Program-made: the position numbers and the translations under genes
The notes under the pieces: model-generated
What the model saw: only the letters and a program-made list of their open reading frames with translations
Database searches by the model: none
Told to the model about the DNA's origin: nothing
From: Desulfatitalea alkaliphila
GTDB lineage: Bacteria > Desulfobacterota > Desulfobacteria > Desulfobacterales > Desulfosarcinaceae
Assembly: GCF_022968795.1 (NCBI RefSeq)
Contig: NZ_JALJRB010000011.1
Span: 62,001-126,000 of the forward strand
Length of the DNA: 64,000 nt
Reading direction: 5' to 3'
Part shown: one piece after another, positions 1-64,000 of the stretch
How positions within the stretch are numbered: the first letter of the stretch is position 1
Layout: each line of letters begins with the position of its first letter

Positions 1-721
1 GGTGGAACAGGGTCCGGCCGACCATTTTGGATTCCTCGGCGACGATCACCTCCGAGATATAGTCGTCGATCTCGAACAACTCTTCGGCCGATTCGGCACT
101 CTCCCGCTTGGGGGTGAGGCGCCAACCCACCAGGGCGATGAACACCAGGCCCACTAGTGCCACGCCCGCGCCCACGGGGGCGAAATCGAACATGCCGAAA
201 GGCGGCGCATCGGTCTGGGTGCGGTAGGTGGCGATGATGATGTTGGGCGGGGTGCCGATCAAGGTCAGCAGCCCCCCGATGAGGGATCCGAAGGCCAGGG
301 GCATGAGCAGCAGGGAGGGCGAACGGCCGCTCTTGCGCGACAGCCAGATGGCCACGGGCATCAGCAAGGCCAGTGCCCCCACGTTGTTCATGAAGCCCGA
401 GCAGAGCACCACGATGGCGGTCAGGGTGGCCACCTGCACCGTGGGACGGTCGCCCACGCGGGAAAGCAGGCGGGACATGGCATCCACCACGCCGGCGTTG
501 AGCAGGCCGCGGCTGATCACCAGCACGGCGGCCACGGTGATCACCGCCGGATGGCCGAACCCCAGAAACACCTCGGCAGGCGGCACCAGCCCGGCAATGA
601 ACACCAGAAAGAGAGCCCCCAGGGCGACGATATCGTAGCGCCAGCGCCCCCAGACGAAGAGGAGCAAGGTCGCCAGCAAAATGGCGAAAACGATGGTCTG
701 GTCAACGGTCATCCCCATCAT
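1..721 (-). CDS. SLC13/DASS-type permease, N-terminal part (cut by window edge)
   Basis: Translating the minus strand from an ATG at 721 (others in frame at 718 and 712) gives about 240 residues running off the window. The start overlaps the end of the ligase beta gene by 10-20 bases, so the two are translationally linked. The protein has several hydrophobic helices and the family-like stretches CSGFMNNVGALALLMPVA and LIGTPPNIIIATYR. These are typical of SLC13/ArsB-NhaD permeases, which move dicarboxylates, sulfate or other anions with sodium. After about residue 205 it turns acidic and soluble, fitting the TrkA-C regulatory insert of this family. Its place behind a succinyl-CoA-producing operon makes a dicarboxylate substrate possible, but this is inference. 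Confidence 0.8.
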   Translation of the reverse strand, partial: MMGMTVDQTIVFAILLATLLLFVWGRWRYDIVALGALFLVFIAGLVPPAEVFLGFGHPAVITVAAVLVISRGLLNAGVVDAMSRLLSRVGDRPTVQVATLTAIVVLCSGFMNNVGALALLMPVAIWLSRKSGRSPSLLLMPLAFGSLIGGLLTLIGTPPNIIIATYRTQTDAPPFGMFDFAPVGAGVALVGLVFIALVGWRLTPKRESAESAEELFEIDDYISEVIVAEESKMVGRTLFH

Positions 722-1406
722 GGCGCACCACCATCAAAGCATCCACGGCCACGGGCCGTTCGCCGGCCAGGATCACCGGATTCAAATCGATTTCGGCGAC
801 CGCCGGAAAGGCCAGGGCGATGTTACCCACCGCCATCAAGATGCGCGACAGCGCCTCCTTGTCCGCGGCGGGCATGCCCCGTACCGCCTCCAGAATCCCG
901 GCGCCCTTGATCTCCGCCATCATCTCCATTGCATCTCCTTGGCTCAAAGGCGCGCGGCGGAAGGCGATGTCCTTTAAAATCTCGGTGAATATACCCCCCA
1001 GGCCGAACATGACGCACGGCCCGAACTGGGGATCGCGGGTCAGGCCGATGACCAGCTCCCGCCGCCCCCGCACCATCTCCTGTACCAACACGCCGCCGTC
1101 GACGCCCTGCATGGCGCCGACGATCTCATCGTACATCCGCAGCGCCTCGGCCGCATCGCGCACATCCAGGCGCACCAGATGCCGTTCCGTTTTGTGGACG
1201 ATGTCGGCGGCGCACCCCTTCATCACCACCGGGAAACCGATGCTTGCGGCAGCGTCGGCCAGCGCCGTACGGTCGGTCACCAGCACCTCCCGGGTGACCG
1301 GTATGTCGAAAGCGGTCAGCACCTGTTTGGCCTCGTGCTCGGACAAGGCCTTGCGCCCTTGGGCCAGGGCCTCTTGGATGATCTGTTGCGCCATCGCCTG
1401 GTTCAT
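702..1406 (-). CDS. ADP-forming acetate/acyl-CoA ligase, beta subunit (ATP-grasp)
   Basis: This 234-residue protein matches the stand-alone beta subunit of ADP-forming acyl-CoA synthetases, the usual length for that subunit. These enzymes make ATP from ADP and phosphate while releasing the free acid from an acyl-CoA. The ATP-grasp-5 fold is visible: GFPVVMKG near residue 56, LVQEMVRGRRELVIGLTRD in the middle, GLGGIFTEILKD for nucleotide and metal binding, and AEIDLNPV near the end. Its ATG overlaps the TGA of the alpha gene (ATGA), so it pairs with that alpha subunit at 1403-2875. It is the only beta gene visible here and may also serve the second alpha subunit at 3949-5385. Confidence 0.9.
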   Translation of the reverse strand: MNQAMAQQIIQEALAQGRKALSEHEAKQVLTAFDIPVTREVLVTDRTALADAAASIGFPVVMKGCAADIVHKTERHLVRLDVRDAAEALRMYDEIVGAMQGVDGGVLVQEMVRGRRELVIGLTRDPQFGPCVMFGLGGIFTEILKDIAFRRAPLSQGDAMEMMAEIKGAGILEAVRGMPAADKEALSRILMAVGNIALAFPAVAEIDLNPVILAGERPVAVDALMVVRHDGDDR

Positions 1407-2875
1407 ACCGTTTTCCTTCCGTAATGAACATTCAAATGGCCGATGGCCCGGAGTGCTTCGTGCAGCTCGTCGAACACCACGATGCCATGCGCCATGAAGG
1501 TCCGGCGCGCCAGGGCGATCATCTCCACCACATCCAGGTGATCCAGGCCCCTGCGCGGATTGGGCAGCACGACCACCACCGGCTTGCCCGTGCGGCGGGC
1601 CACCTCTTGGAAATGGGCCGCCAGATCGCGGTAAGGCGCCACCTCTTTCACGGGCAGGCCCATCATGCGGGCCATGTTCTTGTAGTGGCTCAAGAGGCTG
1701 ATGAAAATCTGCAATTCGATGCGTGGGTCCTCGGCGGCCAGCAGCAACACCTCCTTGAGCACTTCGGGCGCCACAAAAGGGTTGGCCACATCCACAGGAT
1801 TGCCGGCGGAAGAGCCCGGTCGGGGCAGGATCGCCTCGATGCGCTCGACCAGGGGTGGGTCAAAGGCCGGGATGGTCAAGCCGAAGGGCTCGGCCGCATC
1901 GGCCGCCGCCACCCCCAGGGCGCCGCCGCCGCCCAGCACGCTGATCCGGCGGAACGGTCGCGGCGGCAGCATGGCAAAGGCCAGGGCCGCCTGGCTCATC
2001 TCCGGCAGGTCCCGCACCTGCACTGCATTCACCTGTCGCAGCATGGCGCGCCAGATGCGGCGGCTGCCGCCCATGGAGGCGGTGTGGCTCTGCACGGCCC
2101 GCGCACCGGCGTTGGACAGGCCGCCCTTGTAGACGATCACCGGCTTGCGGCGGGCCGCGGCCCGCATGGCGTCAAAAAAAGCGGCGCCGTCGGCGACGCC
2201 TTCGATATAAAGGGTGATGACACCGGTCTCGGCATCATCGGTCAAATAGCGCAGCAGTTCAACTTCCCGCAAATCGGCGCCGTTGCCGAAACTGACCATT
2301 TTGCTGAACCGCAAACCGATGGATTTGCCCGTGTTGGCAAAATCGATGGCCATCCCGCCACTCTGGGAAAGAAAGGCCACCGGCCCACTCTCACGGGAGA
2401 GGTCGGGGCCCGGCAGCACCGTCAAACCGCTCGCGGGGCAGTAGATGCCGAAACAGTTGGGGCCGATCACGCGGATCCCGCGCCGGGCCACCTGCACCAC
2501 CTGTTGCTCCAGCAGCCGCCCCTCCTCGGTGCCCAGCTCCTTGAAGCCGGAGGAGAAGATCTCGGCGCCCGCCGCCCCCTTGCGGCGGCACAATTCCAGT
2601 GCTTCGGGCACCGCCCGGGCCTGCACCGCGATGATGGCAAAATCGATGGCGCCGGGGATATCGGCCACGCTGGGCAAAATGGGGACGCCGTCCAAGGTCC
2701 CGCCCTTGGGGTTGACCAGGAAAATCTCGCCCTCGAACCCGATGGTGCGAAGCGAGTGGAAAATGCCGCTGCCGAACCCCGGCCCGCGGGTGGAAACACC
2801 CACAATGGCGATGCGCCGCGGATGGAAGATGCGCTCGAAGTCAGTGGTCACCGTAGATGATGGCATGTCGTTCAT
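1403..2875 (-). CDS. ADP-forming acyl-CoA ligase, alpha subunit (copy 1)
   Basis: The 490-residue product has an N-terminal CoA-binding Rossmann domain (IAIVGVSTRGPGFGSG near residue 20) followed by the two succinyl-CoA-ligase-like domains (GPNCFGIYCP, LSQSGGMAIDFAN, SFGNGAD). The phosphohistidine is expected in the SHTAS motif after the KGGLSNAGARA stretch. I chose the ATG at 2875 because GAGGAGG lies about 13 bases before it; another ATG follows at 2866. The open frame extends upstream to 2998 but without a ribosome site. It overlaps the beta gene by four bases. Family knowledge gives acyl-CoA + ADP + Pi to acid + CoA + ATP; the acyl substrate cannot be read from sequence. Confidence 0.9.
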   Translation of the reverse strand: MNDMPSSTVTTDFERIFHPRRIAIVGVSTRGPGFGSGIFHSLRTIGFEGEIFLVNPKGGTLDGVPILPSVADIPGAIDFAIIAVQARAVPEALELCRRKGAAGAEIFSSGFKELGTEEGRLLEQQVVQVARRGIRVIGPNCFGIYCPASGLTVLPGPDLSRESGPVAFLSQSGGMAIDFANTGKSIGLRFSKMVSFGNGADLREVELLRYLTDDAETGVITLYIEGVADGAAFFDAMRAAARRKPVIVYKGGLSNAGARAVQSHTASMGGSRRIWRAMLRQVNAVQVRDLPEMSQAALAFAMLPPRPFRRISVLGGGGALGVAAADAAEPFGLTIPAFDPPLVERIEAILPRPGSSAGNPVDVANPFVAPEVLKEVLLLAAEDPRIELQIFISLLSHYKNMARMMGLPVKEVAPYRDLAAHFQEVARRTGKPVVVVLPNPRRGLDHLDVVEMIALARRTFMAHGIVVFDELHEALRAIGHLNVHYGRKTV

Positions 2876-3032
2876 CGGTCGAAGGTCGCCTCCTCGGGTC
2901 AACTGCTGCATTTGCCGCCACGCCCATTGTGCCGGCGGCGCACCGATACACGGCCGCTGCCGGATGGCGGCATGCGGGCGCCTTTCGGCCCCGCACACCC
3001 CCGGCAGCGGTCATCGGCATGTCTTGCCTTTG

Positions 3033-3839
3033 CTACCCTTGCGGCTTCTCGTAAAAGAGCGAGGTGCGCCCACCATCCACCACCAGGTCGTGGCAGTTGA
3101 CGAAGCTGCCTTCGTCACTGGCCAGAAACAAAGCGGCATAGGCGATGTCCTTGCCGATACCGGCCCGCGGCAGCGGCGTGGCCCTGGCCAGGTTGCGCAT
3201 CAGCTTGTCCATCTTGCGCTGGTTGGCCTCGTCATCCAAGGCCTGGGCCACCTGGGAGCCCCCATAGAAGATGGGCGTGGCGATGGCGCCGGGAGAGATG
3301 CAGTTGACCCGAATGCCGTGGGGGCCCAACTGCACGCCGGCGATGCGGGTCAGCTGGGTGACGCCCGCCTTGGCCGCGCTGTAGAGATATCCCCCCTGGT
3401 TGGAGCGCAGGGCGGCGATGCTGGAGTTGTTGATGATGCAGCCCGATCCCCGGGCCTTCATCACCGGCGCCGCATAGCGGATGCCCAGCACGGCGCTGCC
3501 CAAGAGCAGCTTCATGCTGTAGACGAAATCGTCCATGGTCACGGTGTCCAGGGTGCCGCGATCCTTACCGCCGGCGTTGTTGAACAGGCAATCGATACGT
3601 CCGAAGGCTTCGGCCGTGCTTTCGATCAGCGCCTTGATGTCCGCCTCCTCGGTCACATCGCACTTCTTGTAACTCACCTTGTCGCCCAGCCGGGCGGCAA
3701 TGGCCGCGCCCTTCTCCTCGGACCGCCCGGCGATGACCACCGTGGCCCCCTCGGCCGCGAACACTTCCGCCGTCGCCTCACCGATCCCACTGGTACCCCC
3801 CGTAATAACAGCAATCTTCCCATCCAATCGACCGCCCAT
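3033..3839 (-). CDS. Short-chain dehydrogenase/reductase (SDR)
   Basis: A 268-residue classical SDR. The NAD(P)-binding motif TGGTSGIGEA sits at about residues 12-21, the NNAGG motif near residue 85, and the catalytic YSAAK near residue 155 after a serine pair (NNSS). The start at 3839 is set by GGAGG six bases upstream; an upstream in-frame codon at 3857 lacks one. It lies between the two ligase alpha genes on the same strand, so it is probably co-transcribed. Its substrate is unknown; an acyl-CoA or hydroxy-acid related oxidation would fit the neighbours, but many SDRs look like this. Confidence 0.88.
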   Translation of the reverse strand: MGGRLDGKIAVITGGTSGIGEATAEVFAAEGATVVIAGRSEEKGAAIAARLGDKVSYKKCDVTEEADIKALIESTAEAFGRIDCLFNNAGGKDRGTLDTVTMDDFVYSMKLLLGSAVLGIRYAAPVMKARGSGCIINNSSIAALRSNQGGYLYSAAKAGVTQLTRIAGVQLGPHGIRVNCISPGAIATPIFYGGSQVAQALDDEANQRKMDKLMRNLARATPLPRAGIGKDIAYAALFLASDEGSFVNCHDLVVDGGRTSLFYEKPQG

Positions 3840-3886
3840 AAACAACCTCCAAATCAATCCAAGAAGTAAATATAAAAGGAAACATA

Positions 3887-3922
3887 CCTTCCCTTAAAAC
3901 TTAACACTTAAAACTTAAAACT
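3887..3922 (-). repeat. 36-nt heptamer-built repeat, copy A
   Basis: Read on the minus strand this is a chain of TTTTAAG/TGTTAAG heptamers, 34 of 36 bases identical to the terminal arms of the element at 8325-8635. It starts 26 bases after the stop codon of the ligase alpha gene ending at 3949. Each unit contains TTAA, which gives a stop codon on both strands. Confidence 0.85.
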
Positions 3923-3948
3923 TTTTCTCATTTCCCCCGCGCCCGTTA

Positions 3949-5385
3949 TCAACCACCCGGTTCGCCCCTCCGCCTGACTTTCGCATATTCTACCAACGCC
4001 CCCATCCCCCGCGCACACTGCTCCGGATAACTGTACACAGGGATACCCCCTTGGCCCAATATCGCCTCCATGATGTCGTTCTCCAGGGGTGCGAAGCGCA
4101 GGCAGATCACCGGCTTGCCGTACTTGCGAGGCAGCGCGGCGTAGCGCCGGCCGCCTTCGACGGCGATGCGCACCGCCTCGGGCAGATCTTCGGCGTCGGG
4201 ATCGATCTTCAGACTGCTGTCGAACAGCTGGGGGCTCACCGGCACATTGCTGATCACCCCGTCGATGTAATCGAGCTTGAGAAACATCTCGATGATCTCG
4301 GCTTCTTGCAGGGCGGTGCGGTGACTGCCGGCAAAATCCACCGGGTTGCGGGCCGCCGGTGCATGGCCCGGCAGCAGCGCGCTGATGCGCCGGGCGGTGT
4401 CGGCGTCCAGTTCCGGCAGCGCGATCCCCAGCGCCGTGCAGGCGTCCGTGCCGACCACGCCCTGGCCGCCGCTGCCGAGGATGGCCACCCGGTTGCCCCG
4501 AGGCAGGGGCAGGCCGGAAAGGGCCTGGGCCATTTCGAAGAGGTGAAAGGACTCGGCGGCCTGCAGCAGGCCGATCTGCCGGCACATGCTGTCGAAGACC
4601 GCCGCCGATCCGGCGATGGAGGCGGTGTGGGACATGGCGGCCCGCTCGGCGGCCGCCGAACGGCCGGCCTTGTAAACGATGATCGGCTTGCGGCGCACCA
4701 CCCGCCGGGCGGTATCGAAAAAACGGGCGCCGTCCTTGAGCCCTTCGAGATAAAGCACGATCACCCGGGTATCATCGTCCTCGGCCAGGTAATCCAGGTA
4801 GTCCGACACCTCCAGATCGGCCTGGTTGCCGATACTGATGAATTTGCTCAAGCCGTAGCCCTGGGTGGCGGCCACCTGGGCCATGGAAACGCCGAAAGTG
4901 CCGCTCTGGGAGACAAAGGCGATGGGACCGGTTTTGGGGCGTTTGGGAAAGCAAAGACTCAGCTCCCCGGCCGCGCTCCAGATGCCCATACAGTTGGGAC
5001 CCACCAGGCGGATGCCGCCGGAGCGGGCCACCACCGTCATCTCTTCCTGCAAACGGGCACCCTGCTCTCCGGTTTCGGCGAATCCGGCGGTGATCACCAC
5101 CGCGCCCTTGATGCCCCGCGCGACACAGGCGCGCAACACCTGCGGCACCGTCTCCGTAGGCGTGGCCACCACCGCCAAATCCACCGGCCCCGGCACGGAG
5201 GCCAGGTCCGGGTAAGCCTTGAGCCCCAGAATCTCCTTCCGGCGGTGGTTGATGGGATAGATGGCACCGGGATACCCGGTCTGCAAAGGCCGCTGCACCA
5301 ACCGATGCCCCCACTTACCGAATGTATCAGAGGCCCCCACCACCGCAATGGCCCGCGGCCTGAAAATCGCCTCCATAGCTTGCAT
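3949..5385 (-). CDS. ADP-forming acyl-CoA ligase, alpha subunit (copy 2)
   Basis: A second alpha subunit of about 478 residues, clearly paralogous to the product at 1403-2875: CoA-binding domain (IAVVGASDTFGKWGHR), GPNCMGIWS, SQSGTFGVSMAQ, SIGNQADLEV and the phosphohistidine motif SHTASIAGS. No beta subunit gene adjoins it; it probably shares the one at 702-1406. The start is uncertain. ATG 5385 fits the domain start, but GGAGGGG upstream is better spaced for a TTG 15 bases earlier, and the frame is open to a GTG at 5433. Same-strand placement after lpd suggests one operon with the oxoglutarate dehydrogenase genes. Confidence 0.88.
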   Translation of the reverse strand: MQAMEAIFRPRAIAVVGASDTFGKWGHRLVQRPLQTGYPGAIYPINHRRKEILGLKAYPDLASVPGPVDLAVVATPTETVPQVLRACVARGIKGAVVITAGFAETGEQGARLQEEMTVVARSGGIRLVGPNCMGIWSAAGELSLCFPKRPKTGPIAFVSQSGTFGVSMAQVAATQGYGLSKFISIGNQADLEVSDYLDYLAEDDDTRVIVLYLEGLKDGARFFDTARRVVRRKPIIVYKAGRSAAAERAAMSHTASIAGSAAVFDSMCRQIGLLQAAESFHLFEMAQALSGLPLPRGNRVAILGSGGQGVVGTDACTALGIALPELDADTARRISALLPGHAPAARNPVDFAGSHRTALQEAEIIEMFLKLDYIDGVISNVPVSPQLFDSSLKIDPDAEDLPEAVRIAVEGGRRYAALPRKYGKPVICLRFAPLENDIMEAILGQGGIPVYSYPEQCARGMGALVEYAKVRRRGEPGG

Positions 5386-5489
5386 CGTCACAGAATCCAA
5401 AAAAACAACCCCTCCAATCCAGCCCGCCACCACTCACTCAAGGAGTAAGGTCTCGCGAAAAACCCACCCCCCATCCAATCGGTAGAATT

Positions 5490-5525
5490 CCTCAACTTAA
5501 AACTTAACACTTAAAACTTAACACT
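5490..5525 (-). repeat. 36-nt heptamer-built repeat, copy B
   Basis: On the minus strand, 34 of 36 bases match the arms of the 8325-8635 element (one TT to TG change in the first heptamer, one A to G in the tail). It begins eight bases after the lpd stop codon. Confidence 0.85.
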
Positions 5526-5533
5526 TCTTTTCA

Positions 5534-6946
<1,413 letters not shown>

Positions 6947-6948
6947 GA

Positions 6949-8271
6949 TTACACCTCCAACAGAAGCCGCTCGGGGTTTTCCACCAGCTCCTTGATCCGT
7001 TTGAGAAAGGTGACCGCTTCGCGGCCGTCCACGATGCGGTGATCGTAGCTCAGGGCCACGTACATCATGGGCCGGATCACGATCTCGTCATCCACCACCA
7101 CCGGCCGCTTCTCGATGCGGTGCATGCCCAGAATCCCGCTCTGGGGCATGTTGAGTATGGGGGTACTGAGCATGGAGCCGTAGACGCCGCCGTTGCTGAT
7201 GGTGAAAGTGCCCCCTTCCAGATCGGCCAGTTCCAGGCGGTTCTCCTTGATTTTGGCCACGTAGTCGAGGATCGCCTTTTCGATCCGGGCGAAGCCCATG
7301 CGCTCGGCATGCCGGATCACCGGCACCACCAGCCCCCGGGGTGTCCCCACGGCCACGCCGATGTGCTGGTAGTTGTGGTAGACGATATCGCTGCCGTCGA
7401 TGAAGCCGTTGACCTCCGGGAACTCCTGCAGCGCGGCCACCGATGCCTTGACGAAAAAGGACATGAACCCCAGGGAGATATCGTGCTTCTCCTTGAAAGC
7501 CTCCTTGTACTCGGCACGCAAGGCCATGGCACGACTCATGTCGATGTCGTTGAAAGTGGTGAGCATGGCGGTGTTCTGCTTGGCTTCCAGCAGCCGGGCG
7601 GCGATACGCTTGCGAATGGGGGACATGGCCTTGCGCACCTCGGCCGGCGGCTGGTCCTTGCCCAGCTCGGCCGGCGGCACACATTCATCGGGCACCCCGG
7701 CCGGCGCCTGCTCCAAAGCCAGCAGCACATCCCCCTTGGTAATTCGCCCCCCGGGACCGGTGCCGGCGATGCTTGTGGCATCTAGCCCCTTTTCCGCCAC
7801 CAGGCGCCGTACCGCCGGCGACAAAATTGGCGCCCCTTCCCCGCCCTTCTTCTCCGGGGCCTCGCCCTTTTCCTTCGCCTCCGGCCCGGACTTCACTTTC
7901 GCTGCCGATGGCTTCTCCTTCTCCTCCGGCGGCTGCTCTTTTTTATCCTCCTCCGCCGAATCCTCTTTTTCGGCAGACTTCTCTTCCTTCTCCGTCGCCG
8001 CATCCTCGACAGCCGCCTTTTTTTCCGCCGGCTGCTTCTTGCCCGACGGCTCGATCCTGGCCACCACGGCCCCCACCGCCACCGTCTCGCCGGCGGCCAC
8101 CAGGATGGTCAAGGTGCCGGCCACCTCGGCGGTCACCTCCAGGGTCACCTTGTCGGTCTCCAGAACGAACAAAGGCTCGTCCTTCTCCACCACATCGCCG
8201 TCCTGCTTGAACCACTCGGCCAAAACCGCTTCCTGCACGGATTCGCCGACGGTTGGAATTTTGATGTCCAT
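6949..8271 (-). CDS. sucB: 2-oxoglutarate dehydrogenase E2, dihydrolipoyl succinyltransferase
   Basis: 440 residues: an N-terminal lipoyl domain with the lipoylated lysine K41 in ETDKV, a long charged Glu/Lys/Ala linker (about residues 80-145), an E3-binding domain ([17 protein letters not shown] then [14 protein letters not shown]) and the C-terminal acyltransferase domain with [13 protein letters not shown], whose His and Asp are catalytic. It transfers the succinyl group to CoA. AAGGAG lies about nine bases upstream of the start. sucA lies upstream on the same strand but is separated by an unusual 374-base gap that holds the inserted repeat element. Confidence 0.95.
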
Positions 8272-8324
8272 GCAACGTTCTCCTTCCTTGTTCTGAGGGC
8301 GGACATTGAGATTTAATGGAAGAA

Positions 8325-8360
8325 AGTTTTAAGTTTTAAGTGTTAAGTTTTAAGTTAAGG
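8325..8360 (+). repeat. Left terminal arm of the 311-bp insert (copy C)
   Basis: The heptamer-built 36-mer in plus orientation; it is the only copy lying upstream of, and opposite to, the neighbouring gene (sucB). Confidence 0.85.
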
Positions 8361-8389
8361 AATGCTGTCATTGTATTTTTTGTGTGCGG

Positions 8390-8584
8390 CTAACCGCCAA
8401 CATCGAATGGCGAAGCAAAAGCATTGACCGGAATGTGCATGTAGTTGCCATTATTCTTGTCTTTATCTACCGGCAATCCGGCTTTTTGGTCGGCAGGGCT
8501 CCAATGATGATGCGTCAAGCTCGGCCCTTTAATCATCCGTAATGCGTGCATAACCGCACAAGCTCCTACCTCGCCAAGGCGCAT
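8390..8584 (-). CDS. Small open frame inside the 311-bp insert, unrecognised
   Basis: A 64-residue frame (starts MRLGEVGACAVMHALRM, ends ASPFDVGG) fills most of the insert interior. It contains a LTHHHWSPADQ segment and no membrane helix. I do not recognise a family. It has no clear ribosome site and could be a fragment captured between the repeat arms rather than an expressed gene. Confidence 0.25.
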   Translation of the reverse strand: MRLGEVGACAVMHALRMIKGPSLTHHHWSPADQKAGLPVDKDKNNGNYMHIPVNAFASPFDVGG

Positions 8585-8599
8585 CCAATCGACAAACTA

Positions 8600-8635
8600 C
8601 CTTAACTTAAAACTTAACACTTAAAACTTAAAACT
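8600..8635 (-). repeat. Right terminal arm of the 311-bp insert (copy D)
   Basis: Exact reverse complement of 8325-8360. It starts ten bases after the sucA stop codon, the same post-stop position as copies A and B. Confidence 0.85.
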
Positions 8636-8645
8636 ATTTTTAATT

Positions 8646-11387
8646 CTACTTCCCCGCCTCCCCCTTCCCCTTGAGCGCCCCCACCGCCTCATCGATTATC
8701 CGCTCCTGCTCCGCTTTATAAATATTGGGAAAACCGGTGGCCGGGGATGAAGCCGGTTTGCGGCCCACGTAGGTCAGGGGGTGATCGATCAATGCTTGGA
8801 TCAGCGGTCGGACGAACCACCAGCCGCCCATGTTCTCCGGCGCTTCCTGCACCCAGGTCACTTCTTTGGCGCGGGTGTAGCCGGACAGAATCGTTTTGAG
8901 TTGTTCCGTGGGAAAGGGATAATATTGTTCCAAACGGACGATGGCGACGTTGTCGGTTTCCAGCGCCTCGCGGCGCTGCAACAATTGATAGTATATTTTG
9001 CCGCTGCACAGCAGTACTTTGCGGGCCTTGGTCGGTTGCGCCGGGTCGTCCAGCACGGTTTGAAAAGGGCCTTCGGCGATATCGGTCAGGGAAGAGACCG
9101 CCTTCGGATGGCGCAGCAGGCTTTTGGGGGTCATGAGCACCAGCGGTTTGCGGTAGGCGGCCTTGGCCTGGCGGCGCAGCAGGTGGAAATATTGGGCGGG
9201 GGTGGTCACGTCGCACACCAGCATGTTCGCACCGGCGCAAAGCTGCAGAAACCGCTCCAGGCGGGCGCTGGAGTGCTCCGGCCCCAAGCCCTCCCAGCCG
9301 TGGGGCAGCAAAAGGCCCAGTCCGCAGAGCCGTTCCCATTTGGCTTCGCCGCTGGCGATGAACAGGTCCACCACGGCCTGGGCGTTGTTGATGAAATCGC
9401 CGAACTGGGCCTCCCAGAGAGTCAAACCGCGGGGTTGAGCCAGGGCGTAACCGTATTCGAAACCCAGCACCGATGCCTCGGACAAGGGACTGTCGTAGAC
9501 CCGGAAGGGCGCGGCCGGGCCGTCGAGGTGTTGCAGCGGCACGTGGCGTCGCTCGTTTTTGCGATCCACCACCACGGCATGGCGTTGGCTGAAGGTACCG
9601 CGGGCGCTGTCCTGGCCGCTCAAACGGATGGGCGTTCCCTCGGCCAGCAAGGTCGCGAAGGCCAGCGCCTCGGCATTGGCCCAATCGATGCCTTCGCCCT
9701 TTTCCACCGCCTCCAGGCGGCGGCGCAGTAACTGGCCGATCTTGTCGTGGGGTGTGAAGTCGTCCGGCAGGGTGTTGACGGTACGGGCCAATTGCCGCAG
9801 CCGTTCGGGGTCCACGGCGGTGTCCACCGGATCGGAACTGTAACGGCCGCTGAACGGTTCCCACTCCTTGTAAAAGGGGGTTTCGGGAAAGGGGCAGGTG
9901 GTACCGTGCACCTCGGCGTAGGCCTGTTCCATGGCGTCCGTGACCGCCTTTTCCATGCGGGCCGTTTCCTTGGCGGTGATCACCCCCTCTTCGATCAGCG
10001 CTTCCGCGTATAGCTTGTGCAGCGAAGGCCTTTGCCGAATGCGATCATACATGCCGGGCTGCGTGAAGTAAGGTTCGTCGCCTTCGTTGTGGCCGAAGCG
10101 GCGGAAGCACACCACGTCCACCACCACGTCCTTGCCGAAGGCGGCCCGGTAATCGGCGGCCAGACCGATCACATGCACCAGCGCTTCGGGGTTCTCCCCG
10201 TGCACATGGAAGATGGGCACCATCAGCATTTTGGCCACGTCGGTGCTGTAGCGCGTGGAACGGGCATCGTCGGGCAAGGTGGTGTAGCCGATCTGGTTGT
10301 TGATCACCACATGAAGGGTGCCGCCGGTGCCGTACCCTTTGAGCTGGCTCATGTTCAATGTTTCGGCCAAGACCCCCTGACCGGCGAAGGCCGCATCGCC
10401 ATGCAGCAGCAAGGGCACCACCCGGCCGCGGCCCGCCTCGCCGGCCATCTCCTGGCGCGCTCGGGCCACCCCCTCCACCACGGGCGATACCGCTTCCAGG
10501 TGGCTGGGGTTGTTCACCAGCAGCGCCTCTACTCTACCCTCCTGCCCCAGGTCGATTTCGCCCAGGTAGCCCTTGTGATACTTCACATCGCCGGCACCCA
10601 CCACCTGGCTGCTGTCGTAGCAGTTTTCAAACTCGGCCAGCAGCTCGGCCACCGGTCGTCCCAGGATGTTGGTCTGCACGTTCAGCCGGCCACGGTGGGC
10701 CATGCCCAGGATCACCTCCCGAGCGCCTTGTCGTGCCAGCCGGCGCAACAAGGCATCGAGCATGGGGATCACGCCGTCGCCGCCCTCCAGGGAAAAACGG
10801 GTCACGGCCACATAGCGCTTGTTGAAAAACTGTTCGAACAGGGCGGCCCGCACCAGCATTTCCAGAATACGCTTGCGTTGGTCCGGATCGAGGTCCGGAC
10901 GGTTGCGGGATGGCTCCATGCGCTCCTGCAGCCAGCGCCGCTCGTCCGGATCCTGCAAATGCATGTACTCAACGCCCACCGAACGGCAGTAGGTCTCCTT
11001 CAAAATCCGGAGCACTTCCTTCAGGGTGGCCCGCTCTGTGAAAGTCAGTTGGGGCGTTTCCACCTCTTGTTCCAGGTGGTCGTCCGACAAGCCGAAGGCC
11101 TCCAGCGCCAGCAGGGGGTGTTCGGTGGGGCAGGCGCTCAATGGATCCATGCAGGCCAACAGGTGGCCCAGGTCGCGGTAGCGGTGGATCAGCTCGGCCA
11201 CCCTGGCCGCCAAATCCCCCGCCGCGGCGGGTCCGGCCGCCGAAGCGGGTTGCTCCCGGCCGATGTCGAATCCATGAAAAAACAGGCGCCACTCGCGGCC
11301 CACGGATCGGGGATCTTTCCGGTAGCGTGCATACTGCTCGTCGATATAGTCCAGATTCAAGGCTTCGGGTATCTGCATGCTGCTCAT
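8646..11387 (-). CDS. sucA: 2-oxoglutarate dehydrogenase E1 component
   Basis: The 913-residue thiamin-diphosphate enzyme decarboxylates 2-oxoglutarate and passes the succinyl group to the lipoyl arm of SucB. The N-terminal E2-binding segment (LDYIDEQYARYR) is present. The thiamin domain shows GMAHRGRLNVQTNILG, HGDAAFAGQGVLAET and FRRFGHNEGDEPYFTQP. The transketolase-like domain shows YGYALAQP, WEAQFGDFINNAQ and LLPHGWEGLGPEHSSAR. Length is normal for the family. The ATG at 11387 has only a weak GAG ahead of it. It is the first gene of the minus-strand operon, behind the promoter at 11499-11527. Confidence 0.96.
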   Translation of the reverse strand: MSSMQIPEALNLDYIDEQYARYRKDPRSVGREWRLFFHGFDIGREQPASAAGPAAAGDLAARVAELIHRYRDLGHLLACMDPLSACPTEHPLLALEAFGLSDDHLEQEVETPQLTFTERATLKEVLRILKETYCRSVGVEYMHLQDPDERRWLQERMEPSRNRPDLDPDQRKRILEMLVRAALFEQFFNKRYVAVTRFSLEGGDGVIPMLDALLRRLARQGAREVILGMAHRGRLNVQTNILGRPVAELLAEFENCYDSSQVVGAGDVKYHKGYLGEIDLGQEGRVEALLVNNPSHLEAVSPVVEGVARARQEMAGEAGRGRVVPLLLHGDAAFAGQGVLAETLNMSQLKGYGTGGTLHVVINNQIGYTTLPDDARSTRYSTDVAKMLMVPIFHVHGENPEALVHVIGLAADYRAAFGKDVVVDVVCFRRFGHNEGDEPYFTQPGMYDRIRQRPSLHKLYAEALIEEGVITAKETARMEKAVTDAMEQAYAEVHGTTCPFPETPFYKEWEPFSGRYSSDPVDTAVDPERLRQLARTVNTLPDDFTPHDKIGQLLRRRLEAVEKGEGIDWANAEALAFATLLAEGTPIRLSGQDSARGTFSQRHAVVVDRKNERRHVPLQHLDGPAAPFRVYDSPLSEASVLGFEYGYALAQPRGLTLWEAQFGDFINNAQAVVDLFIASGEAKWERLCGLGLLLPHGWEGLGPEHSSARLERFLQLCAGANMLVCDVTTPAQYFHLLRRQAKAAYRKPLVLMTPKSLLRHPKAVSSLTDIAEGPFQTVLDDPAQPTKARKVLLCSGKIYYQLLQRREALETDNVAIVRLEQYYPFPTEQLKTILSGYTRAKEVTWVQEAPENMGGWWFVRPLIQALIDHPLTYVGRKPASSPATGFPNIYKAEQERIIDEAVGALKGKGEAGK

Positions 11388-11498
11388 TTTCTCGAAGGGG
11401 TTGAACGGTGGCCGGGTGACCCCGGATCGGCGAACAGTTCGGGATCGGGACCGGTGAATGGTGGTTCTGGCCGGTGATCAGGGTTCATTCTGTGATGG

Positions 11499-11527
11499 AT
11501 GATAGGCAAAAGCGCCAAGGGTGTCAA
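11499..11527 (-). promoter_or_regulatory. Sigma70-like promoter for sucA operon
   Basis: On the minus strand TTGACA (11527-11522) and TATCAT (11504-11499) are separated by exactly 17 bases. This is close to the consensus and leaves a leader of about 105 bases before sucA. Confidence 0.65.
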
Positions 11528-11564
11528 TCGGGTTCCTTTGGTTGGTCGAATGTGCAACATTTCT

Positions 11565-11593
11565 TTGACTTTTATCCCCCTTGGGCCGAAAAT
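11565..11593 (+). promoter_or_regulatory. Possible promoter for HD-domain gene
   Basis: TTGACT, a 17-base spacer and GAAAAT lie about 65 bases before the GTG start at 11657, diverging from the sucA promoter. The minus-10 hexamer is weak. Confidence 0.35.
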
Positions 11594-11656
11594 AGAGAGG
11601 TTGGACCAAAGATCGTCCATCAATGGCACCTGATCGGTTAACAGCGGAGGTCGACC

Positions 11657-12217
11657 GTGCACATCCCTGAACGCGCAATATGCCTCAGCCTGCTGGATGA
11701 CATGGACATGCCGGAGCACATCCTGGCCCATTCCCAGTTGGTGTGCCAAGTGGCCTTGCTGCTCACGGACGCTTTGCAAGCGGCCGGTGTGCCGCTCAAC
11801 CGGCCTCTGGTCCATGCATCGGCCCTGTTGCACGACATCACCAAACCGCGCAGCTTCACCACCGGCGAAAATCACGCCCAAACCGGTGGTGAATATCTTG
11901 CCGGATTGGGATTCCCGGAGGTGGGCGAGGTGGTGCGCCAGCATGTGGTGCTGGACGCCTACTTCGCGGCCGAGGCGCCCAACGAGGCGGAGATCGTCAA
12001 CTACGCCGACAAGCGGGTGCTCCACGACAAGATCGTGCCTCTGGACCAGCGCATGCAATACATTCTCGCGCGTTACGCCAAAACCGAGACCCATGTCCGG
12101 ATGTTGCAAAAGGTCTGGGAGCAAACCGATCAATTGGAGAAGCGGCTGTTCGCCTACCTGCGCTTCACGCCGCTGCAACTGTGCGACCGGGTGGACGCCG
12201 AGCGCTGTCCGCCATAA
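11657..12217 (+). CDS. HD-domain phosphohydrolase
   Basis: A 186-residue single-domain HD protein. The metal-binding pattern is seen as the early histidine in ILAHSQLV, LLHDITK for the HD pair, and the following histidines in ENHAQTGG and RQHVV with a late aspartate in NYADKRVLHD. The start is a GTG preceded by GCGGAGG at six bases. HD proteins of this size hydrolyse phosphate esters, often nucleotides, but no substrate can be assigned. It diverges from sucA and precedes the histidine kinase by 93 bases. Confidence 0.8.
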   Translation: MHIPERAICLSLLDDMDMPEHILAHSQLVCQVALLLTDALQAAGVPLNRPLVHASALLHDITKPRSFTTGENHAQTGGEYLAGLGFPEVGEVVRQHVVLDAYFAAEAPNEAEIVNYADKRVLHDKIVPLDQRMQYILARYAKTETHVRMLQKVWEQTDQLEKRLFAYLRFTPLQLCDRVDAERCPP

Positions 12218-12310
12218 CAAGCAGTGCGCCATGCCGAATGCCATGCGAACAAGTGTTTTTTTGCACTGCAACGGACACAACGATATTTGAGGAAGTTGAT
12301 ACCAGCGGGC

Positions 12311-14602
12311 ATGCGATCAAGGCTTCTTGGAATCGCCACGAACCTCTATCGCAAATATGCGCCCGAAGCCGTACTGGATCCCGACGCGCCGAAACATTGG
12401 CAGGAGATCGTGCTTTACCTGTTTGTGCTGGTGGCGGTCTCCGTTGGATTCCTTGCGCTGCTGCTGGGCATGTATGACAATATCCAGCATGATTATTGGT
12501 ACATCCTGTTTGCATGCACCATCGGCTATGTCGGTTGCCTGTTGGTTTTTTTCTTTCCCGAAGCACGTTTCGAATGGCGCGCCGCGACCGTCTGCGGCCT
12601 CATCTATTTGATCGGCATTTCCATCGTGCTCACCGTCGGCCCCTTCCTGTCCTCCCGGGAATGGCTTTTCGCCTTCAGTATCATGGCCTGCATATTGTTG
12701 GGCTGGCCGGGTGCCATCGCATCCATGGTCGTTAGTTTCGTGACCTGGCTCGGCATCTGGATGCTGATCAAGACCGATTTCTGGGCACACCTGTTCGATG
12801 CGGGAAAGGGCGCGCACCACTGGCTGATGATCACCATCGATTTGCTGTTCATTTACGTGGCCACCGCTTTGCTGACCACCTTTTTTTCCAACCGCATCGG
12901 GCAGTCCGATCAGGCGGCCAAAAGCCTTTCCCGGCAGCTTTTGGAAGAACGCAACAAGCTGGCCGCCTTCAACCGCCAACTGGCGCTCGAAATAGAGGAG
13001 CGCAAAACCATCGCCAAAGCCCTGCAGGAAAGCGAGGAGAAGTATCGTACGATTTTGGAGACCATGGAAGACGCCTACTTCGAGGTCGACCTGCAGGGCA
13101 AGCTGACATTTTTCAACCGTTCCCTGGGAGTTCAATTGGGATATAGCGGCGCTGAATTGATCGGGACCCATTTTCGCACTTTGGTGGATGGCGCCCATGC
13201 CGCAAAGCTGGTGCGGGCGTTCAACAAGCTCTTTCGTTCCGGAAGTGCCGCTCAGTCGGTGGATATCGAGATCCGCACCCGCCACAAAGGGATCCGGATT
13301 CTCAGTCTGCTGGCGACATTGGTACGCGACGGCGACGGCGCACCGGTCAAATTCCAAGGGCTGTCAAGGGACATCACGGAAAATCGCCTGATGGAGGAGC
13401 ACTTGCAGCGGGCTCGCAAAATGGAAGCCGTGGGCGCCTTGGCCGGAGGGGTCGCCCATGACCTGAACAACACCCTGTCGGGCGTTGTCGGTTATCCCGA
13501 ATTGCTGCTCATGAATCTGCCGGAAACCGACCCGCTGCGCAAACCCATCATGGGCATCAAAAAGTCGGGGGAAAAGGCGGTGGCCATCGTTCAGGATCTG
13601 TTGACCCTGGCCAGAAGAGGCGTCGCCGTCAAGGAGATCACCAATCTGAACACCCTGGTGCATGAATATCTACAAAGCACGGAATTTCACACCCTCAAGG
13701 CATTTCATGCCGAAGTGAAGTTCGAAACCCAGCTGGCCCCTTCTTTGCTCAACATATCCGGATCGCCGATCCATTTGTCCAAATCGCTGATGAACCTGAT
13801 TTCCAATGCCGCGGAGGCCATCAAGGACGAGGGGACCATCTTTGTGTCCACCGCCAACCGATATGTGGAGCAGAACGAGGCGACGTCCGGGAATCTTGCG
13901 GAAGGTGATTATGTGGTTTTGACGGTCCGCGACACCGGTGAAGGCATCCCCCCGGAAGATATCGACAGGATTTTCGAGCCCTTCTTCACCAAAAAAGTGA
14001 TGGGCCGCAGCGGCACGGGACTCGGCATGGCGGTGGTCTGGGGCACCGTGGAGGACCATGGCGGCCACATCGATGTGCGCAGCGGACCGGGCCGGGGCAC
14101 AACATTCACCATCCACTTGCCGGCAACTCGCGAAGCGGTTCTGCAACCAACGCCCACCCTTTCCGTCGCGGATTACCGCGGCCATGGCGAACGCATCCTG
14201 ATTGTGGACGATGTGGCCACGCAAAGGGAAGTCGCCTCAAAAATGCTCACCGTGCTGGGCTATGCGCCGGAAGCCGTCGACAGCGGTTTGGCCGCGGTGG
14301 CGCACTGCAAAACGCACAAGGTGGATTTGCTGTTGCTCGACATGATCATGCGGCCCGGTATCGACGGCCTCGAAACCTACAAACGCATCCTTGCCTTGCA
14401 TCCGGGCCAAAAAGCGATCATCGCCAGTGGCTATTCCGAAACCGAGCGTATCAAGGAAACATTGCGCCTGGGTGCCGGGGCATATCTGAAAAAGCCATAT
14501 TCCATGGAAAAATTGGGATTGGCGGTCAAAAACGCGCTGTCCAGTGAACCGACGCAGGCATCCGAACCACCCGCTGCTGCGCCATCATGGCGCCCATCGT
14601 GA
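12311..14602 (+). CDS. Membrane hybrid histidine kinase with PAS and receiver domains
   Basis: About 763 residues from the ATG at 12311; the frame is open to a GTG at 12224, so the start is not certain. The order is five or six N-terminal transmembrane helices (to about residue 190), a short coiled coil, a PAS domain (about 250-375), the HisKA domain with phosphohistidine H383 in GGVAHDLNN, the ATPase domain (NLISNAAEAI, DTGEGIPPEDIDRIFEPFF, GTGLGMAVV) and a C-terminal receiver with D677 in LLLLDMIMRPGIDG. It should autophosphorylate and pass phosphate to its own receiver. The output partner is unknown; the NtrC-like protein at 23042-24187 is not adjacent. Confidence 0.9.
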   Translation: MRSRLLGIATNLYRKYAPEAVLDPDAPKHWQEIVLYLFVLVAVSVGFLALLLGMYDNIQHDYWYILFACTIGYVGCLLVFFFPEARFEWRAATVCGLIYLIGISIVLTVGPFLSSREWLFAFSIMACILLGWPGAIASMVVSFVTWLGIWMLIKTDFWAHLFDAGKGAHHWLMITIDLLFIYVATALLTTFFSNRIGQSDQAAKSLSRQLLEERNKLAAFNRQLALEIEERKTIAKALQESEEKYRTILETMEDAYFEVDLQGKLTFFNRSLGVQLGYSGAELIGTHFRTLVDGAHAAKLVRAFNKLFRSGSAAQSVDIEIRTRHKGIRILSLLATLVRDGDGAPVKFQGLSRDITENRLMEEHLQRARKMEAVGALAGGVAHDLNNTLSGVVGYPELLLMNLPETDPLRKPIMGIKKSGEKAVAIVQDLLTLARRGVAVKEITNLNTLVHEYLQSTEFHTLKAFHAEVKFETQLAPSLLNISGSPIHLSKSLMNLISNAAEAIKDEGTIFVSTANRYVEQNEATSGNLAEGDYVVLTVRDTGEGIPPEDIDRIFEPFFTKKVMGRSGTGLGMAVVWGTVEDHGGHIDVRSGPGRGTTFTIHLPATREAVLQPTPTLSVADYRGHGERILIVDDVATQREVASKMLTVLGYAPEAVDSGLAAVAHCKTHKVDLLLLDMIMRPGIDGLETYKRILALHPGQKAIIASGYSETERIKETLRLGAGAYLKKPYSMEKLGLAVKNALSSEPTQASEPPAAAPSWRPS

Positions 14603-14665
14603 TTGCGCAATGGTTTCAAGCACAGAGGGCGGCCGTGGCCCTTGTTTCCGGCCGCGAAAGCCAAT

Positions 14666-15337
14666 TCACTGTGTACCGCCGGACCGGCGCGAAGCTTGGA
14701 AGCGGCGCTGCAGCGCCGGGCCTGCCAAAAACAGTGCTGCCAGGACAAACAATGGCCCGAGGGTTTGCAGGTCGATGGCCTCGGCAATGGTGTCGGCCGT
14801 AGCGGCATTGCGGATCATCAGGGCGTACAGGAACCCCTTGATCGTAAAACCGACCGCTGTGGCAATCAGAAATCGCGGCAGAGGCACCGCCAGGACGCCG
14901 GCCCCGTAATTGATCACCGAGTGGGGAAAATTGGGCAGGGTGCGAACGGCCAAAAGGGTGCCCCAATCGCTGTTGCTGTACAGAAAGCGCAACACCCGTG
15001 CTGGTTTGGCCGGGGATCCGCCCCCCTTACCGGCCAACCACCGGCACAGGCCGTAGGCGGCCAAGGCCCCCAGCGTACCCCCGGCCACGATGATGGCGGT
15101 GGCCGTCAACGGTTGATAAAAAAGCCCTGCCACCCATATCAGGGTCGATCCGGGCAAGGCGAAAGTGTACAACACCACCTTGGCCGCGATCAGGGCGGGT
15201 ATGAACCACCACAAGTGGGCGTACCGCTCCCCTTGCGCGACAAACAGCCGCCAATCGAACCAACCCAACTGCCCGGCGACGATGCCCAGCACGACCACCA
15301 GACCGAACAAAATGGGTTTGTATCGGGGCTTGGCCAT
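14666..15337 (-). CDS. TVP38/TMEM64 (DedA-like) membrane protein
   Basis: About 223 residues from ATG 15337 (MAKPRYKPILFG). An N-terminal helix precedes the SNARE-associated/VTT domain with FALPGSTLIWVAGLFYQP, GGTLGALAAYGLCRWLAG, and the typical RTLPNFPHSVINYGAGVL. Two hydrophobic segments close the protein. The family acts in membrane lipid handling or transport; substrate unknown. The frame is open further upstream to 15592 but that part reads like non-coding sequence. It converges with the histidine kinase gene, 63 bases apart. Confidence 0.8.
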   Translation of the reverse strand: MAKPRYKPILFGLVVVLGIVAGQLGWFDWRLFVAQGERYAHLWWFIPALIAAKVVLYTFALPGSTLIWVAGLFYQPLTATAIIVAGGTLGALAAYGLCRWLAGKGGGSPAKPARVLRFLYSNSDWGTLLAVRTLPNFPHSVINYGAGVLAVPLPRFLIATAVGFTIKGFLYALMIRNAATADTIAEAIDLQTLGPLFVLAALFLAGPALQRRFQASRRSGGTQ

Positions 15338-15652
15338 TTTTGCATCCACAACCCGATCCCACCCCGGTTTTCTGTGTTCAATGACCCGGCCTTGCCCGCA
15401 GGGGCGCCGGACATGGCACACCATAGCATGTTCGCCCTCTGTTCTGAAAATCGTGCCGCGACAACTTGAAATACCGACACCTGGAATACCGTCGCCAAGG
15501 CAAAGGGGCCGGATGCAAATGGGTCGCTTTTCACCCGCCGGAGTGATGTACACCAGGGCCGAATAATGATATGGAAAGGTTTTTTTGCACACCGGTGCAT
15601 TGCCGTGCCAACCAATGGATTCCGGCCGATTTCCATGTCAATGAGGAGTACG

Positions 15653-16441
15653 ATGGTCATGAACAATTCCGTACCGCTTTTCCGGCGTCTGTTTATTCGC
15701 ATCGCCTTTTTCAACCTGTTGGCCTGCGGGGCGCTCATCGGCGCCGCCTACTGGCTGTTGGATGTCGCCGCAGCGCAAACCGGACGATTGGTCCAGGCCC
15801 ACCCCGCCTCGGCCGAAATCACCCGCCTGGCCGAGTGGATGGGCAAGGCCGCGGAGGGGTTCTGGCCCTTTATCGTGCCGGCCGTTTGTCTCTTTTTCCT
15901 GCTCATCACCCTGCTCTCCGCCTGGTCCGCCCGCCGTGCCATGGCCGACGTTGTCCGCGACGCGGTGCCCCCCGCCGCCAAATCCCGCAAAAAATCAAAG
16001 CCGGCGCCAACGCGCGAACCGGACGAAGCGGCCGAGGCGGCAGCACAGCGGGCGGCCGACGCCAAGCGGCTCTATCTGCACCTGGTGTCCGTGCTGCAAA
16101 AAGAGGGTCGCCTGCTGGACTTCTTCTCGGAAGATCTCACCCCTTACAACGACGGTCAAATCGGTGCCGCGGTGCGCAGCATTCACGAGGGGTGCAAAAA
16201 AGCCCTTGATGATGTCATCGCCCCGCAGGCGATCCTCGCTCAGCAAGAAGAGGAGGAGATCGAGGTGGCGGCCGATTTCGACCCCAACGCCCTCAAACTG
16301 GTGGGCAATGTGACCGGCCGCCCCCCTTTTAAAGGCATCGTGCGCCATCGCGGCTGGCGGGCCCGCAAATTGGACCTGCCGTCCTTTTCAGGCAGCGTGG
16401 CCCCGGAGATCATCGCCCCGGCGGAAGTGGAAGTGAGATGA
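15653..16441 (+). CDS. DUF2760 membrane-anchored protein
   Basis: 262 residues; the start at 15653 follows GAGGAG by five bases. Two transmembrane helices (about residues 15-40 and 70-95) are followed by an Ala/Lys/Glu-rich linker and a conserved soluble domain (RLYLHLVSVLQKEGRLLDFF, PYNDGQIGAAVRSIHEGCKK, PPFKGIVRHRGWRARK). This pattern matches DUF2760, which I recall as a usual neighbour of the Hsp70-like genes that follow. Its function is not known. It stops 16 bases before the first Hsp70 gene, so the three are probably one operon. Confidence 0.8.
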   Translation: MVMNNSVPLFRRLFIRIAFFNLLACGALIGAAYWLLDVAAAQTGRLVQAHPASAEITRLAEWMGKAAEGFWPFIVPAVCLFFLLITLLSAWSARRAMADVVRDAVPPAAKSRKKSKPAPTREPDEAAEAAAQRAADAKRLYLHLVSVLQKEGRLLDFFSEDLTPYNDGQIGAAVRSIHEGCKKALDDVIAPQAILAQQEEEEIEVAADFDPNALKLVGNVTGRPPFKGIVRHRGWRARKLDLPSFSGSVAPEIIAPAEVEVR

Positions 16442-16457
16442 AAAGGAATTTAAGCCC

Positions 16458-18278
16458 ATGAACACCCCCCGATATATCATCGGCATCGACCTGGGCACCA
16501 CCAACAGCGCGGTGGCCTATGTACCGGCGGACACCGACCGGGTGGAAGAGGCCTCCATCCGGTTGCTGGAAATCCCTCAACTGGTGGACGCGGGGGTGGT
16601 GGCATCGCGCCCCCTGTTGCCCTCCTTCGTGCTGCTGCCCACGGCGCAGGACGTGCCCCGGGATGCCCTGGCCCTGCCCTGGGATCCGAACCCCGGCATG
16701 GCGGTGGGGGAATTTGCCCGCCGGCGCGGCGAGGAGATCCCCCACCGGCTCATCGCTTCGGCCAAGTCCTGGCTGTGCAACACCCTGGTGGACCGCAAGG
16801 CCCGCATCCTGCCCTGGGATGAAGCCGCCGGCGGCAGCCCGTCGGCCACCGAAGGCAAGATGTCGCCGGTGGAGGCTTCCGCCGCCATTTTGCGCCATTT
16901 GCGCCTGGCCTGGAACCATGTGATGGCCCGCTCGCCGTCCGGCGAGACGCAAGCCCACCTGGCCATGGAGAACCAGGCCGTGTTTCTCACGGTGCCGGCC
17001 TCCTTCGACCCCGTGGCACGGGAGTTGACGGTGGCGGCAGCCCAAATGGCCGGTCTGCCCAAGGTCACCCTGCTGGAAGAGCCGCAGGCCGCCTTCTATG
17101 CCTGGATCGCCCATCACGCCGAACGCTGGCGCGAAGTGATGGCGCCGGGCGACCTGGTGCTGGTGTGCGATGTGGGCGGCGGCACCACCGATTTCAGCCT
17201 CATCCAGGTGGCCGACGATCAAGGACGGCTTTCCCTGGAACGCGTGGCCGTGGGCAATCACCTGCTCATCGGCGGCACCAACATGGACCTTACCCTGGCC
17301 TACGCCCTGGCGCGCCAACTGGCCGAGGGCGGCACCCGCCTGGACAGTTGGCAGATGAACGGACTCTGGCAGAGCTGCCGCACGGCCAAGGAGCGGCTGC
17401 TCAGCGAGCCCGACCTGCAGCGCCTGCCGGTGACGGTCCTGGGCCGCGGCAGCCGACTCATCGGCGGCACCATCTCCACCGACCTCACCCGCGAGACCGC
17501 GGAGCATCTGCTGCGGGACGGCTTTCTGCCCCTTTGCGACCGCGAAGACAGGCCGCAGGCCACCAAGCGGGCCGGCATCCAGGAGTTCGGCCTGGCCTTC
17601 GAAGCCGACCCGGCCATCACGCGCCATTTGGCCGCCTTTCTCGACCGCGCCGCGGCCGACGGCCGCTCCGCGGCGCCCACGGCGGTATTGTTCAACGGCG
17701 GCGTGATGAAATCGGCCCTCTTTCGACAACAGATCCTTACCGCCCTCGACCGTTGGTCACCGAGCGGCACCGTGCGGGAAATCGATGGGGCCGACTTCGA
17801 TCTGGCCGTGGCCCGCGGCGCCGCCTGCTACGGACTGGCCAAACAGGGCACGGGCATTCGCATCCGCGGCGGGCTGGGGCGCGCCTATTACATCGGCATC
17901 GCCGCCGCCATGCCCGCCGTGCCGGGCCTGCCCGCCCCCACCAAGGCGCTGTGCGTGGCCGCTTTCGGCATGGAGGAAGGCACCACGGCGGCCATCGCCG
18001 ATCGGGAATTCGTCCTGCGGGTAGGCGAGCCGGTGGTGTTCGATTTCCTCGGTTCCACCACCCGCAAAGCGGATGCGGTGGGCACGGTGGTGGAGGATTG
18101 GGAAGAACAAATCCAACCCATCACCACCCTGGAAACCACATTGGACGGCGAGCCGGGCCAAATACTGCCGGTCACCCTGGAACTGCATGTGACCGAGGTG
18201 GGAACGTTGGAATTGTGGTGTGTTTCGAAGGTGGATGAGCGGCGGTGGAAGTTGGAATGGAATGTGAGGGAGAGATAG
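16458..18278 (+). CDS. Hsp70-family protein with short C-terminus
   Basis: 606 residues. The actin-like ATPase domain is complete: phosphate-1 GIDLGTTNSAVAY at residue 9, connect/phosphate-2 LVCDVGGGTTDFSLI, the adenosine motif region LFNGGVMKSALFR, and SAKSWLCN near the catalytic lysine. After about residue 450 only a short beta-rich stretch follows, without the helical lid or EEVD-like tail of DnaK. It resembles the Hsp70-like proteins found next to DUF2760, not the housekeeping DnaK, and no DnaJ or GrpE gene is nearby. The client or partner may be the product of the next gene. Confidence 0.88.
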   Translation: MNTPRYIIGIDLGTTNSAVAYVPADTDRVEEASIRLLEIPQLVDAGVVASRPLLPSFVLLPTAQDVPRDALALPWDPNPGMAVGEFARRRGEEIPHRLIASAKSWLCNTLVDRKARILPWDEAAGGSPSATEGKMSPVEASAAILRHLRLAWNHVMARSPSGETQAHLAMENQAVFLTVPASFDPVARELTVAAAQMAGLPKVTLLEEPQAAFYAWIAHHAERWREVMAPGDLVLVCDVGGGTTDFSLIQVADDQGRLSLERVAVGNHLLIGGTNMDLTLAYALARQLAEGGTRLDSWQMNGLWQSCRTAKERLLSEPDLQRLPVTVLGRGSRLIGGTISTDLTRETAEHLLRDGFLPLCDREDRPQATKRAGIQEFGLAFEADPAITRHLAAFLDRAAADGRSAAPTAVLFNGGVMKSALFRQQILTALDRWSPSGTVREIDGADFDLAVARGAACYGLAKQGTGIRIRGGLGRAYYIGIAAAMPAVPGLPAPTKALCVAAFGMEEGTTAAIADREFVLRVGEPVVFDFLGSTTRKADAVGTVVEDWEEQIQPITTLETTLDGEPGQILPVTLELHVTEVGTLELWCVSKVDERRWKLEWNVRER

Positions 18279-18310
18279 TGTTAAGTGTTAAGTGTTAAGT
18301 GTTAAGTTTA
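18278..18310 (+). repeat. TTAAGTG heptamer tandem immediately after Hsp70 stop (copy E)
   Basis: The TAG stop runs straight into TG and then TTAAGTG three times and TTAAGTT. It is related to, but more regular than, copies A-D. The rest of the 193-base gap up to the next gene is AG-rich and holds a short AGTTTAA duplicate at 18345-18361 and the ribosome site; nothing else is seen. Confidence 0.8.
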
Positions 18311-18471
18311 ATTCGAAGGATGAAGAGAAGAAAAAGAATAAGAGAAGTTTAAAGTTTAAAGCAAGGTATTTTGTCGATTTGATTGAGGTGTTTGAATTAT
18401 GGGGAGCGGCGTGAAAAGGGCTGGTGAGGTGTGGGAAAGGTTTGGGTTGGATGGTTGGATCGGAGGGTCGT

Positions 18472-21294
18472 ATGGATGATTCGGCGGAGGGGCCGGAAAT
18501 TGATGGTGGGGGGCGGCGGTTTCTGATCGGTGTTGATCTGGGGACCACCAACTCCGCGGCGGCCTATGTGGATTTGACGGCGGCACCGGCGAAAGGTGCC
18601 GGCAGCACCCTTTTCCAAGTGCCCCAGTTGACCGCTGCCGGCACTTTCAGCCGCGTGGCGGTGCTGCCCTCTTTTCTCTATCTGCCCGGTGACTACGACA
18701 TCGATCGGGAGGCCTTGCACCATCCCTGGCCCCGCCCCGACGACAGTTTCGTGGGCGTCTGGGCCCGGGATCACGGCGCCCGGGTGCCCGCGCGGCTGGT
18801 GGCGTCGGCCAAAAGCTGGCTGTGCCACGGCAACGTGGATCGTCAGGCGCGCATCCTGCCCTGGGGCGCGCCGGGTGAAGTGCACAAAATATCGCCCGTG
18901 CAGGCCGGTGCCGCCTACCTGGAACACATCCGCAAGGCCTGGAACCACAGCCACGGCGATGAGGAAGAGCTGTTCCTGGAAAACCAGACGGTGATCGTCA
19001 CGGTGCCGGCCTCCTTCGACGAAGTGGCGCGGGAGTTGACCCTGGCGGCGGCCGAGCAGGCCGGTCTGCGCCGGGTGACCCTCCTTGAAGAGCCCCTGGC
19101 GGCCTTCTACAGTTGGCTGGCGCGCCACGAAGAGGACTGGGAAAAGCATGTGCAACCCGGCCAACTGATCCTGGTCTGCGACGTGGGCGGCGGCACCACC
19201 GACTTCACCCTGGTGACCCTCACCGCCGACCCCGGCGGCGGCAGCCCCCGGTTCGAGCGCATCGCCGTGGGCGATCACCTGCTGCTGGGCGGCGACAACA
19301 TGGATCTGGCCCTGGCGCGGCAGGTGGAGGCCCGCTGGCGCGAAGCGCAGCAGCGGCCCGGCCTGGACGCCCACCGCTGGCAGACCCTTTGCCACCAATG
19401 CCGCCAAGCCAAGGAACAAATCCTTTCCGGCCAGGCCGAGCGCCACCGGGTCACCATGGTGGGCAGCGGCAGCCGTTTGATCGCCGGCACCCTCTCCGCG
19501 GATCTGGACCGCGCCACCATCGAAGGGATGATCCTGGAGGGCTTTTTCCCCCTGGTGGACAAAGAGACCGGGCAAGACTCCCCACCCCAACGCCCGGCCA
19601 TCGCAGAATTCGGTCTGCCCTACGAAGCGGAACCGGCCATCACCCGCCACCTGATGCGTTTCCTGGAGCGCCACCGCCGGGACGTGGCCGAGACCATCGG
19701 CAAAGCGGATCCCCTGCCCGACCTGGTGCTCTTCAACGGCGGCGCCCTGGCGCCGGCCATTGTCCAGCAGCGCATCGTCAACGCCCTGGTGCATTGGTTC
19801 GGCCCTGCCGACGGGCGGCGGCCGGCCATCCTGGAAAACCGGCACCACGATCTGGCCGTGGCCCAAGGGGCCGCTTATTACGGTCTGGTCAAGGCCGGCA
19901 AAGGCCTGCGGGTGGGCAGCGGCAGCCCCCGAGGTTACTATTTGGGCGTGGGGCAAGCGGATGCGGCGGCCGCGCCGTCGGCCACCGAGCGGGCCATCTG
20001 TGTGGTGCCCCGGGGGCTGGACGAAGGCAGCCGCATCACCCTGGCCGAGCACCAATTCGAAGTGCGGGCCAATGAACCGGTGCGCATCGAACTGTTCAGC
20101 TCCAGCTACCGCAGCGGGGACCGCGGCGCCGACCTGGTGCGGATCGACGACACCTTTTCTCGTCTGCCGCCGTTGCAAACCGTCATCCGCTACGGCAAAA
20201 AGGGCAGCCGCACCCGCATCCCGGCGCACATCGAAGCCGAATACACCGAGCTGGGCGCCCTCAACCTCTGGTGCCGCTCCCGCATCAGCGACCACCGCTG
20301 GCAGCTCCAATTCCAACTGCGCGACGCCCTGCCCGCCGATGCCGTGGTTCAGGAGGCCGTGGTGCTGGAGGAACATCTGGTGGCAGCCGCCCGCCAGGAG
20401 GTGCAATCCGCCCTCGAGGGCACGGACACCGGAAGGCTGGACGGGATGACCAAGGCCATTGCCGCCGCCGTGGACCTGCCACGGGAACAGTGGCCCCTGC
20501 GCTTGCTGCGGGACCTGGTCGACCAACTGATCCAACTGTTGCCCCGGCGTACGCAAAGCCCGGCCCACGAAGCACGCTGGATGAACTTGACCGGCTACTG
20601 CCTGCGGCCCGGCTTCGGTGACAGCCTCGACCCCGAGCGCATCCAGCGGATATGGAAGCTTTTTGCCCAAGGCCCGGCCCACCCCAAACATGCCCAGGTG
20701 CAGAGCGAATGGTGGATTCTCTGGCGCCGCCTGGCCGGCGGCCTCACCCCCGGTCAGCAGCGCCAGCTCAGCCAGGCCTGGACCCGTCTGCTGCAACCCA
20801 AGAAGGGTAAAAAAACGCGCCTTTCCGCCCAGCACCAGATCGAATTGTGGATGGCCATCGCCAATCTGGAGCGGCTCTATGTGAACGACAAAATCCAATG
20901 GGGACGTCTGCTGCTCGACCAGCTCAATCCCCAGCAAGCCCGCCGCCAGCAGCTCTGGTCCCTGGCCCGCATCGGCGCACGGGAGCTGCTGTACGGCTCC
21001 GCCGACCGGGTCGTTGCCCCCGACGAAGTCGCCCGCTGGATCGACCACCTGTTGGCCCAAAAATGGCCTCAACCCGACATCGTCGGCCCGGCCCTGGCGC
21101 AACTGGCCCGCAAAACCGGCGACCGTACCCGGGACATGGACGCCGCCACCGTGGACCGCATCCGCGCCTGGATGGCCCCGCACTCCCAACTGGCCGACCA
21201 CATCCGCTTGCTGGAAACCGTGGTTCCCATCGCCCGTCAAGAAGAACAAACCCTGTTCGGCGAATCACTGCCGGCAGGGTTGATTTTGCGATAG
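18472..21294 (+). CDS. Large Hsp70-family protein with long C-terminal extension (DUF3731-type)
   Basis: 940 residues, starting at the ATG 18472 with GGAGGG four bases ahead. The N-terminal ATPase domain is intact (LIGVDLGTTNSAAAYV, LVCDVGGGTTDFTLV, VLFNGGALAPAIVQQRI) and strongly similar to the preceding protein, so the pair looks like a duplication. From about residue 600 a long helical region follows (DLVDQLIQLLPRRTQ, QSEWWILWRRLAGGL, IELWMAIANLERLYVNDK) which I associate with DUF3731. This region replaces the normal substrate-binding domain. The two may form a hetero-pair working with the membrane protein DUF2760; this is inference from gene order. Confidence 0.85.
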   Translation: MDDSAEGPEIDGGGRRFLIGVDLGTTNSAAAYVDLTAAPAKGAGSTLFQVPQLTAAGTFSRVAVLPSFLYLPGDYDIDREALHHPWPRPDDSFVGVWARDHGARVPARLVASAKSWLCHGNVDRQARILPWGAPGEVHKISPVQAGAAYLEHIRKAWNHSHGDEEELFLENQTVIVTVPASFDEVARELTLAAAEQAGLRRVTLLEEPLAAFYSWLARHEEDWEKHVQPGQLILVCDVGGGTTDFTLVTLTADPGGGSPRFERIAVGDHLLLGGDNMDLALARQVEARWREAQQRPGLDAHRWQTLCHQCRQAKEQILSGQAERHRVTMVGSGSRLIAGTLSADLDRATIEGMILEGFFPLVDKETGQDSPPQRPAIAEFGLPYEAEPAITRHLMRFLERHRRDVAETIGKADPLPDLVLFNGGALAPAIVQQRIVNALVHWFGPADGRRPAILENRHHDLAVAQGAAYYGLVKAGKGLRVGSGSPRGYYLGVGQADAAAAPSATERAICVVPRGLDEGSRITLAEHQFEVRANEPVRIELFSSSYRSGDRGADLVRIDDTFSRLPPLQTVIRYGKKGSRTRIPAHIEAEYTELGALNLWCRSRISDHRWQLQFQLRDALPADAVVQEAVVLEEHLVAAARQEVQSALEGTDTGRLDGMTKAIAAAVDLPREQWPLRLLRDLVDQLIQLLPRRTQSPAHEARWMNLTGYCLRPGFGDSLDPERIQRIWKLFAQGPAHPKHAQVQSEWWILWRRLAGGLTPGQQRQLSQAWTRLLQPKKGKKTRLSAQHQIELWMAIANLERLYVNDKIQWGRLLLDQLNPQQARRQQLWSLARIGARELLYGSADRVVAPDEVARWIDHLLAQKWPQPDIVGPALAQLARKTGDRTRDMDAATVDRIRAWMAPHSQLADHIRLLETVVPIARQEEQTLFGESLPAGLILR

Positions 21295-21348
21295 CAGTCA
21301 AGTTGCGCACTTGGCTGTTTTCAACCCTGCAGCGCTATAAGCCGCGCA

Positions 21349-22977
21349 TCAATGCTTCAATGCCCCCTTGACGGGTTGCGTCATCAGTCCCTCCCGGAAT
21401 GCATCGGCCAGGACCTCGTCGATCCGGTGGGGGTAAAGGGCGCCGTCCGCATCCACGCCATGAATGGTGCCTGAATGAAGGAAGGCGGCCAGCAGCCGCG
21501 TACCCACCGAAAGTCGGTCGCCGGTGTCCGCAACGACAAGGGGAGCGGGAGCGGGTGAGGGCAATGGCACGCCTTGGTCCAACAGTTGTTTGGTGAAGTT
21601 GAGGATGCGGCCGAGGCGCAGGAGGGTGAAGGCTTGGCGCCGAGTGGTGGTGTGCTGCAACGGCAATGCGGAAGACCGCAGTTGCAGGGTCTGCGATGGA
21701 AGCAGATCGTGGCGCCGGCACCAGCGGTAGTCGGCGCTGCCGGGCGCGGGGTAGAAGATGGAAACGCCGGCCAGGACGCGACGGCGGGCCAGGAAAAGCA
21801 AGTCCCGGACGGTGTCCATGGGATCCTGTTGCGGTCCGGCGGCGATGAGGTAGGCCACGGCGTTCAGGCCGTGGGCCGGTGCGGTTTTCAAAATGCGATC
21901 CACGTCGGCGGTGACGTCGGGACGACCGAAGCGCTTGAGCTGGGCCGCGGCGGTGGTGATCAGCGCCAGATTGAGGGTTTTGAAGCCCGCGCGGGCCATG
22001 GCGGCCAAGAGGGTGTCGTCCAGGGAGGATGCCAGCAGACCGTTCATGGCGCGCAATTCGATCCGCCGACCGGCAAAGCGCCGTTCCAGAACATCCAGCA
22101 GCGCCAGAAACCAGTCCCTATCGACGCTTAGGTGTTCGTCCTCGAAATCGATGAAACCGAGGGGCGTGATGGCATCGGCGGCGATGATCTCTTCCATGAC
22201 GGCGGCCACGCTGCGACGGCGGTGGCCGTGATAGGTGGCGGCGTTGACCGCGCAGTAGGTGCAGCGCATCGGGCAGCCGCGCCCGGCGGTGATGGCCAAG
22301 CCGCCGTGCCCGTGTCTGCGATAATGGCGCCACTGGACAAGATCGAAGGCCGGTGCGGGCAATGCATCCAAATCGGCGGCCACCGCCGGCGGGCTGATCT
22401 GCACGCCGCCGCCGGGCCGCCGACGCACCAAGCCGGGGACGCTTTCCAGTGCGGCCCCTTGCCGCAGCGCTCGCGCCAATTGTGGCAAACCACACTCGCC
22501 GTCACCGCGAAGGACGTAATCCACAGCCGGATGATCCATCACCGAGTGGGGCAGGGCCGTGGGATGGTGCCCCCCGAGCACGATGACGGCCTGCGGGCAC
22601 GCACGCCGAACGGCTGCGGCGGTTTGCAACGCCATGTCGCTGTATGCGCTGAAAAGGGATGAGATGGCAATCAGGGCAGCGCCCGAGGCTTTGGCCTGGC
22701 GGGCGATGTGATCCAGGCTGTACCCGAAATGGCGATAGGTGTGGAACAGAGCGAAGGGCGAGCGATCCTTCCGTCCATAGTAGGGCTGCAAGTATCCCAG
22801 AGCAGAGGGCCACGGCAGGATACGGGATTTATCGCTGGCCAGACCGTCCAGCAGCGCCACGCTGAAGCCATCCCGCCGCAGCGCACCGGCGATGCATGCC
22901 AAGCCGTAGGGCATGGTGCGCTTGGCGGTGAGGTAGAAGTCTTGAATCGGCGGTTGGATGAGCAAAATGTCGGGCAT
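21349..22977 (-). CDS. Cobalamin-binding-domain radical SAM protein
   Basis: 542 residues from the ATG at 22977 (MPDILLIQPP), where the domain begins. The N-terminal half looks like the B12-binding fold of class B radical SAM enzymes (GLACIAGALRRDGFSVALLDG, VIVLGGHHPTALP, YVLRGDGECGLPQLA). The radical SAM cluster cysteines are C235, C239 and C242 in GRGCPMRCTYC. A tail of about 200 residues follows. Such proteins carry out methyl transfers or rearrangements, or are of unknown use. Neighbours do not reveal a pathway; it converges with the large Hsp70 gene and follows the NtrC-like gene by 64 bases. Confidence 0.87.
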   Translation of the reverse strand: MPDILLIQPPIQDFYLTAKRTMPYGLACIAGALRRDGFSVALLDGLASDKSRILPWPSALGYLQPYYGRKDRSPFALFHTYRHFGYSLDHIARQAKASGAALIAISSLFSAYSDMALQTAAAVRRACPQAVIVLGGHHPTALPHSVMDHPAVDYVLRGDGECGLPQLARALRQGAALESVPGLVRRRPGGGVQISPPAVAADLDALPAPAFDLVQWRHYRRHGHGGLAITAGRGCPMRCTYCAVNAATYHGHRRRSVAAVMEEIIAADAITPLGFIDFEDEHLSVDRDWFLALLDVLERRFAGRRIELRAMNGLLASSLDDTLLAAMARAGFKTLNLALITTAAAQLKRFGRPDVTADVDRILKTAPAHGLNAVAYLIAAGPQQDPMDTVRDLLFLARRRVLAGVSIFYPAPGSADYRWCRRHDLLPSQTLQLRSSALPLQHTTTRRQAFTLLRLGRILNFTKQLLDQGVPLPSPAPAPLVVADTGDRLSVGTRLLAAFLHSGTIHGVDADGALYPHRIDEVLADAFREGLMTQPVKGALKH

Positions 22978-23041
22978 GGGCGAAAAGCCGGTACAAGTGT
23001 TGCGATGGCCCCGAGGTGCGCCCCGGGCGCTGCCGTGTTGC

Positions 23042-24187
23042 TCATCCCATCTTGGAAATGGTGGAAAAGGTCTGAATTTCCGCCGGCAGATCATCGGGCT
23101 GGATGGCATCGTCGACACCCAGGGCCAACGCCCGGTCGATGACGTTCTGCACCTGAATCAGATTGCCGGGCCAGTGGTAACGCATGAGAATATCGAGGGC
23201 GTCCGGCGATACGGCGATGACCCGACGTTTCTGCTTGGTACAGGCCTGGTAGAGGAAATGGTGCATCAGCAGGCACAAATCTTCCATGCGCTCGCGCAGC
23301 GGCGGCATCCGTATGACCACTGCGTTGAGCAGATCCAGGGCGTCTTTTTTGAGTGCACCGCTGGCAATCACCTCACCCAGCTCCTTGCCGGTGGCGGCGA
23401 TGACCCGGGTGGCACTCTGCTTTTGATGGTAGTCGGCCTCCAGGGCCTGGAGAATGGAAAGCCGCAGGGAGGGGGCCAGCTCGGCGATCTCGTCCAAATA
23501 TATGGTGCCCCCGTGCACCTTGCCCATCAAGGCGGTCACGTGACCCAGCACCTCCTCCTCGGGAATGCCCTCGGTGATGCTCCCGCAGTTGACGGGAACG
23601 AAGGCGTTGTCCCGCCGATCACTCAGTTGATGGATGGTACGGGCCACCAACTCCTTGCCGGTGCCGCTTTCGCCCTGAATCAACACCATGGGGTTGGTGC
23701 GACCGACCGTTTCGATCATTTCGTACACCTGCTGCATGGTGGGGCTGATGCCCACCAGGTCGTGGAACTTGTGTCGCACACGACCCCGCTTGCGAATCAG
23801 GTCCGCCTTGTCCTTGACCTTCTTTTCCTCCACGATACGGTCGATGATCAGCTTAAGGTGGTCCAGCTTGAACGGCTTTTGCAAATAGTCGTAGCTGCCG
23901 TACTTCATGGCCTGGATGGCCGACTCCATGGAACCGTAGCCGGTGACCATGATCACTTCGATCTCGGGCTTGTGTTGCTTGACCGCGGCCAGCAGCTCCA
24001 GGCCGTTGAATTCGGGCATCTTGTAATCGGTGAAGATGATGTCGATATCCCGGTCTTTGACGATGTCCAGCGCCTTGAGGCCACTGTCCACCGTGGTGAT
24101 GTCATACTGTTGCATCTGCAGGTATTGTTCGACCATCACCAGGATGTCCCTGTCGTCGTCGACAAAGAGGATGCGGCAAGATTCCAT
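23042..24187 (-). CDS. Degenerate NtrC-like response regulator without HTH
   Basis: 381 residues; ATG 24187 has GGAG six bases ahead, while the in-frame TTG at 24199 has none. The receiver domain is normal (D54 in FTDYKMP, K in YLQKPF). A sigma54-activator-type AAA+ domain follows with Walker A GESGTGKE and Walker B GGTIYLDEI. However, the GAFTGA loop is missing: the text goes from EEEVLGHVTALMGKVH directly to the Walker B. The arginine-finger region reads ALKKDALDLLN, and the sensor-2 PGNVREL is PGNLIQV. No Fis-type DNA-binding helix-turn-helix follows. It should not open sigma54 promoters in the usual way and may act through protein contacts. Confidence 0.88.
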   Translation of the reverse strand: MESCRILFVDDDRDILVMVEQYLQMQQYDITTVDSGLKALDIVKDRDIDIIFTDYKMPEFNGLELLAAVKQHKPEIEVIMVTGYGSMESAIQAMKYGSYDYLQKPFKLDHLKLIIDRIVEEKKVKDKADLIRKRGRVRHKFHDLVGISPTMQQVYEMIETVGRTNPMVLIQGESGTGKELVARTIHQLSDRRDNAFVPVNCGSITEGIPEEEVLGHVTALMGKVHGGTIYLDEIAELAPSLRLSILQALEADYHQKQSATRVIAATGKELGEVIASGALKKDALDLLNAVVIRMPPLRERMEDLCLLMHHFLYQACTKQKRRVIAVSPDALDILMRYHWPGNLIQVQNVIDRALALGVDDAIQPDDLPAEIQTFSTISKMG

Positions 24188-24351
24188 AGTGTGCTCCAAG
24201 CATCAAGGGAGTGAATCGTCAATATATAATGGAGCCGGACGAAAATATCAAGGATGGAGGTCGAGTTGACATGCCTCGAACACGCACGATATGTATAAAA
24301 TAAGGGGTTGGAGAGGACCCCATCGTTGGAAAGGGACGTCGGGTTGATCCT

Positions 24352-24852
24352 ATGTTCAATATTTTAATGGTATGCACCGGCAACATATGTCGAAGCCCCA
24401 TGGCCGAGGGGTTGCTCCAAGCCATGCTGCCCGCCGGGCTGCGGTCACAGGTCGAAGTGGCTTCGGCCGGCACCCACGCCTTGCACGGCCATCAGCCGGC
24501 CTCCCATGCGGTGACGGTCATGGGGCAGGCAGGTATCGACATCCGCAGCCATCGTGCGCGTCAGGTGAGCCGCGACATGGTCGCCGATGCCGACCTGACC
24601 CTGGTCATGGAAAAGGCCCATGCCCAATATTTCAACCGCATGGTCTTTTGGAAACGGCCCCGCATCAGGCTGTTGACCCAATTCGATCACCGCTACGAGG
24701 ATCAGAAGCCGCCGGAAATCGAGGATCCCTACGGGCTGCCCCTGGAAAGCTACGAGGCCTGCCTGCGCATCCTGCGGCCCTGTATCGACGGCGTCATCCA
24801 TTGGCTGCGCACCCATGAAGACTTTACGACAGCAGATCGTCGCGATGCTTGA
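24352..24852 (+). CDS. Low-molecular-weight protein-tyrosine phosphatase
   Basis: 166 residues. The phosphate-binding loop C8-TGNICR-S15 begins the protein, and the general-acid aspartate lies in EDPYGLP. Length and motif order are those of the LMW-PTP/arsenate-reductase fold; the DPYG loop favours phosphatase activity. It diverges from the NtrC-like gene, and its last 38 bases overlap the next gene in another frame. Bacterial members often act on tyrosine kinases of polysaccharide export, but none is present here. Confidence 0.9.
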   Translation: MFNILMVCTGNICRSPMAEGLLQAMLPAGLRSQVEVASAGTHALHGHQPASHAVTVMGQAGIDIRSHRARQVSRDMVADADLTLVMEKAHAQYFNRMVFWKRPRIRLLTQFDHRYEDQKPPEIEDPYGLPLESYEACLRILRPCIDGVIHWLRTHEDFTTADRRDA

Positions 24853-25117
24853 GCAGGGTCCCGTGGACCCCTCCCGTCTTGCCACGGCGTTGGGCCTGCG
24901 GGAAAAAGAGCTGCTCACCCATCTGCCCCATATCGCCAAAACGGTGACCGCCCGCAAGGACCGGCTGATCGTGACGCCGGCCGAGTGCAGCGCTTGCGGT
25001 TTTGTCTTCAAGGAACGCCGCCGGTTGGCGCCCCCCGGCCGCTGCCCCAAATGCAAGCAATCCCGCATCCTGGGTCCGTGGTACGAAGTGCACCCGGCCG
25101 GACGCACCGTCCCGTGA
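24815..25117 (+). CDS. Small winged-helix plus zinc-ribbon protein
   Basis: 100 residues. The first half looks like a helix-turn-helix (RQQIVAMLEQGPVDPSRLAT then LREKELLTHLPHIAK). The second half is a zinc ribbon with two CxxC pairs (CSACGFVFKERRR and CPKCKQSRI). This architecture is typical of small predicted transcriptional regulators. The start lies inside the phosphatase gene, with a 38-base overlap, so the two are translated together. The DNA target is not known. Confidence 0.75.
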   Translation: MKTLRQQIVAMLEQGPVDPSRLATALGLREKELLTHLPHIAKTVTARKDRLIVTPAECSACGFVFKERRRLAPPGRCPKCKQSRILGPWYEVHPAGRTVP

Positions 25118-25147
25118 AGGGGTGTTGTGCGAGTTGGTCCGCGGATA

Positions 25148-25176
25148 TTGACAACCCATCCCTTTTCATCTAATGA
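25148..25176 (+). promoter_or_regulatory. Sigma70-like promoter for the ABC/Gld operon
   Basis: TTGACA at 25148-25153, a 17-base spacer and TAATGA at 25171-25176. The gene start lies 170 bases further on. Confidence 0.55.
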
Positions 25177-25183
25177 ACGCCTC

Positions 25184-25209
25184 TTGAACGGCAGATTCAT
25201 GCCGTTCAA
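25184..25209 (+). promoter_or_regulatory. Perfect 10-bp inverted repeat at the presumed transcription start
   Basis: TTGAACGGCA, a six-base loop, then TGCCGTTCAA. It lies just after the promoter at 25148-25176, so it could be an operator or a 5-prime mRNA hairpin. No U-run follows, so it is not a standard terminator. Confidence 0.5.
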
Positions 25210-25347
25210 CGGTGACGCGGCGGCATCCATTCATTCCAACACATCACCCTGAGCCGCCAACCGCCGTCACCGCCGAGAACATCCAACACCAACGCCGAGG
25301 TTTTGAGAAAGTGCTGCCGCCAAACAGGCGCACCAGGGAGCTTGCCT

Positions 25348-26286
25348 ATGATCCACGTGGAGGGTTTAACCAAGTATTACGGCGACATCTGCGCCGTGGA
25401 CCACATCGACCTGGACATTCACAAGGGGGAGATCGTCGGGCTTCTGGGGCCCAACGGCGCCGGCAAGACCACCACCTTGCGCATGCTCACCGGCTATTTC
25501 ACCCCCAGCGCCGGTCGCATCCAGGTCAAGGACAGTGACATGAACGAGGATCCCCTGTCCATCAAACAATCGATCGGTTATCTGCCGGAGTCGGCACCGC
25601 TCTACCAGAGCATGCTGGTGTATGATTATCTGGACCACGTGGCCCGCATCCGCGGTCTGCGGGGCGATGAGCGGTTCCAACGGCTGCAGGCGCTGACCGA
25701 CCTGTGCGGTTTGCGGGAGATCATGCACAAGCCCATCGCCACCTTGTCCAAAGGTTTGAAACAGCGGGTGGGGTTGGCCCACGCCATGATGAGCGATCCG
25801 GAGATTCTGGTCCTGGACGAACCCACCTCCGGACTCGATCCCAACCAGATCGTCGAGATCCGGGAGATCATCCGCCGCATCGGCACGGAAAAGACGGTCA
25901 TTCTCTCCACCCACATTCTCAGTGAGGCCGAAGCCACCTGCGACCGCATCGTCATCATCAACAAGGGCCGCATCATCGTCGACGGCACCACGCGGGAACT
26001 GACCACCGGCCGGCAACGGGCCGGGCGCATTCAGCTCGCGCTGCAAGGGGCCGAGGCCGACGCGGCCCGACGCCTGCTGGAAACGGTGACCGGCGTGCAA
26101 TCGGCGGAGATCGAGGCGGGGCCGGATGGCGCAATCTTGCAGGCCACGGTCACCTGCCGGCCCGGTACGGACGTGCGGGCCGATCTTTACGGCGCCATCA
26201 AGGCCACCGATTGGGTGCTGCTGGAGATGATCCGCGAAACCCAAACCCTCGAAACCCTCTTCGGTGAATTGACCAGGGAGTCCTGA
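25348..26286 (+). CDS. ABC transporter ATP-binding protein (GldA-like)
   Basis: 312 residues from the ATG at 25348, with AGGGAG seven bases upstream. Walker A is GPNGAGKTT, the signature is LSKGLKQRVGLAHA, Walker B is ILVLDEPTSG, and the switch histidine is in STHILSEAE. A C-terminal domain of about 100 residues follows, as in GldA/CcmA-like export ATPases. Together with the next three genes it forms the widespread GldA-GldF-GldG-DUF4340 set, whose substrate is unknown outside gliding Bacteroidetes. It stops two bases before the permease gene. Confidence 0.92.
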   Translation: MIHVEGLTKYYGDICAVDHIDLDIHKGEIVGLLGPNGAGKTTTLRMLTGYFTPSAGRIQVKDSDMNEDPLSIKQSIGYLPESAPLYQSMLVYDYLDHVARIRGLRGDERFQRLQALTDLCGLREIMHKPIATLSKGLKQRVGLAHAMMSDPEILVLDEPTSGLDPNQIVEIREIIRRIGTEKTVILSTHILSEAEATCDRIVIINKGRIIVDGTTRELTTGRQRAGRIQLALQGAEADAARRLLETVTGVQSAEIEAGPDGAILQATVTCRPGTDVRADLYGAIKATDWVLLEMIRETQTLETLFGELTRES

Positions 26287-26288
26287 CC

Positions 26289-26990
26289 ATGCGCCAAACC
26301 TTGCTGATATTCAACAAAGAGTTCAAAGACTACTTCGCTTCACCCATCGCCTACATTGTCATCGCCATCTTTCTGGCCTTCGCCGGCTGGCTCTTTTTTT
26401 CCACCTTTTTTCTCTACGACCAGGCGGAGATGCGACGCTTTTTCGATATGCTGCCCTTTCTTTTCGCCCTGCTGGTGCCCATCATCACCATGCGTTTGTT
26501 CGCCGAGGAGTTGAACACGGGTTCCTACGAACTGCTGCTGACGTTGCCGGTCACCTTGCGGGACATCATTTTCGGCAAGTTTCTGGCGGCCGTGGCGTTC
26601 GTGGCCGCCATTCTGCTGCCCACCTTGTTTTACGCCCTGAGCATCAGCTGGATCGGCGATCTCGACTGGGGGGTCACCATCGGCGGCTTTATGGGCGCCC
26701 TGCTGCTGGGCGCCGCCTACGCCGCCATCGGTCTTTTCACATCGGCCTTGACCCGCAACCAGATCATCGCCTGCATTGCCGCCATCGTGATCTGCGTGGC
26801 GCTGGCCATGCTGGACCAAATGCTTTTCTTCTTTCCACCGCCGGCGCTGGATGTTTTGACCCACCTCAGCGCCAACGCCCATTTCAAGAACATCGCCAAA
26901 GGGATCGTCGACTCCCGCGACCTGCTCTACTTTTTCAGCATCGCTTTTTTGGGATTGTACGCCACCCACCTGGCCATGGAAGATCGATAA
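26289..26990 (+). CDS. ABC-2 type permease (GldF-like)
   Basis: 233 residues with six hydrophobic helices, the size of a single ABC-2 permease. Typical segments are FNKEFKDYFASPIAYIVI at the start, RLFAEELNTGSYELLLTLP, the permease motif FGKFLAAVAFV and a late SRDLLYFFSIAFLGLY. It pairs with the ATPase at 25348-26286 and precedes the GldG-like gene by 16 bases. Confidence 0.9.
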   Translation: MRQTLLIFNKEFKDYFASPIAYIVIAIFLAFAGWLFFSTFFLYDQAEMRRFFDMLPFLFALLVPIITMRLFAEELNTGSYELLLTLPVTLRDIIFGKFLAAVAFVAAILLPTLFYALSISWIGDLDWGVTIGGFMGALLLGAAYAAIGLFTSALTRNQIIACIAAIVICVALAMLDQMLFFFPPPALDVLTHLSANAHFKNIAKGIVDSRDLLYFFSIAFLGLYATHLAMEDR

Positions 26991-27006
26991 GCAAAGGAAA
27001 GCACCA

Positions 27007-29193
27007 ATGGAAAGAACGCACCGAGGACACGTAAAATACATCAAGTATGCCATGTATGTGACGGTGATCGTGCTGATCAACATCGTCGCCACGGGGATCT
27101 TCTTTCGCATCGACTTGACCCGCAACCGGGTCTACTCGCTTTCGCCCATCAGCAAAGAGGTGGCGGCCACCCTCTCCGAGCCGCTGACCGTCAAGGTGTT
27201 CTTCTCACGGGATCTGCCCGCCCCCTACAACACCAACGCGCAGTACCTGCGCGACCTGCTCAACGAGTATGCCCAGCAAAACCCGCGCTTTTTCAAGGTG
27301 GACGTGTACAACGTGGGCGGCGAAGGCGCCGACGACCGGGACCTCACCAATCAACAGATTGCCCGCGATTACGGCATTCAACCGGTGCAGATCCAGATCG
27401 TCGAACGGGACGAACTCAAATTCCGGCAGGCTTACATGGGACTCGTCATGATCCACGGCGACATCGTGGAGCGGATCCCCACCATCAGCGACACCGACGG
27501 CCTGGAGTACCGGTTGACGACAACCATCCAAAAGCTGAATCACAAGGTGAGCGCCCTGCTGGCCCTGGACGAACCGGTCCAGGCCACCTTGGCGCTCTCC
27601 TCCGACCTCTACAAAATCGCACCCCTGATCGGCATCCAGGACCTGGAGCGCTATCCCGACCAGGTGCGCGCCGTGATCGAGGGCATGGGCGCCAAAACCT
27701 ATGACCGCCTCACTTTCGAGCGCATCGACCCCAGCACCCAACCCGCGGCGGCCGATCGGGTCGCCCGCACCGACCTGCAGCCGCTGCGCTGGGACAGCGC
27801 CCCTACGATGGGTGTCCAGGCCGGTGAAGGGGTGGTCGGCCTGCTGCTGCAATACAAGGATCAAATTCGCGAAATCCCCCTGCTGCGGGCGATCCGCGTA
27901 CCTCTTTTCGGCGACCAGTACCAACTCACCGAGGTGGAACTGATCGAGACTTTGGTCGCCACCCATCTGGAGCGGCTGATCGGCATCAACGAATCCCTCG
28001 GCTACCTGGCGGACTTCGGCACCCTGCCCCTCGGCGGCGGCCCCTTCGGCCCCCGGGGAGACGCCCTCAACAATTTCAGCACCCTGCTGGATCGCAGCTA
28101 CGCCGTCACCCCGGTTCATCTGCGCGAAGAACCCATTCCCGACGGGCTGCAGACCCTGGTCATCGCCCGACCCGGCGAAACCTTTTCCGACTACGATCTG
28201 TTCCAGATCGACCAGGCCCTGATGCGCGGCACCAACCTGGCCCTGTTCATCGACGCCTTCGAACAGCAACAACCGCGCCAACAACCCATGATGGCCCAGC
28301 AGATGCCGGTCCACGTGCCCCTGGACACCGGCCTGGAAAGGCTGCTGAACCATTACGGCGTGCACATCGAACGGGCCCTGGTGCTGGATGAAAAATGCTA
28401 CCGGCAGCGGTTGCCGCAACAACAGGGCGGCGGCGAACAACCCATCTACTTCGCCCCTGAAATCGAAAACCAACGCATCAACAAGGAATTGGACTATCTG
28501 CAAAACATCAAAGGATTGATCACCCTGGAGATTTCCCCCCTGACGCTGGATGCCGACCGCATCGCCGCCCAGGGGGTGACCGCCCACCAACTGTTCGCCT
28601 CCTCGGACCGCTCCTGGGAGATGCGCGACCGCATCATGCTCAACCCCATGTTCATCCAACCGCCCACCGCGGACCGGGAGATGGCCAGCCGCCCCCTGGC
28701 CTATCTGCTGGAAGGCGCCTTTTCCAGCTACTTCAAGGACAAACCCATACCCGCAAAGCCGGCGCCGGAAACGGACGCGGAGGCCGGCGGCGAAACGGAT
28801 GAAGCAAACGATGCGACCACGCCTGCCGTCGATGCACGACCGCCCATCATCAGCGAGACCGGTTTCCGTGAAACCGGGCGGCCGGCCAAAATCCTTCTGA
28901 TCGCGTCGTCCAAGATGATCACCGACCAATTGCTGGACGATGGCGGGCGGCATCCCAACAGCATGTTCATCCTGAACATGATCGATGCCCTGAACGGGCG
29001 CGAAGCGGTGGCGGTCATGCGCAGCAAGGAGCAGCAGTACAACCCCCTGGAACCCACCAGCGCAACGCTCAAAACCGCCATCAAAACCTTGAACGTGGCC
29101 GGCTTGCCCTTGCTGGTGGTGCTCTCCGGCCTGATCGTGTGGTGGTTGCGCCACCTGCGCAAAAAGCGTATCCAGACCCTTTTCCAAAAATAG
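27007..29193 (+). CDS. GldG-like ABC auxiliary protein
   Basis: 728 residues with one transmembrane helix near each end (about 15-35 and 695-715) and a large periplasmic part between. The start region (RIDLTRNRVYSLSPISKEVA, then LTVKVFFSRDLPAPYN) is characteristic of the GldG/DUF7088 type. The middle has a Rossmann-like DUF4350 section (DYDLFQIDQALMRGTNLALF) and a Q-rich stretch (QQQPRQQPMMAQQMP). A low-complexity acidic linker lies near residues 585-610. The family may help the ABC pair move or extract an envelope component; function unproven. Confidence 0.85.
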   Translation: MERTHRGHVKYIKYAMYVTVIVLINIVATGIFFRIDLTRNRVYSLSPISKEVAATLSEPLTVKVFFSRDLPAPYNTNAQYLRDLLNEYAQQNPRFFKVDVYNVGGEGADDRDLTNQQIARDYGIQPVQIQIVERDELKFRQAYMGLVMIHGDIVERIPTISDTDGLEYRLTTTIQKLNHKVSALLALDEPVQATLALSSDLYKIAPLIGIQDLERYPDQVRAVIEGMGAKTYDRLTFERIDPSTQPAAADRVARTDLQPLRWDSAPTMGVQAGEGVVGLLLQYKDQIREIPLLRAIRVPLFGDQYQLTEVELIETLVATHLERLIGINESLGYLADFGTLPLGGGPFGPRGDALNNFSTLLDRSYAVTPVHLREEPIPDGLQTLVIARPGETFSDYDLFQIDQALMRGTNLALFIDAFEQQQPRQQPMMAQQMPVHVPLDTGLERLLNHYGVHIERALVLDEKCYRQRLPQQQGGGEQPIYFAPEIENQRINKELDYLQNIKGLITLEISPLTLDADRIAAQGVTAHQLFASSDRSWEMRDRIMLNPMFIQPPTADREMASRPLAYLLEGAFSSYFKDKPIPAKPAPETDAEAGGETDEANDATTPAVDARPPIISETGFRETGRPAKILLIASSKMITDQLLDDGGRHPNSMFILNMIDALNGREAVAVMRSKEQQYNPLEPTSATLKTAIKTLNVAGLPLLVVLSGLIVWWLRHLRKKRIQTLFQK

Positions 29194-29202
29194 CGCGAGG
29201 GA

Positions 29203-30195
29203 GTGTACATGAAGTTCAGAAAGATTGAATTCGTTCTGCTTGCAGTGGTCATCCTCACCCTGGTCCTTTACCTGGTGCTGCGTTCCGGCGGCGATCCGGC
29301 GCGGGGCCTGCCCCAGCCGGCGGCTTCGGACAGCGGCGGTATCGACCGGTTGGTGGTTGCAAAGGGGAACGAACCGCCCATGACCTTGGAAAAAAGGGGA
29401 GAACGCTGGTTCGTCGGACCCCGCGCCTATCCCGCCGACAGGGCCGCCGTCAACAACATGGTCAAGGCCGCCGCGGATCTCACCCTGACCGCCCTGGTAT
29501 CGGAATCTCGCAGCTATGAACGCTATGGATTGACCCCCGAGGAGCGGATCACGGTGCAGGCCTTTCAGGGCGATGCCCGGGTGCGGGATTTTGTCATCGG
29601 CAAACCGGCCCCCACCCAGCAGCACACCTTCGTCCTGCTGGCCGACGATCCCAATGTTTATCACGCCCGCGGCCAGATCGTGCGCACCTTCGACCGCACC
29701 GTCGCAAGCTTGCGGGACCGCACGGTGTTCGATTTCGACCGTGACCGGGTGCACACCATCGCCCTGAGCCGTGCCGATGCGACAAGTGTGTTGCAACTGC
29801 AACCCGTTGACGATGGGACCACCTCGGAAGATCGGAACGATCCCGGTGTCGGCGGCGGCCCCCCGGTCCATAAGGCGTGGCAGGACGCCCAAGGCCGCAC
29901 CGTGGACCAGGAAGCCGTCACCCGATTGCTGGAGGGCATGGCCCGCCTGCAGTGCGACAGCTACCTGGACGACGCGGCGGTGGAAAGGCTCGTGGCCCCC
30001 CGTTGGCAGATCACCTTCGAGAGCCCCGACGGCAATTTCACCCTGATGGTGTTCGCGTCCGACGCGGAACCCCAACTGTCGGAAGACAAAGTACCGGCCA
30101 TGGCCTCCACCAACGATTACGCCTTCGCCCTGGACGCCACGCGCGTCGAACAATACGAAACCGCGCTGGACGCACTCCTGGCCGGCGATCAATAG
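29203..30195 (+). CDS. DUF4340 protein
   Basis: 330 residues: one N-terminal transmembrane anchor (FVLLAVVILTLVLYLVL) followed by a periplasmic part with DUF4340-like repeats (RYGLTPEERITVQAF, LRDRTVFDFDRDRVHTIAL). It is the last gene of the ABC operon, nine bases after the GldG-like gene, and its partnership with GldG is conserved across many phyla. No catalytic residues can be proposed. Confidence 0.82.
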   Translation: MYMKFRKIEFVLLAVVILTLVLYLVLRSGGDPARGLPQPAASDSGGIDRLVVAKGNEPPMTLEKRGERWFVGPRAYPADRAAVNNMVKAAADLTLTALVSESRSYERYGLTPEERITVQAFQGDARVRDFVIGKPAPTQQHTFVLLADDPNVYHARGQIVRTFDRTVASLRDRTVFDFDRDRVHTIALSRADATSVLQLQPVDDGTTSEDRNDPGVGGGPPVHKAWQDAQGRTVDQEAVTRLLEGMARLQCDSYLDDAAVERLVAPRWQITFESPDGNFTLMVFASDAEPQLSEDKVPAMASTNDYAFALDATRVEQYETALDALLAGDQ

Positions 30196-30227
30196 TCCCC
30201 GATCCTGATAGCGACAGCGAATTCGAT

Positions 30228-30282
30228 TTGCAATTTCCGCCCGATGGGTTCAGAATAGACATGTTCGGACCCATTCGGGCGG
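30228..30282 (+). promoter_or_regulatory. Candidate gcv promoter overlapping a near-perfect hairpin
   Basis: TTGCAA (30228-30233), 17 bases and CAGAAT (30251-30256) resemble a promoter. They overlap an inverted repeat, CCGCCCGATGGGTTC (30237-30251) against GACCCATTCGGGCGG (30268-30282), with one bulge. It may be an operator or, if transcribed from further upstream, a leader hairpin. I looked for a glycine riboswitch and could not match one. Confidence 0.35.
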
Positions 30283-30331
30283 GGTGTTCCATGCGCCCCG
30301 GCCATTTACCCCCGTCAGTGAGGAGGCCTGG

Positions 30332-30730
30332 ATGAAGGATATCGAGGAGCTGCAGTTTCCCGACGATGTGCGTTACAGCAAAGATCACGAGTGGGCACGC
30401 CCCGAAGGGGATCTCTTTGTAGTGGGCATCAGCGACTACGCCCAGGATCAACTGGGCGACATCGTATTTGTCGAACTGCCCGAAACCGGCCGCGAGCTGC
30501 AGCAGAACGAGGAGTTCGGCTCGGTGGAGTCGGTCAAAGCGGTCTCCGAGCTGTTCGCCCCCCTGGCCGGAACGGTGATGGAAGTCAATGGGGCGCTGGA
30601 CGACGCCCCCGAAAAGGTCAACCAGGAACCGTACAGCGATGGCTGGATGATGAAGATCAAGCCCGCCGACAAAGCAGACTTCGAAGCGCTCATGGATCGG
30701 GACGCTTACCTGGCCATGCTCAAGGGGTGA
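30332..30730 (+). CDS. gcvH: Glycine cleavage system H protein
   Basis: 132 residues from the ATG at 30332 (GAGGAGG five bases ahead). It carries the aminomethyl group on a lipoyl arm between the P, T and L proteins. The lipoylated residue is K69 in SVESVKAVSE. Surrounding motifs SKDHEWAR, GISDYAQDQLGDIVFVELP and EPYSDGWMMKI are those of GcvH. The gene's stop is almost fused to gcvPA. Confidence 0.96.
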   Translation: MKDIEELQFPDDVRYSKDHEWARPEGDLFVVGISDYAQDQLGDIVFVELPETGRELQQNEEFGSVESVKAVSELFAPLAGTVMEVNGALDDAPEKVNQEPYSDGWMMKIKPADKADFEALMDRDAYLAMLKG

Positions 30731-30735
30731 ACGCA

Positions 30736-32070
30736 GTGCGTTTTCTTCCCCACACCGAGGCGGACATCGACGCCATGCTGGCAGCCGTGGGTTGCAAGGA
30801 CCTGGCGGCGCTGTTCGACGACATCCCCGCCGACTGCCGGCCCGCCCAACCCTTGCACCTGCCGCCGGGGCTCAGCGAGTGGGCCCTGAACCGGCACATG
30901 GAAAACCTGGCCGCTGAAACAGCCACCGGCCCCGGCTACGACATTTTTCTGGGTGCGGGCAGCTACGATCATTACATTCCCGAAACCGTCCAGCAACTGC
31001 TGCGGCGGGGGGAACTGGCCACCGCCTACACGCCTTATCAGCCGGAAGTAAGCCAGGGCACCCTGCAAGCCATCTACGAATACCAGACCCTCACGGCGCG
31101 CCTGCTGGGCATGGAGGCGGCCAACGCCTCGGTCTACGACGGCGCCTCGGCTTTGGCCGAAGCACTGCTCATGGCCGTGCGCATCACCAAACGGCGCCTT
31201 GTGGCCATTTCCCGGGCGATACACCCCCATTACCGCCATGTGGTGGCCACCTACCTGCGGCCCACCGGTCTGGACATCATCGAGCTGCCCTACGGCCCGG
31301 ACGGCCGCACCGATTTGAACCCCTTGGACGATGCCCGCGAACCGGCGGCCGTGGCCGTGCAGTCGCCCAACTTTTTCGGTTGCATCGAGGATCTGGCCGC
31401 CGCGGCCGAAGCGGCCCATGGCGATCCCGCCACCTTACTGGTGGCCGCCTTCACCGAACCGTTGGCCTTCGGTCTCTATCCTTCTCCGGGCGCCCTGGGC
31501 GCCGATATTGTTTGCGGCGAAGGACAGAGCCTGGGCATTGCGCGCAGCTTCGGCGGCCCCGGACTGGGAATGTTCGCCTGCCGCAACGCGCACCTGCGGG
31601 CCATGCCGGGACGGCTGGTCGGAAAGACCGTGGACGCCGACGGCCGCCGCGGTTTCGTGCTCACCCTGGCCACCCGCGAACAGCACATCCGGCGCGAACG
31701 GGCCACCTCCAACATCTGCACCAACCAGGGGTTGTGCGCCACCGCCGCCGCCATGTACATGGCCTCCCTGGGCGGCACCGGCATCCGCGCCCTGGCGCGC
31801 CTCAATTACGACAAGGCCGGTTATCTGCAAACCGCGCTGCGCAACGCCGGCGTCGCCTTGCCTTTCAGCGCGCCGGTGTTCAACGAATTCGTCATGCAAC
31901 TGCCGCCCGGCTCGGAGGCCGTTTATCGCCGCCTGCTGGAACGCCGCATCGTCGCCGGGTTGCCCCTGGCGCCGTTCTACCCGGAACTGGCCGACCACTA
32001 CCTGCTGTGCGTCACCGAAACCACGGACAAGGCGGCACTGGATCGACTGGTGGCGGAGGTGTCTTCATGA
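30736..32070 (+). CDS. gcvPA: Glycine dehydrogenase (decarboxylating) subunit 1
   Basis: 444 residues, starting at a GTG (30736) that reads VRFLPHTEADIDAML, matching the normal N-terminus, with AAGGGG eight bases ahead; a GTG at 30727 is the alternative. It is the N-terminal half of the split P protein that decarboxylates glycine. Motifs include TAYTPYQPEVSQGTLQAIYE, NASVYDGASALAEA, GEGQSLG and TSNICTNQGLCATAA. It ends in an ATGA overlap with gcvPB, as expected for subunits made in equal amounts. Confidence 0.95.
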   Translation: MRFLPHTEADIDAMLAAVGCKDLAALFDDIPADCRPAQPLHLPPGLSEWALNRHMENLAAETATGPGYDIFLGAGSYDHYIPETVQQLLRRGELATAYTPYQPEVSQGTLQAIYEYQTLTARLLGMEAANASVYDGASALAEALLMAVRITKRRLVAISRAIHPHYRHVVATYLRPTGLDIIELPYGPDGRTDLNPLDDAREPAAVAVQSPNFFGCIEDLAAAAEAAHGDPATLLVAAFTEPLAFGLYPSPGALGADIVCGEGQSLGIARSFGGPGLGMFACRNAHLRAMPGRLVGKTVDADGRRGFVLTLATREQHIRRERATSNICTNQGLCATAAAMYMASLGGTGIRALARLNYDKAGYLQTALRNAGVALPFSAPVFNEFVMQLPPGSEAVYRRLLERRIVAGLPLAPFYPELADHYLLCVTETTDKAALDRLVAEVSS

Positions 32071-33512
32071 ACGACAAGGTCCGCAAGCCGTCGGCGGAGC
32101 CGTTGCTCTGGGAAATGGGCGCCCGGGGGCGCCTGGCCTTCTCCCTGCCCGAGCGGGACGTGCCCGAACACCCGCTGGACCCGGCCCTGGCCGGCGAAGG
32201 CCCCGATTTCCCCGACTTGAGCGAACCGGAAATCGTGCGCCACTACACCCGCCTGAGTCAATGGAACATGGCCGTGGACACCACCATGTACCCCTTGGGC
32301 TCCTGCACCATGAAGTACAACCCCAAAACCAACGATCGGCAGGCCGCCCTGCCGGGCATTGCCGGGGCCCACCCCCTGCTGCCGCCCCCGTTAAGCCAGG
32401 GGCTGTTGCGCCTGATGTTCGAATTGGAGCAATTTTTGGCCGCCATCACCGGCCTGCCGGCGGTCACCCTGCAACCGGCCGCCGGGGCCCAGGGCGAACT
32501 GACCGGCATGTTGATCTTCCACGCCTATCACGGCGACCAGGGACGCCGGCGCACCAAGATCCTGATTCCCGACACGGCCCACGGCACCAATCCGGCCAGC
32601 GCCACCTTGTGCGGCTTCACCGCCGTGGCGGTGCCCTCGGGCCCCGACGGTATCCTGGAACCGGAAGCTGTGGCGCGGCGCATGGACGCGGACACCGCCG
32701 GCATCATGGTCACCAACCCCAACACCCTGGGGCTTTTCGAGAGCCACATCCGTGAAGTGGCCGACATCGTCCACGCCAAAGGGGGACTGGTCTACGCCGA
32801 CGGCGCCAACATGAACGCCGTCATGGGGCAAGTGGACATGGGCGCCATGGGGGTGGATGTGCTGCACCTCAACCTGCACAAAACCTTCTCCACGCCCCAC
32901 GGCGGCGGCGGCCCCGGCGCCGGACCGGTCTGCGTCAGCGCCGCGCTGGCCCCCTATCTGCCCGTACCGCGGGTGGTGCTAACGGCCGACGGTTTCACCT
33001 GGAGCGACGACTTTCCCCGCACCATCGGCCGGCTGCACGCCTTTTACGGCAACTTCGGCATCCTGGTGCGGGCCTACAGTTACATCTTGAGCCTGGGCGC
33101 CGACCTGACACGGATCAGCCCGCTGGCGGTGCTCAACGCCAACTACATCCGCGCCGGCCTGCGCAACCACTACCATTTGCCCTACGACCGGCCTTGCATG
33201 CACGAGTGCGTTTTCAGCGACAAGCATCAGCAAGCCCATAAAGTGACCGCCCTGGACATTGCCAAGCGACTGATCGACTTCGGCTTCCATCCGCCCACCA
33301 TCTATTTTCCCCTGGTGGTGCCCGGCGCCCTGATGATCGAGCCCACGGAGACCGAAACCAAGGAGACCTTGGACCGCTTCATCGCCGCCATGCAAGCCAT
33401 CGCCGCAGAAGCGGTCGAAGATCCCGAACGCTTGCGGCAGGCGCCGCTGCACGCTCACCGGCGCCGCCTGGACGAAGTACAAGCGGCACGCAAACCGTGC
33501 CTGACCGGATAA
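32067..33512 (+). CDS. gcvPB: Glycine dehydrogenase (decarboxylating) subunit 2
   Basis: 481 residues. This half carries pyridoxal phosphate on K272 in HLNLHKTFSTPHGGGGPG. Other family motifs are YPLGSCTMKYNPK, LQPAAGAQGELTGML, DTAHGTNPASA and YADGANMNAVMG. It forms the P protein with GcvPA. The T protein gene (gcvT) is not in the window; the E3 for this system would be the lpd product at 5534-6946 or another copy. Confidence 0.96.
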   Translation: MNDKVRKPSAEPLLWEMGARGRLAFSLPERDVPEHPLDPALAGEGPDFPDLSEPEIVRHYTRLSQWNMAVDTTMYPLGSCTMKYNPKTNDRQAALPGIAGAHPLLPPPLSQGLLRLMFELEQFLAAITGLPAVTLQPAAGAQGELTGMLIFHAYHGDQGRRRTKILIPDTAHGTNPASATLCGFTAVAVPSGPDGILEPEAVARRMDADTAGIMVTNPNTLGLFESHIREVADIVHAKGGLVYADGANMNAVMGQVDMGAMGVDVLHLNLHKTFSTPHGGGGPGAGPVCVSAALAPYLPVPRVVLTADGFTWSDDFPRTIGRLHAFYGNFGILVRAYSYILSLGADLTRISPLAVLNANYIRAGLRNHYHLPYDRPCMHECVFSDKHQQAHKVTALDIAKRLIDFGFHPPTIYFPLVVPGALMIEPTETETKETLDRFIAAMQAIAAEAVEDPERLRQAPLHAHRRRLDEVQAARKPCLTG

Positions 33513-33518
33513 CGCGCC

Positions 33519-34211
33519 ATGCCTCCCGCATACCTGCTCGATCTGCCCGCCACCCCTTACGCCGAGGCCCTCGCCATGCAAAGGGCGGCCGCGGCCGCGC
33601 GCCGTGACGGAAGGCTGGATCGCGATCTGATCATCCTCGTGGAACACCCGCCGGTTTTCACCTTGGGACGCCGCGGCGGCCGCGAGAACCTGCTGATCAC
33701 CGCATCGGAACTCCGAACCAAGGGCATTGCGGTGATCCCGGTGGAACGCGGCGGCGACATCACCTACCACGGCCCCGGTCAACTGGTGGTCTATCCCCTG
33801 ATCGACCTCAATGCCGCCGCCATCCGCGTGGTGGATTTGGTGACCGCCCTGGAGGCGGCCATGGTGCAGACCGCGGCCCATTGGGGCGTGACGGCCCGGG
33901 GCGACACCGTGCACCGCGGCGCCTGGGTGGGCTCCCGCAAGTTGGGCAGCGTGGGCATCACCGTGCGCCGGGGGGTCAGCTTCCATGGCCTGGCCCTTAA
34001 CGCCACCACCGATCTGACCCCCTTCGATTGGATCAACCCTTGCGGCATCCAGGCCTGCCGGATGACCAGCCTGGCCCGGGAAACCGACCGGCCGGTGGAC
34101 ATGGCAAAGGTGCGCCGCCGAATGGCCGACCATCTGGGCCGACTGCTGCGTCTGCCGCTTACGTCCGCCACTCTGGAAGATTTGGCCCCCATGGTGCGGG
34201 AGGCGGCATGA
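33519..34211 (+). CDS. lipB: Lipoyl(octanoyl) transferase
   Basis: 230 residues. It moves octanoyl groups from acyl carrier protein to the lipoyl domains of GcvH and SucB. Motifs are EHPPVFTLGRRGG, RGGDITYHGPGQLVVYP, the catalytic lysine in SRKLGSVGI with VSFHGLALN, and the catalytic cysteine in INPCGIQ. It starts six bases after gcvPB and overlaps lipA by four bases, placing lipoate assembly in the same operon as its substrate proteins. Confidence 0.95.
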   Translation: MPPAYLLDLPATPYAEALAMQRAAAAARRDGRLDRDLIILVEHPPVFTLGRRGGRENLLITASELRTKGIAVIPVERGGDITYHGPGQLVVYPLIDLNAAAIRVVDLVTALEAAMVQTAAHWGVTARGDTVHRGAWVGSRKLGSVGITVRRGVSFHGLALNATTDLTPFDWINPCGIQACRMTSLARETDRPVDMAKVRRRMADHLGRLLRLPLTSATLEDLAPMVREAA

Positions 34212-35062
34212 GCACCCCATTGCCCAAACCGCCCTGGCTGCGCATCCGTTTTCCCAGCGGCCCCCAATACGAACGCACCCGCCGGTTGCTGCGCGGCGGT
34301 CGGCTGCACACCGTCTGCCAGGAAGCGTGCTGCCCCAACATGTTCGAATGTTTCGCCCACCAGACCGCCACCTTCTTGATTCTGGGCGATCACTGCACTC
34401 GCGGCTGCACCTTCTGCGCGGTCAAAGGCGGCCCCACCGCACCGCCAGACCCCGACGAACCGCGACGGGTGGCCCGCGCCGCTGCCGACTTGGCCCTGGA
34501 TTATGTGGTGCTCACCTCGGTCACCCGCGACGACCTGCCCGACGGCGGCGCCGCCCATTTCGCGGCCACCATCCAGGCCCTGCGGGAAAACATCGACAAA
34601 GTGCGCGTGGAGGTGCTGATCCCCGACTTCCAAGGCGATGCCCAAGCCCTGCGCACCGTTCTGGCGGCCCGGCCGGACGTGCTCAACCACAACCTGGAAA
34701 CCGTGCCACGGCTCTACGCCGAAGTGCGCCCCCAAGCCGGCTACCGCCGCTCCTTGGAACTGTTGCGCAACGCCGCCGACCATGTCCCGGCCATTTTCAC
34801 CAAATCGGGGCTCATGCTGGGCCTGGGGGAAAGCGACCCCGAGATCGAAGCGGTCCTCGCCGACCTGCGCCGGGCTCGCTGTCGCATTCTGACCCTGGGC
34901 CAGTACCTGCAGCCCTCCCCCGCCCACCACGCCGTGGCCCGTTACATCCCGCCGGAGCAGTTCGCCGCCTGGCGCCAAAAGGCGCTGAACATGGGTTTCA
35001 GCACCGTTGCCGCCGGACCGTTCGTGCGCAGCTCCTATAAAGCCAAAGAAAGTTTTCAATAA
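34208..35062 (+). CDS. lipA: Lipoyl synthase
   Basis: 284 residues. The radical SAM enzyme inserts two sulfurs into the octanoyl group. The auxiliary cluster cysteines C37, C42 and C48 lie in CQEACCPNMFEC, and the SAM cluster C63, C67 and C70 in HCTRGCTFC. LNHNLETVPRLYAEVRP and KSGLMLGLGE are also typical, and the end reads GPFVRSSYKAKE. Its stop overlaps the next start (TAATG). Confidence 0.96.
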   Translation: MSTPLPKPPWLRIRFPSGPQYERTRRLLRGGRLHTVCQEACCPNMFECFAHQTATFLILGDHCTRGCTFCAVKGGPTAPPDPDEPRRVARAAADLALDYVVLTSVTRDDLPDGGAAHFAATIQALRENIDKVRVEVLIPDFQGDAQALRTVLAARPDVLNHNLETVPRLYAEVRPQAGYRRSLELLRNAADHVPAIFTKSGLMLGLGESDPEIEAVLADLRRARCRILTLGQYLQPSPAHHAVARYIPPEQFAAWRQKALNMGFSTVAAGPFVRSSYKAKESFQ

Positions 35063-36999
35063 TGGAAAATTTTCCGCGCCCCGTTCATTTGCTTCAACCG
35101 GCGGACCTCAGCCGCAAGCAGGCCTTTTTGTGCAGCATTGCACCCTTCCAGGCCCTGCCGCAAAGCGAAATCGCCACCATGGCCGCCAACCTGGAAACCG
35201 AAGTCCATCCGGCGGAACAAACGCTTTTGGTGCAGGAAGAAACGGTGGTGACCCACGTTTTGATCGTGGAAAGCGGGCGCCTGGAGCGAACCATACAGTC
35301 CAACGGCCAGGTGCGGGTGCACGAAATATTGGGGGTGGGCAGGATTTACGGCGGCATCTCCATCCTCTTCAACAACGGCATCTCCACCAGTTCGGTGCGC
35401 ACTCTGGAAACTTCCACCGTGCACCACCTGGACCGGGAGAATTTCTTTCGATTGTGCGCCAAGCATCCGGCATTTGCCGCTCACTTCAAAACTTCCCTGA
35501 AAGAAGAAGACAAGCGCCTGACGCCCGCGACGGCGTCCGGCACGCTGGATGGAACCGATTACGATGCCCGCGGCACCTTTCTTTCAAAGGCCGTCTCCGA
35601 AGTCGCCCGCGCTTTTCCCGCCTGCCTTCGCACCGCTCCCGTGCGGCAAGCGGCGGAACTGATGACCACCGGCCGACAAAGCGCCATCATGGTGACCGAT
35701 GACAACCACCGTCCCCTGGGCATCATCACCGACTATGACCTGCGCAAGAAGGTGGTGGCCGACGGCCGCTCCCCGGATACCCCAGCGGAAGCCGTCATGT
35801 CCGCCCCCTTGATCATCGTATCGGGCGACACCCACATCTTCGAGGCCATGATCACCATGATGCGCCACCAGGTGAAGCACTTGGGGGTGTTGCGCGGCGA
35901 ACGAATCGAGGCCATGATCACCGAGCGGGAACTTTTCCTGGCCCGCACCCCCTCGCCCATTATCCTGACCCACGCCATCCACACGGCGCCCGGACTGGAG
36001 GCGATCAAGGACGGCTACGGCCGCCTGCCCCAACTCATCGACCAGCTCATCGTCGGCGGCGCCAAGGCCGACCACCTCAACGGCATCATCACCGCCTTCA
36101 CCGATGCCGCCTTGACCCGCATCATGGAGATGGCCTTGGAAGCCCTCGGGCCACCGCCGGCGCCCTTTGCGTTCTTGCTCTTCGGCAGCGAAGGCCGCCG
36201 GGAGCAGACCTTGAAAACCGACCAGGACAACGCCATTGTCTACGCCGACACCGACACCGATCAAGCCGAGCAGGTGCATGCCTACTTTCTCGAACTGGGC
36301 ACCCGGGTCTGCGACCATCTGAACGCCATCGGCCAGGCTTACTGCGAAAACGACATCATGGCCAAAAACCCGCAGTGGTGCCGACCCTTGCACGATTGGA
36401 AGGAACACTACCGCCGCTGGGTGGAAAGCGACGACCCGGAACGGCTGCTCAACGCCAACATTTTCTTCGACTTCCGGTTGGGGTACGGTGAATCGCGTTT
36501 GGTGGACGCGCTGCACGCCGCGCTGTTCGACCAGTTGTCCGAATACTCCGGATTTCTGCGCCACATGGCCCGCAACACCCTCCATTTCAGGCCGCCGCTG
36601 GGCTTTTTCGGCAATTTCGTACTGGAGGAAAAGGGCGCGCGCAAAGGGGGCCTGGACATCAAAAGCGCCATGCGGCTGGTGGTGGATTTCGCCCGGATCT
36701 ACGCCATGCAGGAGCGCATCCGGGAGACCGGCACCATCAAAAGGCTCGGCCTGCTGCGGGAACGGGATGTTTTGGAGGAAAAAGATCACGACGAGTTGGT
36801 GCACGCCTATGAACACCTGATGCTCCAGCGCCTCAAGCACCAGGCCCGGCGCATCACCCGCGCCGGCGCCGCGCCGGACAACTATTTAAGACCCGCCGAA
36901 ATGACCCAGATCGAGCAGCAATCGCTCAAGGAAGCGTTCAAGTGCATCCGCATCGCGCAGGCCAAAATGCGCTTGGATTTCTTTCTCAATTTTCCCTGA
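35062..36999 (+). CDS. cNMP-binding/CBS/nucleotidyltransferase (DUF294) signalling protein
   Basis: 645 residues. Order: a cyclic-nucleotide-binding-like domain (about 25-150, EILGVGRIYGGISILFNN), two CBS domains (about 190-300, MVTDDNHRPLGIITDYDLR), a DUF294 nucleotidyltransferase-like domain (about 350-480, FGSEGRREQTLKTDQDNA), and a helical DUF294 C-terminal domain. The GSxGR and D-Q-D residues of the PII-uridylyltransferase-like fold are kept, so it may be catalytic. Such proteins commonly accompany acetate permease and acyl-CoA synthetase genes, as at 39.5-43.3 kb. Here it is translationally linked to lipA. Confidence 0.85.
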   Translation: MENFPRPVHLLQPADLSRKQAFLCSIAPFQALPQSEIATMAANLETEVHPAEQTLLVQEETVVTHVLIVESGRLERTIQSNGQVRVHEILGVGRIYGGISILFNNGISTSSVRTLETSTVHHLDRENFFRLCAKHPAFAAHFKTSLKEEDKRLTPATASGTLDGTDYDARGTFLSKAVSEVARAFPACLRTAPVRQAAELMTTGRQSAIMVTDDNHRPLGIITDYDLRKKVVADGRSPDTPAEAVMSAPLIIVSGDTHIFEAMITMMRHQVKHLGVLRGERIEAMITERELFLARTPSPIILTHAIHTAPGLEAIKDGYGRLPQLIDQLIVGGAKADHLNGIITAFTDAALTRIMEMALEALGPPPAPFAFLLFGSEGRREQTLKTDQDNAIVYADTDTDQAEQVHAYFLELGTRVCDHLNAIGQAYCENDIMAKNPQWCRPLHDWKEHYRRWVESDDPERLLNANIFFDFRLGYGESRLVDALHAALFDQLSEYSGFLRHMARNTLHFRPPLGFFGNFVLEEKGARKGGLDIKSAMRLVVDFARIYAMQERIRETGTIKRLGLLRERDVLEEKDHDELVHAYEHLMLQRLKHQARRITRAGAAPDNYLRPAEMTQIEQQSLKEAFKCIRIAQAKMRLDFFLNFP

Positions 37000-37008
37000 G
37001 CGACCCCA

Positions 37009-38676
37009 TTAAAAACCGGGCAGAAAACGACGCAACCGCTGTTTGAAGGACGGTTGGCCGTTGACGGGTGTCAACTTGCAGGCCGCCACGTAATCTTCGG
37101 GCAACCGATAGGGGGTCACCGCCTCCGGATGTTGCGTCACCGCCTCGACAAAGGCCCTCACGACGACGGGGTCGAACCGGGTGCCGGCCAACTCCTGCAG
37201 CACGCCGCAGGCCTGTTGTACACTGATGCGCTGGGTGCTGGGGCGGTCGGAGGTCATGGCATCGAAACTGTCGCAAACCGCCAGGATCCGTGCCCCCAGG
37301 GGGATCGCCTCGCCCACCAGCCCCTCGGGATAACCACTGCCGTCATGGCGTTCATGATGATAGAGCACCATGGGCGTCACTTCATCGAGGAACGAGAGGG
37401 AGCGCAGAATGTTGGCCCCGATCACCGGGTGTTGCTTAATGGTTTGAAATTCACCGGGAGAGAGGTTGCCCAGATTGTCCAGAATTTCGTTGCCCATGGC
37501 GATCTTGCCGATATCGTGCAGCAGCCCGGCATTGAACACCGCGTCGGCCTGATGGGCCGCCAGGCCCAGATGCTGGGCGGTCAGACGGGCATAGTTGGCC
37601 ACGTTCAGGGAGTGGCCATGGGTGCACACATCCTTGGCCTCCAGCGCCAGCACCAGTCCGCCGATGGTTTCGCGCAGCGCCTTGAGGGTGCGCTCGTCAT
37701 AGCGAAAGGCGCGGTGCAGGGCGATGGCCCCCTGGCGACCGGAGTCACGAATGAAATTGATTTCGGTGGGCAACAGCTCTCGCTCCCGGCTGAAGTAGAC
37801 GGCCAGGATGCCGCGGTACTGATCGACGATGGGATAGGGGATGCCCATGATGCTTTTGACCATCTGCTTGCCCAGGCGGCTGACGCTGGGAATGCGCGGA
37901 TCCTGGATCACATCACGGATGAACACCTCCTTGTCTTCGTGAAAGCGAAACACCTCCTCCAGGGTTTCATATTCAATTTGAGAAAGGCTCTCCATCTGGA
38001 AACCGCTGGTGACCTTCATATGCACCCGGCGGCGATTGGTGTCCACGATCCAGTAGATGCAACCCCGGGCCTCCATCATTTCCCGGATGTTGACGACGAT
38101 GCTCTCCAGTATCTCGTCCACCGCCTCGCCGGCATGAATCGCCCAGGTGACCTGGCGAAACGCCTCCAGGTAACGGGTGTACATCCAGGAGCTGCGGATG
38201 GCCATGGCGCTTTGTTGGGCCAGGTAGTATAAAAAACGCTGGTCCTGATCGTCCAGGGTGAGGCGGCGATCGAAGAAGATCTTGAGCACCATGCGCATGG
38301 TGCCCGTGATCCGAAGGGGGACCCCGATGATCGCAACGATCCCCTCGCGGCGGACCGCTTCCGGATCCAGGACGCGATTGTCGCCTGCCACATCCTCGAT
38401 CACCAGCAGTGCATCTTCCGCGGCCGCCGAAAAATCAAGGTCGGCCACCACCCCCTTTTCCAAAAAGTCGTGGCTCAACCCGGTGGCCGCCAGCAACTCC
38501 AGCTCCTGACCGATGGGGTCCAGCAGCCGCAGCAGACAGCCGCGGGCCTCGAATGCCGCCGTAATGGTCTCCACCATCACGGCCATGGCCTGCTTCAGGT
38601 CGCCGCTTTCATGCAGCGCACGGCTCACCTGGGTGATGACCTCGAAAAACCGTTGGAATTTAGCCGTTTCCGCCAT
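37009..38676 (-). CDS. GAF-domain HD-GYP phosphodiesterase
   Basis: About 555 residues from the ATG 38676; an upstream GTG-type start at 38715 is possible. Two GAF domains (about 10-165 and 175-335) precede an HD-GYP domain with GLLHDIGKI, KQHPVIGANIL and HHERHDGSGYPEGL, all metal and GYP residues being present. HD-GYP enzymes hydrolyse cyclic di-GMP. The gene converges on the CBS protein gene with nine bases between them. No ligand for the GAF domains can be inferred. Confidence 0.88.
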   Translation of the reverse strand: MAETAKFQRFFEVITQVSRALHESGDLKQAMAVMVETITAAFEARGCLLRLLDPIGQELELLAATGLSHDFLEKGVVADLDFSAAAEDALLVIEDVAGDNRVLDPEAVRREGIVAIIGVPLRITGTMRMVLKIFFDRRLTLDDQDQRFLYYLAQQSAMAIRSSWMYTRYLEAFRQVTWAIHAGEAVDEILESIVVNIREMMEARGCIYWIVDTNRRRVHMKVTSGFQMESLSQIEYETLEEVFRFHEDKEVFIRDVIQDPRIPSVSRLGKQMVKSIMGIPYPIVDQYRGILAVYFSRERELLPTEINFIRDSGRQGAIALHRAFRYDERTLKALRETIGGLVLALEAKDVCTHGHSLNVANYARLTAQHLGLAAHQADAVFNAGLLHDIGKIAMGNEILDNLGNLSPGEFQTIKQHPVIGANILRSLSFLDEVTPMVLYHHERHDGSGYPEGLVGEAIPLGARILAVCDSFDAMTSDRPSTQRISVQQACGVLQELAGTRFDPVVVRAFVEAVTQHPEAVTPYRLPEDYVAACKLTPVNGQPSFKQRLRRFLPGF

Positions 38677-38850
38677 GGCGCCGATTCCGTTGATAGCTGT
38701 TGCTCGGCCCGTCACGACGGGCTGTGCGGTTTGGATCCGGTTGCAGCGATTTTGGCACCCGCAGTCGTCGCGACTCCGTCACCAAAGGCGCAATAAAGCG
38801 AAGGCGCGTTTCCGGACCGGGAAATGCCCTTTTCGGATGGACCGCGAATG

Positions 38851-39408
38851 TTAAGTCCAAAGATAAACGATGGATACCGCCACCACAATGGTGACCACCA
38901 TGGCAACGGCCATGCGCAAGGTGGACAGGCCCGACGCACTCTTGGTACCGACAAAAATCACACACAGCCCGTAAAGCGCGGCCAAAATGAAAAACCCTTG
39001 CAGCGCAAATCCCCGAATACCGGTCTGCAGCGCCGCCAGGGCCGGGGCCATGGGCCACAGGGCGATCAGGCCGAGCCCGAGATTCAGGTAAACCGGTAAA
39101 AAGGCCGTTCGCCCGCCGAAACCGCGGGAAAAGACCCAGAGAAACAGCGCCGCGCTGGCGTGCATCAAGAACGCCACCCCGACGGCGACAGCCATCAATT
39201 GCAGCTTCAAAGCCCACGGAATCGTTTGTCCGGCCTCACCCACCGAGGCAAATGCCTCGGCGAAATAAAGCGCCGACATGCTGTGCAACAACCCGAACAC
39301 AAGAATATTGATCATGCAGTAATTGACGGCTTTGCCGGCATTATGGACCGCCGGGTAGATGCCTTGATCCAACTGCAGGATGGCAACCATGGCTGATGTG
39401 TAGTTCAC
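38851..39408 (-). CDS. Small membrane protein, possibly YIP1-like
   Basis: 185 residues with five predicted transmembrane helices (for example INILVFGLLHSMSALYF, LMAVAVGVAFLMHASAALF and MAVAMVVTIVVAVSIVYLW). The layout of a short soluble start followed by five helices resembles YIP1-type integral membrane proteins, but similarity is weak. It follows the symporter gene on the same strand behind a strong terminator, so it is likely transcribed separately. Confidence 0.6.
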   Translation of the reverse strand: MNYTSAMVAILQLDQGIYPAVHNAGKAVNYCMINILVFGLLHSMSALYFAEAFASVGEAGQTIPWALKLQLMAVAVGVAFLMHASAALFLWVFSRGFGGRTAFLPVYLNLGLGLIALWPMAPALAALQTGIRGFALQGFFILAALYGLCVIFVGTKSASGLSTLRMAVAMVVTIVVAVSIVYLWT

Positions 39409-39463
39409 GTTTCCCCTCGATGGCGCGTTGCGTAATCAGAAAACCGCGGCACAGCGGCCGAAG

Positions 39464-39503
39464 AAAAAAAGGCAGGAGGTACGACCACCTTCCCTCCTGC
39501 CTT
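39464..39503 (-). terminator. Rho-independent terminator of the symporter operon
   Basis: On the minus strand AAGGCAGGAGG and CCTCCTGCCTT pair perfectly over 11 bp around a 13-base loop and run into seven Ts. It lies 35 bases after the symporter stop. Confidence 0.9.
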
Positions 39504-39538
39504 GTATCACAAATGCTTTGCCAGGTAACGCCTCAATT

Positions 39539-41167
39539 TTACCAGGGTTGCAACCCCCAGATGAAGATGATCACCGAGGCCACGACGGCGAAGATCGGCA
39601 TGGCATAGCTGTTGTACCGGCTTTCGACGTGTTCGTCGCCCCATCCGTGGATGCGGTCGATGTACTGCATGTCGGCCAGGGTGGGCGCGGCGATGTTCAT
39701 CTTGTTGAAAATGACGGACAACACAATAAAGGAAACAAAGGACAGGGGCACGGTGATCATTGCGCCGGACATGCCCAGGGCCGCCACCAGCCCCTTGCCC
39801 ACGACGATCCCTTTGAGCACGTGGGGGGAGATGATGATGTAGATCACCCCGCAGGCCACCGAACTGATGATCATGGCGTACTTGTTGGCCTGCTTCCACC
39901 ACACCCCCAGCAACAGCGAGGGACTGACGGCGGTGGCCAGCAAACCGAAGGCCCAGAGGATGCTGGTCACCAGAAAGGCCGGCGGGTTGAAGGCCAGCAA
40001 CAGTGCGATCAGGCCACCACCGCCCAGTGCGACGTAACCGTAGGTCATGCGTTTTTTGGCTTCCATCTTGGGTTTCAAGATCCCCAGTAGATCCGCGCCC
40101 ACCAGGCCGGCAATGGCCATCAGGTTGCCGCCCACGGTGGACAGCCCAGCCGCCACGGCACCGCCGACCACGAACGCGGCCACCAGTACGGGGTTGTAGT
40201 AGACATTGAGCACCAGGATGGTCTGGTCCGGCTTGGCGATGGTGTTGCCGGTGACCGCGGTGAAATAGTTGCCGGCGAAACCGGCGGTGTAGGTGCCGGC
40301 AAACAGCAGGCCGAGGAAAAGAATGAACCAGACCACCGACCAGCGGGCACTCTTCAAGCTGCTGGAGGTGAACACGCGCATGGCCAGATGGGGCAGGGCG
40401 ATGGGACCAAGGGTGAAGGCCGGTATCAAGGCGAAATACCAGCGGTAATCGTATTTCATGTCGAAGAACTCGGGGATCTGGGCCAGCATCCCCGGCACCA
40501 TGTCACCGTAAGCCAGCGGTGGGAACCACCAGCCGGAAGAGCCCATCTGCTTCATGATGGCGCCCATGGGAACGACCATGGCCACGGTCATGACCACCAT
40601 CTGGAAGGCGGCGTTGTAGGAGGCACCGTACATGCCGCCGATGGTGACATACCCGAGGGTGGCCAGGCCCACAATGATCAGGGCCCACTTGTAGGGCAAG
40701 TGGAACAGCACCTCGAAGGCCATGCCCAGGCCGATGATCTGGCCCAGGGCGTACATCACCATGCTCAAACACATCCAGGCGATCACCACCATGGCCGCCT
40801 GGTTGCCGTAACGCACCTTGATGAAAGAGGCCGGCGTAAAGGCCTTCATACGCCGCAGGCAAGTGCCGTAGAGCAATACCAAAAGGGGGATCGACAGGGC
40901 CCATTGAATCCAAAGATAAACAAAGGGCGCCTGCAGTCGGTAGATGAGGGCGATGACCCCCATGAAAGTGGCCAGACTGGCCCAGGTGGCCGCCATGGCC
41001 AAACCGTTGGTGATGGGACCGATTTTAAAACCGGCGGCATACAAGTCCTCTTCGCTGGTGGTCTTCTTGGCGGAAACATAACCCACATAGTAGAAAATGG
41101 CGAACAGCGCAACGACGACTAAGACCCCTACCCATATGTTGGGCAGCACAAATTCGGTCATCTGCAT
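39539..41167 (-). CDS. Sodium:solute symporter, acetate-permease-like
   Basis: 542 residues with about 13 hydrophobic helices, the size and pattern of the SSS family. Recognisable parts are EEDLYAAGFKIGPITNGLAM at the start, TLGYVTIGGMYGASYNAAFQ, and GGAVAAGLSTVGGNLMAIAG in the middle. The DUF4212 partner 17 bases upstream and the acyl-CoA synthetase before that point to short-chain carboxylate uptake, as in ActP-like systems of this type. The exact substrate is inferred. Confidence 0.88.
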   Translation of the reverse strand: MQMTEFVLPNIWVGVLVVVALFAIFYYVGYVSAKKTTSEEDLYAAGFKIGPITNGLAMAATWASLATFMGVIALIYRLQAPFVYLWIQWALSIPLLVLLYGTCLRRMKAFTPASFIKVRYGNQAAMVVIAWMCLSMVMYALGQIIGLGMAFEVLFHLPYKWALIIVGLATLGYVTIGGMYGASYNAAFQMVVMTVAMVVPMGAIMKQMGSSGWWFPPLAYGDMVPGMLAQIPEFFDMKYDYRWYFALIPAFTLGPIALPHLAMRVFTSSSLKSARWSVVWFILFLGLLFAGTYTAGFAGNYFTAVTGNTIAKPDQTILVLNVYYNPVLVAAFVVGGAVAAGLSTVGGNLMAIAGLVGADLLGILKPKMEAKKRMTYGYVALGGGGLIALLLAFNPPAFLVTSILWAFGLLATAVSPSLLLGVWWKQANKYAMIISSVACGVIYIIISPHVLKGIVVGKGLVAALGMSGAMITVPLSFVSFIVLSVIFNKMNIAAPTLADMQYIDRIHGWGDEHVESRYNSYAMPIFAVVASVIIFIWGLQPW

Positions 41168-41184
41168 GGTTCAATCCCCCCTCT

Positions 41185-41469
41185 TTATTGGTTTTGACCG
41201 CCTTTGGCGGCCGCGCGGTTGGTCTCCCCGTATTGGTCGATCTCATCGTCCAGCCGGTTGAGCACCAGCGCCATGATGATGGTCACCACCAACAGGCCGA
41301 ACCACCCCATGAGGATGGGAAGAATGTAGTGTACCGGAAATCCCCACATGGTACCGCTTTGCAGAGAGGGAAAGAGTACGAACAACTGGGCGAAATGCCC
41401 GAAAATGAGCAGCACGATCGTGAAAATGATGGTGACCAGAATTTCCTTCGCGTAGAGCTTTTCCTTCAT
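41185..41469 (-). CDS. DUF4212 small subunit of sodium:solute symporter
   Basis: 94 residues with two transmembrane helices (VTIIFTIVLLIFGHFAQLFV and ILPILMGWFGLLVVTIIMAL). The ATG at 41469 has GGAGG seven bases ahead; the frame is open to 41523 without a ribosome site. This small protein regularly precedes the large symporter subunit in such operons. Confidence 0.88.
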   Translation of the reverse strand: MKEKLYAKEILVTIIFTIVLLIFGHFAQLFVLFPSLQSGTMWGFPVHYILPILMGWFGLLVVTIIMALVLNRLDDEIDQYGETNRAAAKGGQNQ

Positions 41470-41493
41470 TGGACAACCTCCATATGTTGGTTT

Positions 41494-41521
41494 GCTTCCC
41501 GACCAGGCAAGAACGGGAAGC
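41494..41521 (-). promoter_or_regulatory. 8-bp perfect hairpin before DUF4212 gene
   Basis: GCTTCCCG pairs with CGGGAAGC across a 12-base loop, without a U-run. It lies in the 110-base gap between the synthetase and DUF4212 genes and may be an mRNA processing or stability element. Confidence 0.35.
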
Positions 41522-41579
41522 ATTTGAGAGGAATAGGCTTACGAACCCGGATCCGAATTAACGGCACGGACCAATGGTC

Positions 41580-43349
41580 TTATTGCTTTTTCTTGGAGCT
41601 CAATTCGGGAAAATCCCAGTAGAAATATTCATTGGCGGCCCTGCTTTCGCCACTCTCCTTTCGCTTCGTCTCCTGCTCCCGCAGTTCAATGCGCCGAATC
41701 TTGCCGCTGATGGTTTTGGGAACCTCCTTGACGAATTCGATGATCCGCGGAATCTTGAATTTGGCCAGGATGTTGATGCAGTGCTGAAACAGCTCCAGCG
41801 CCAGTTCCCGCGAAGGCTCATAGCCCTGGCCCAGAATGACATACCCCTTGACCAACTGATAGCGCTCCGGATCGGGGCTGCCCACCACCGCGGCCTCGGC
41901 CACCGCCGGATGCTCGATCAAGGCGCTTTCCACCTCGAAGGGACCCACCCGGTAATCGGAGGACTTGATCACATCGTCGGCCCGGCCCACGAACCACCAG
42001 TAGCCGTCCTCGTCGAACTGCGCCCGGTCGCCGGTGAAGTAGTAGTTCTCCATGAATACCTGTTTCATCTTGCCCGGATCGCCGATGTACTCCTGGAAAA
42101 GGCCGATGGCCCGCCAGCGATCCGTGCGCACCACGATGTGACCGGTCTCGCCCGGAGAGGCGATCTCCTTGCCCGCATCGTCGGCCAGGGTAATGTCGTA
42201 CAAAAAGGAGGGCATGCCGAAGGAGCCGAAGCGCATTTTGCCTTCCATCCAGGGCGCATTGCCGATCATGGCGGTGGATTCGGTCTGCCCGTAGAAGTCC
42301 CGGATCTCCGTGCCGGTATATTTCTTCCACTGCTGAATCACCTCGGGGTTGAGGGGCTCGCCGGCGCTGATGGACGAACGCAACGCTTCGAAATTCAACT
42401 GGCTCAAATCCACACCGACAAAGGCCCGCCAGGCCGTGGGCGGCGCGCAAAAAACGTTCACCTTGTACTTGGCCACATACTCCAGGTAGGTCTTGGGCAC
42501 CAACGCCTTGAAATCGAAGCCGCACACCGTGGCCCCCACGTTCAGCGGTGCGAAAAAGCTGCTCCAGGCCCACTTGGCCCATCCCGGTGCGCTCAGATTG
42601 TGGTGCACATCGCCGGGGCGGATGCCGGCCATGACGGCGGTGGACAGATGGCCCACGGGATAGGAGACGGCGCTGTGGCCCACCCGCTTGGGCAGACCGG
42701 TGGTGCCGGAAGTGAAAAAGCAAACCAGGCAATCTTCCTTTTTTATCTTGGCGCCCTGGGCTTGATCCGCTTCTTTTTCCAGATCGGTGTAACTGGTCCA
42801 ACCCTCCCGTTGCCCCATGACAATTTTGGCCTTGGGCTTGTTGGTCAGCGTGCTCAACGCCTCGTCCATCATCTCGGCGCCCGCCTCGCTGGTGATCAGG
42901 CAGTCGGGCGGATAGGACTCGAACCGGAAGCGCAACTCCCGCATGGTCATAGTGGTGGCCGTCGGCACGTTGATCATCCCACCCTTGAGGCTGGCCATAG
43001 TGGAAAACCAGGTTTCGGGGATGATCGGCAGCATCATGTACATGTTGTCGCCCTGCTGCACACCATTTTGCCGCAGGAAGTTGAGGCACTTGTTGGCTTG
43101 CGCGGCCATTTGCGCATAGGTGTAGGATCGCTCCTGGCCGGATTCGATGTCAGCCCAGATCAACGCTTTCTGGTCGGCGCGCTCCCGAACATGAAACCCC
43201 TCGAAAATCTCCTCAACCCAATTGAAATATTCGGGCAGCGCCATCTTGTTGAGCTTCTCGAAAAAGGCCTTGGCCGTATCCCGCCGCTGGTCCAGATTCT
43301 CAATTGTGTTGAGGTCCATTACCTCTTTGTACAAGCTCTCCATCCCCAT
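41580..43349 (-). CDS. AMP-forming acyl-CoA synthetase (acetyl/short- or medium-chain)
   Basis: 589 residues; ATG 43349 has GGAGG six bases ahead. It activates a carboxylic acid with ATP to acyl-CoA plus AMP. The P-loop FFTSGTTGLPK, RDFYGQTESTAM, YYFTGDRAQFDEDGYWWFVG, GRADDVIKSSDYRVGP and the catalytic lysine in KTISGKIRR are intact. The length and lack of the Acs N-terminal segment favour a medium/short-chain acyl-CoA synthetase over canonical acetyl-CoA synthetase. It heads a unit with the DUF4212/symporter pair, so import and activation appear coupled. Confidence 0.9.
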   Translation of the reverse strand: MGMESLYKEVMDLNTIENLDQRRDTAKAFFEKLNKMALPEYFNWVEEIFEGFHVRERADQKALIWADIESGQERSYTYAQMAAQANKCLNFLRQNGVQQGDNMYMMLPIIPETWFSTMASLKGGMINVPTATTMTMRELRFRFESYPPDCLITSEAGAEMMDEALSTLTNKPKAKIVMGQREGWTSYTDLEKEADQAQGAKIKKEDCLVCFFTSGTTGLPKRVGHSAVSYPVGHLSTAVMAGIRPGDVHHNLSAPGWAKWAWSSFFAPLNVGATVCGFDFKALVPKTYLEYVAKYKVNVFCAPPTAWRAFVGVDLSQLNFEALRSSISAGEPLNPEVIQQWKKYTGTEIRDFYGQTESTAMIGNAPWMEGKMRFGSFGMPSFLYDITLADDAGKEIASPGETGHIVVRTDRWRAIGLFQEYIGDPGKMKQVFMENYYFTGDRAQFDEDGYWWFVGRADDVIKSSDYRVGPFEVESALIEHPAVAEAAVVGSPDPERYQLVKGYVILGQGYEPSRELALELFQHCINILAKFKIPRIIEFVKEVPKTISGKIRRIELREQETKRKESGESRAANEYFYWDFPELSSKKKQ

Positions 43350-43599
43350 TCATGCCCTCCTTGTGGTTGTTGTGGTCGGTGCACGCGCACCGGCGCCCGC
43401 CGGATCCCCGCACGCGCATCAGGCACTGCTTGGCGCAAACCAACGCCCCTTCGCAAAAATGACCGAAATAAAAAGCGCCATCGCGCTTACCGATTTTTTT
43501 GACCTACAGGTGAGAGCCGTCATCCAAGATCTGCCGTAACATTTTTTTGGGAATGAACGTCGCGACCGTTCCTGCTGTCTGGAACCGGCTACAAGGTGT

Positions 43600-43639
43600 T
43601 TCATTAAATGAATCTAATTTTAATTTTGTAGTTTGTAAA
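43600..43639 (-). promoter_or_regulatory. Promoter and overlapping palindrome for synthetase operon
   Basis: On the minus strand TTTACA (43639-43634), a 17-base AT-rich spacer and TAGATT (43616-43611). The 13-bp palindrome TTCATTAAATGAA (43600-43612) covers the minus-10 edge and start point, a good place for a repressor. The rest of the 396-base gap (43350-43745) shows nothing further to me. Confidence 0.45.
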
Positions 43640-43745
43640 CACCTTTTTTCAGGGCTTCACAATTTGACAAGTCGCCAAACGGCATGCCGGGTCGGCTTAA
43701 AGCAGCGCGGGGTCGATTGGAGAGCACGAAACTGCCGGAAACCGG

Positions 43746-44243
43746 CTATTCATAACGCTTTTCAAAATCTGCGATGGTCTGTTCGTCGACGATTTTCATG
43801 CGCCGCATCATTTTGGCGGGCAATAGTGCGAAACGGCCCGTGGACCGGGCGCATACCCGTTCCTGTGCATCGAAAAGCACCGCACCGACGACGGCTTCGG
43901 TGTTTTTGACCCGTCGCTCGATGCGCCCTTCGGTCCGCAGAAGAACGTTGGGCGCCACCGGCAGCACGAATTCGGTTTCCATGGAACGGGTCAAAATCAA
44001 ACGCCGCAGCAGGTGGATGGCGGTCCAGCTCATGGTTTCATCCAGCAAGGTGGCGATGATGCCGCCGTGGATCAAATGGCCCCAACCGCACAGGTGCTCC
44101 GGCAGGGTGACCCTGGAGACCACGGTGCGGCCGTCCGTGGCGAATTGCATGTGGAGGCCGAAGGGGTTGTGCGCCCCGCAGGCGAAACAGTTCAAATCAC
44201 CGGTGAAGGGCTCGATGGGCAAGAAAGCATCGCTTTGCGGCAT
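43746..44243 (-). CDS. PaaI-type hotdog thioesterase
   Basis: 165 residues. The hotdog fold is recognised by CFACGAHNPFGLHMQF at the start, the HGG motif in LIHGGIIATLLDETMSW with the catalytic acidic residue after it, and a following beta sheet. It hydrolyses acyl-CoA thioesters, possibly clearing products of the synthetase downstream on the same strand. The start at 44243 lies about 60 bases behind a well-formed promoter. Confidence 0.85.
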   Translation of the reverse strand: MPQSDAFLPIEPFTGDLNCFACGAHNPFGLHMQFATDGRTVVSRVTLPEHLCGWGHLIHGGIIATLLDETMSWTAIHLLRRLILTRSMETEFVLPVAPNVLLRTEGRIERRVKNTEAVVGAVLFDAQERVCARSTGRFALLPAKMMRRMKIVDEQTIADFEKRYE

Positions 44244-44304
44244 GGGGGTGGTTCATCCTTTCGCCGGAAGTGTTTGGGTCGGGCGACGTTCGCACACCTG
44301 ATTC

Positions 44305-44334
44305 AGTATAGCGCCAATGACACCTTATTATCAA
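44305..44334 (-). promoter_or_regulatory. Sigma70-like promoter for thioesterase gene
   Basis: On the minus strand TTGATA (44334-44329), an 18-base spacer and TATACT (44310-44305), about 60 bases before the gene. The rest of the 227-base divergent gap gave no clear plus-strand promoter. Confidence 0.55.
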
Positions 44335-44470
44335 TGATTTCATCCACGTCTCACCAAGTATCGCAACAAAAGACTTGAAAGCCCATAGCCATTATGGTAG
44401 TCGGATGCCTTGGCTTTTGGTCACTTGCAGTAGCCTTTCCAACCTTTAAGAAAGCAAGGAACTTGCGCAG

Positions 44471-44917
44471 ATGACTTCACAGAAGCACCGGACGATCCTG
44501 TATGGCGTGACGATATTGCTGCTGGTCGTTGCCATCGTCGCTTATGCCGCTTTTCCGGTCCCGACGCCGGAGGAGCCGATCCGCTTGATGTATCACACCA
44601 ATGCCGGCAAAGTGCTTTTCGACCACCAGACCCACGCCTCCGCCGGTGGTTTCGCGCTCTCCTGCACGGACTGCCATCACCTCCACGTGGGAGAGGAAAT
44701 CGAGCCGGTTTCCTGCGCTATGTGCCACCCGCCACGCCCCGAGGGAATGGCCGTCCCCGAGTCCTGCTTCGATTGCCACATGCCGGACGAAATCGAAGAT
44801 CCCATGATCATGAAACGCTCCGATGCTCTGCACGAACAGTGCATGTCGTGCCACGAACATTATGGCAAAGGCCCTACCTTCGGTCCCGATGAATGTGCCA
44901 AGTGCCATGTGATGTAG
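44471..44917 (+). CDS. Membrane-anchored pentaheme cytochrome c of the Rnf cluster
   Basis: 148 residues with an N-terminal transmembrane/signal helix (TILYGVTILLLVVAIVAYAA) and five CxxCH heme sites: CTDCH, CAMCH, CFDCH, CMSCH and CAKCH. Other histidines (FDHQTH, HHLH) could be axial ligands. It resembles class III/c7 type cytochromes. It lies 73 bases before rnfC; other Rnf clusters of sulfate reducers and of Methanosarcina also start with a multiheme cytochrome that exchanges electrons with the complex outside the membrane. The same role is likely here. Confidence 0.9.
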   Translation: MTSQKHRTILYGVTILLLVVAIVAYAAFPVPTPEEPIRLMYHTNAGKVLFDHQTHASAGGFALSCTDCHHLHVGEEIEPVSCAMCHPPRPEGMAVPESCFDCHMPDEIEDPMIMKRSDALHEQCMSCHEHYGKGPTFGPDECAKCHVM

Positions 44918-44990
44918 GCCCGAGGACGGTCGCCCGCCCCTGGCAATCGTCCTTCTACCGTTACCGCCGCAGCCCAGCAAAGGTTAAGAC

Positions 44991-46277
44991 ATGCTATCCA
45001 AACCGTTTTTCGGCTACGCCAAACCCCGATTTCAGTATGAACTGCTGAGCACCGCCCTGCCCCAACCGGCCTCTGTTGCATCGACGGGCGCAATGACGGT
45101 GCTGCTGCCCAGGGAGATGGGCCCCGCGCCCTCGCCCCTGCTCAAGCCCGGTACGCGTGTCAAAACCGGACAGCGCCTGACATGGGACGACCAACCGGGC
45201 CCTTCGGTAATTGCCACGGCCACCGGCGTCATTCAATCGGTGGCACCCCACCTGGGCGATTACGGCCGCAAATTCACCGCCATCACCATCGCCCCCGAAT
45301 CCGCCGATGAGTGGGACGAGCAATTCGCCGAGGCCTCACGACAAGCGGACCGGCAACTGCTGATCGACTATCTTTGCAATGTGCCGGGCGCCCCCGCGCT
45401 GGACAAGCTGGCCGACCCCAAAAAGCCGGTGGACACCATCGTCATCTACGGCGGCGATACCGATCTGCTGGTGGACACCAATTTGTACATCCTCAAAAGT
45501 CAAACGGCCATGGTCAACGAGGGCATTCATGCCCTGAAGGAGATCGCGGGGGTCGACAAGATCCTGCTCGCCGTGCCCAGCGACAGTTTCCAAAATTTCG
45601 ACGGCCATTTCGAAGCCGATGTGCGGGCGGTGCCCAACACCTATCCCCACGGGCAGCCGCTGATGGTTTTCTATCAGCTGTTCGGCAAAATTCTCGACCA
45701 GGGGGAACGTTTCGAGGACCACGGGGTGCTGTTCATGCGCGCCGAAGCGGTGGCCGCCATCGGCAAGGCCATGACCGACGGACGCATCCCCCTGGATAAG
45801 GTGGTCACGGTGCTGGACAAACAGGGCGGCAAACACCTGGTGGCGGCGCGGGTCGGCACGCCCATCGGCGCCATCCTGGGCCGTTTCGACATCTCCCTCG
45901 AGGATCGCGACCGCCTGATTTTCGGCGGCCCCATGACCGGTACCGCCGTCTACTCCGAAGATCAACCCGTTCTGGCCGACACCGACGCCATCCTGGTGCA
46001 GGACAGCCGCGATATCATCCTCACCAGCGACTACCCCTGCATCAACTGCGGCGAATGCGTGCGCATCTGCCCTTCCAAGATGGCCGTCAATCTGCTGGTG
46101 CGTTTTCTGGAAGTGGGACAATATCAGGAGGGCGCCGACCTGTACGACCTCTATTCCTGCGTGGAATGTGGCCTGTGCAGCTTCGTTTGCGTATCCCGCA
46201 TCCCGATCCTCCAGTATATCAAGCTGGCCAAATATGAACTCGCTCGTGCGGTCCCGGCGGAGGAAGAGAATGAATAG
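44991..46277 (+). CDS. rnfC: Rnf complex subunit RnfC
   Basis: 428 residues, the peripheral subunit expected to bind NADH and FMN. Two ferredoxin-type clusters are seen near the C-terminus: CINCGECVRICPSKMA and CVECGLCSFVCVSRIP. A SLBB-like part lies before them. The early region (LPREMGPAPSPLLKPGTRVK) matches RnfC. It overlaps rnfD by eight bases. Confidence 0.94.
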   Translation: MLSKPFFGYAKPRFQYELLSTALPQPASVASTGAMTVLLPREMGPAPSPLLKPGTRVKTGQRLTWDDQPGPSVIATATGVIQSVAPHLGDYGRKFTAITIAPESADEWDEQFAEASRQADRQLLIDYLCNVPGAPALDKLADPKKPVDTIVIYGGDTDLLVDTNLYILKSQTAMVNEGIHALKEIAGVDKILLAVPSDSFQNFDGHFEADVRAVPNTYPHGQPLMVFYQLFGKILDQGERFEDHGVLFMRAEAVAAIGKAMTDGRIPLDKVVTVLDKQGGKHLVAARVGTPIGAILGRFDISLEDRDRLIFGGPMTGTAVYSEDQPVLADTDAILVQDSRDIILTSDYPCINCGECVRICPSKMAVNLLVRFLEVGQYQEGADLYDLYSCVECGLCSFVCVSRIPILQYIKLAKYELARAVPAEEENE

Positions 46278-47229
46278 CCCGAAAAAGCTCATTGTTTCCC
46301 ATGCCCCCTTCTGGCACATCGGCAGCGCCGTGCCCGAACGCAACTACAACATCCTGATCGCCGCATTACCGGCCGCCCTGGTGGGTATCGGCATCTACGG
46401 CGCACCGGCGTTGGCGGTGCTCTGCCTCTCCGTGGCAACGGCCATCGGCTGGGAATTTCTGATCACCACCATCGCCAAGCGGCCCAACACCGTAGGCGAT
46501 GGGAACGCCGCCGTCATCGGGCTGATCTTCGGCTTGCTGCTGCCGGCCACGGCACCCTGGTGGCTGGTGCTGACCGGCACTTTCGTGGCCGTGGTGATCG
46601 CCAAGCAGAGCTTCGGCGGTATCGGCGCCACCCCTTTCAACCCGCCGGTGCTGGCCTACGCCATTCTTTCGGTGGCCTGGCGCGTCTACTTTGATTACGA
46701 CGCCCAACTGGCCAATGTGAACGTGGACTTCACCCCGTTCTATCCGCTGGCCGCCGCCAAGGCGTTCGGCAGCGGTGCAGTGGCCGACATTCCTCTGCGG
46801 GACCTGCTGCTCGGTTTTGAAATCGGGGGCATCGGATCCACCAGCGCATTAGCCCTGCTGGTCGGCGGCATCTACCTGGTGGCCCGCGGCTATGTGCGCT
46901 GGGAAATTCCGCTGGCTTTCGTCGTGGGCCTTTTTGCCACCGCCAGCCTGTTTCACGCAGCCAATCCGGCGTCGTACGCCGGCCCCCTGTTTCACCTGCT
47001 CACCGGATTCTCGCTGATCGGCGCCTTTTTCCTGGCGACCGACGACAGCGCCTCACCGGTGAACACCGTCCCCATGCTGATTTACGGCGTCGTCGGCGGC
47101 ATCATGACCATGCTCATCCGCAACATCGGCGCGTACCCGGAAGGGGTCGTTTTCGCGATTCTGTTGATCAATCTGATGAACCCGCTGGTCGACAAAATCA
47201 GACCCAAGGCGATTGGAAAGGTGGCATAA
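46270..47229 (+). CDS. rnfD: Rnf complex subunit RnfD
   Basis: 319 residues from the ATG at 46270 (MNSPKKLIVSHAPF). About nine to ten membrane helices. The covalent FMN site of RnfD is expected in the FGGIGATPFNPPVLAYA segment (threonine in GATPF). It ends three bases before rnfG. Confidence 0.93.
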   Translation: MNSPKKLIVSHAPFWHIGSAVPERNYNILIAALPAALVGIGIYGAPALAVLCLSVATAIGWEFLITTIAKRPNTVGDGNAAVIGLIFGLLLPATAPWWLVLTGTFVAVVIAKQSFGGIGATPFNPPVLAYAILSVAWRVYFDYDAQLANVNVDFTPFYPLAAAKAFGSGAVADIPLRDLLLGFEIGGIGSTSALALLVGGIYLVARGYVRWEIPLAFVVGLFATASLFHAANPASYAGPLFHLLTGFSLIGAFFLATDDSASPVNTVPMLIYGVVGGIMTMLIRNIGAYPEGVVFAILLINLMNPLVDKIRPKAIGKVA

Positions 47230-47231
47230 CA

Positions 47232-47825
47232 ATGGGCGAAATGATCAAAATGGTAGTGGTTTTGACCGTCCTGAGCGTCATCTCCGGCGGCGGTTTGAAA
47301 TGGATCGAAGAGTTCGCCAAACCCAAGATCGAAGCGCAGGTGCTGGAAAACGTCAAAGGACCGGCCATCCGTGAAATTCTGGCGGGCGCATCCAACGATC
47401 CGGTGGAGTCCCGCTTCCGCATCGAGGACGGCGAACAGGAGCACACCGTTTTCGTCGGCGCCTTCGACGGCAAAGCCGATACGGTGGTCCTGGAATCGGA
47501 AGGACGGGGTTACGGCGGCCCCATCGGGTTACTGGTGGCGGTGAATGTGGAAAAGGACCAGTTGCTCGGCGTCAGTGTGACCACCCACACGGAAACCCCC
47601 GGATTGGGCGCCCAGGCCAAGGACAACCCCGCCTTCGCGGCGCAGTTCAGGGGCAAGCCCGTCGATAAACCCTTCGCCGTCACCAACGACGGGGGTGACA
47701 TCAGCGCCATCAGCGGCGCCACCATTACCTCCCGGGCGGTGGTGGATGCCGCCAATCGGGCGCTTACCCTCTACCAGAACTTCAAACCCCAATTGACCGA
47801 AGAGATGCAGCGCGCCGTCAAGTAA
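47232..47825 (+). CDS. rnfG: Rnf complex subunit RnfG
   Basis: 197 residues: one N-terminal membrane helix and a periplasmic FMN-binding domain. The covalent flavin threonine is in ISGATITSRAV, and HTETPGLGAQA is the other family motif. It takes electrons towards RnfD and probably the cytochrome. Confidence 0.93.
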   Translation: MGEMIKMVVVLTVLSVISGGGLKWIEEFAKPKIEAQVLENVKGPAIREILAGASNDPVESRFRIEDGEQEHTVFVGAFDGKADTVVLESEGRGYGGPIGLLVAVNVEKDQLLGVSVTTHTETPGLGAQAKDNPAFAAQFRGKPVDKPFAVTNDGGDISAISGATITSRAVVDAANRALTLYQNFKPQLTEEMQRAVK

Positions 47826-47841
47826 CAAAGGAGTCCACATC

Positions 47842-48465
47842 ATGGCCAAATCGATCGCACAAGAGTTCACCAAGGGGCTTTGGAAGGAGATCGCGCCGTT
47901 CCGCCTGGTGCTGGGTCTCTGCCCCGTGCTGGGTGTCACCACCTCCATGAAAAACGGCATCGGCATGGGTCTGGCCACCACCTTCGTGCTGCTCTGCTCC
48001 AACATTCTGGTGTCGTTGCTGCGCAAGGTGATCCCTTCCAAGGTACGTATCGCCTGCTACATCATCATCATCGCCTCGTTCGTCATCGTGGTCGAGCAGA
48101 TGCTCCAGGCCTACGCTTACGATATCTACAAGAGCCTGGGCGTCTTCATCCCGCTGATCGTGGTGAACTGCATCGTCTTGGGACGCGCGGAAGCCTTCGC
48201 CTCCAAAAACGGCGTGGTCCCCTCCATTGCCGACGGATTGGGTATCGGCATCGGCTTCACCTTGTCGCTTGCAGCCCTGGGCGCAGTGCGGGAGATCCTG
48301 GGTACCGGCGCCCTCGAGGGGGACATCTTCGGCCACCTGGCCTACCATGTGCCCAACCTTTTCGGTGCCTCCTTCGAACCGTTCGCCTTTGCCATCCAAG
48401 CCCCCGGCGCCTTCGTTTGCCTGGGTTTGATGCTGTGCTTGATGAACCTTGTTCCGAGCAAGTAG
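47842..48465 (+). CDS. rnfE: Rnf complex subunit RnfE
   Basis: 207 residues with six membrane helices. Typical stretches are FTKGLWKEIAPFRLVLGLCP, the cysteine-containing IPLIVVNCIVLGRAEAFA, and ADGLGIGIGFTLSLAALG. AAGGAG precedes the ATG. Together with RnfA it is thought to hold an iron-sulfur centre in the membrane. Confidence 0.94.
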   Translation: MAKSIAQEFTKGLWKEIAPFRLVLGLCPVLGVTTSMKNGIGMGLATTFVLLCSNILVSLLRKVIPSKVRIACYIIIIASFVIVVEQMLQAYAYDIYKSLGVFIPLIVVNCIVLGRAEAFASKNGVVPSIADGLGIGIGFTLSLAALGAVREILGTGALEGDIFGHLAYHVPNLFGASFEPFAFAIQAPGAFVCLGLMLCLMNLVPSK

Positions 48466-48481
48466 GATTAAGGAGAATTAA

Positions 48482-49054
48482 ATGGAATACATAGAGATCA
48501 TCGTTGCCGGCATCTTCGTCAACAACATCCTGCTGGCCCAATTCCTGGGCAACTGCCCTTTCCTCGGCACCTCCAAAAAAATGGAAACCGCCCTGGGCAT
48601 GGGGATGGCGGTCATCTTCGTGCTGGTCATGGCCGGAACCATTACCTGGATGATTTACAACTGGCTGCTGATACCTTACAAGCTGGAGTTCCTGCGCACC
48701 ATCGCCTTCATTCTGGTGATCGCATCACTGGTGCAGTTCGTGGAGATGTTCCTGCGCAAAAGCGTCCCGGCCCTTTACTCCGGCCTGGGCATTTTCCTGC
48801 CGCTGATCACCACCAACTGTGCGGTCTTCGGTGCCTGCGTGCTCAACACCGATAAAGAGCTCACTTTCATGCCCGCACTGGTCACCTCTTTCGCATACGC
48901 GGTCGGCTTTGCGCTGGCGCTTGTGCTTTTCGCCGGCGTCCGGGAACGCATCCTGCTGGCCCGTGTGCCCAAACCGTTGCAAGACACCTCCATCGCCCTG
49001 GTGACGGCGGGTGTCATTTCATTGAGCTTTTATGCTTTTCGCGGCATGGTCTAA
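48482..49054 (+). CDS. rnfA: Rnf complex subunit RnfA
   Basis: 190 residues with six membrane helices, homologous to RnfE in opposite topology. Conserved parts are FVNNILLAQFLGNCPFLGTS and PLITTNCAVFGACVLN, with the paired cysteines. AAGGAG lies eight bases before the start. A 120-base gap separates it from rnfB. Confidence 0.95.
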   Translation: MEYIEIIVAGIFVNNILLAQFLGNCPFLGTSKKMETALGMGMAVIFVLVMAGTITWMIYNWLLIPYKLEFLRTIAFILVIASLVQFVEMFLRKSVPALYSGLGIFLPLITTNCAVFGACVLNTDKELTFMPALVTSFAYAVGFALALVLFAGVRERILLARVPKPLQDTSIALVTAGVISLSFYAFRGMV

Positions 49055-49174
49055 CCGCCCCACGCCGCCCCTGGCGGGCATTGCGCATTGGTTTTTGCAC
49101 AAACCGTTCGGGGCCCCGGGTTCCGGGCGGTTTTGTTTTACTGGGAACCCCCACGGGGGTTCAAGGAGGATCCT

Positions 49175-51280
49175 GTGATTGAAGCCGTTTTGATTATGTT
49201 GGGTATCGGCGCCACCTGCGGCATTGTGCTCAGCGTTGCATCCAAGGTGTTTTACGTCTGGGAAGACCCGCGCATCTCCCAGGTGGAATATTTCATGGCC
49301 GGCGCCAACTGCGGTGGCTGCGGCTATGCCGGCTGCTCCGCGGCGGCCAATGCGGTGGTGGCGGGCAAGGCAGCGCCCAGCGTCTGCATCGTGGCCGGCC
49401 CCGAAGCGGCCCTTGAAATCGCCGGCATCATGGGCGTCGACCCCGGTACCGCCGAGCCCTTGCTCTCCCACAACGAGTGCCTGGGCGGCCATCGCGCGGC
49501 GGACAAATATTACTACGACGGCGCCCAAACCTGCGCCGCCCTGGCCAGCCTGCACGGCGGCCGACGGGTCTGTGTGGTGGGTTGCCTGGGTATGGGCGAT
49601 TGCATCCGCTCTTGTAAATTCGACGCGATTCACATGGGGCCCGACGGCTACCCGGTGGTCGACGAAACCAAGTGCGTTGGCTGCGGCGCTTGCGAAACCG
49701 CCTGCCCCAAAAGCATCTTGACGGTGCGCACCATGAGCCAGCGGCTGCTCCATTTCAATGAACTGGACGATGCCCTGGCGCCCTGCCAGCAAACCTGCCC
49801 GGCCGAAATCAACATTCCCCAATACATCGACCAGATTCGCAAAGGCGACTATGCCGGCGCGGTGAACACCATCCGGGAACGCAATCCGCTGCTGCTCACC
49901 TGCGGCCGGGTCTGCCCCCATCCCTGCGAAAGCTACTGCCGACGGGGGTTGGAGGACGAAGCGGTCTCCATCAACCAACTCAAACGGTTCGTGGCCGACT
50001 GGGAAATGAACTCCGGTCAACGGCTGCCCATCCCCTGCGCGCCCGACACCGGCAAGAAGGTGGCGGTCATCGGCGGCGGACCCGCCGGTGTGAGCTGCGC
50101 CTACTTCCTGCGCCGGCTTGGGCACACGGTTTCCATCTTCGAAGCCATGCCCAGGCTGGGCGGCATCACCCGTTACGGCATTCCCGAGTACCGCCTCCCC
50201 GACCAGGTGCTGGACTGGGAAATCCAAGGCATTCTGGATCTGGGCGTCGAAGCCTACACCAACCACATTCTGGGTCGCGATTTCACCATCCAGTCCCTGC
50301 GCGAGGAGGGCTACGAAGCCATTTTCCTCGGCATCGGCGCCTGGAAGGACTACGCATTGGGAGTGCCCGGCGAAGATCTGAAGGGTTGCTGGAAGGGCAT
50401 CGAGTTCCTCTCCAAGGTGGCCGGCGCACCCGACAAGAAGGTTCCGGTGGGCAAGCGCGCCGCCGTGGTCGGCGGCGGCAACTCGGCCATCGACTGTGTG
50501 CGTACCCTGCTCCGCCTGGGGGTCGAAGAGGTCTATATCGTTTACCGCCGGACCCGCAAGGAGATGCCGGCCAACGAGGTGGAAATCGTGGCCGCCGAAC
50601 ACGAGGGGGTCAAGTTCCAGTTCCTGGCGGCCCCGGTCCGGGTCATCGGCGACGATAACGGCCACGTCACCGGACTGGAGTACTTGACCATGGAGCTGGG
50701 CGAGCCCGATGCCAGCGGCCGGCGGCGACCGGTGCCGGTGGAAGGTTCCGAAACCGTGCTGCCTGTGGACATGCTGATCACCGCCATCGGCCAGCAACCG
50801 GAGATCGATTTCCTGGAAAAAGAGGCTGAAAAGGACAATCTGGCCATCACCCGCTGGAACACCTTCGACAACGATCCGGAGCTGCTGCAAACCAGCCTGC
50901 CCTATGTGTTCACCGGCGGCGACGCCGCCACAGGGCCTTCCCTGGTGGTGGATGCCATCGGCGGCGGGCGACGGGCCGCGCGCTCCATCCATCAATATTT
51001 GACCGGCGAGGAGATCAAAACCTCGCCCAAATCGTTGCTCAAAAAGCACATTCCCGAGTCGCTGTTCAAAACGGTTCCCGGGGTCATCAAAAAGCCGCGC
51101 ACCCCCATGCCCGAACTGCCCGTGGCCGACCGCATCACCAGCATGGTGGAAGTGGATCTGGTCATCAGCGAAAAGGATGCCGTCCATGAATCCCACCGTT
51201 GCCTGCACTGCTGTCGGCTCTGCTACGATCCGGAGGTGCCGGAAACGCCCCCGGAGGCTCAAGTGGTGGCCCAGGGCTGA
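49175..51280 (+). CDS. rnfB: RnfB fused to a GltD-like NAD(P)H oxidoreductase
   Basis: 701 residues from the GTG at 49175 (AGGAGG five bases ahead). Residues 1-200 are RnfB: a membrane helix, the GANCGGCGYAGCSAA cluster motif, and two ferredoxin clusters (CVVGCLGMGDCIRSC, CVGCGACETACPKS). From about 215 a GltD/NfnB-like unit follows: the helical cluster domain (CQQTCPAEINIPQYID, TCGRVCPHPCESYCRRG), the FAD motif VIGGGPAGVSCAYFL and the second dinucleotide site VVGGGNSAIDCVRTLLRLG with YRRTRKEMPA. GGDAATGPSLVVDAIGGGR closes the FAD fold. A terminal HRCLHCCRLC cysteine cluster is added. The fusion could feed NAD(P)H electrons straight into Rnf. Confidence 0.9.
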   Translation: MIEAVLIMLGIGATCGIVLSVASKVFYVWEDPRISQVEYFMAGANCGGCGYAGCSAAANAVVAGKAAPSVCIVAGPEAALEIAGIMGVDPGTAEPLLSHNECLGGHRAADKYYYDGAQTCAALASLHGGRRVCVVGCLGMGDCIRSCKFDAIHMGPDGYPVVDETKCVGCGACETACPKSILTVRTMSQRLLHFNELDDALAPCQQTCPAEINIPQYIDQIRKGDYAGAVNTIRERNPLLLTCGRVCPHPCESYCRRGLEDEAVSINQLKRFVADWEMNSGQRLPIPCAPDTGKKVAVIGGGPAGVSCAYFLRRLGHTVSIFEAMPRLGGITRYGIPEYRLPDQVLDWEIQGILDLGVEAYTNHILGRDFTIQSLREEGYEAIFLGIGAWKDYALGVPGEDLKGCWKGIEFLSKVAGAPDKKVPVGKRAAVVGGGNSAIDCVRTLLRLGVEEVYIVYRRTRKEMPANEVEIVAAEHEGVKFQFLAAPVRVIGDDNGHVTGLEYLTMELGEPDASGRRRPVPVEGSETVLPVDMLITAIGQQPEIDFLEKEAEKDNLAITRWNTFDNDPELLQTSLPYVFTGGDAATGPSLVVDAIGGGRRAARSIHQYLTGEEIKTSPKSLLKKHIPESLFKTVPGVIKKPRTPMPELPVADRITSMVEVDLVISEKDAVHESHRCLHCCRLCYDPEVPETPPEAQVVAQG

Positions 51281-51346
51281 CGACCACTTCGTTGATCCGG
51301 AAAGCCCAGTGAAAACAAAGTAAATATCGAATCCGTCCAACAGCCC

Positions 51347-51390
51347 AACAGCGCCGGTCGCCTTCAATGGCAACCGGCGCTGTTCTTTTT
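51347..51390 (+). terminator. Rho-independent terminator of the rnf operon
   Basis: AACAGCGCCGGT pairs perfectly with ACCGGCGCTGTT (12 bp, 14-base loop), followed by CTTTTT, 66 bases after the rnfB stop. Confidence 0.88.
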
Positions 51391-51413
51391 CCGGCCCGCA
51401 TCGTATTTCATTA

Positions 51414-51431
51414 CCGGTATCAACATACCGG
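51414..51431 (+). promoter_or_regulatory. Candidate operator upstream of the TRAP operon
   Basis: CCGGTAT-CAAC-ATACCGG is a perfect 7-bp inverted repeat, 37 bases upstream of the presumed minus-35 box. It shares GGTATCAAC with the region just before the IclR gene at 56043-56051, which makes IclR a candidate binder. Confidence 0.4.
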
Positions 51432-51467
51432 GTTCGATAATTTCGTACACTATTTCACACCTCATGA

Positions 51468-51496
51468 TTGACAAAACCTTCCGCTTCGGGTTAGAA
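51468..51496 (+). promoter_or_regulatory. Possible promoter of the TRAP operon
   Basis: TTGACA, a 17-base spacer and TTAGAA. The minus-10 box is imperfect. The leader to dctP would be about 260 bases; within it I see nothing else certain. Confidence 0.4.
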
Positions 51497-51763
51497 AAAC
51501 ACTATTCATTCTTTGCTCCTTTATATATCTCATAATCGTCGCCAATCGATGTGATCTGCTTCAAGAATTTCCATTGGATTCAAGGCGATTCCCGTCGACG
51601 ATATATAAAGGCCTGCAGGACGACGGCAGTCGGCTGCTGCTGCACTTTTGCCATTTGCATCAACCTAAAGGAGCCGTTTGCAATGCCGCTTTACGATCCC
51701 TTCGGGTCAACCCGGAGCACAAAGGCGTTCGTCAACTCTTCACCCCTATTCAGGAGGCCCCCC

Positions 51764-52801
51764 ATGAAACGATTTCTGATGTCGCTGATGATTCTTTCGT
51801 TGATTTGCATGGGCACCCTGGGCATGGTCCCCCAAACCGCCCAAGCCCAGGATGTCATTACCTGGCGCTGCCCGGCCCACTTCCCGGCCGCCAGCTCCTC
51901 CTTCAAAGACAGCGTTCAATTTGTGTCCGCGCTGATCAAAGAGCGCACCAACGGACGTTTTATCATTGAACCGTATGCGGCCGGATCGCTGATTCCCGGC
52001 CCGGAGGTGTTCAACGCGGTCAAGCGGGGAATGGTGCCTATCGGCATGACCTCATCGGCCTACGACATGGCCCGGGTACCCATCCTGAACGTGGTGGCGG
52101 GGCTCCCGCTCAATTTCGCCGCCGAATGGGAAGGGGTATACTTTCACCAGTGGATGGGATTCGAACAACTGGTCAAGGACGACATGCTCAAAAACCACGG
52201 CCTGCTCTTTTTTTCCGACCGCATCTACACGACGGAACTCTCGCTGAAAAAGCCGGTACGCAGCATGGATGATTTCAAGGGTTTGAAGCTGCGCTCTTCG
52301 GGCATTATGCAAAAATACCTCACCTCCATCGGTGCCGCCGCCACCATGATTCCCGGCGGCGATATCTATGCCGGTCTGGCTTCCGGCATGCTGGACGGCG
52401 CCCATTGGGGTGCCGTGCAGGGCAGCAGCAGCATGAAATTCTATGAAATCAATAAATACCATCTCAAACCGGCCCTCAACGTGGCCGCCACCGACATCTG
52501 GGTGATCAACAAAAATGCCTTCGACAAGCTGCCCGCCGACATCCAGGAGATCCTTACCAGGACGCTCGAAGAGCATTTCTGGCGCCGCACCAATCAGTAC
52601 CAATACCTGGAAGAACTTGAACTGGCCAAGGTCCAGAAAGAACATGACGTTACCGTACTGACCATACCGCCCGCGGAGTTTTCGAAAATGCAGGCCGCCG
52701 CCATCAAAATCTGGGATGAAGTGGCAGCGCTTTCACCCGACTGCGCCAAGGCGGTGGAGATGATCAAAGAGTTCAACCGCAGCATGGGCCGCCTCCCGTA
52801 A
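51764..52801 (+). CDS. dctP: TRAP transporter substrate-binding protein
   Basis: 345 residues from the ATG at 51764 (AGGAGG seven bases ahead). A signal peptide (MKRFLMSLMILSLICMG, cleavage likely after TAQAQ) is followed by a DctP-type binding domain: ITWRCPAHFPAASSS, GPEVFNAVKRGMVPIGMTS, FKGLKLRSSGIMQKYLTSIG, and GGDIYAGLASGMLDGAHWG. The conserved arginine in KLRSSG normally holds the substrate carboxylate, so an organic acid is likely. The frame continues upstream but without a ribosome site. Confidence 0.92.
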   Translation: MKRFLMSLMILSLICMGTLGMVPQTAQAQDVITWRCPAHFPAASSSFKDSVQFVSALIKERTNGRFIIEPYAAGSLIPGPEVFNAVKRGMVPIGMTSSAYDMARVPILNVVAGLPLNFAAEWEGVYFHQWMGFEQLVKDDMLKNHGLLFFSDRIYTTELSLKKPVRSMDDFKGLKLRSSGIMQKYLTSIGAAATMIPGGDIYAGLASGMLDGAHWGAVQGSSSMKFYEINKYHLKPALNVAATDIWVINKNAFDKLPADIQEILTRTLEEHFWRRTNQYQYLEELELAKVQKEHDVTVLTIPPAEFSKMQAAAIKIWDEVAALSPDCAKAVEMIKEFNRSMGRLP

Positions 52802-52933
52802 CCGGTCCTGCCGGCCGGTCGTCATCGGCCCGGCTATGGAATTTCCCTGAAGCTTTGCAGCCGCACCCCGGCAGCCACCTAAAAGGGATCTGCCGGGGCA
52901 GGTTGCAAGAATCATTCGGTACCGGAGACCATT

Positions 52934-53476
52934 ATGAGAGCCATCAATGCCATCCTCGGGTTTGTGGACGCCCTGAACGATCATCTGGGGCGCATCCTCT
53001 CCTACGCCGTCCTGCTGATGTTCCTGCTGGTGCTCAGCGAGGTGATCCGCCGCTACATTTTCAACGCGCCCACGGTGTGGGGCCAGGAGCTGACCCAGCT
53101 CACCTTCGGTGTGTACGTCATTCTTTCCGGTGGCCACATCCTGCGCTGGGGCGGTCATGTGAATGTCGATATTCTCTACACCAAGTTCAGCACCCGCACC
53201 AAGGCGTTGGTGGACATCATCACGTCGGTCCTCTTTTTCCTCTTCTGCGGCATGCTGCTCATTTACGGCGGCTCCCTGGCCCTGGACTCCATGTCATACT
53301 GGGAACACTCCATTTCCGCATGGGGCCCGCCGCTGTGGCCTTTCAAGCTCATGATTCCCACCGCCGCCGTGCTCTTGCTTCTTCAGGGCATCGCCAAACT
53401 GATCCGTGACATTATCACCCTAACCACCGGTGTGGACGCTTCATCCCAAGAACTGGTCAAAAAGGAAACGGCATGA
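52934..53476 (+). CDS. dctQ: TRAP transporter small permease
   Basis: 180 residues with four membrane helices, as expected for DctQ. Typical parts are LMFLLVLSEVIRRYIFNAP, VWGQELTQLTFGVYVIL, and GGHILRWGGHVNVDILY. It is 132 bases behind dctP and overlaps dctM by four bases. Confidence 0.92.
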   Translation: MRAINAILGFVDALNDHLGRILSYAVLLMFLLVLSEVIRRYIFNAPTVWGQELTQLTFGVYVILSGGHILRWGGHVNVDILYTKFSTRTKALVDIITSVLFFLFCGMLLIYGGSLALDSMSYWEHSISAWGPPLWPFKLMIPTAAVLLLLQGIAKLIRDIITLTTGVDASSQELVKKETA

Positions 53477-54786
53477 GCATCGAACTGTTGACGCTCCTAT
53501 TTTTCGGAACCCTGCTGTTGTTTCTGGTTTTGGGACTGCCTTTGTCCTTCGTGCTGGGAGGCGTTTCAGTGGTGTTCCTCTATTTCACCTGGGGACCGGA
53601 ATCGTTTTACATGGTGGCTGCCCAAACCTGGGATGCCATGAACAAATTCATTCTGGTGGCCATACCGCTTTTTATTTTCATGGCCATGCTCCTGGAACGA
53701 TCGGGCGCCGCCGCCGACCTCTATGAGATGATGTACGTCTGGTTCGGACCGCTGCGCGGCGGCCTGGCCATCGGCACGGTGGCCATTTGCGCGATCTTTT
53801 CGGCGATGTGCGGCATTTCGGGGGCCGCCGTGGTGAGCATGGGCACCATCGCCCTGCCCTCCATGCTGCAGCGCAATTACGACAAACTGATGGCCGTGGG
53901 CTGCATCAACTCCGGCGGCGGATGGGGCATTCTAATTCCTCCCAGCGTCATCATGATCCTCTACGCCCTGATCGCCGGCGAGTCGGTGGGCAAGTTGTTC
54001 GCCGCCGGCATCCTGCCGGGCTTCATGCTGTTCGTGCTGGTTTCCCTCTACATCGGCATCCGCTGTTACTTCCAGCCCCACATGGGACCGCCCATTCCCA
54101 AGGAGGAGCGTGGCGATTGGGGGCGCAAATTTCGATCCGTGAGAGCGGTGCTGCTGCCCATGCTGATCGTCTTCATGGTACTGGGCTCCATTGTCTTCGG
54201 CATCGCCACGCCCACCGAGGCGGCCGGCATCGGGGTGCTGGGCGCCATCATATCGGGCCTTTTCTATCGCCAGTTGAACCTGCCCTTGCTCAAGGAAGCC
54301 TCCCTGCGCACCTTCCGCCTCACCGGCATGATCATGTGGATTCTGTTCGGCGCCTACTGCTTCACCGCCGCCTACCACGGCATGGGGGCCGCCCACCTGA
54401 TCGAGGATTTGATGCAGTATGTGCCCGGCGGTCCCTGGGGCACCATCATCTTCATCCAGATCATCATCTTTTTCCTGGCCATGGTACTGGACCCGGCAGG
54501 GATCATGATGATCTGCATCCCCATCTTTCTGCCGGTGGTAACGGCCTACGGGTTCGACCCCATCTGGTTCGGCATCCTTTTCATCGTCAACATGGAAATC
54601 GGTTACATGACGCCGCCCTTCGGTTTCAACCTGTTTTATATGAAGGGGGTCGTGCCGCCCTCGATCTCCATGATGGATATTTATCGTTCGGTGATTCCCT
54701 TCACCATCGTCGAGCTGGTGGGGCTTATTTTACTGATGATTTTCCCCCAGATCGTGCTCTTCCTGCCCAACCTGTTTTTCAATTGA
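53473..54786 (+). CDS. dctM: TRAP transporter large permease
   Basis: 437 residues with about 12 membrane helices. DctM motifs seen are VAIPLFIFMAMLLERSGAA, AICAIFSAMCGISGAAVVSM, GWGILIPPSVIMILYALIAG, FGIATPTEAAGIGVLGA and EIGYMTPPFGFNLFYMKG. It imports the acid using the sodium or proton gradient. Confidence 0.94.
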   Translation: MSIELLTLLFFGTLLLFLVLGLPLSFVLGGVSVVFLYFTWGPESFYMVAAQTWDAMNKFILVAIPLFIFMAMLLERSGAAADLYEMMYVWFGPLRGGLAIGTVAICAIFSAMCGISGAAVVSMGTIALPSMLQRNYDKLMAVGCINSGGGWGILIPPSVIMILYALIAGESVGKLFAAGILPGFMLFVLVSLYIGIRCYFQPHMGPPIPKEERGDWGRKFRSVRAVLLPMLIVFMVLGSIVFGIATPTEAAGIGVLGAIISGLFYRQLNLPLLKEASLRTFRLTGMIMWILFGAYCFTAAYHGMGAAHLIEDLMQYVPGGPWGTIIFIQIIIFFLAMVLDPAGIMMICIPIFLPVVTAYGFDPIWFGILFIVNMEIGYMTPPFGFNLFYMKGVVPPSISMMDIYRSVIPFTIVELVGLILLMIFPQIVLFLPNLFFN

Positions 54787-54805
54787 CCGCTCTGCAAACG
54801 AAGAC

Positions 54806-54845
54806 GGCATGGCCGGTGGGTGCAATGGCGCCCACCGGCCATGCC
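54806..54845 (+). promoter_or_regulatory. Perfect 15-bp hairpin after dctM
   Basis: GGCATGGCCGGTGGG and CCCACCGGCCATGCC pair around a 10-base loop, 19 bases after the dctM stop. No U-run follows, so it is more likely a 3-prime stabilising hairpin than a classic terminator. Confidence 0.55.
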
Positions 54846-54869
54846 GCTTGAGAACACAAGGGTCTTCCG

Positions 54870-55199
54870 ATGTCCGATGGAATAGCAATCGCTTTTTGGA
54901 TCGTGGTGTTGATCGGCGTGTACGTTCTGACCCGTAAGATCAATCTGTGGCGCACGCAACGGGCCGCCGGCCGCCTGATCAAGGAGCTGGAGCGGGAACA
55001 GGCCTTCGACCCGGGTTCGGCCGTTGCCCTGCCGGATGTGCAGCGCAACTATTTCCGGGCCGGCGTGCGCTCCTTTCGGCCGGAGGGATTGAAGATGTTG
55101 TTGGCCGTCGAGATGATCGCCATGACGGCAGAGGGGCGGTTCTATTTGAAACAGCGGCCCGAGCGGCAGCTTTCAGGCGCCGAAACAACCGGAAGTTAG
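54870..55199 (+). CDS. Small membrane-anchored protein, unrecognised
   Basis: 109 residues: one N-terminal helix (AIAFWIVVLIGVYVLTRKI), a charged helical stretch (AAGRLIKELEREQAF), then a conserved-looking soluble end (VQRNYFRAGVRSFRPEGLKM). No catalytic motif. It follows the TRAP genes on the same strand and may belong to their transcript. I do not recognise the family. Confidence 0.6.
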   Translation: MSDGIAIAFWIVVLIGVYVLTRKINLWRTQRAAGRLIKELEREQAFDPGSAVALPDVQRNYFRAGVRSFRPEGLKMLLAVEMIAMTAEGRFYLKQRPERQLSGAETTGS

Positions 55200-55214
55200 A
55201 ATTGCAGTCCGTGG

Positions 55215-56009
55215 TCAGCGCGGGCGATCGGCGGCGGCGGTATCGCCATAGCCCGGAAAATAGCCCATGTAGCGGGATATTTCCGCGGCAGTGTTCATCA
55301 GCGCCAGGGCGAATCCCTCCATTTTATCCCCCATCACCCGCTGCGTACCCCCCGACACACTCAGGGCCCCGGCCACCTGCCCGCTGCGCTGGTAGATCGG
55401 CGCCCCGATGCAGGACAACCCCTGCACTGCCTCCTCGCGGTCGAAGGCGTAGCCGCGCTGCCGGGTCTGGACCAGGTCTTCCAACAACTGTTGCCGGTCG
55501 GTGACGGTATTGGGGGTGAAAGCAGTGAATTGGGTGCGCTTCAAATAGCGCTCCACCTGGGCATCATCCATGAAGGCCAACACCGCTTTGCCGATGGCCG
55601 AGCAGTAGGCGTGCACCCGGGGGCCGAACTGATGGGGCAGCACCGCCCGGGCGCGGGGATGCACGGTGGAGGTGATGACCATGGAGTCGCCGTCCCAGAT
55701 GGCCAGGCGGCACTCCAGGAGGGTCTCCTTGGCCAACTGGTTCATGGGCCCGGCCGACTTCTGGTTGATCTCCAGGGTACCGGCCCAGATGATGCCCAAT
55801 TCATAAATCTTCAGCCCCAGACGATATTTGCGCGTGGCGCTGTCCTGCTGCAAAAACCCCTGCTGCAGCAAGGTGCGAATCAACCCGTGCACCGTGCCCT
55901 TGGAAAGCCCGACGGCGCGGCTGATTTCGGTGACCCCCAGTACGGGCACACGGTGGGAAAACAGGTTCAAAATCTGCAAGGCCCGATCCACCGACTGTAT
56001 CGCCATCAT
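55215..56009 (-). CDS. IclR-family transcriptional regulator
   Basis: 264 residues. The N-terminal winged helix (SVDRALQILNLFSHRVP, VTEISRAVGLSKGTVHGLI) and the C-terminal effector domain (PRARAVLPHQFGPRVHAYCS, AIGKAVLAFM, GYAFDREEAVQGLSCIGAPI) are standard. It lies between the TRAP genes and a metallo-hydrolase and is the likely controller of both. Direct repeats just before its start suggest autoregulation. Effectors of the family are usually small organic acids. Confidence 0.93.
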   Translation of the reverse strand: MMAIQSVDRALQILNLFSHRVPVLGVTEISRAVGLSKGTVHGLIRTLLQQGFLQQDSATRKYRLGLKIYELGIIWAGTLEINQKSAGPMNQLAKETLLECRLAIWDGDSMVITSTVHPRARAVLPHQFGPRVHAYCSAIGKAVLAFMDDAQVERYLKRTQFTAFTPNTVTDRQQLLEDLVQTRQRGYAFDREEAVQGLSCIGAPIYQRSGQVAGALSVSGGTQRVMGDKMEGFALALMNTAAEISRYMGYFPGYGDTAAADRPR

Positions 56010-56020
56010 TCACCGCCTGT

Positions 56021-56048
56021 TTGGTATCGTGGAATTGAATTTGGTATC
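56021..56048 (-). promoter_or_regulatory. TTGGTATC direct repeats before the IclR gene
   Basis: TTGGTATC occurs at 56021-56028 and again at 56041-56048, 20 bases (two helical turns) apart, between the presumed promoter and the start codon. The second copy continues as GGTATCAAC, also found in the palindrome at 51414-51431. Confidence 0.4.
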
Positions 56049-56067
56049 AACGGCAATGTCACACTCC

Positions 56068-56097
56068 TTTGTAGCCGAACCCTGCTTGGGCTGTCAA
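56068..56097 (-). promoter_or_regulatory. Possible promoter of the IclR gene
   Basis: On the minus strand TTGACA (56097-56092), an 18-base spacer and TACAAA (56073-56068). Confidence 0.4.
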
Positions 56098-56129
56098 GAC
56101 AACCGAACCGGGTCGACAAGGATGATGGC

Positions 56130-57023
56130 TCATAGCGTCTTGGCAATGTAACGCACCATCTGACCGGCCACCAGTGCGCGTACTTCGCGGGGCAAAAAAG
56201 AGTCGCCGGCCCGCTGGAGCATGAGATCGGTCATCTCCTGCGTGCACTTTTCGACATCCCGGGTTTTCAGATAGGTCTCCTCCAACAACGCCCGCAGCTC
56301 GCGGGCGGCTTCGATGGCCCGGGGGATGAACTGCCGGGCATCATCGCCCGTGTAGGCACCGTAGTGCTCCAGCAACAAACAGTCCACATCGTAGCCGGCC
56401 AGCTTGGCGAGGCTCTGCTGGTATTCATCGAAGTTGGAATTGGGGGTGGGTTGGTAAACCCCCTCATGCTCGAGCCCCACGGCGTCGGAGGCGAAAAGGG
56501 CTTTCTCGGAAGAGCAGTAGCAGGCGATGGAACAAGAGGAGTGGCCCGGCACTTCGATGGTCTGCAAATTCAAAGCGCCACAGGTCAGCAGATCTCCCTC
56601 GGCAACGGTCTCCTCCACCCGGATTTGCGTAAAGTCACACCCCAGGGACCGCACCGCCGCGTCGAGCCCCATCCGCTGGGCCGCGGCACGGTTCATTTGA
56701 GCGATGGCAGCCGTCACTTCGGGTTTGGCCAACAGATTCTGCGCCCGCGGCGACGCGGTGACCACGGCCCACGGCCAGCGCTGCTTGAGAAAGGGCACGA
56801 CACCGCAGTGGTCGAAATGGGAATGGAGGATGCAGATCCGCTTGATGCTGCGCTCGTCCACCGCCATCGCTTGCAACTGATCCATCAGCGCCGGCGCGAT
56901 GTAATCCATGCCGCCGCCGAGCAACACGCTTTCATCGCCGTCACGCACCAGGTAGACACACGCCTCAGGGTGGCCCAAAAGCAGTACGCGTTCGGTGACT
57001 TTGGCCGGGGGCAATATTTTCAT
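56130..57023 (-). CDS. Metallo-beta-lactamase-fold hydrolase
   Basis: 297 residues from the ATG at 57023, which has GGAGG five bases ahead; the frame extends upstream to 57119. The metal site HSHFDHCG is complete, followed by VPGHSSCSIA, the bridging aspartate in FASDAVGLEHEG, and a last histidine in LLLEHYGAYTG. These enzymes hydrolyse thioesters, lactones or similar bonds. It runs divergently from the MFS gene. Substrate unknown; a hydrolytic step in use of the TRAP substrate is possible. Confidence 0.85.
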   Translation of the reverse strand: MKILPPAKVTERVLLLGHPEACVYLVRDGDESVLLGGGMDYIAPALMDQLQAMAVDERSIKRICILHSHFDHCGVVPFLKQRWPWAVVTASPRAQNLLAKPEVTAAIAQMNRAAAQRMGLDAAVRSLGCDFTQIRVEETVAEGDLLTCGALNLQTIEVPGHSSCSIACYCSSEKALFASDAVGLEHEGVYQPTPNSNFDEYQQSLAKLAGYDVDCLLLEHYGAYTGDDARQFIPRAIEAARELRALLEETYLKTRDVEKCTQEMTDLMLQRAGDSFLPREVRALVAGQMVRYIAKTL

Positions 57024-57281
57024 CCTATCCTCCATGTACCTTTTCCGATGCTCCCCGCAGCGCCCGGCACCATATCGCCGGGTGCTATTACGGGTCATCG
57101 CCAATTTTCTTGGTAGCATATTCTATTCGACAATGTCAAAAACGGATACGGTTCCGTCAAACATTTTGGGGCCCACCGGAACTGTCCAGACCATTTCGAC
57201 ACCTCAATTTTTATTTTTTTTTCAATTGGTTGAACAGGAATCTCGACAAGCGAGCGACCTGTTTCGCCTCTGGAACGATTG

Positions 57282-57310
57282 TTGACAACCCACCGGTTCT
57301 CCTCTAAGTT
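57282..57310 (+). promoter_or_regulatory. Possible promoter of the MFS gene
   Basis: TTGACA, a 17-base spacer and TAAGTT, about 60 bases before the likely TTG start. In the same divergent gap (57024-57371) a 16-base palindrome-like ACGGA-N6-TCCGT lies at 57142-57157; nothing else is evident. Confidence 0.35.
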
Positions 57311-57371
57311 GAATCCACGGCCCGCCCAGCCCGCCAGAACGGGCATCACGCTTTTCCCTGGATCATGGCCA

Positions 57372-58532
57372 TTGGACCTGAAAAGACTCATTCCCCTCTA
57401 TCTCGGTGCCGCCATGGGTCCCATGGGGGGCTTCGGTATCGTTACCATCCTGCCGGTCATGGCCCAATCATGGTCCGTGGCCTTCAGCACGGCGGCGGTT
57501 TCCATCACGGTCTACATGGTGCCCTTCATCGCCATCCAGATCTTCTCGGGCGCCATCGCCCAACTGTTCGATGTACGCCGCACCTTGCTGTTCGGTTTCG
57601 CCCTCTACACCGTGGGGGCGGTGCTCAGCGGCCTGGCCCCCAACCTGACTGCTTTTCTGATCTTCCGGGTACTCCAGGGCATCGGGGCCGGATTTCTGAC
57701 CCCGGTCATCATGGCCCTGATCGGTGAGCTGGTGCCGCCGGACCGTGTGGGCAAAGCCATCGGTCTGCTGGGCGTGGCCTACACCGCCGGCATCACCTTG
57801 GGCCCCTTTCTGTCCGGTATCATCGAGGTCCATCTGGGGTGGCCCTGGTTCTTCCATTTCATGGCCCTGCTGGCCTTGTCCACGGCCATCGCCTATGGAT
57901 GCACCAGTGCCCCCGTAGCGCGCGCCGAGCGCACCAACGGCGGCATCAAGCGCATCCTGCCCCTGCTGGCCACGGCCGTGCGGGCACCGGGCGTGCTTTT
58001 GATCAGCTTCGCCGCGTTCTGTCTCTTTCTGGCCTATATCGGCGTGATGACCTTCACCGCAGATCACTTGAAAACCACCTTCTTTTTGCCATCGGACAAA
58101 ATCGGCACCATCCTTTCCATCACCGGGCTGTCCGGCATCATCGTCTCCCCCATCGCCGGCGTGCTGGGGGATCGCCTGGGGCGCCGTCCCGTTTTCCTGG
58201 CCGGGGCCGCCATTGCCGTGCTGGCCATCGTATTGATGGCCACCGTGCCCTATTCGTATGGCAACCATCTGTTGTTTTTTCTGATCCTCGGCACCGGCGC
58301 CGCCACCGCCTGGACTTCGCTCAACACCCAGGCCATCCAGATGGTGCCCGCCATGCGGCAACCGGTCACCTCCATCTACAATGCGATCAAATTTTCCGGT
58401 TACGCCCTGGCGCCGGCCTTGTTATCCTTTCTGTACGAACCCTTCAGCCTTACCGCGGTCCTCGTCGCCTGCATCGGTGCAGTGGCCTTGGCCGCCATAC
58501 TGGCGGTCAAAGCCGGCACAGCGGCTTCGTGA
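57372..58532 (+). CDS. MFS transporter
   Basis: About 386 residues with 12 membrane helices. No ATG is found ahead of the first helix (LIPLYLGAAMGPMGGFGIV), so a TTG at 57372 is proposed; the frame is open to 57279. Family motifs are FRVLQGIGAGFLTPVIMALI, the AYTAGITLGPFLSGII antiporter-like motif and GVLGDRLGRRPVF between helices 8 and 9. It is a general exporter or importer of small molecules. It stands between the hydrolase and the ABM-fold gene. Confidence 0.85.
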   Translation: MDLKRLIPLYLGAAMGPMGGFGIVTILPVMAQSWSVAFSTAAVSITVYMVPFIAIQIFSGAIAQLFDVRRTLLFGFALYTVGAVLSGLAPNLTAFLIFRVLQGIGAGFLTPVIMALIGELVPPDRVGKAIGLLGVAYTAGITLGPFLSGIIEVHLGWPWFFHFMALLALSTAIAYGCTSAPVARAERTNGGIKRILPLLATAVRAPGVLLISFAAFCLFLAYIGVMTFTADHLKTTFFLPSDKIGTILSITGLSGIIVSPIAGVLGDRLGRRPVFLAGAAIAVLAIVLMATVPYSYGNHLLFFLILGTGAATAWTSLNTQAIQMVPAMRQPVTSIYNAIKFSGYALAPALLSFLYEPFSLTAVLVACIGAVALAAILAVKAGTAAS

Positions 58533-58599
58533 ATCGCCGATCCAGGGGCCGGCCAAGAGTGCCGACCCTGCAAACCTTTTAACAGGAGGAGATGTCCCA

Positions 58600-58899
58600 A
58601 TGATTTCCGTGGTCGCCAAACTGACGGTCCAAGAAGGCAAAGTCGAAGAAACCATCACCGCTTTCAAAGCCCTGCTGCCCGATGTGGCCGGTGAAGCCGG
58701 AACCCTGCTCTACAGCCTCAACCGCAACCCCAAGGACCCCAACACGATAGTGGTGATCGAGCGCTACAAGGACAAGGATGCCTTGACAGCCCACTCCGCC
58801 ACGCCCCATTTCAAGGCGTTTTCCCAGAAGCTGGGCGCGGTGCTGGCGGCCAAGCCGGAGATCACCGTTCTGGAGGAGATCGACCTGGTGAGCAAGTAA
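58600..58899 (+). CDS. ABM-fold protein (quinol monooxygenase-like)
   Basis: 99 residues; AGGAGGAG lies nine bases before the ATG at 58600. The single antibiotic-biosynthesis-monooxygenase fold is recognised by MISVVAKLTVQEGKVEE, LYSLNRNPKDPNTIVVIERY and the conserved histidines in LTAHSATPHFKAF. Relatives include YgiN quinol monooxygenase and many proteins of unknown role. In a presumed anaerobe an oxygenase role is doubtful. It follows the MFS gene by 67 bases. Confidence 0.85.
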   Translation: MISVVAKLTVQEGKVEETITAFKALLPDVAGEAGTLLYSLNRNPKDPNTIVVIERYKDKDALTAHSATPHFKAFSQKLGAVLAAKPEITVLEEIDLVSK

Positions 58900-58910
58900 G
58901 CGGCGCGCAA

Positions 58911-58950
58911 CCGGTGCGGTCGGGCGCCCGGTGCGTCCCGGCCGCACCGG
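58911..58950 (+). promoter_or_regulatory. GC-rich hairpin after ABM-fold gene
   Basis: CCGGTGCGG and CCGCACCGG pair perfectly, with an inner GGG/CCC pairing. It lies 11 bases after the stop and is not followed by a U-run; it may end or stabilise the transcript. Confidence 0.45.
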
Positions 58951-58990
58951 GCGCGTTCCCATGGAAACCCCCTCGCCCGAGGGAGGACAG

Positions 58991-59701
58991 ATGATGCCGC
59001 CATCCAGCGCCCTATCCAAGAAATCCCGGCAGGCAAAGCGCTTCTGGATTCTCGGCGCCGGCCACTTCGGCGGCCTTGCCCTGACGCGCATTTCCCGTCG
59101 CCACCCCCGCGCGGCCATCACCGTGGTGGATTGCAAGGCATGCAACCTGCCCCACGGAGTCACGGCCGACTGCATCGAGGCGGATGCCGTTCAATGGTTG
59201 CAAGGCGCATTGACCTCGGCCACATGTGTGGATTGGATCGTGCCGGCCATTCCCGAACATGTTGCCGCGCAGTGGTTGAAAGACCAACTGCAGCCCGACC
59301 ATACGGTCACGCCGATCAGCGTGCCGGACGCCTGGTTGCACCTGTTGCCCCATGCCATGCGCGGCCCCCTGGGCCGGGTCTATACCAGCCATGCCGACTT
59401 TCGCTGCCCGGACGACTGCCCCGAACCCGCCGACATTTGCACCCACACCGGCCGCCCCCGCCCCGAAGACCTGTTTCGCCTGCTGGGCAAGCAAGCGCCG
59501 GCGGGTTGCCGGGCCATCGTTTTACGCAGCCGGCAACTGTTGCCCGGCGTCGGCGCCCTCGCTCCCGCCGAACTGTTCGCGGCGCGGGACCAGGCGCGCC
59601 GCTGCGGCGACGGCTGCCTGATGATCGCCACGGCCTGCCGCTGTCACGGCGTGGTGGACTTTGTCCGAGTCAACGCCCCAAGGCAGCAGGCGGCCGGCTG
59701 A
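58991..59701 (+). CDS. Rossmann-fold NAD(P)-binding protein, function unknown
   Basis: 236 residues; GGAGG lies four bases before the ATG at 58991. A dinucleotide-binding start (FWILGAGHFGGLALTRIS) resembles TrkA-N type Rossmann domains. After residue 120 it carries many cysteines (FRCPDDCPEPADICTH, CGDGCLMIATACRCHG) that could bind a metal or cluster. I cannot name a function. It may be transcribed with the ABM-fold gene. Confidence 0.65.
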   Translation: MMPPSSALSKKSRQAKRFWILGAGHFGGLALTRISRRHPRAAITVVDCKACNLPHGVTADCIEADAVQWLQGALTSATCVDWIVPAIPEHVAAQWLKDQLQPDHTVTPISVPDAWLHLLPHAMRGPLGRVYTSHADFRCPDDCPEPADICTHTGRPRPEDLFRLLGKQAPAGCRAIVLRSRQLLPGVGALAPAELFAARDQARRCGDGCLMIATACRCHGVVDFVRVNAPRQQAAG

Positions 59702-59749
59702 AGGCACGATCTACCGGGGTAGGTTGCCAAGACACCCTGCGTGGGTTCC

Positions 59750-60373
59750 CTATACCCTTAAAGCCATACACAAGCCGTCCATTTCCGGCGAATGGCCCGG
59801 CAGAAACATCCAGAGATTGACCATTTCCCAATCCGGATGGCCGTGGATGAGGGTATTGAAGGCGTGGGCATCCTGAAACCCGGTATTGTCCGCCACCAGA
59901 AGACCTCCGGACCGGAGCCGCTGGGCACACAGGGGCAAGGCCGGGGCATAGGCGGCCTTGTCGATATCCATGAAAACCATATCCAGCGGCGAAGAGGCCC
60001 CCTCCGCCGGCTGCAACCAGGACAACGCCTCGCCGACCTGAAGATCGACATATTCCGCCAGGCCTGCTTGCTGAAAATTGTGCCGCGCCCTTTCGGCCAT
60101 GGCGGCGCTGCTCTCCACCGTCACGACACGGCCGCCGGTATGACGGCACGCCTGCGCCAGAAACAGGGTCGAATAGCCCGTCGCCGTACCCAACTCGAGG
60201 ATGCGCCGAGCCCCGCTCAAACGGGCCAGCAAATAGAGCAAATGGCCCACCACGGGCCCCACGATGGGAATGTTTTCTTTTTGCGCCTCTTGTTCCAATT
60301 CCTGCAGCAACGCCGAGCGCCGCGGCAGCCATTGCCCGAAATAGGTATGCGGATCGTTGACCATGGGTGCCAT
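59750..60373 (-). CDS. SAM-dependent O-methyltransferase (catechol-type)
   Basis: 207 residues; AGGAGG lies eight bases before the ATG at 60373. The SAM-binding motif ILELGTATGYSTLFLA, VVTVESSAAMAERAR, and the metal-site MVFMDIDKAAY followed by LVADNTGF match cation-dependent O-methyltransferases of caffeoyl-CoA/catechol type. It converges with the Rossmann gene. With the coniferyl-type aldehyde dehydrogenase nearby, a phenolic substrate is tempting but unproven. Confidence 0.87.
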   Translation of the reverse strand: MAPMVNDPHTYFGQWLPRRSALLQELEQEAQKENIPIVGPVVGHLLYLLARLSGARRILELGTATGYSTLFLAQACRHTGGRVVTVESSAAMAERARHNFQQAGLAEYVDLQVGEALSWLQPAEGASSPLDMVFMDIDKAAYAPALPLCAQRLRSGGLLVADNTGFQDAHAFNTLIHGHPDWEMVNLWMFLPGHSPEMDGLCMALRV

Positions 60374-60395
60374 CGCGCCATCCTCCTTTCGATTT

Positions 60396-60448
60396 AAAAA
60401 AAGGGGGAAAGAAGGGTCCGCAATACCATCCGGCCCCCTCCTTTCCCC
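60396..60448 (-). terminator. Rho-independent terminator of the small helical protein gene
   Basis: On the minus strand GGGGAAAGGAGGG pairs with CCCTTCTTTCCCC (13 bp with one G-U) and runs into seven Ts. It separates 60458-60766 from the methyltransferase gene. Confidence 0.82.
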
Positions 60449-60457
60449 GACCGCCGA

Positions 60458-60766
60458 TTAGGCCGCCTTGGCGTAGACGCCGCGGTAATTGACGTACAAA
60501 TCGTAAATCTTGCGCTTCAGCCGCTTGAGCTCCGCGGACATCTCCGCATCGATCCAGCGCGGTTCGCTGACGGAAAACAGCGCATTGTTCAAATCGTCGA
60601 TGACATGCTCGGTGGCCTGGCACCACTCCGCGGTGCAGACACCTGCCATCTGCTTGGCCTCCTCGATATGTTTTTCAAGCCAGGAGATCGATTTGCCCAA
60701 GGCGGCCAGGTACTGACCCCAGGCCCGGGCAAGCTCCGTGCGAATTTCGTCCTTTGGCATACTCAT
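60458..60766 (-). CDS. Small helical protein, unrecognised
   Basis: 102 residues from the ATG at 60766, with GGAGG seven bases ahead. Mostly amphipathic helix (ELARAWGQYLAALGKSISWL, EKHIEEAKQMAGVC, AELKRLKRKIYDLYVNYRG), two cysteines, no membrane segment. It has its own strong terminator, so it is an independent, probably well expressed gene. Family not recognised. Confidence 0.65.
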   Translation of the reverse strand: MSMPKDEIRTELARAWGQYLAALGKSISWLEKHIEEAKQMAGVCTAEWCQATEHVIDDLNNALFSVSEPRWIDAEMSAELKRLKRKIYDLYVNYRGVYAKAA

Positions 60767-60900
60767 GACAACACCTCCATTATGGATCCCCCTGAACGGG
60801 TCGACCGGCTTGCGACAAACGGTTGCATGCGTGCACTCTTTTTTGACAAGGCCGCGCAAAGCGATTGCCTGCCGGCGTTCGGATGATGACATTTCACAGT

Positions 60901-60917
60901 ATTGAAACATGTTCAAT
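60901..60917. promoter_or_regulatory. ATTGAA-N5-TTCAAT palindrome in divergent gap
   Basis: A 17-base inverted repeat, ATTGAAACATGTTCAAT, in the 455-base gap between the small helical protein and aldehyde dehydrogenase genes. It has the look of a dimeric regulator site. The rest of the gap holds the hexamer repeat at 61064-61105 and nothing else I can support. Confidence 0.35.
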
Positions 60918-61063
60918 CTAGAGCTGAAATGGGGCAATGGCAAACTCAACCGCAATCGGCCCGGCAACGTGCCTCACGGAAAAAGCATGTGGTTTTATCT
61001 CAAAATTGATATAGAAAAAGGCGGTTCCCAAGACGGGGCGTGCTCCATTGGCAACCAAAATTC

Positions 61064-61105
61064 AAATCGAAATCGGTATCGATATCGGTATCGAAATCGA
61101 AAGCG
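61064..61105. repeat. Degenerate hexamer tandem (AAATCG/GTATCG)
   Basis: Seven consecutive six-base units: AAATCG, AAATCG, GTATCG, ATATCG, GTATCG, AAATCG, AAAGCG. A shorter relative is at 63571-63588. Confidence 0.8.
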
Positions 61106-61221
61106 AACCTGAGTCGAACCAAGGCCCAAAAACGCAACTGAACCAATAACCATCTCGATTTCGACACCCGAAACCCACATCCACCCGATAGACCGGGGGG
61201 CATCCAGGAAAGGAATTGCGC

Positions 61222-62679
61222 ATGCAGAATATCGTACCGGATGAAGGGGACGCCCCGCAGGGAACGGCGGCATCAAAACCGACGGAACTGGACCGGATAT
61301 TTGCAGCCCAGCAGGCCGCCTTTGCCAACAATCCAATGCCCGGCGCGGCGCGGCGCATCGCGCACCTGAAGCGCCTCAAGCATGTATTGCTCCGCAACCA
61401 GGAACGCATCATCGCCGCGATCGATGGCGACTTCGGCTGCCGGTCAAGGGACGAGACCCTCCTGGCCGAGATGCTACCCAGCGTGGAAGGCATCCACTTT
61501 GCGACAAAACGGGTCAAAAAATGGATGCGACCGGCGCGCCGCCGGGTCGGCCTCCTTTTTCAGCCGGCAAAGGCCCGGGTGATCTATCAGCCCAAGGGGG
61601 TGGTGGGTGTCATCGTACCATGGAACTATCCGCTCTACCTGGGCATCGGCCCTTTGGTCGGCGCACTGGCCGCCGGCAACCGGGTCATGATCAAGATGAG
61701 CCGCAACACACCGCAAACCGGGCGCCTGTTGCAGGCCATGATCCAAGAGGCCTTCGCGGAAGACCATGTCGCGGTCATGACCGGCGAAGAGGGGTCGGGC
61801 GCCGCCTTCGCCCGGAAACCCTGGGACCACTTGATTTTCACCGGGTCCACCCATGTCGGCCGGCAGGTGATGGCCGCCGCCGCCGCCAATCTGACCCCGG
61901 TCACACTGGAACTGGGGGGCAAATCCCCCGCCATCATCGGTCCCCGGGCGCCGATGGCCCATGCCGCCGAACGCATCGCCTTCGGAAAGTTGCTCAATGC
62001 GGGCCAAACCTGCGTTGCGCCGGATTACGTGTTGTGCCCCCGTGGGCGCATGGAGGATTTCGAGGCCGCCTTCCGTGAAAGTGTCGCCGCGATGTATCCC
62101 GCCTTGGCCGACAATCCGCAGTACACCAGCATCATCAATGCCAAGGAACATGATCGACTGGGGGCATTGTGCGCCGATGCCGAGGCCAAGGGCGCCCGCC
62201 TGGTGACGGTCAACCCGTCCCGGGAACTGTTCGACGGCGGCCGCAAACGCCCCGTGTGCCTGGCATTGAACGTCAGCGACGCGATGGAGTTGATGCAGGA
62301 GGAGATTTTCGGCCCCCTTTTGCCGGTGGTCCCCTACGACGATCTGCCGGATGCCGTGGCCTACGTGAATCGAGGCCCCCGCCCCTTGGCCCTTTACTTT
62401 TTCGATGAACATCGGGCCAACATCGATTACGTCCTCACCCGCACCCACTCCGGCGGCGTTCTGGTCAACGACACGCTGATGCATGTGGCCCAGGACGATC
62501 TGCCCTTCGGCGGCATCGGCGCTTCCGGCATGGGGGAATATCACGGCCGGGAAGGGTTTTTGACCTTCAGCAAGGCCAAAGGGGTCATGATCCGGCCCTG
62601 GTTCAACAGCGCCCGGTTCGTCAATCCGCCCTATGGAAGATGGATTCACAAGCTGGTCTACAAACTCTTTCTCAGGTGA
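61222..62679 (+). CDS. Aldehyde dehydrogenase, coniferyl-aldehyde type
   Basis: 485 residues from the ATG at 61222 (AAGGA seven bases ahead). It oxidises an aldehyde to the acid with NAD(P)+. The N-terminus (AAQQAAFANNPMPGAARR, GDFGCRSRDETLLAEM) is typical of the coniferyl aldehyde dehydrogenase branch. Further motifs are VVGVIVPWNYPLYL, FTGSTHVGRQVM, VTLELGGKSPAI with the catalytic glutamate, and NAGQTCVAPDYVL with the catalytic cysteine. Members accept aromatic or medium-chain aldehydes. Confidence 0.92.
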   Translation: MQNIVPDEGDAPQGTAASKPTELDRIFAAQQAAFANNPMPGAARRIAHLKRLKHVLLRNQERIIAAIDGDFGCRSRDETLLAEMLPSVEGIHFATKRVKKWMRPARRRVGLLFQPAKARVIYQPKGVVGVIVPWNYPLYLGIGPLVGALAAGNRVMIKMSRNTPQTGRLLQAMIQEAFAEDHVAVMTGEEGSGAAFARKPWDHLIFTGSTHVGRQVMAAAAANLTPVTLELGGKSPAIIGPRAPMAHAAERIAFGKLLNAGQTCVAPDYVLCPRGRMEDFEAAFRESVAAMYPALADNPQYTSIINAKEHDRLGALCADAEAKGARLVTVNPSRELFDGGRKRPVCLALNVSDAMELMQEEIFGPLLPVVPYDDLPDAVAYVNRGPRPLALYFFDEHRANIDYVLTRTHSGGVLVNDTLMHVAQDDLPFGGIGASGMGEYHGREGFLTFSKAKGVMIRPWFNSARFVNPPYGRWIHKLVYKLFLR

Positions 62680-62716
62680 TGGGACAGGCACGGACCATCC
62701 GCCCGAAAACTACAAA

Positions 62717-62742
62717 GGCAGAGCCTCGATCGAGGCCCTGCC
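62717..62742. promoter_or_regulatory. Hairpin after aldehyde dehydrogenase gene
   Basis: GGCAG-A-GCCTC-GATC-GAGGC-C-CTGCC forms a near-perfect stem. On the minus strand it is followed by TTTGTAGTTTT, so it may serve as a weak terminator for the small minus-strand frames at 62817-63064. Confidence 0.45.
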
Positions 62743-62816
62743 CTATGTAAACAACCGATTGTGTGCGTTGTAATTTTTGCCTTGATTGGTGAAGCTCTGC
62801 CGTTCAATTGTCGTTT

Positions 62817-62909
62817 TTACAATTTACAGGTCGCCTTGGCCATCCTGTCGCTGATGCATCGGTTGATGAAGTAACCTATTGCCAATGTCGTGACCATGAT
62901 TCCGATCAT
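62817..62909 (-). CDS. Possible 30-residue membrane peptide
   Basis: Starting at ATG 62909 the frame reads MIGIMVTTLAIGYFINR and then a charged tail ending in CKL. It would be a single-pass hydrophobic micro-protein. AGGCAGGTG precedes the start. It lies 20 bases after the small gene at 62930-63064. Confidence 0.35.
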   Translation of the reverse strand: MIGIMVTTLAIGYFINRCISDRMAKATCKL

Positions 62910-62929
62910 AGGGCACCTGCCTTTCACTT

Positions 62930-63064
62930 TTAGCCGGCCACATCGATGCCGGGATCGCACCCCAGGTTCTTGTCGGGTTTTTCACACTCAAAGTTGGCTT
63001 CGCGCGTGTCGGCATGCCCCTCGTTCCGTTCGTCCGTGTAATCCTGCACATTGTTCTGAGCCAT
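62930..63064 (-). CDS. Small hydrophilic protein, unrecognised
   Basis: 44 residues from ATG 63064, preceded by GAGAGGTGAT. It is acidic and polar (MAQNNVQDYTDERNEGHA, then CEKPDKNLGCDPG) with two cysteines. No family recognised. The frame extends upstream to 63148 without a ribosome site. Confidence 0.4.
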   Translation of the reverse strand: MAQNNVQDYTDERNEGHADTREANFECEKPDKNLGCDPGIDVAG

Positions 63065-63217
63065 GATATCACCTCTCGTTTTGTTTGATCTTTGTTTGAT
63101 TTTTGGTTGTCGTTCTTTCGTTCTGTTTTCGTCCTGCATTTGAAGCAAAAGATGAGGCGCCCGGCAGGAATTGCAATGGGAACCGGTTGGTGGCGGAATG
63201 AGGGGGTGAAACTATCC

Positions 63218-63278
63218 ATTGGGGATTGGGGGGTTGAGGGTTGTGGATTGCTGGTTGGGGGTTGGGGGTTGGGTTGAG
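63218..63278. repeat. G-rich degenerate heptamer tract
   Basis: About eight seven-base units of the type NTTGNGG, ending in three GTTGGGG/GTTGGGT units. Strong strand bias (G-rich on plus). The 1.1-kb stretch 62680-63794 otherwise holds the small frames, palindrome, hexamers and promoter listed separately. Confidence 0.75.
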
Positions 63279-63353
63279 AATAGCGCGACGGCAAACGCGA
63301 ATGGTGCCAGGGCGTGGGTTGGATTGGGTGGAATGGTGCGTTGAGCCACCGCC

Positions 63354-63546
63354 GGCGGGTGGGGCGCGGGGGAGCGCTGGGTGCTGCGCGTTTTGGCGCC
63401 AAGGGGCCGTAATGGGGTGGGCTCCGGGCGGCCCGCAAACGCGCTGCGCTCAGACAGTGCGGGCCGGACGCCCTGCGCCCACCCCATAACGGCCCCTATG
63501 CGCCTGCACGCATTGCAGCACCCAGCGCTCCCCCGCCCCACCCGCC
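63354..63546. repeat. 193-bp near-perfect long palindrome
   Basis: The arms 63354-63422 and 63477-63546 are almost complete reverse complements, for example GGCGGGTGGGGCGCGGG against CCCCGCCCCACCCGCC and AGCGCTGGGTGCTGC against GCAGCACCCAGCGCT. Pairing continues inward (GGGCGGCCCGCA with TGCGGGCCGGACGCCC), leaving a small apex near 63440-63456. The main mismatched stretch is an internal bubble near 63388-63401. Confidence 0.85.
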
Positions 63547-63570
63547 TCCGAAAAAGAACAAATCTCATCG

Positions 63571-63588
63571 AAATCGGAATCGGAATCG
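63571..63588. repeat. Short hexamer tandem (AAATCG/GAATCG)
   Basis: Three consecutive units AAATCG, GAATCG, GAATCG, after a CATCG at 63566-63570; same unit type as 61064-61105. Confidence 0.65.
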
Positions 63589-63717
63589 ATTGCCCAGAAT
63601 TCATGGACGATGGTGCAGCTGTTCTCTTATCGCCCCGATTTCGCTCCTTCAACCCTGCCAACCCGACAAACACCTTAAACCCGACTCGCGATGGCATTGT
63701 CCATTCGTAAAAGCGTT

Positions 63718-63747
63718 TTGACATCAAGGACAAAGCTCCTTTATGAT
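63718..63747 (+). promoter_or_regulatory. Sigma70-like promoter for lipoprotein gene
   Basis: TTGACA (63718-63723), an 18-base spacer and TATGAT (63742-63747). Both boxes are near consensus. Confidence 0.65.
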
Positions 63748-63794
63748 GGGCCATTATCGAACGAAGCGCTCATAGGAGCATGAATGGAGGAAAC

Positions 63795-64000
63795 TTGAAA
63801 TACTTCAGATTTTGCATGTTGATTTTTGTGGTAACTTTTATGGTCTCTTTTACCGCCTGCCGGACAACGGAACCAGTGGCCCCCAAAGGTGCCGAAACAC
63901 CCATTCAACAGGGGCAAAGCCCTAAACCAGGAGGAAGTGACGCCATGACCGCTCCGCCCCACACAGAAATGGACTTGGGCGCCAACGGTATTCCCGTCCG
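63795..64000 (+). CDS. Lipoprotein, N-terminal part (cut by window edge)
   Basis: The frame starts with a signal peptide (KYFRFCMLIFVVTFMVSF) and a lipobox-like TAC cysteine, then a Pro/Gln/Gly-rich linker. I favour a TTG start at 63795, four bases after GGAGG; an ATG at 63780 in the same frame has its AGGAG only one base away. The mature domain lies beyond the window, so its function cannot be read. Confidence 0.6.
   Translation, partial: MKYFRFCMLIFVVTFMVSFTACRTTEPVAPKGAETPIQQGQSPKPGGSDAMTAPPHTEMDLGANGIPV

Follow-up and report, generated by a model that had tools for sequence, protein, structure and literature searches.

A heptad-ended insert between sucA and sucB of Desulfatitalea alkaliphila, probably a non-autonomous intergenic element

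The closest described counterparts of the element reported here are the Correia repeat enclosed elements of Neisseria and the prokaryotic MITEs, which, like it, are short, intergenic, free of a transposase, present in high copy number and bounded by inverted ends. The likeness to Correia elements is one of description, not of Correia sequence, and these elements are reported to invert, which is common to both, and to be cut by RNase III at their inverted repeats (PMC10969869). In contrast to Correia elements and MITEs, the family described here has ends made of heptad arrays, encloses heterogeneous interiors and occurs mostly as solo ends, with no clear target duplication and no parent insertion sequence found. 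REPINs and the REP-RAYT system share inverted doublets that form hairpins, accompanied by singlets and dispersed in extragenic space, and their singlets are described as more diverged than the doublets (PMC3116915); the heptad family differs in its longer AT-rich ends, in singlets that are as conserved as doublets, and in that no RAYT link was seen.

Two further systems combine intergenic placement with tandem repetition. The TAACTGA heptamer repeats of Beggiatoaceae are likewise intergenic tandem 7-mers at many places, but mostly direct repeats directly upstream of start codons (PMC4679880), whereas the heptad arrays form the ends of inverted elements or stand as solos, often after stops and with a conserved core beside them. 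BrickBuilt of Porphyromonas gingivalis is an intergenic inverted-end element that joins a MITE with tandem repeats, and its 23-nt repeat lies between leader and tail units (PMC4596501), whereas the 7-nt repeat of the heptad family is the end itself. The intervening sequences of 23S rRNA share an S23 four-helix-bundle gene with the element at locus L055, where the gene lies between inverted arms, but that element is not in rRNA and is one of 27. In the literature searched, the motif string brought up unrelated papers only, and no description of this family was found by topic; it would be a dispersed repeat family of sulfate-reducing Desulfobacterales so far without a description there, and it offers comparative material for insertion, inversion and cargo capture.

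The insert and its neighbours in the window

The window is the whole stretch of DNA analysed, 64,000 nucleotides at G000:C3:62001-126000 in the 5.07-Mb draft genome of Desulfatitalea alkaliphila (G000), and positions without a contig name are counted in it. An insert of 311 bases with exact 36-bp inverted arms occupies 8325-8635 between two genes on the minus strand: the upstream neighbour at 8646-11387, which we take to be sucA, E1 of 2-oxoglutarate dehydrogenase, in agreement with the naming in a preliminary description of the sequence, and the downstream neighbour at 6949-8271, presumably sucB (E2). Direct comparison confirms what that description had said of the arms, that 8325-8360 and 8600-8635 are exact reverse complements, and its reading of them as built from 7-base units also holds, since they consist of TTTAAGT/GTTAAGT heptads and the pattern is far above chance genome-wide: allowing at most one mismatch, a four-unit heptad pattern has 281 matches in the genome (152 + 129), against none for a control pattern read backwards. 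The insert was likewise rightly said to lack a transposase, its longest ATG frame having 64 aa and a 68-aa stop-to-stop frame having no Pfam match.

Each end of the insert has two parts. On the left, the outer part is a heptad array on the plus strand at 8325-8355, its boundary placed at AGT by conservation over 148 ends, and the second part is an inner core (TAAGGAATGCTGTCATT...) on the plus strand at 8356-8379, placed by end alignment and overlapped by a match at G000:C3:70320-70377 (window 8320-8377) to R1, a sequence model built from 53 ends of G000, G002, G006 and G007. On the right, the minus-strand core at 8581-8604 is placed in the same way (R1 match G000:C3:70583-70640, window 8583-8640), and the minus-strand array at 8605-8635 has its outer edge 10 nt from the sucA stop codon. 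The element end thus defined reaches ~20 nt further inward than the 36-mer arm. Identical 36-mers in both arms occur in the sucA-sucB pair only, 1 of 27 pairs; since two random G000 ends share the 36-mer with a chance of 0.034, the exact identity is not special in itself. Between the cores lies an interior of 201 nt (8380-8580) without detected similarity to the interiors of the other 26 pairs, and nearly all of it is spanned by the 64-aa frame (8390-8584, minus strand, in the sense of sucAB). We rejected this frame as a gene: its codon score is poor, -0.24 per codon against 0.51 and 0.70 for two training genes and 0.04 for the S23 gene, a search of 290 other genomes of the order found no relative, nor did a search of plasmids, and the weak match to Rhizobium phage RR1-B (E 0.2) stands alone. 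It is probably a decayed fragment or a chance frame.

Two solo ends of the same family lie on the minus strand in the window. One (5471-5525; R1 match G000:C3:67473-67530) closely follows the stop of the gene at 5534-6946, which we take to be the lpd-like E3, and the other (3868-3922; R1 match G000:C3:65869-65927) closely follows the stop of the gene at 3949-5433. The preliminary description had the end sequence recurring alone at 3887-3922 and 5490-5525; both are indeed solo ends, but each matches the arm at 34 of 36 positions, not exactly. The gene at 16458-18278 is closely followed at its stop by a further heptad array (18271-18331), which has a poorly conserved inner core and is possibly a decayed solo end.

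Ends, copies and interiors of the family

From the outside inward, a family end consists of a heptad array (AGTTTTAAGTTTTAAGTGTTAAGTTTTAAGT) and then a core (TAAGGAATTCTRTCGATT), and 20 aligned stretches, 19 of which had been chosen for apparently paired arrays, give the array followed by TAAGGAATTCTRTCGATTATA. The outer boundary is fixed: at the A of AGT (AGTTTTAAG) the information per column climbs from 0.08 to 1.61 bits across 148 ends, and strong conservation extends ~50 nt inward from there, one end comprising a 31-nt heptad array and a core of ~20 nt. Two fixed end types of the IRL/IRR kind were considered but are not claimed, with mixed core types in 15 of the 27 G000 pairs against 11.05 expected (fraction 0.066) and no excess in G002 or G007. 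Outside the family boundary, a GC-rich palindrome of the GGGCCCTGGCGGGC type abuts the outer edge of some elements (L039, L048, L054) and produces nested inverted repeats. An element in G006 (L092 946-1109, G006:C37) has the unusual unit TTTCCCC in both arms, unlike most elements. A scan of five loci with Rfam gave only a tRNA above the gathering score, with two miRNA models below it on the L048 repeats.

The family is abundant in this genome and in two congeners. R1 has at least 154 matches in G000 (best 150 of 523 candidates), at least 104 in G002 (best 150 of 541) and at least 91 in G007 (best 150 of 310). Among 149 listed R1 ends in G000, counted after two fragments of one end were merged, neighbours within 700 bp face inward 24 times and in the same direction three times, never outward. 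A copy bearing a transposase was sought as adjacent inward ends 700-5000 bp apart, and none was present among these 149 listed ends, several of which lie at the ends of contigs, where a long copy could hide. A weight-matrix scan of the window and 100 further stretches (101 sequences; 80 of 85 remaining R1 regions were fetched) also gave 149 ends, which form 27 inward pairs and 95 solos, while a first scan, whose matrix lacked the extra G, had found 127 ends, with 18 pairs, and underlies the count of ends inside genes only. Weak partners were found for 4 of 95 solos against 5 of 95 in the control, and array identity is 0.917 for solos and 0.906 for paired ends. Since solos outnumber pairs and are as conserved as paired ends, they may be units in their own right.

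Placement was read relative to genes called with a crude codon-usage gene finder. In the first scan, all 127 ends fall outside genes. Of the inward pairs, 190-746 nt long, 15 are flanked by tandem genes, 9 by convergent and 3 by divergent ones. By raw distances, 74 of the 85 ends that face the 3′ end of a gene lie within 60 nt of its stop (median 18 nt), as against 7 of the 63 that face a gene start (median 156 nt), with one end having no gene in view; in 14 of the 85 cases the gene stop falls within the element. The arrays are themselves rich in stops: all six frames are stopped by 118 of 149 arrays, including both arms of the sucA-sucB copy, whereas composition-matched shuffles do so in 269 of 7450 cases and random 31-mers drawn from the window in 8 of 5000. 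Read as a design, a 7-nt period moves the frame on from one unit to the next, and TTAA supplies a stop on either strand; among ideal arrays, a period of 7 or 8 stops six frames and a period of 6 or 9 does not. We infer that six-frame stopping is the reason why the family tolerates gene ends.

The interiors are heterogeneous. Of the 27, 24 share stretches with another interior, in part only and by eye mostly as other dispersed repeats; no shared interior was found for L049, L055 or the sucA-sucB copy (0 of 201 nt against the other 26). The codon-usage finder called no gene inside any pair. At L055 (1486-1962, G000:C38) a 117-aa gene of the S23 four-helix-bundle family (PF05635, 104 bits) lies between inverted arms, its flanking genes presumably being queA and tgt. 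In a genome of another family, a junction like that of L055 (L316), flanked by what we take to be the same gene types, queA and tgt, holds two R1 matches that face inward but are weak, at 15.5 and 25.1 bits. We rejected S23, or an intervening sequence, as cargo that defines the family: of three PF05635 places in G000 only one falls within an element, and the other two, one of them below the cut-off, have no array nearby.

Gain, inversion and rival explanations

Empty sites were sought at the sucA-sucB junction and, in one further locus (L040), at three more. The gap from the sucA stop to the sucB start is 374 nt in G000, or 63 nt once the 311 nt are subtracted, and in congeners it is 56 (G004), 43 (G009), 64 (G008), 52 (G002), 52 (G007), 63 (G001) and 120 nt (G005); G003 was left out since its contig ends at the junction. 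Comparing these gaps, as the preliminary description had proposed, places the insert in G000 and in none of the seven congeners with a readable gap. The description's view of the junction as normally tight is borne out by the 43-120 nt of these seven but not by G006 and G010, which carry other inserts of ~2 kb there, and this place is possibly a hot spot for insertions. The G006 insert (L090, G006:C47:216173-219800) encodes a protein of 700 aa that matches N6_N4_Mtase; the G010 insert (L091, G010:C196:1-3700) has three frames, of which one matches PIN below the threshold.

At the third L040 junction, about 206 nt of element in G000 are absent from G004, G005 and G008, where the element flanks abut (gaps of -3, -6 and 20 nt); G001, G009 and G002 have other sequence there (158, 124 and 62 nt) and G006 has its own element. 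The upstream frame of G000 has its TAA stop in the first heptad of the G000 element (GAA ACG TTT TAA). At the first junction, judged by eye, elements of differing heptad make-up are found in G000, G002, G007 and G006, a degenerate one in G005, and none in G001, G008 and G009; that congeners have their own heptad variants here (L299, L300, L301, L295) points either to repeated targeting or to elements that were inherited and changed in concert. At the second junction, four congeners have 139-155 nt in which no arrays are visible, and G006 has 373 nt.

The preliminary description had offered two origins for the insert, a non-autonomous mobile cassette or two post-gene repeats that captured the piece between them, and the first is supported by the empty junction in seven congeners together with the 27 inward pairs, the sucA-sucB copy included. 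The outcomes that it had named as arguing against mobility, a conserved interior in all relatives or the lack of other paired arms in the genome, were not found, because the insert is absent in congeners and other inward pairs exist. With a native gap of ~60 nt, the full 311 nt represent a gain; the interior is therefore not intergenic DNA of older date, and capture is the less likely origin, although a stepwise gain at sucA-sucB, of two solos and then filler, may have occurred. We consider it likely that the insert is a dispersed, non-autonomous intergenic element of the MITE or Correia kind that was inserted between sucA and sucB in this lineage. The family is short, non-coding and without a transposase, it has terminal inverted repeats, and relatives have empty sites, all as in MITEs; the G000 copies are not homologous over their whole interiors, as MITE copies would be. 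A search for target-site duplications gives a mean mirrored direct word of 2.63 against 1.87 in shuffles (fraction 0.035 of 200), helped by the flanking palindromes of L039 and L054, and no consistent duplication was seen by eye over the 27 pairs. The insert works like a MITE or Correia-type element, but we file it under neither, because the G000 copies do not share their interiors and because neither a clear target duplication nor, among the listed ends, a relative with a transposase turned up.

For the mechanism, two ends facing inward around a variable interior would be the unit that moves, served by a transposase acting in trans. Such a unit could survive at tightly packed gene ends because an array that stops every frame would drop in without harm, and the interior would then be free space in which other repeats, and once a gene, may accumulate. 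Inversion could arise if the inverted arms recombine or if a polymerase switches template from one to the other; for short inverted repeats in yeast, spacer inversion and arm homogenisation by template switching are described (PMC8604942), although homogenised arms are not the rule in the heptad family. Of the 12 intact G002 pairs, 6 have an orthologous stretch in G007, and 5 of these 6 lie the same way round, while one is inverted between unchanged flanks (score 111 reversed against 53 forward), which instead of inversion may reflect re-insertion in the opposite direction at the same place. A broader proposal, which we advance tentatively and regard as rather doubtful, is that these are invertible miniature elements of several Desulfobacterales families whose ends are universal stop cassettes that land at, after or in place of stop codons and shield a pocket where repeats and small genes collect inside operons. 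If true, this would be a mobile repeat built for little harm in dense bacterial operons, with the end repeat itself stopping translation in every frame.

An unlikely rival explanation takes the 55-nt end as the basic unit, inserted or copied beside stops, and the pairs as two solos that later enclosed acquired DNA. It accounts for the excess of solos (95 against 27 pairs), for their conservation (0.917 against 0.906), for their lack of weak partners above the control (4 against 5 of 95) and for heterogeneous interiors, but independent solos would not give 24 inward and no outward cases among 27 adjacent-end pairs within 700 bp, and the gain of all 311 nt at sucA-sucB and the compact pairs with short interiors in relatives also speak against it. 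An improbable alternative keeps the element for its structure, as a gene-end hairpin for mRNA processing or termination that would set E1:E2 at sucA-sucB. The long hairpin in sucAB mRNA that the preliminary description had envisaged is indeed predicted (RNA MFE -119.8 kcal/mol, z -7.4, 0 of 100 shuffles as good), the copies lie near stop codons, and the reported cutting of Correia inverted repeats by RNase III (PMC10969869) offers a parallel. The inner cores of G000 also speak for it, being, like the outer flanks, slightly more alike within elements than when shuffled (fraction 0.035 each), but the arrays are not (fraction 0.18 in G000 and 0.056 in G006, with 7 pairs), and in G002 and G007 they are less alike than shuffles. 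The two arrays of one element thus resemble each other no more than arrays of different elements do, which gives no support to selection for pairing, and we likewise rejected perfect arms as a general mark of palindrome repair or selected pairing. Most copies, moreover, are solos without a second arm, and seven relatives keep sucA and sucB adjacent without the insert.

Least probable of all, by a small step, is an element of the REPIN/RAYT type mobilised by a Y1 (HUH) transposase. Intergenic inverted doublets with singlets, no clear target duplication and five Y1 transposase matches in the genome fit it, but no end is found at any of the five Y1 (PF01797) loci, each taken together with at most 1.5 kb of flanking DNA, so that the RAYT association of REPINs is not seen here. 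The ends are also unlike the short GTAG/CGTC-tagged REP palindromes described in PMC3733652, and doublets are not the more conserved form, the opposite of what PMC3116915 gives for REPINs. A MITE- or Correia-like element inserted in this lineage remains our preferred reading.

Distribution beyond the genome

At E <= 1e-6, R1 matches are found in 65 of the 291 genomes of the order (best 18 candidates per genome), a number that is not a count of carriers, as in distant genomes many of the matches extend over the array only. The plain heptad pattern occurs no more often in G030 than the control pattern does. The exact core pattern has no match in viral contigs and occurs in 11 stretches of the genome_contigs set, 8 from Desulfobacterales/Deltaproteobacteria MAGs and 3 from Enterobacterales, the latter taken for chance.

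In family f22, where 16 genomes have a match, a recurrent unit of ~275 bp has the same core, TTAAGGAATTCTGTCAATTATAT. Sixteen stretches of it from five genomes have 74-98% mutual identity, which in most of them extends from about -74 to +200 nt relative to the end, and its copies share their interior, as expected of a MITE. Judged by the shared core and the arm layout, the f22 unit appears to be homologous to the Desulfatitalea element. It also has an outer palindrome (CCTGGTCCTTTGGGCCAGG) comparable to that of some Desulfatitalea copies.
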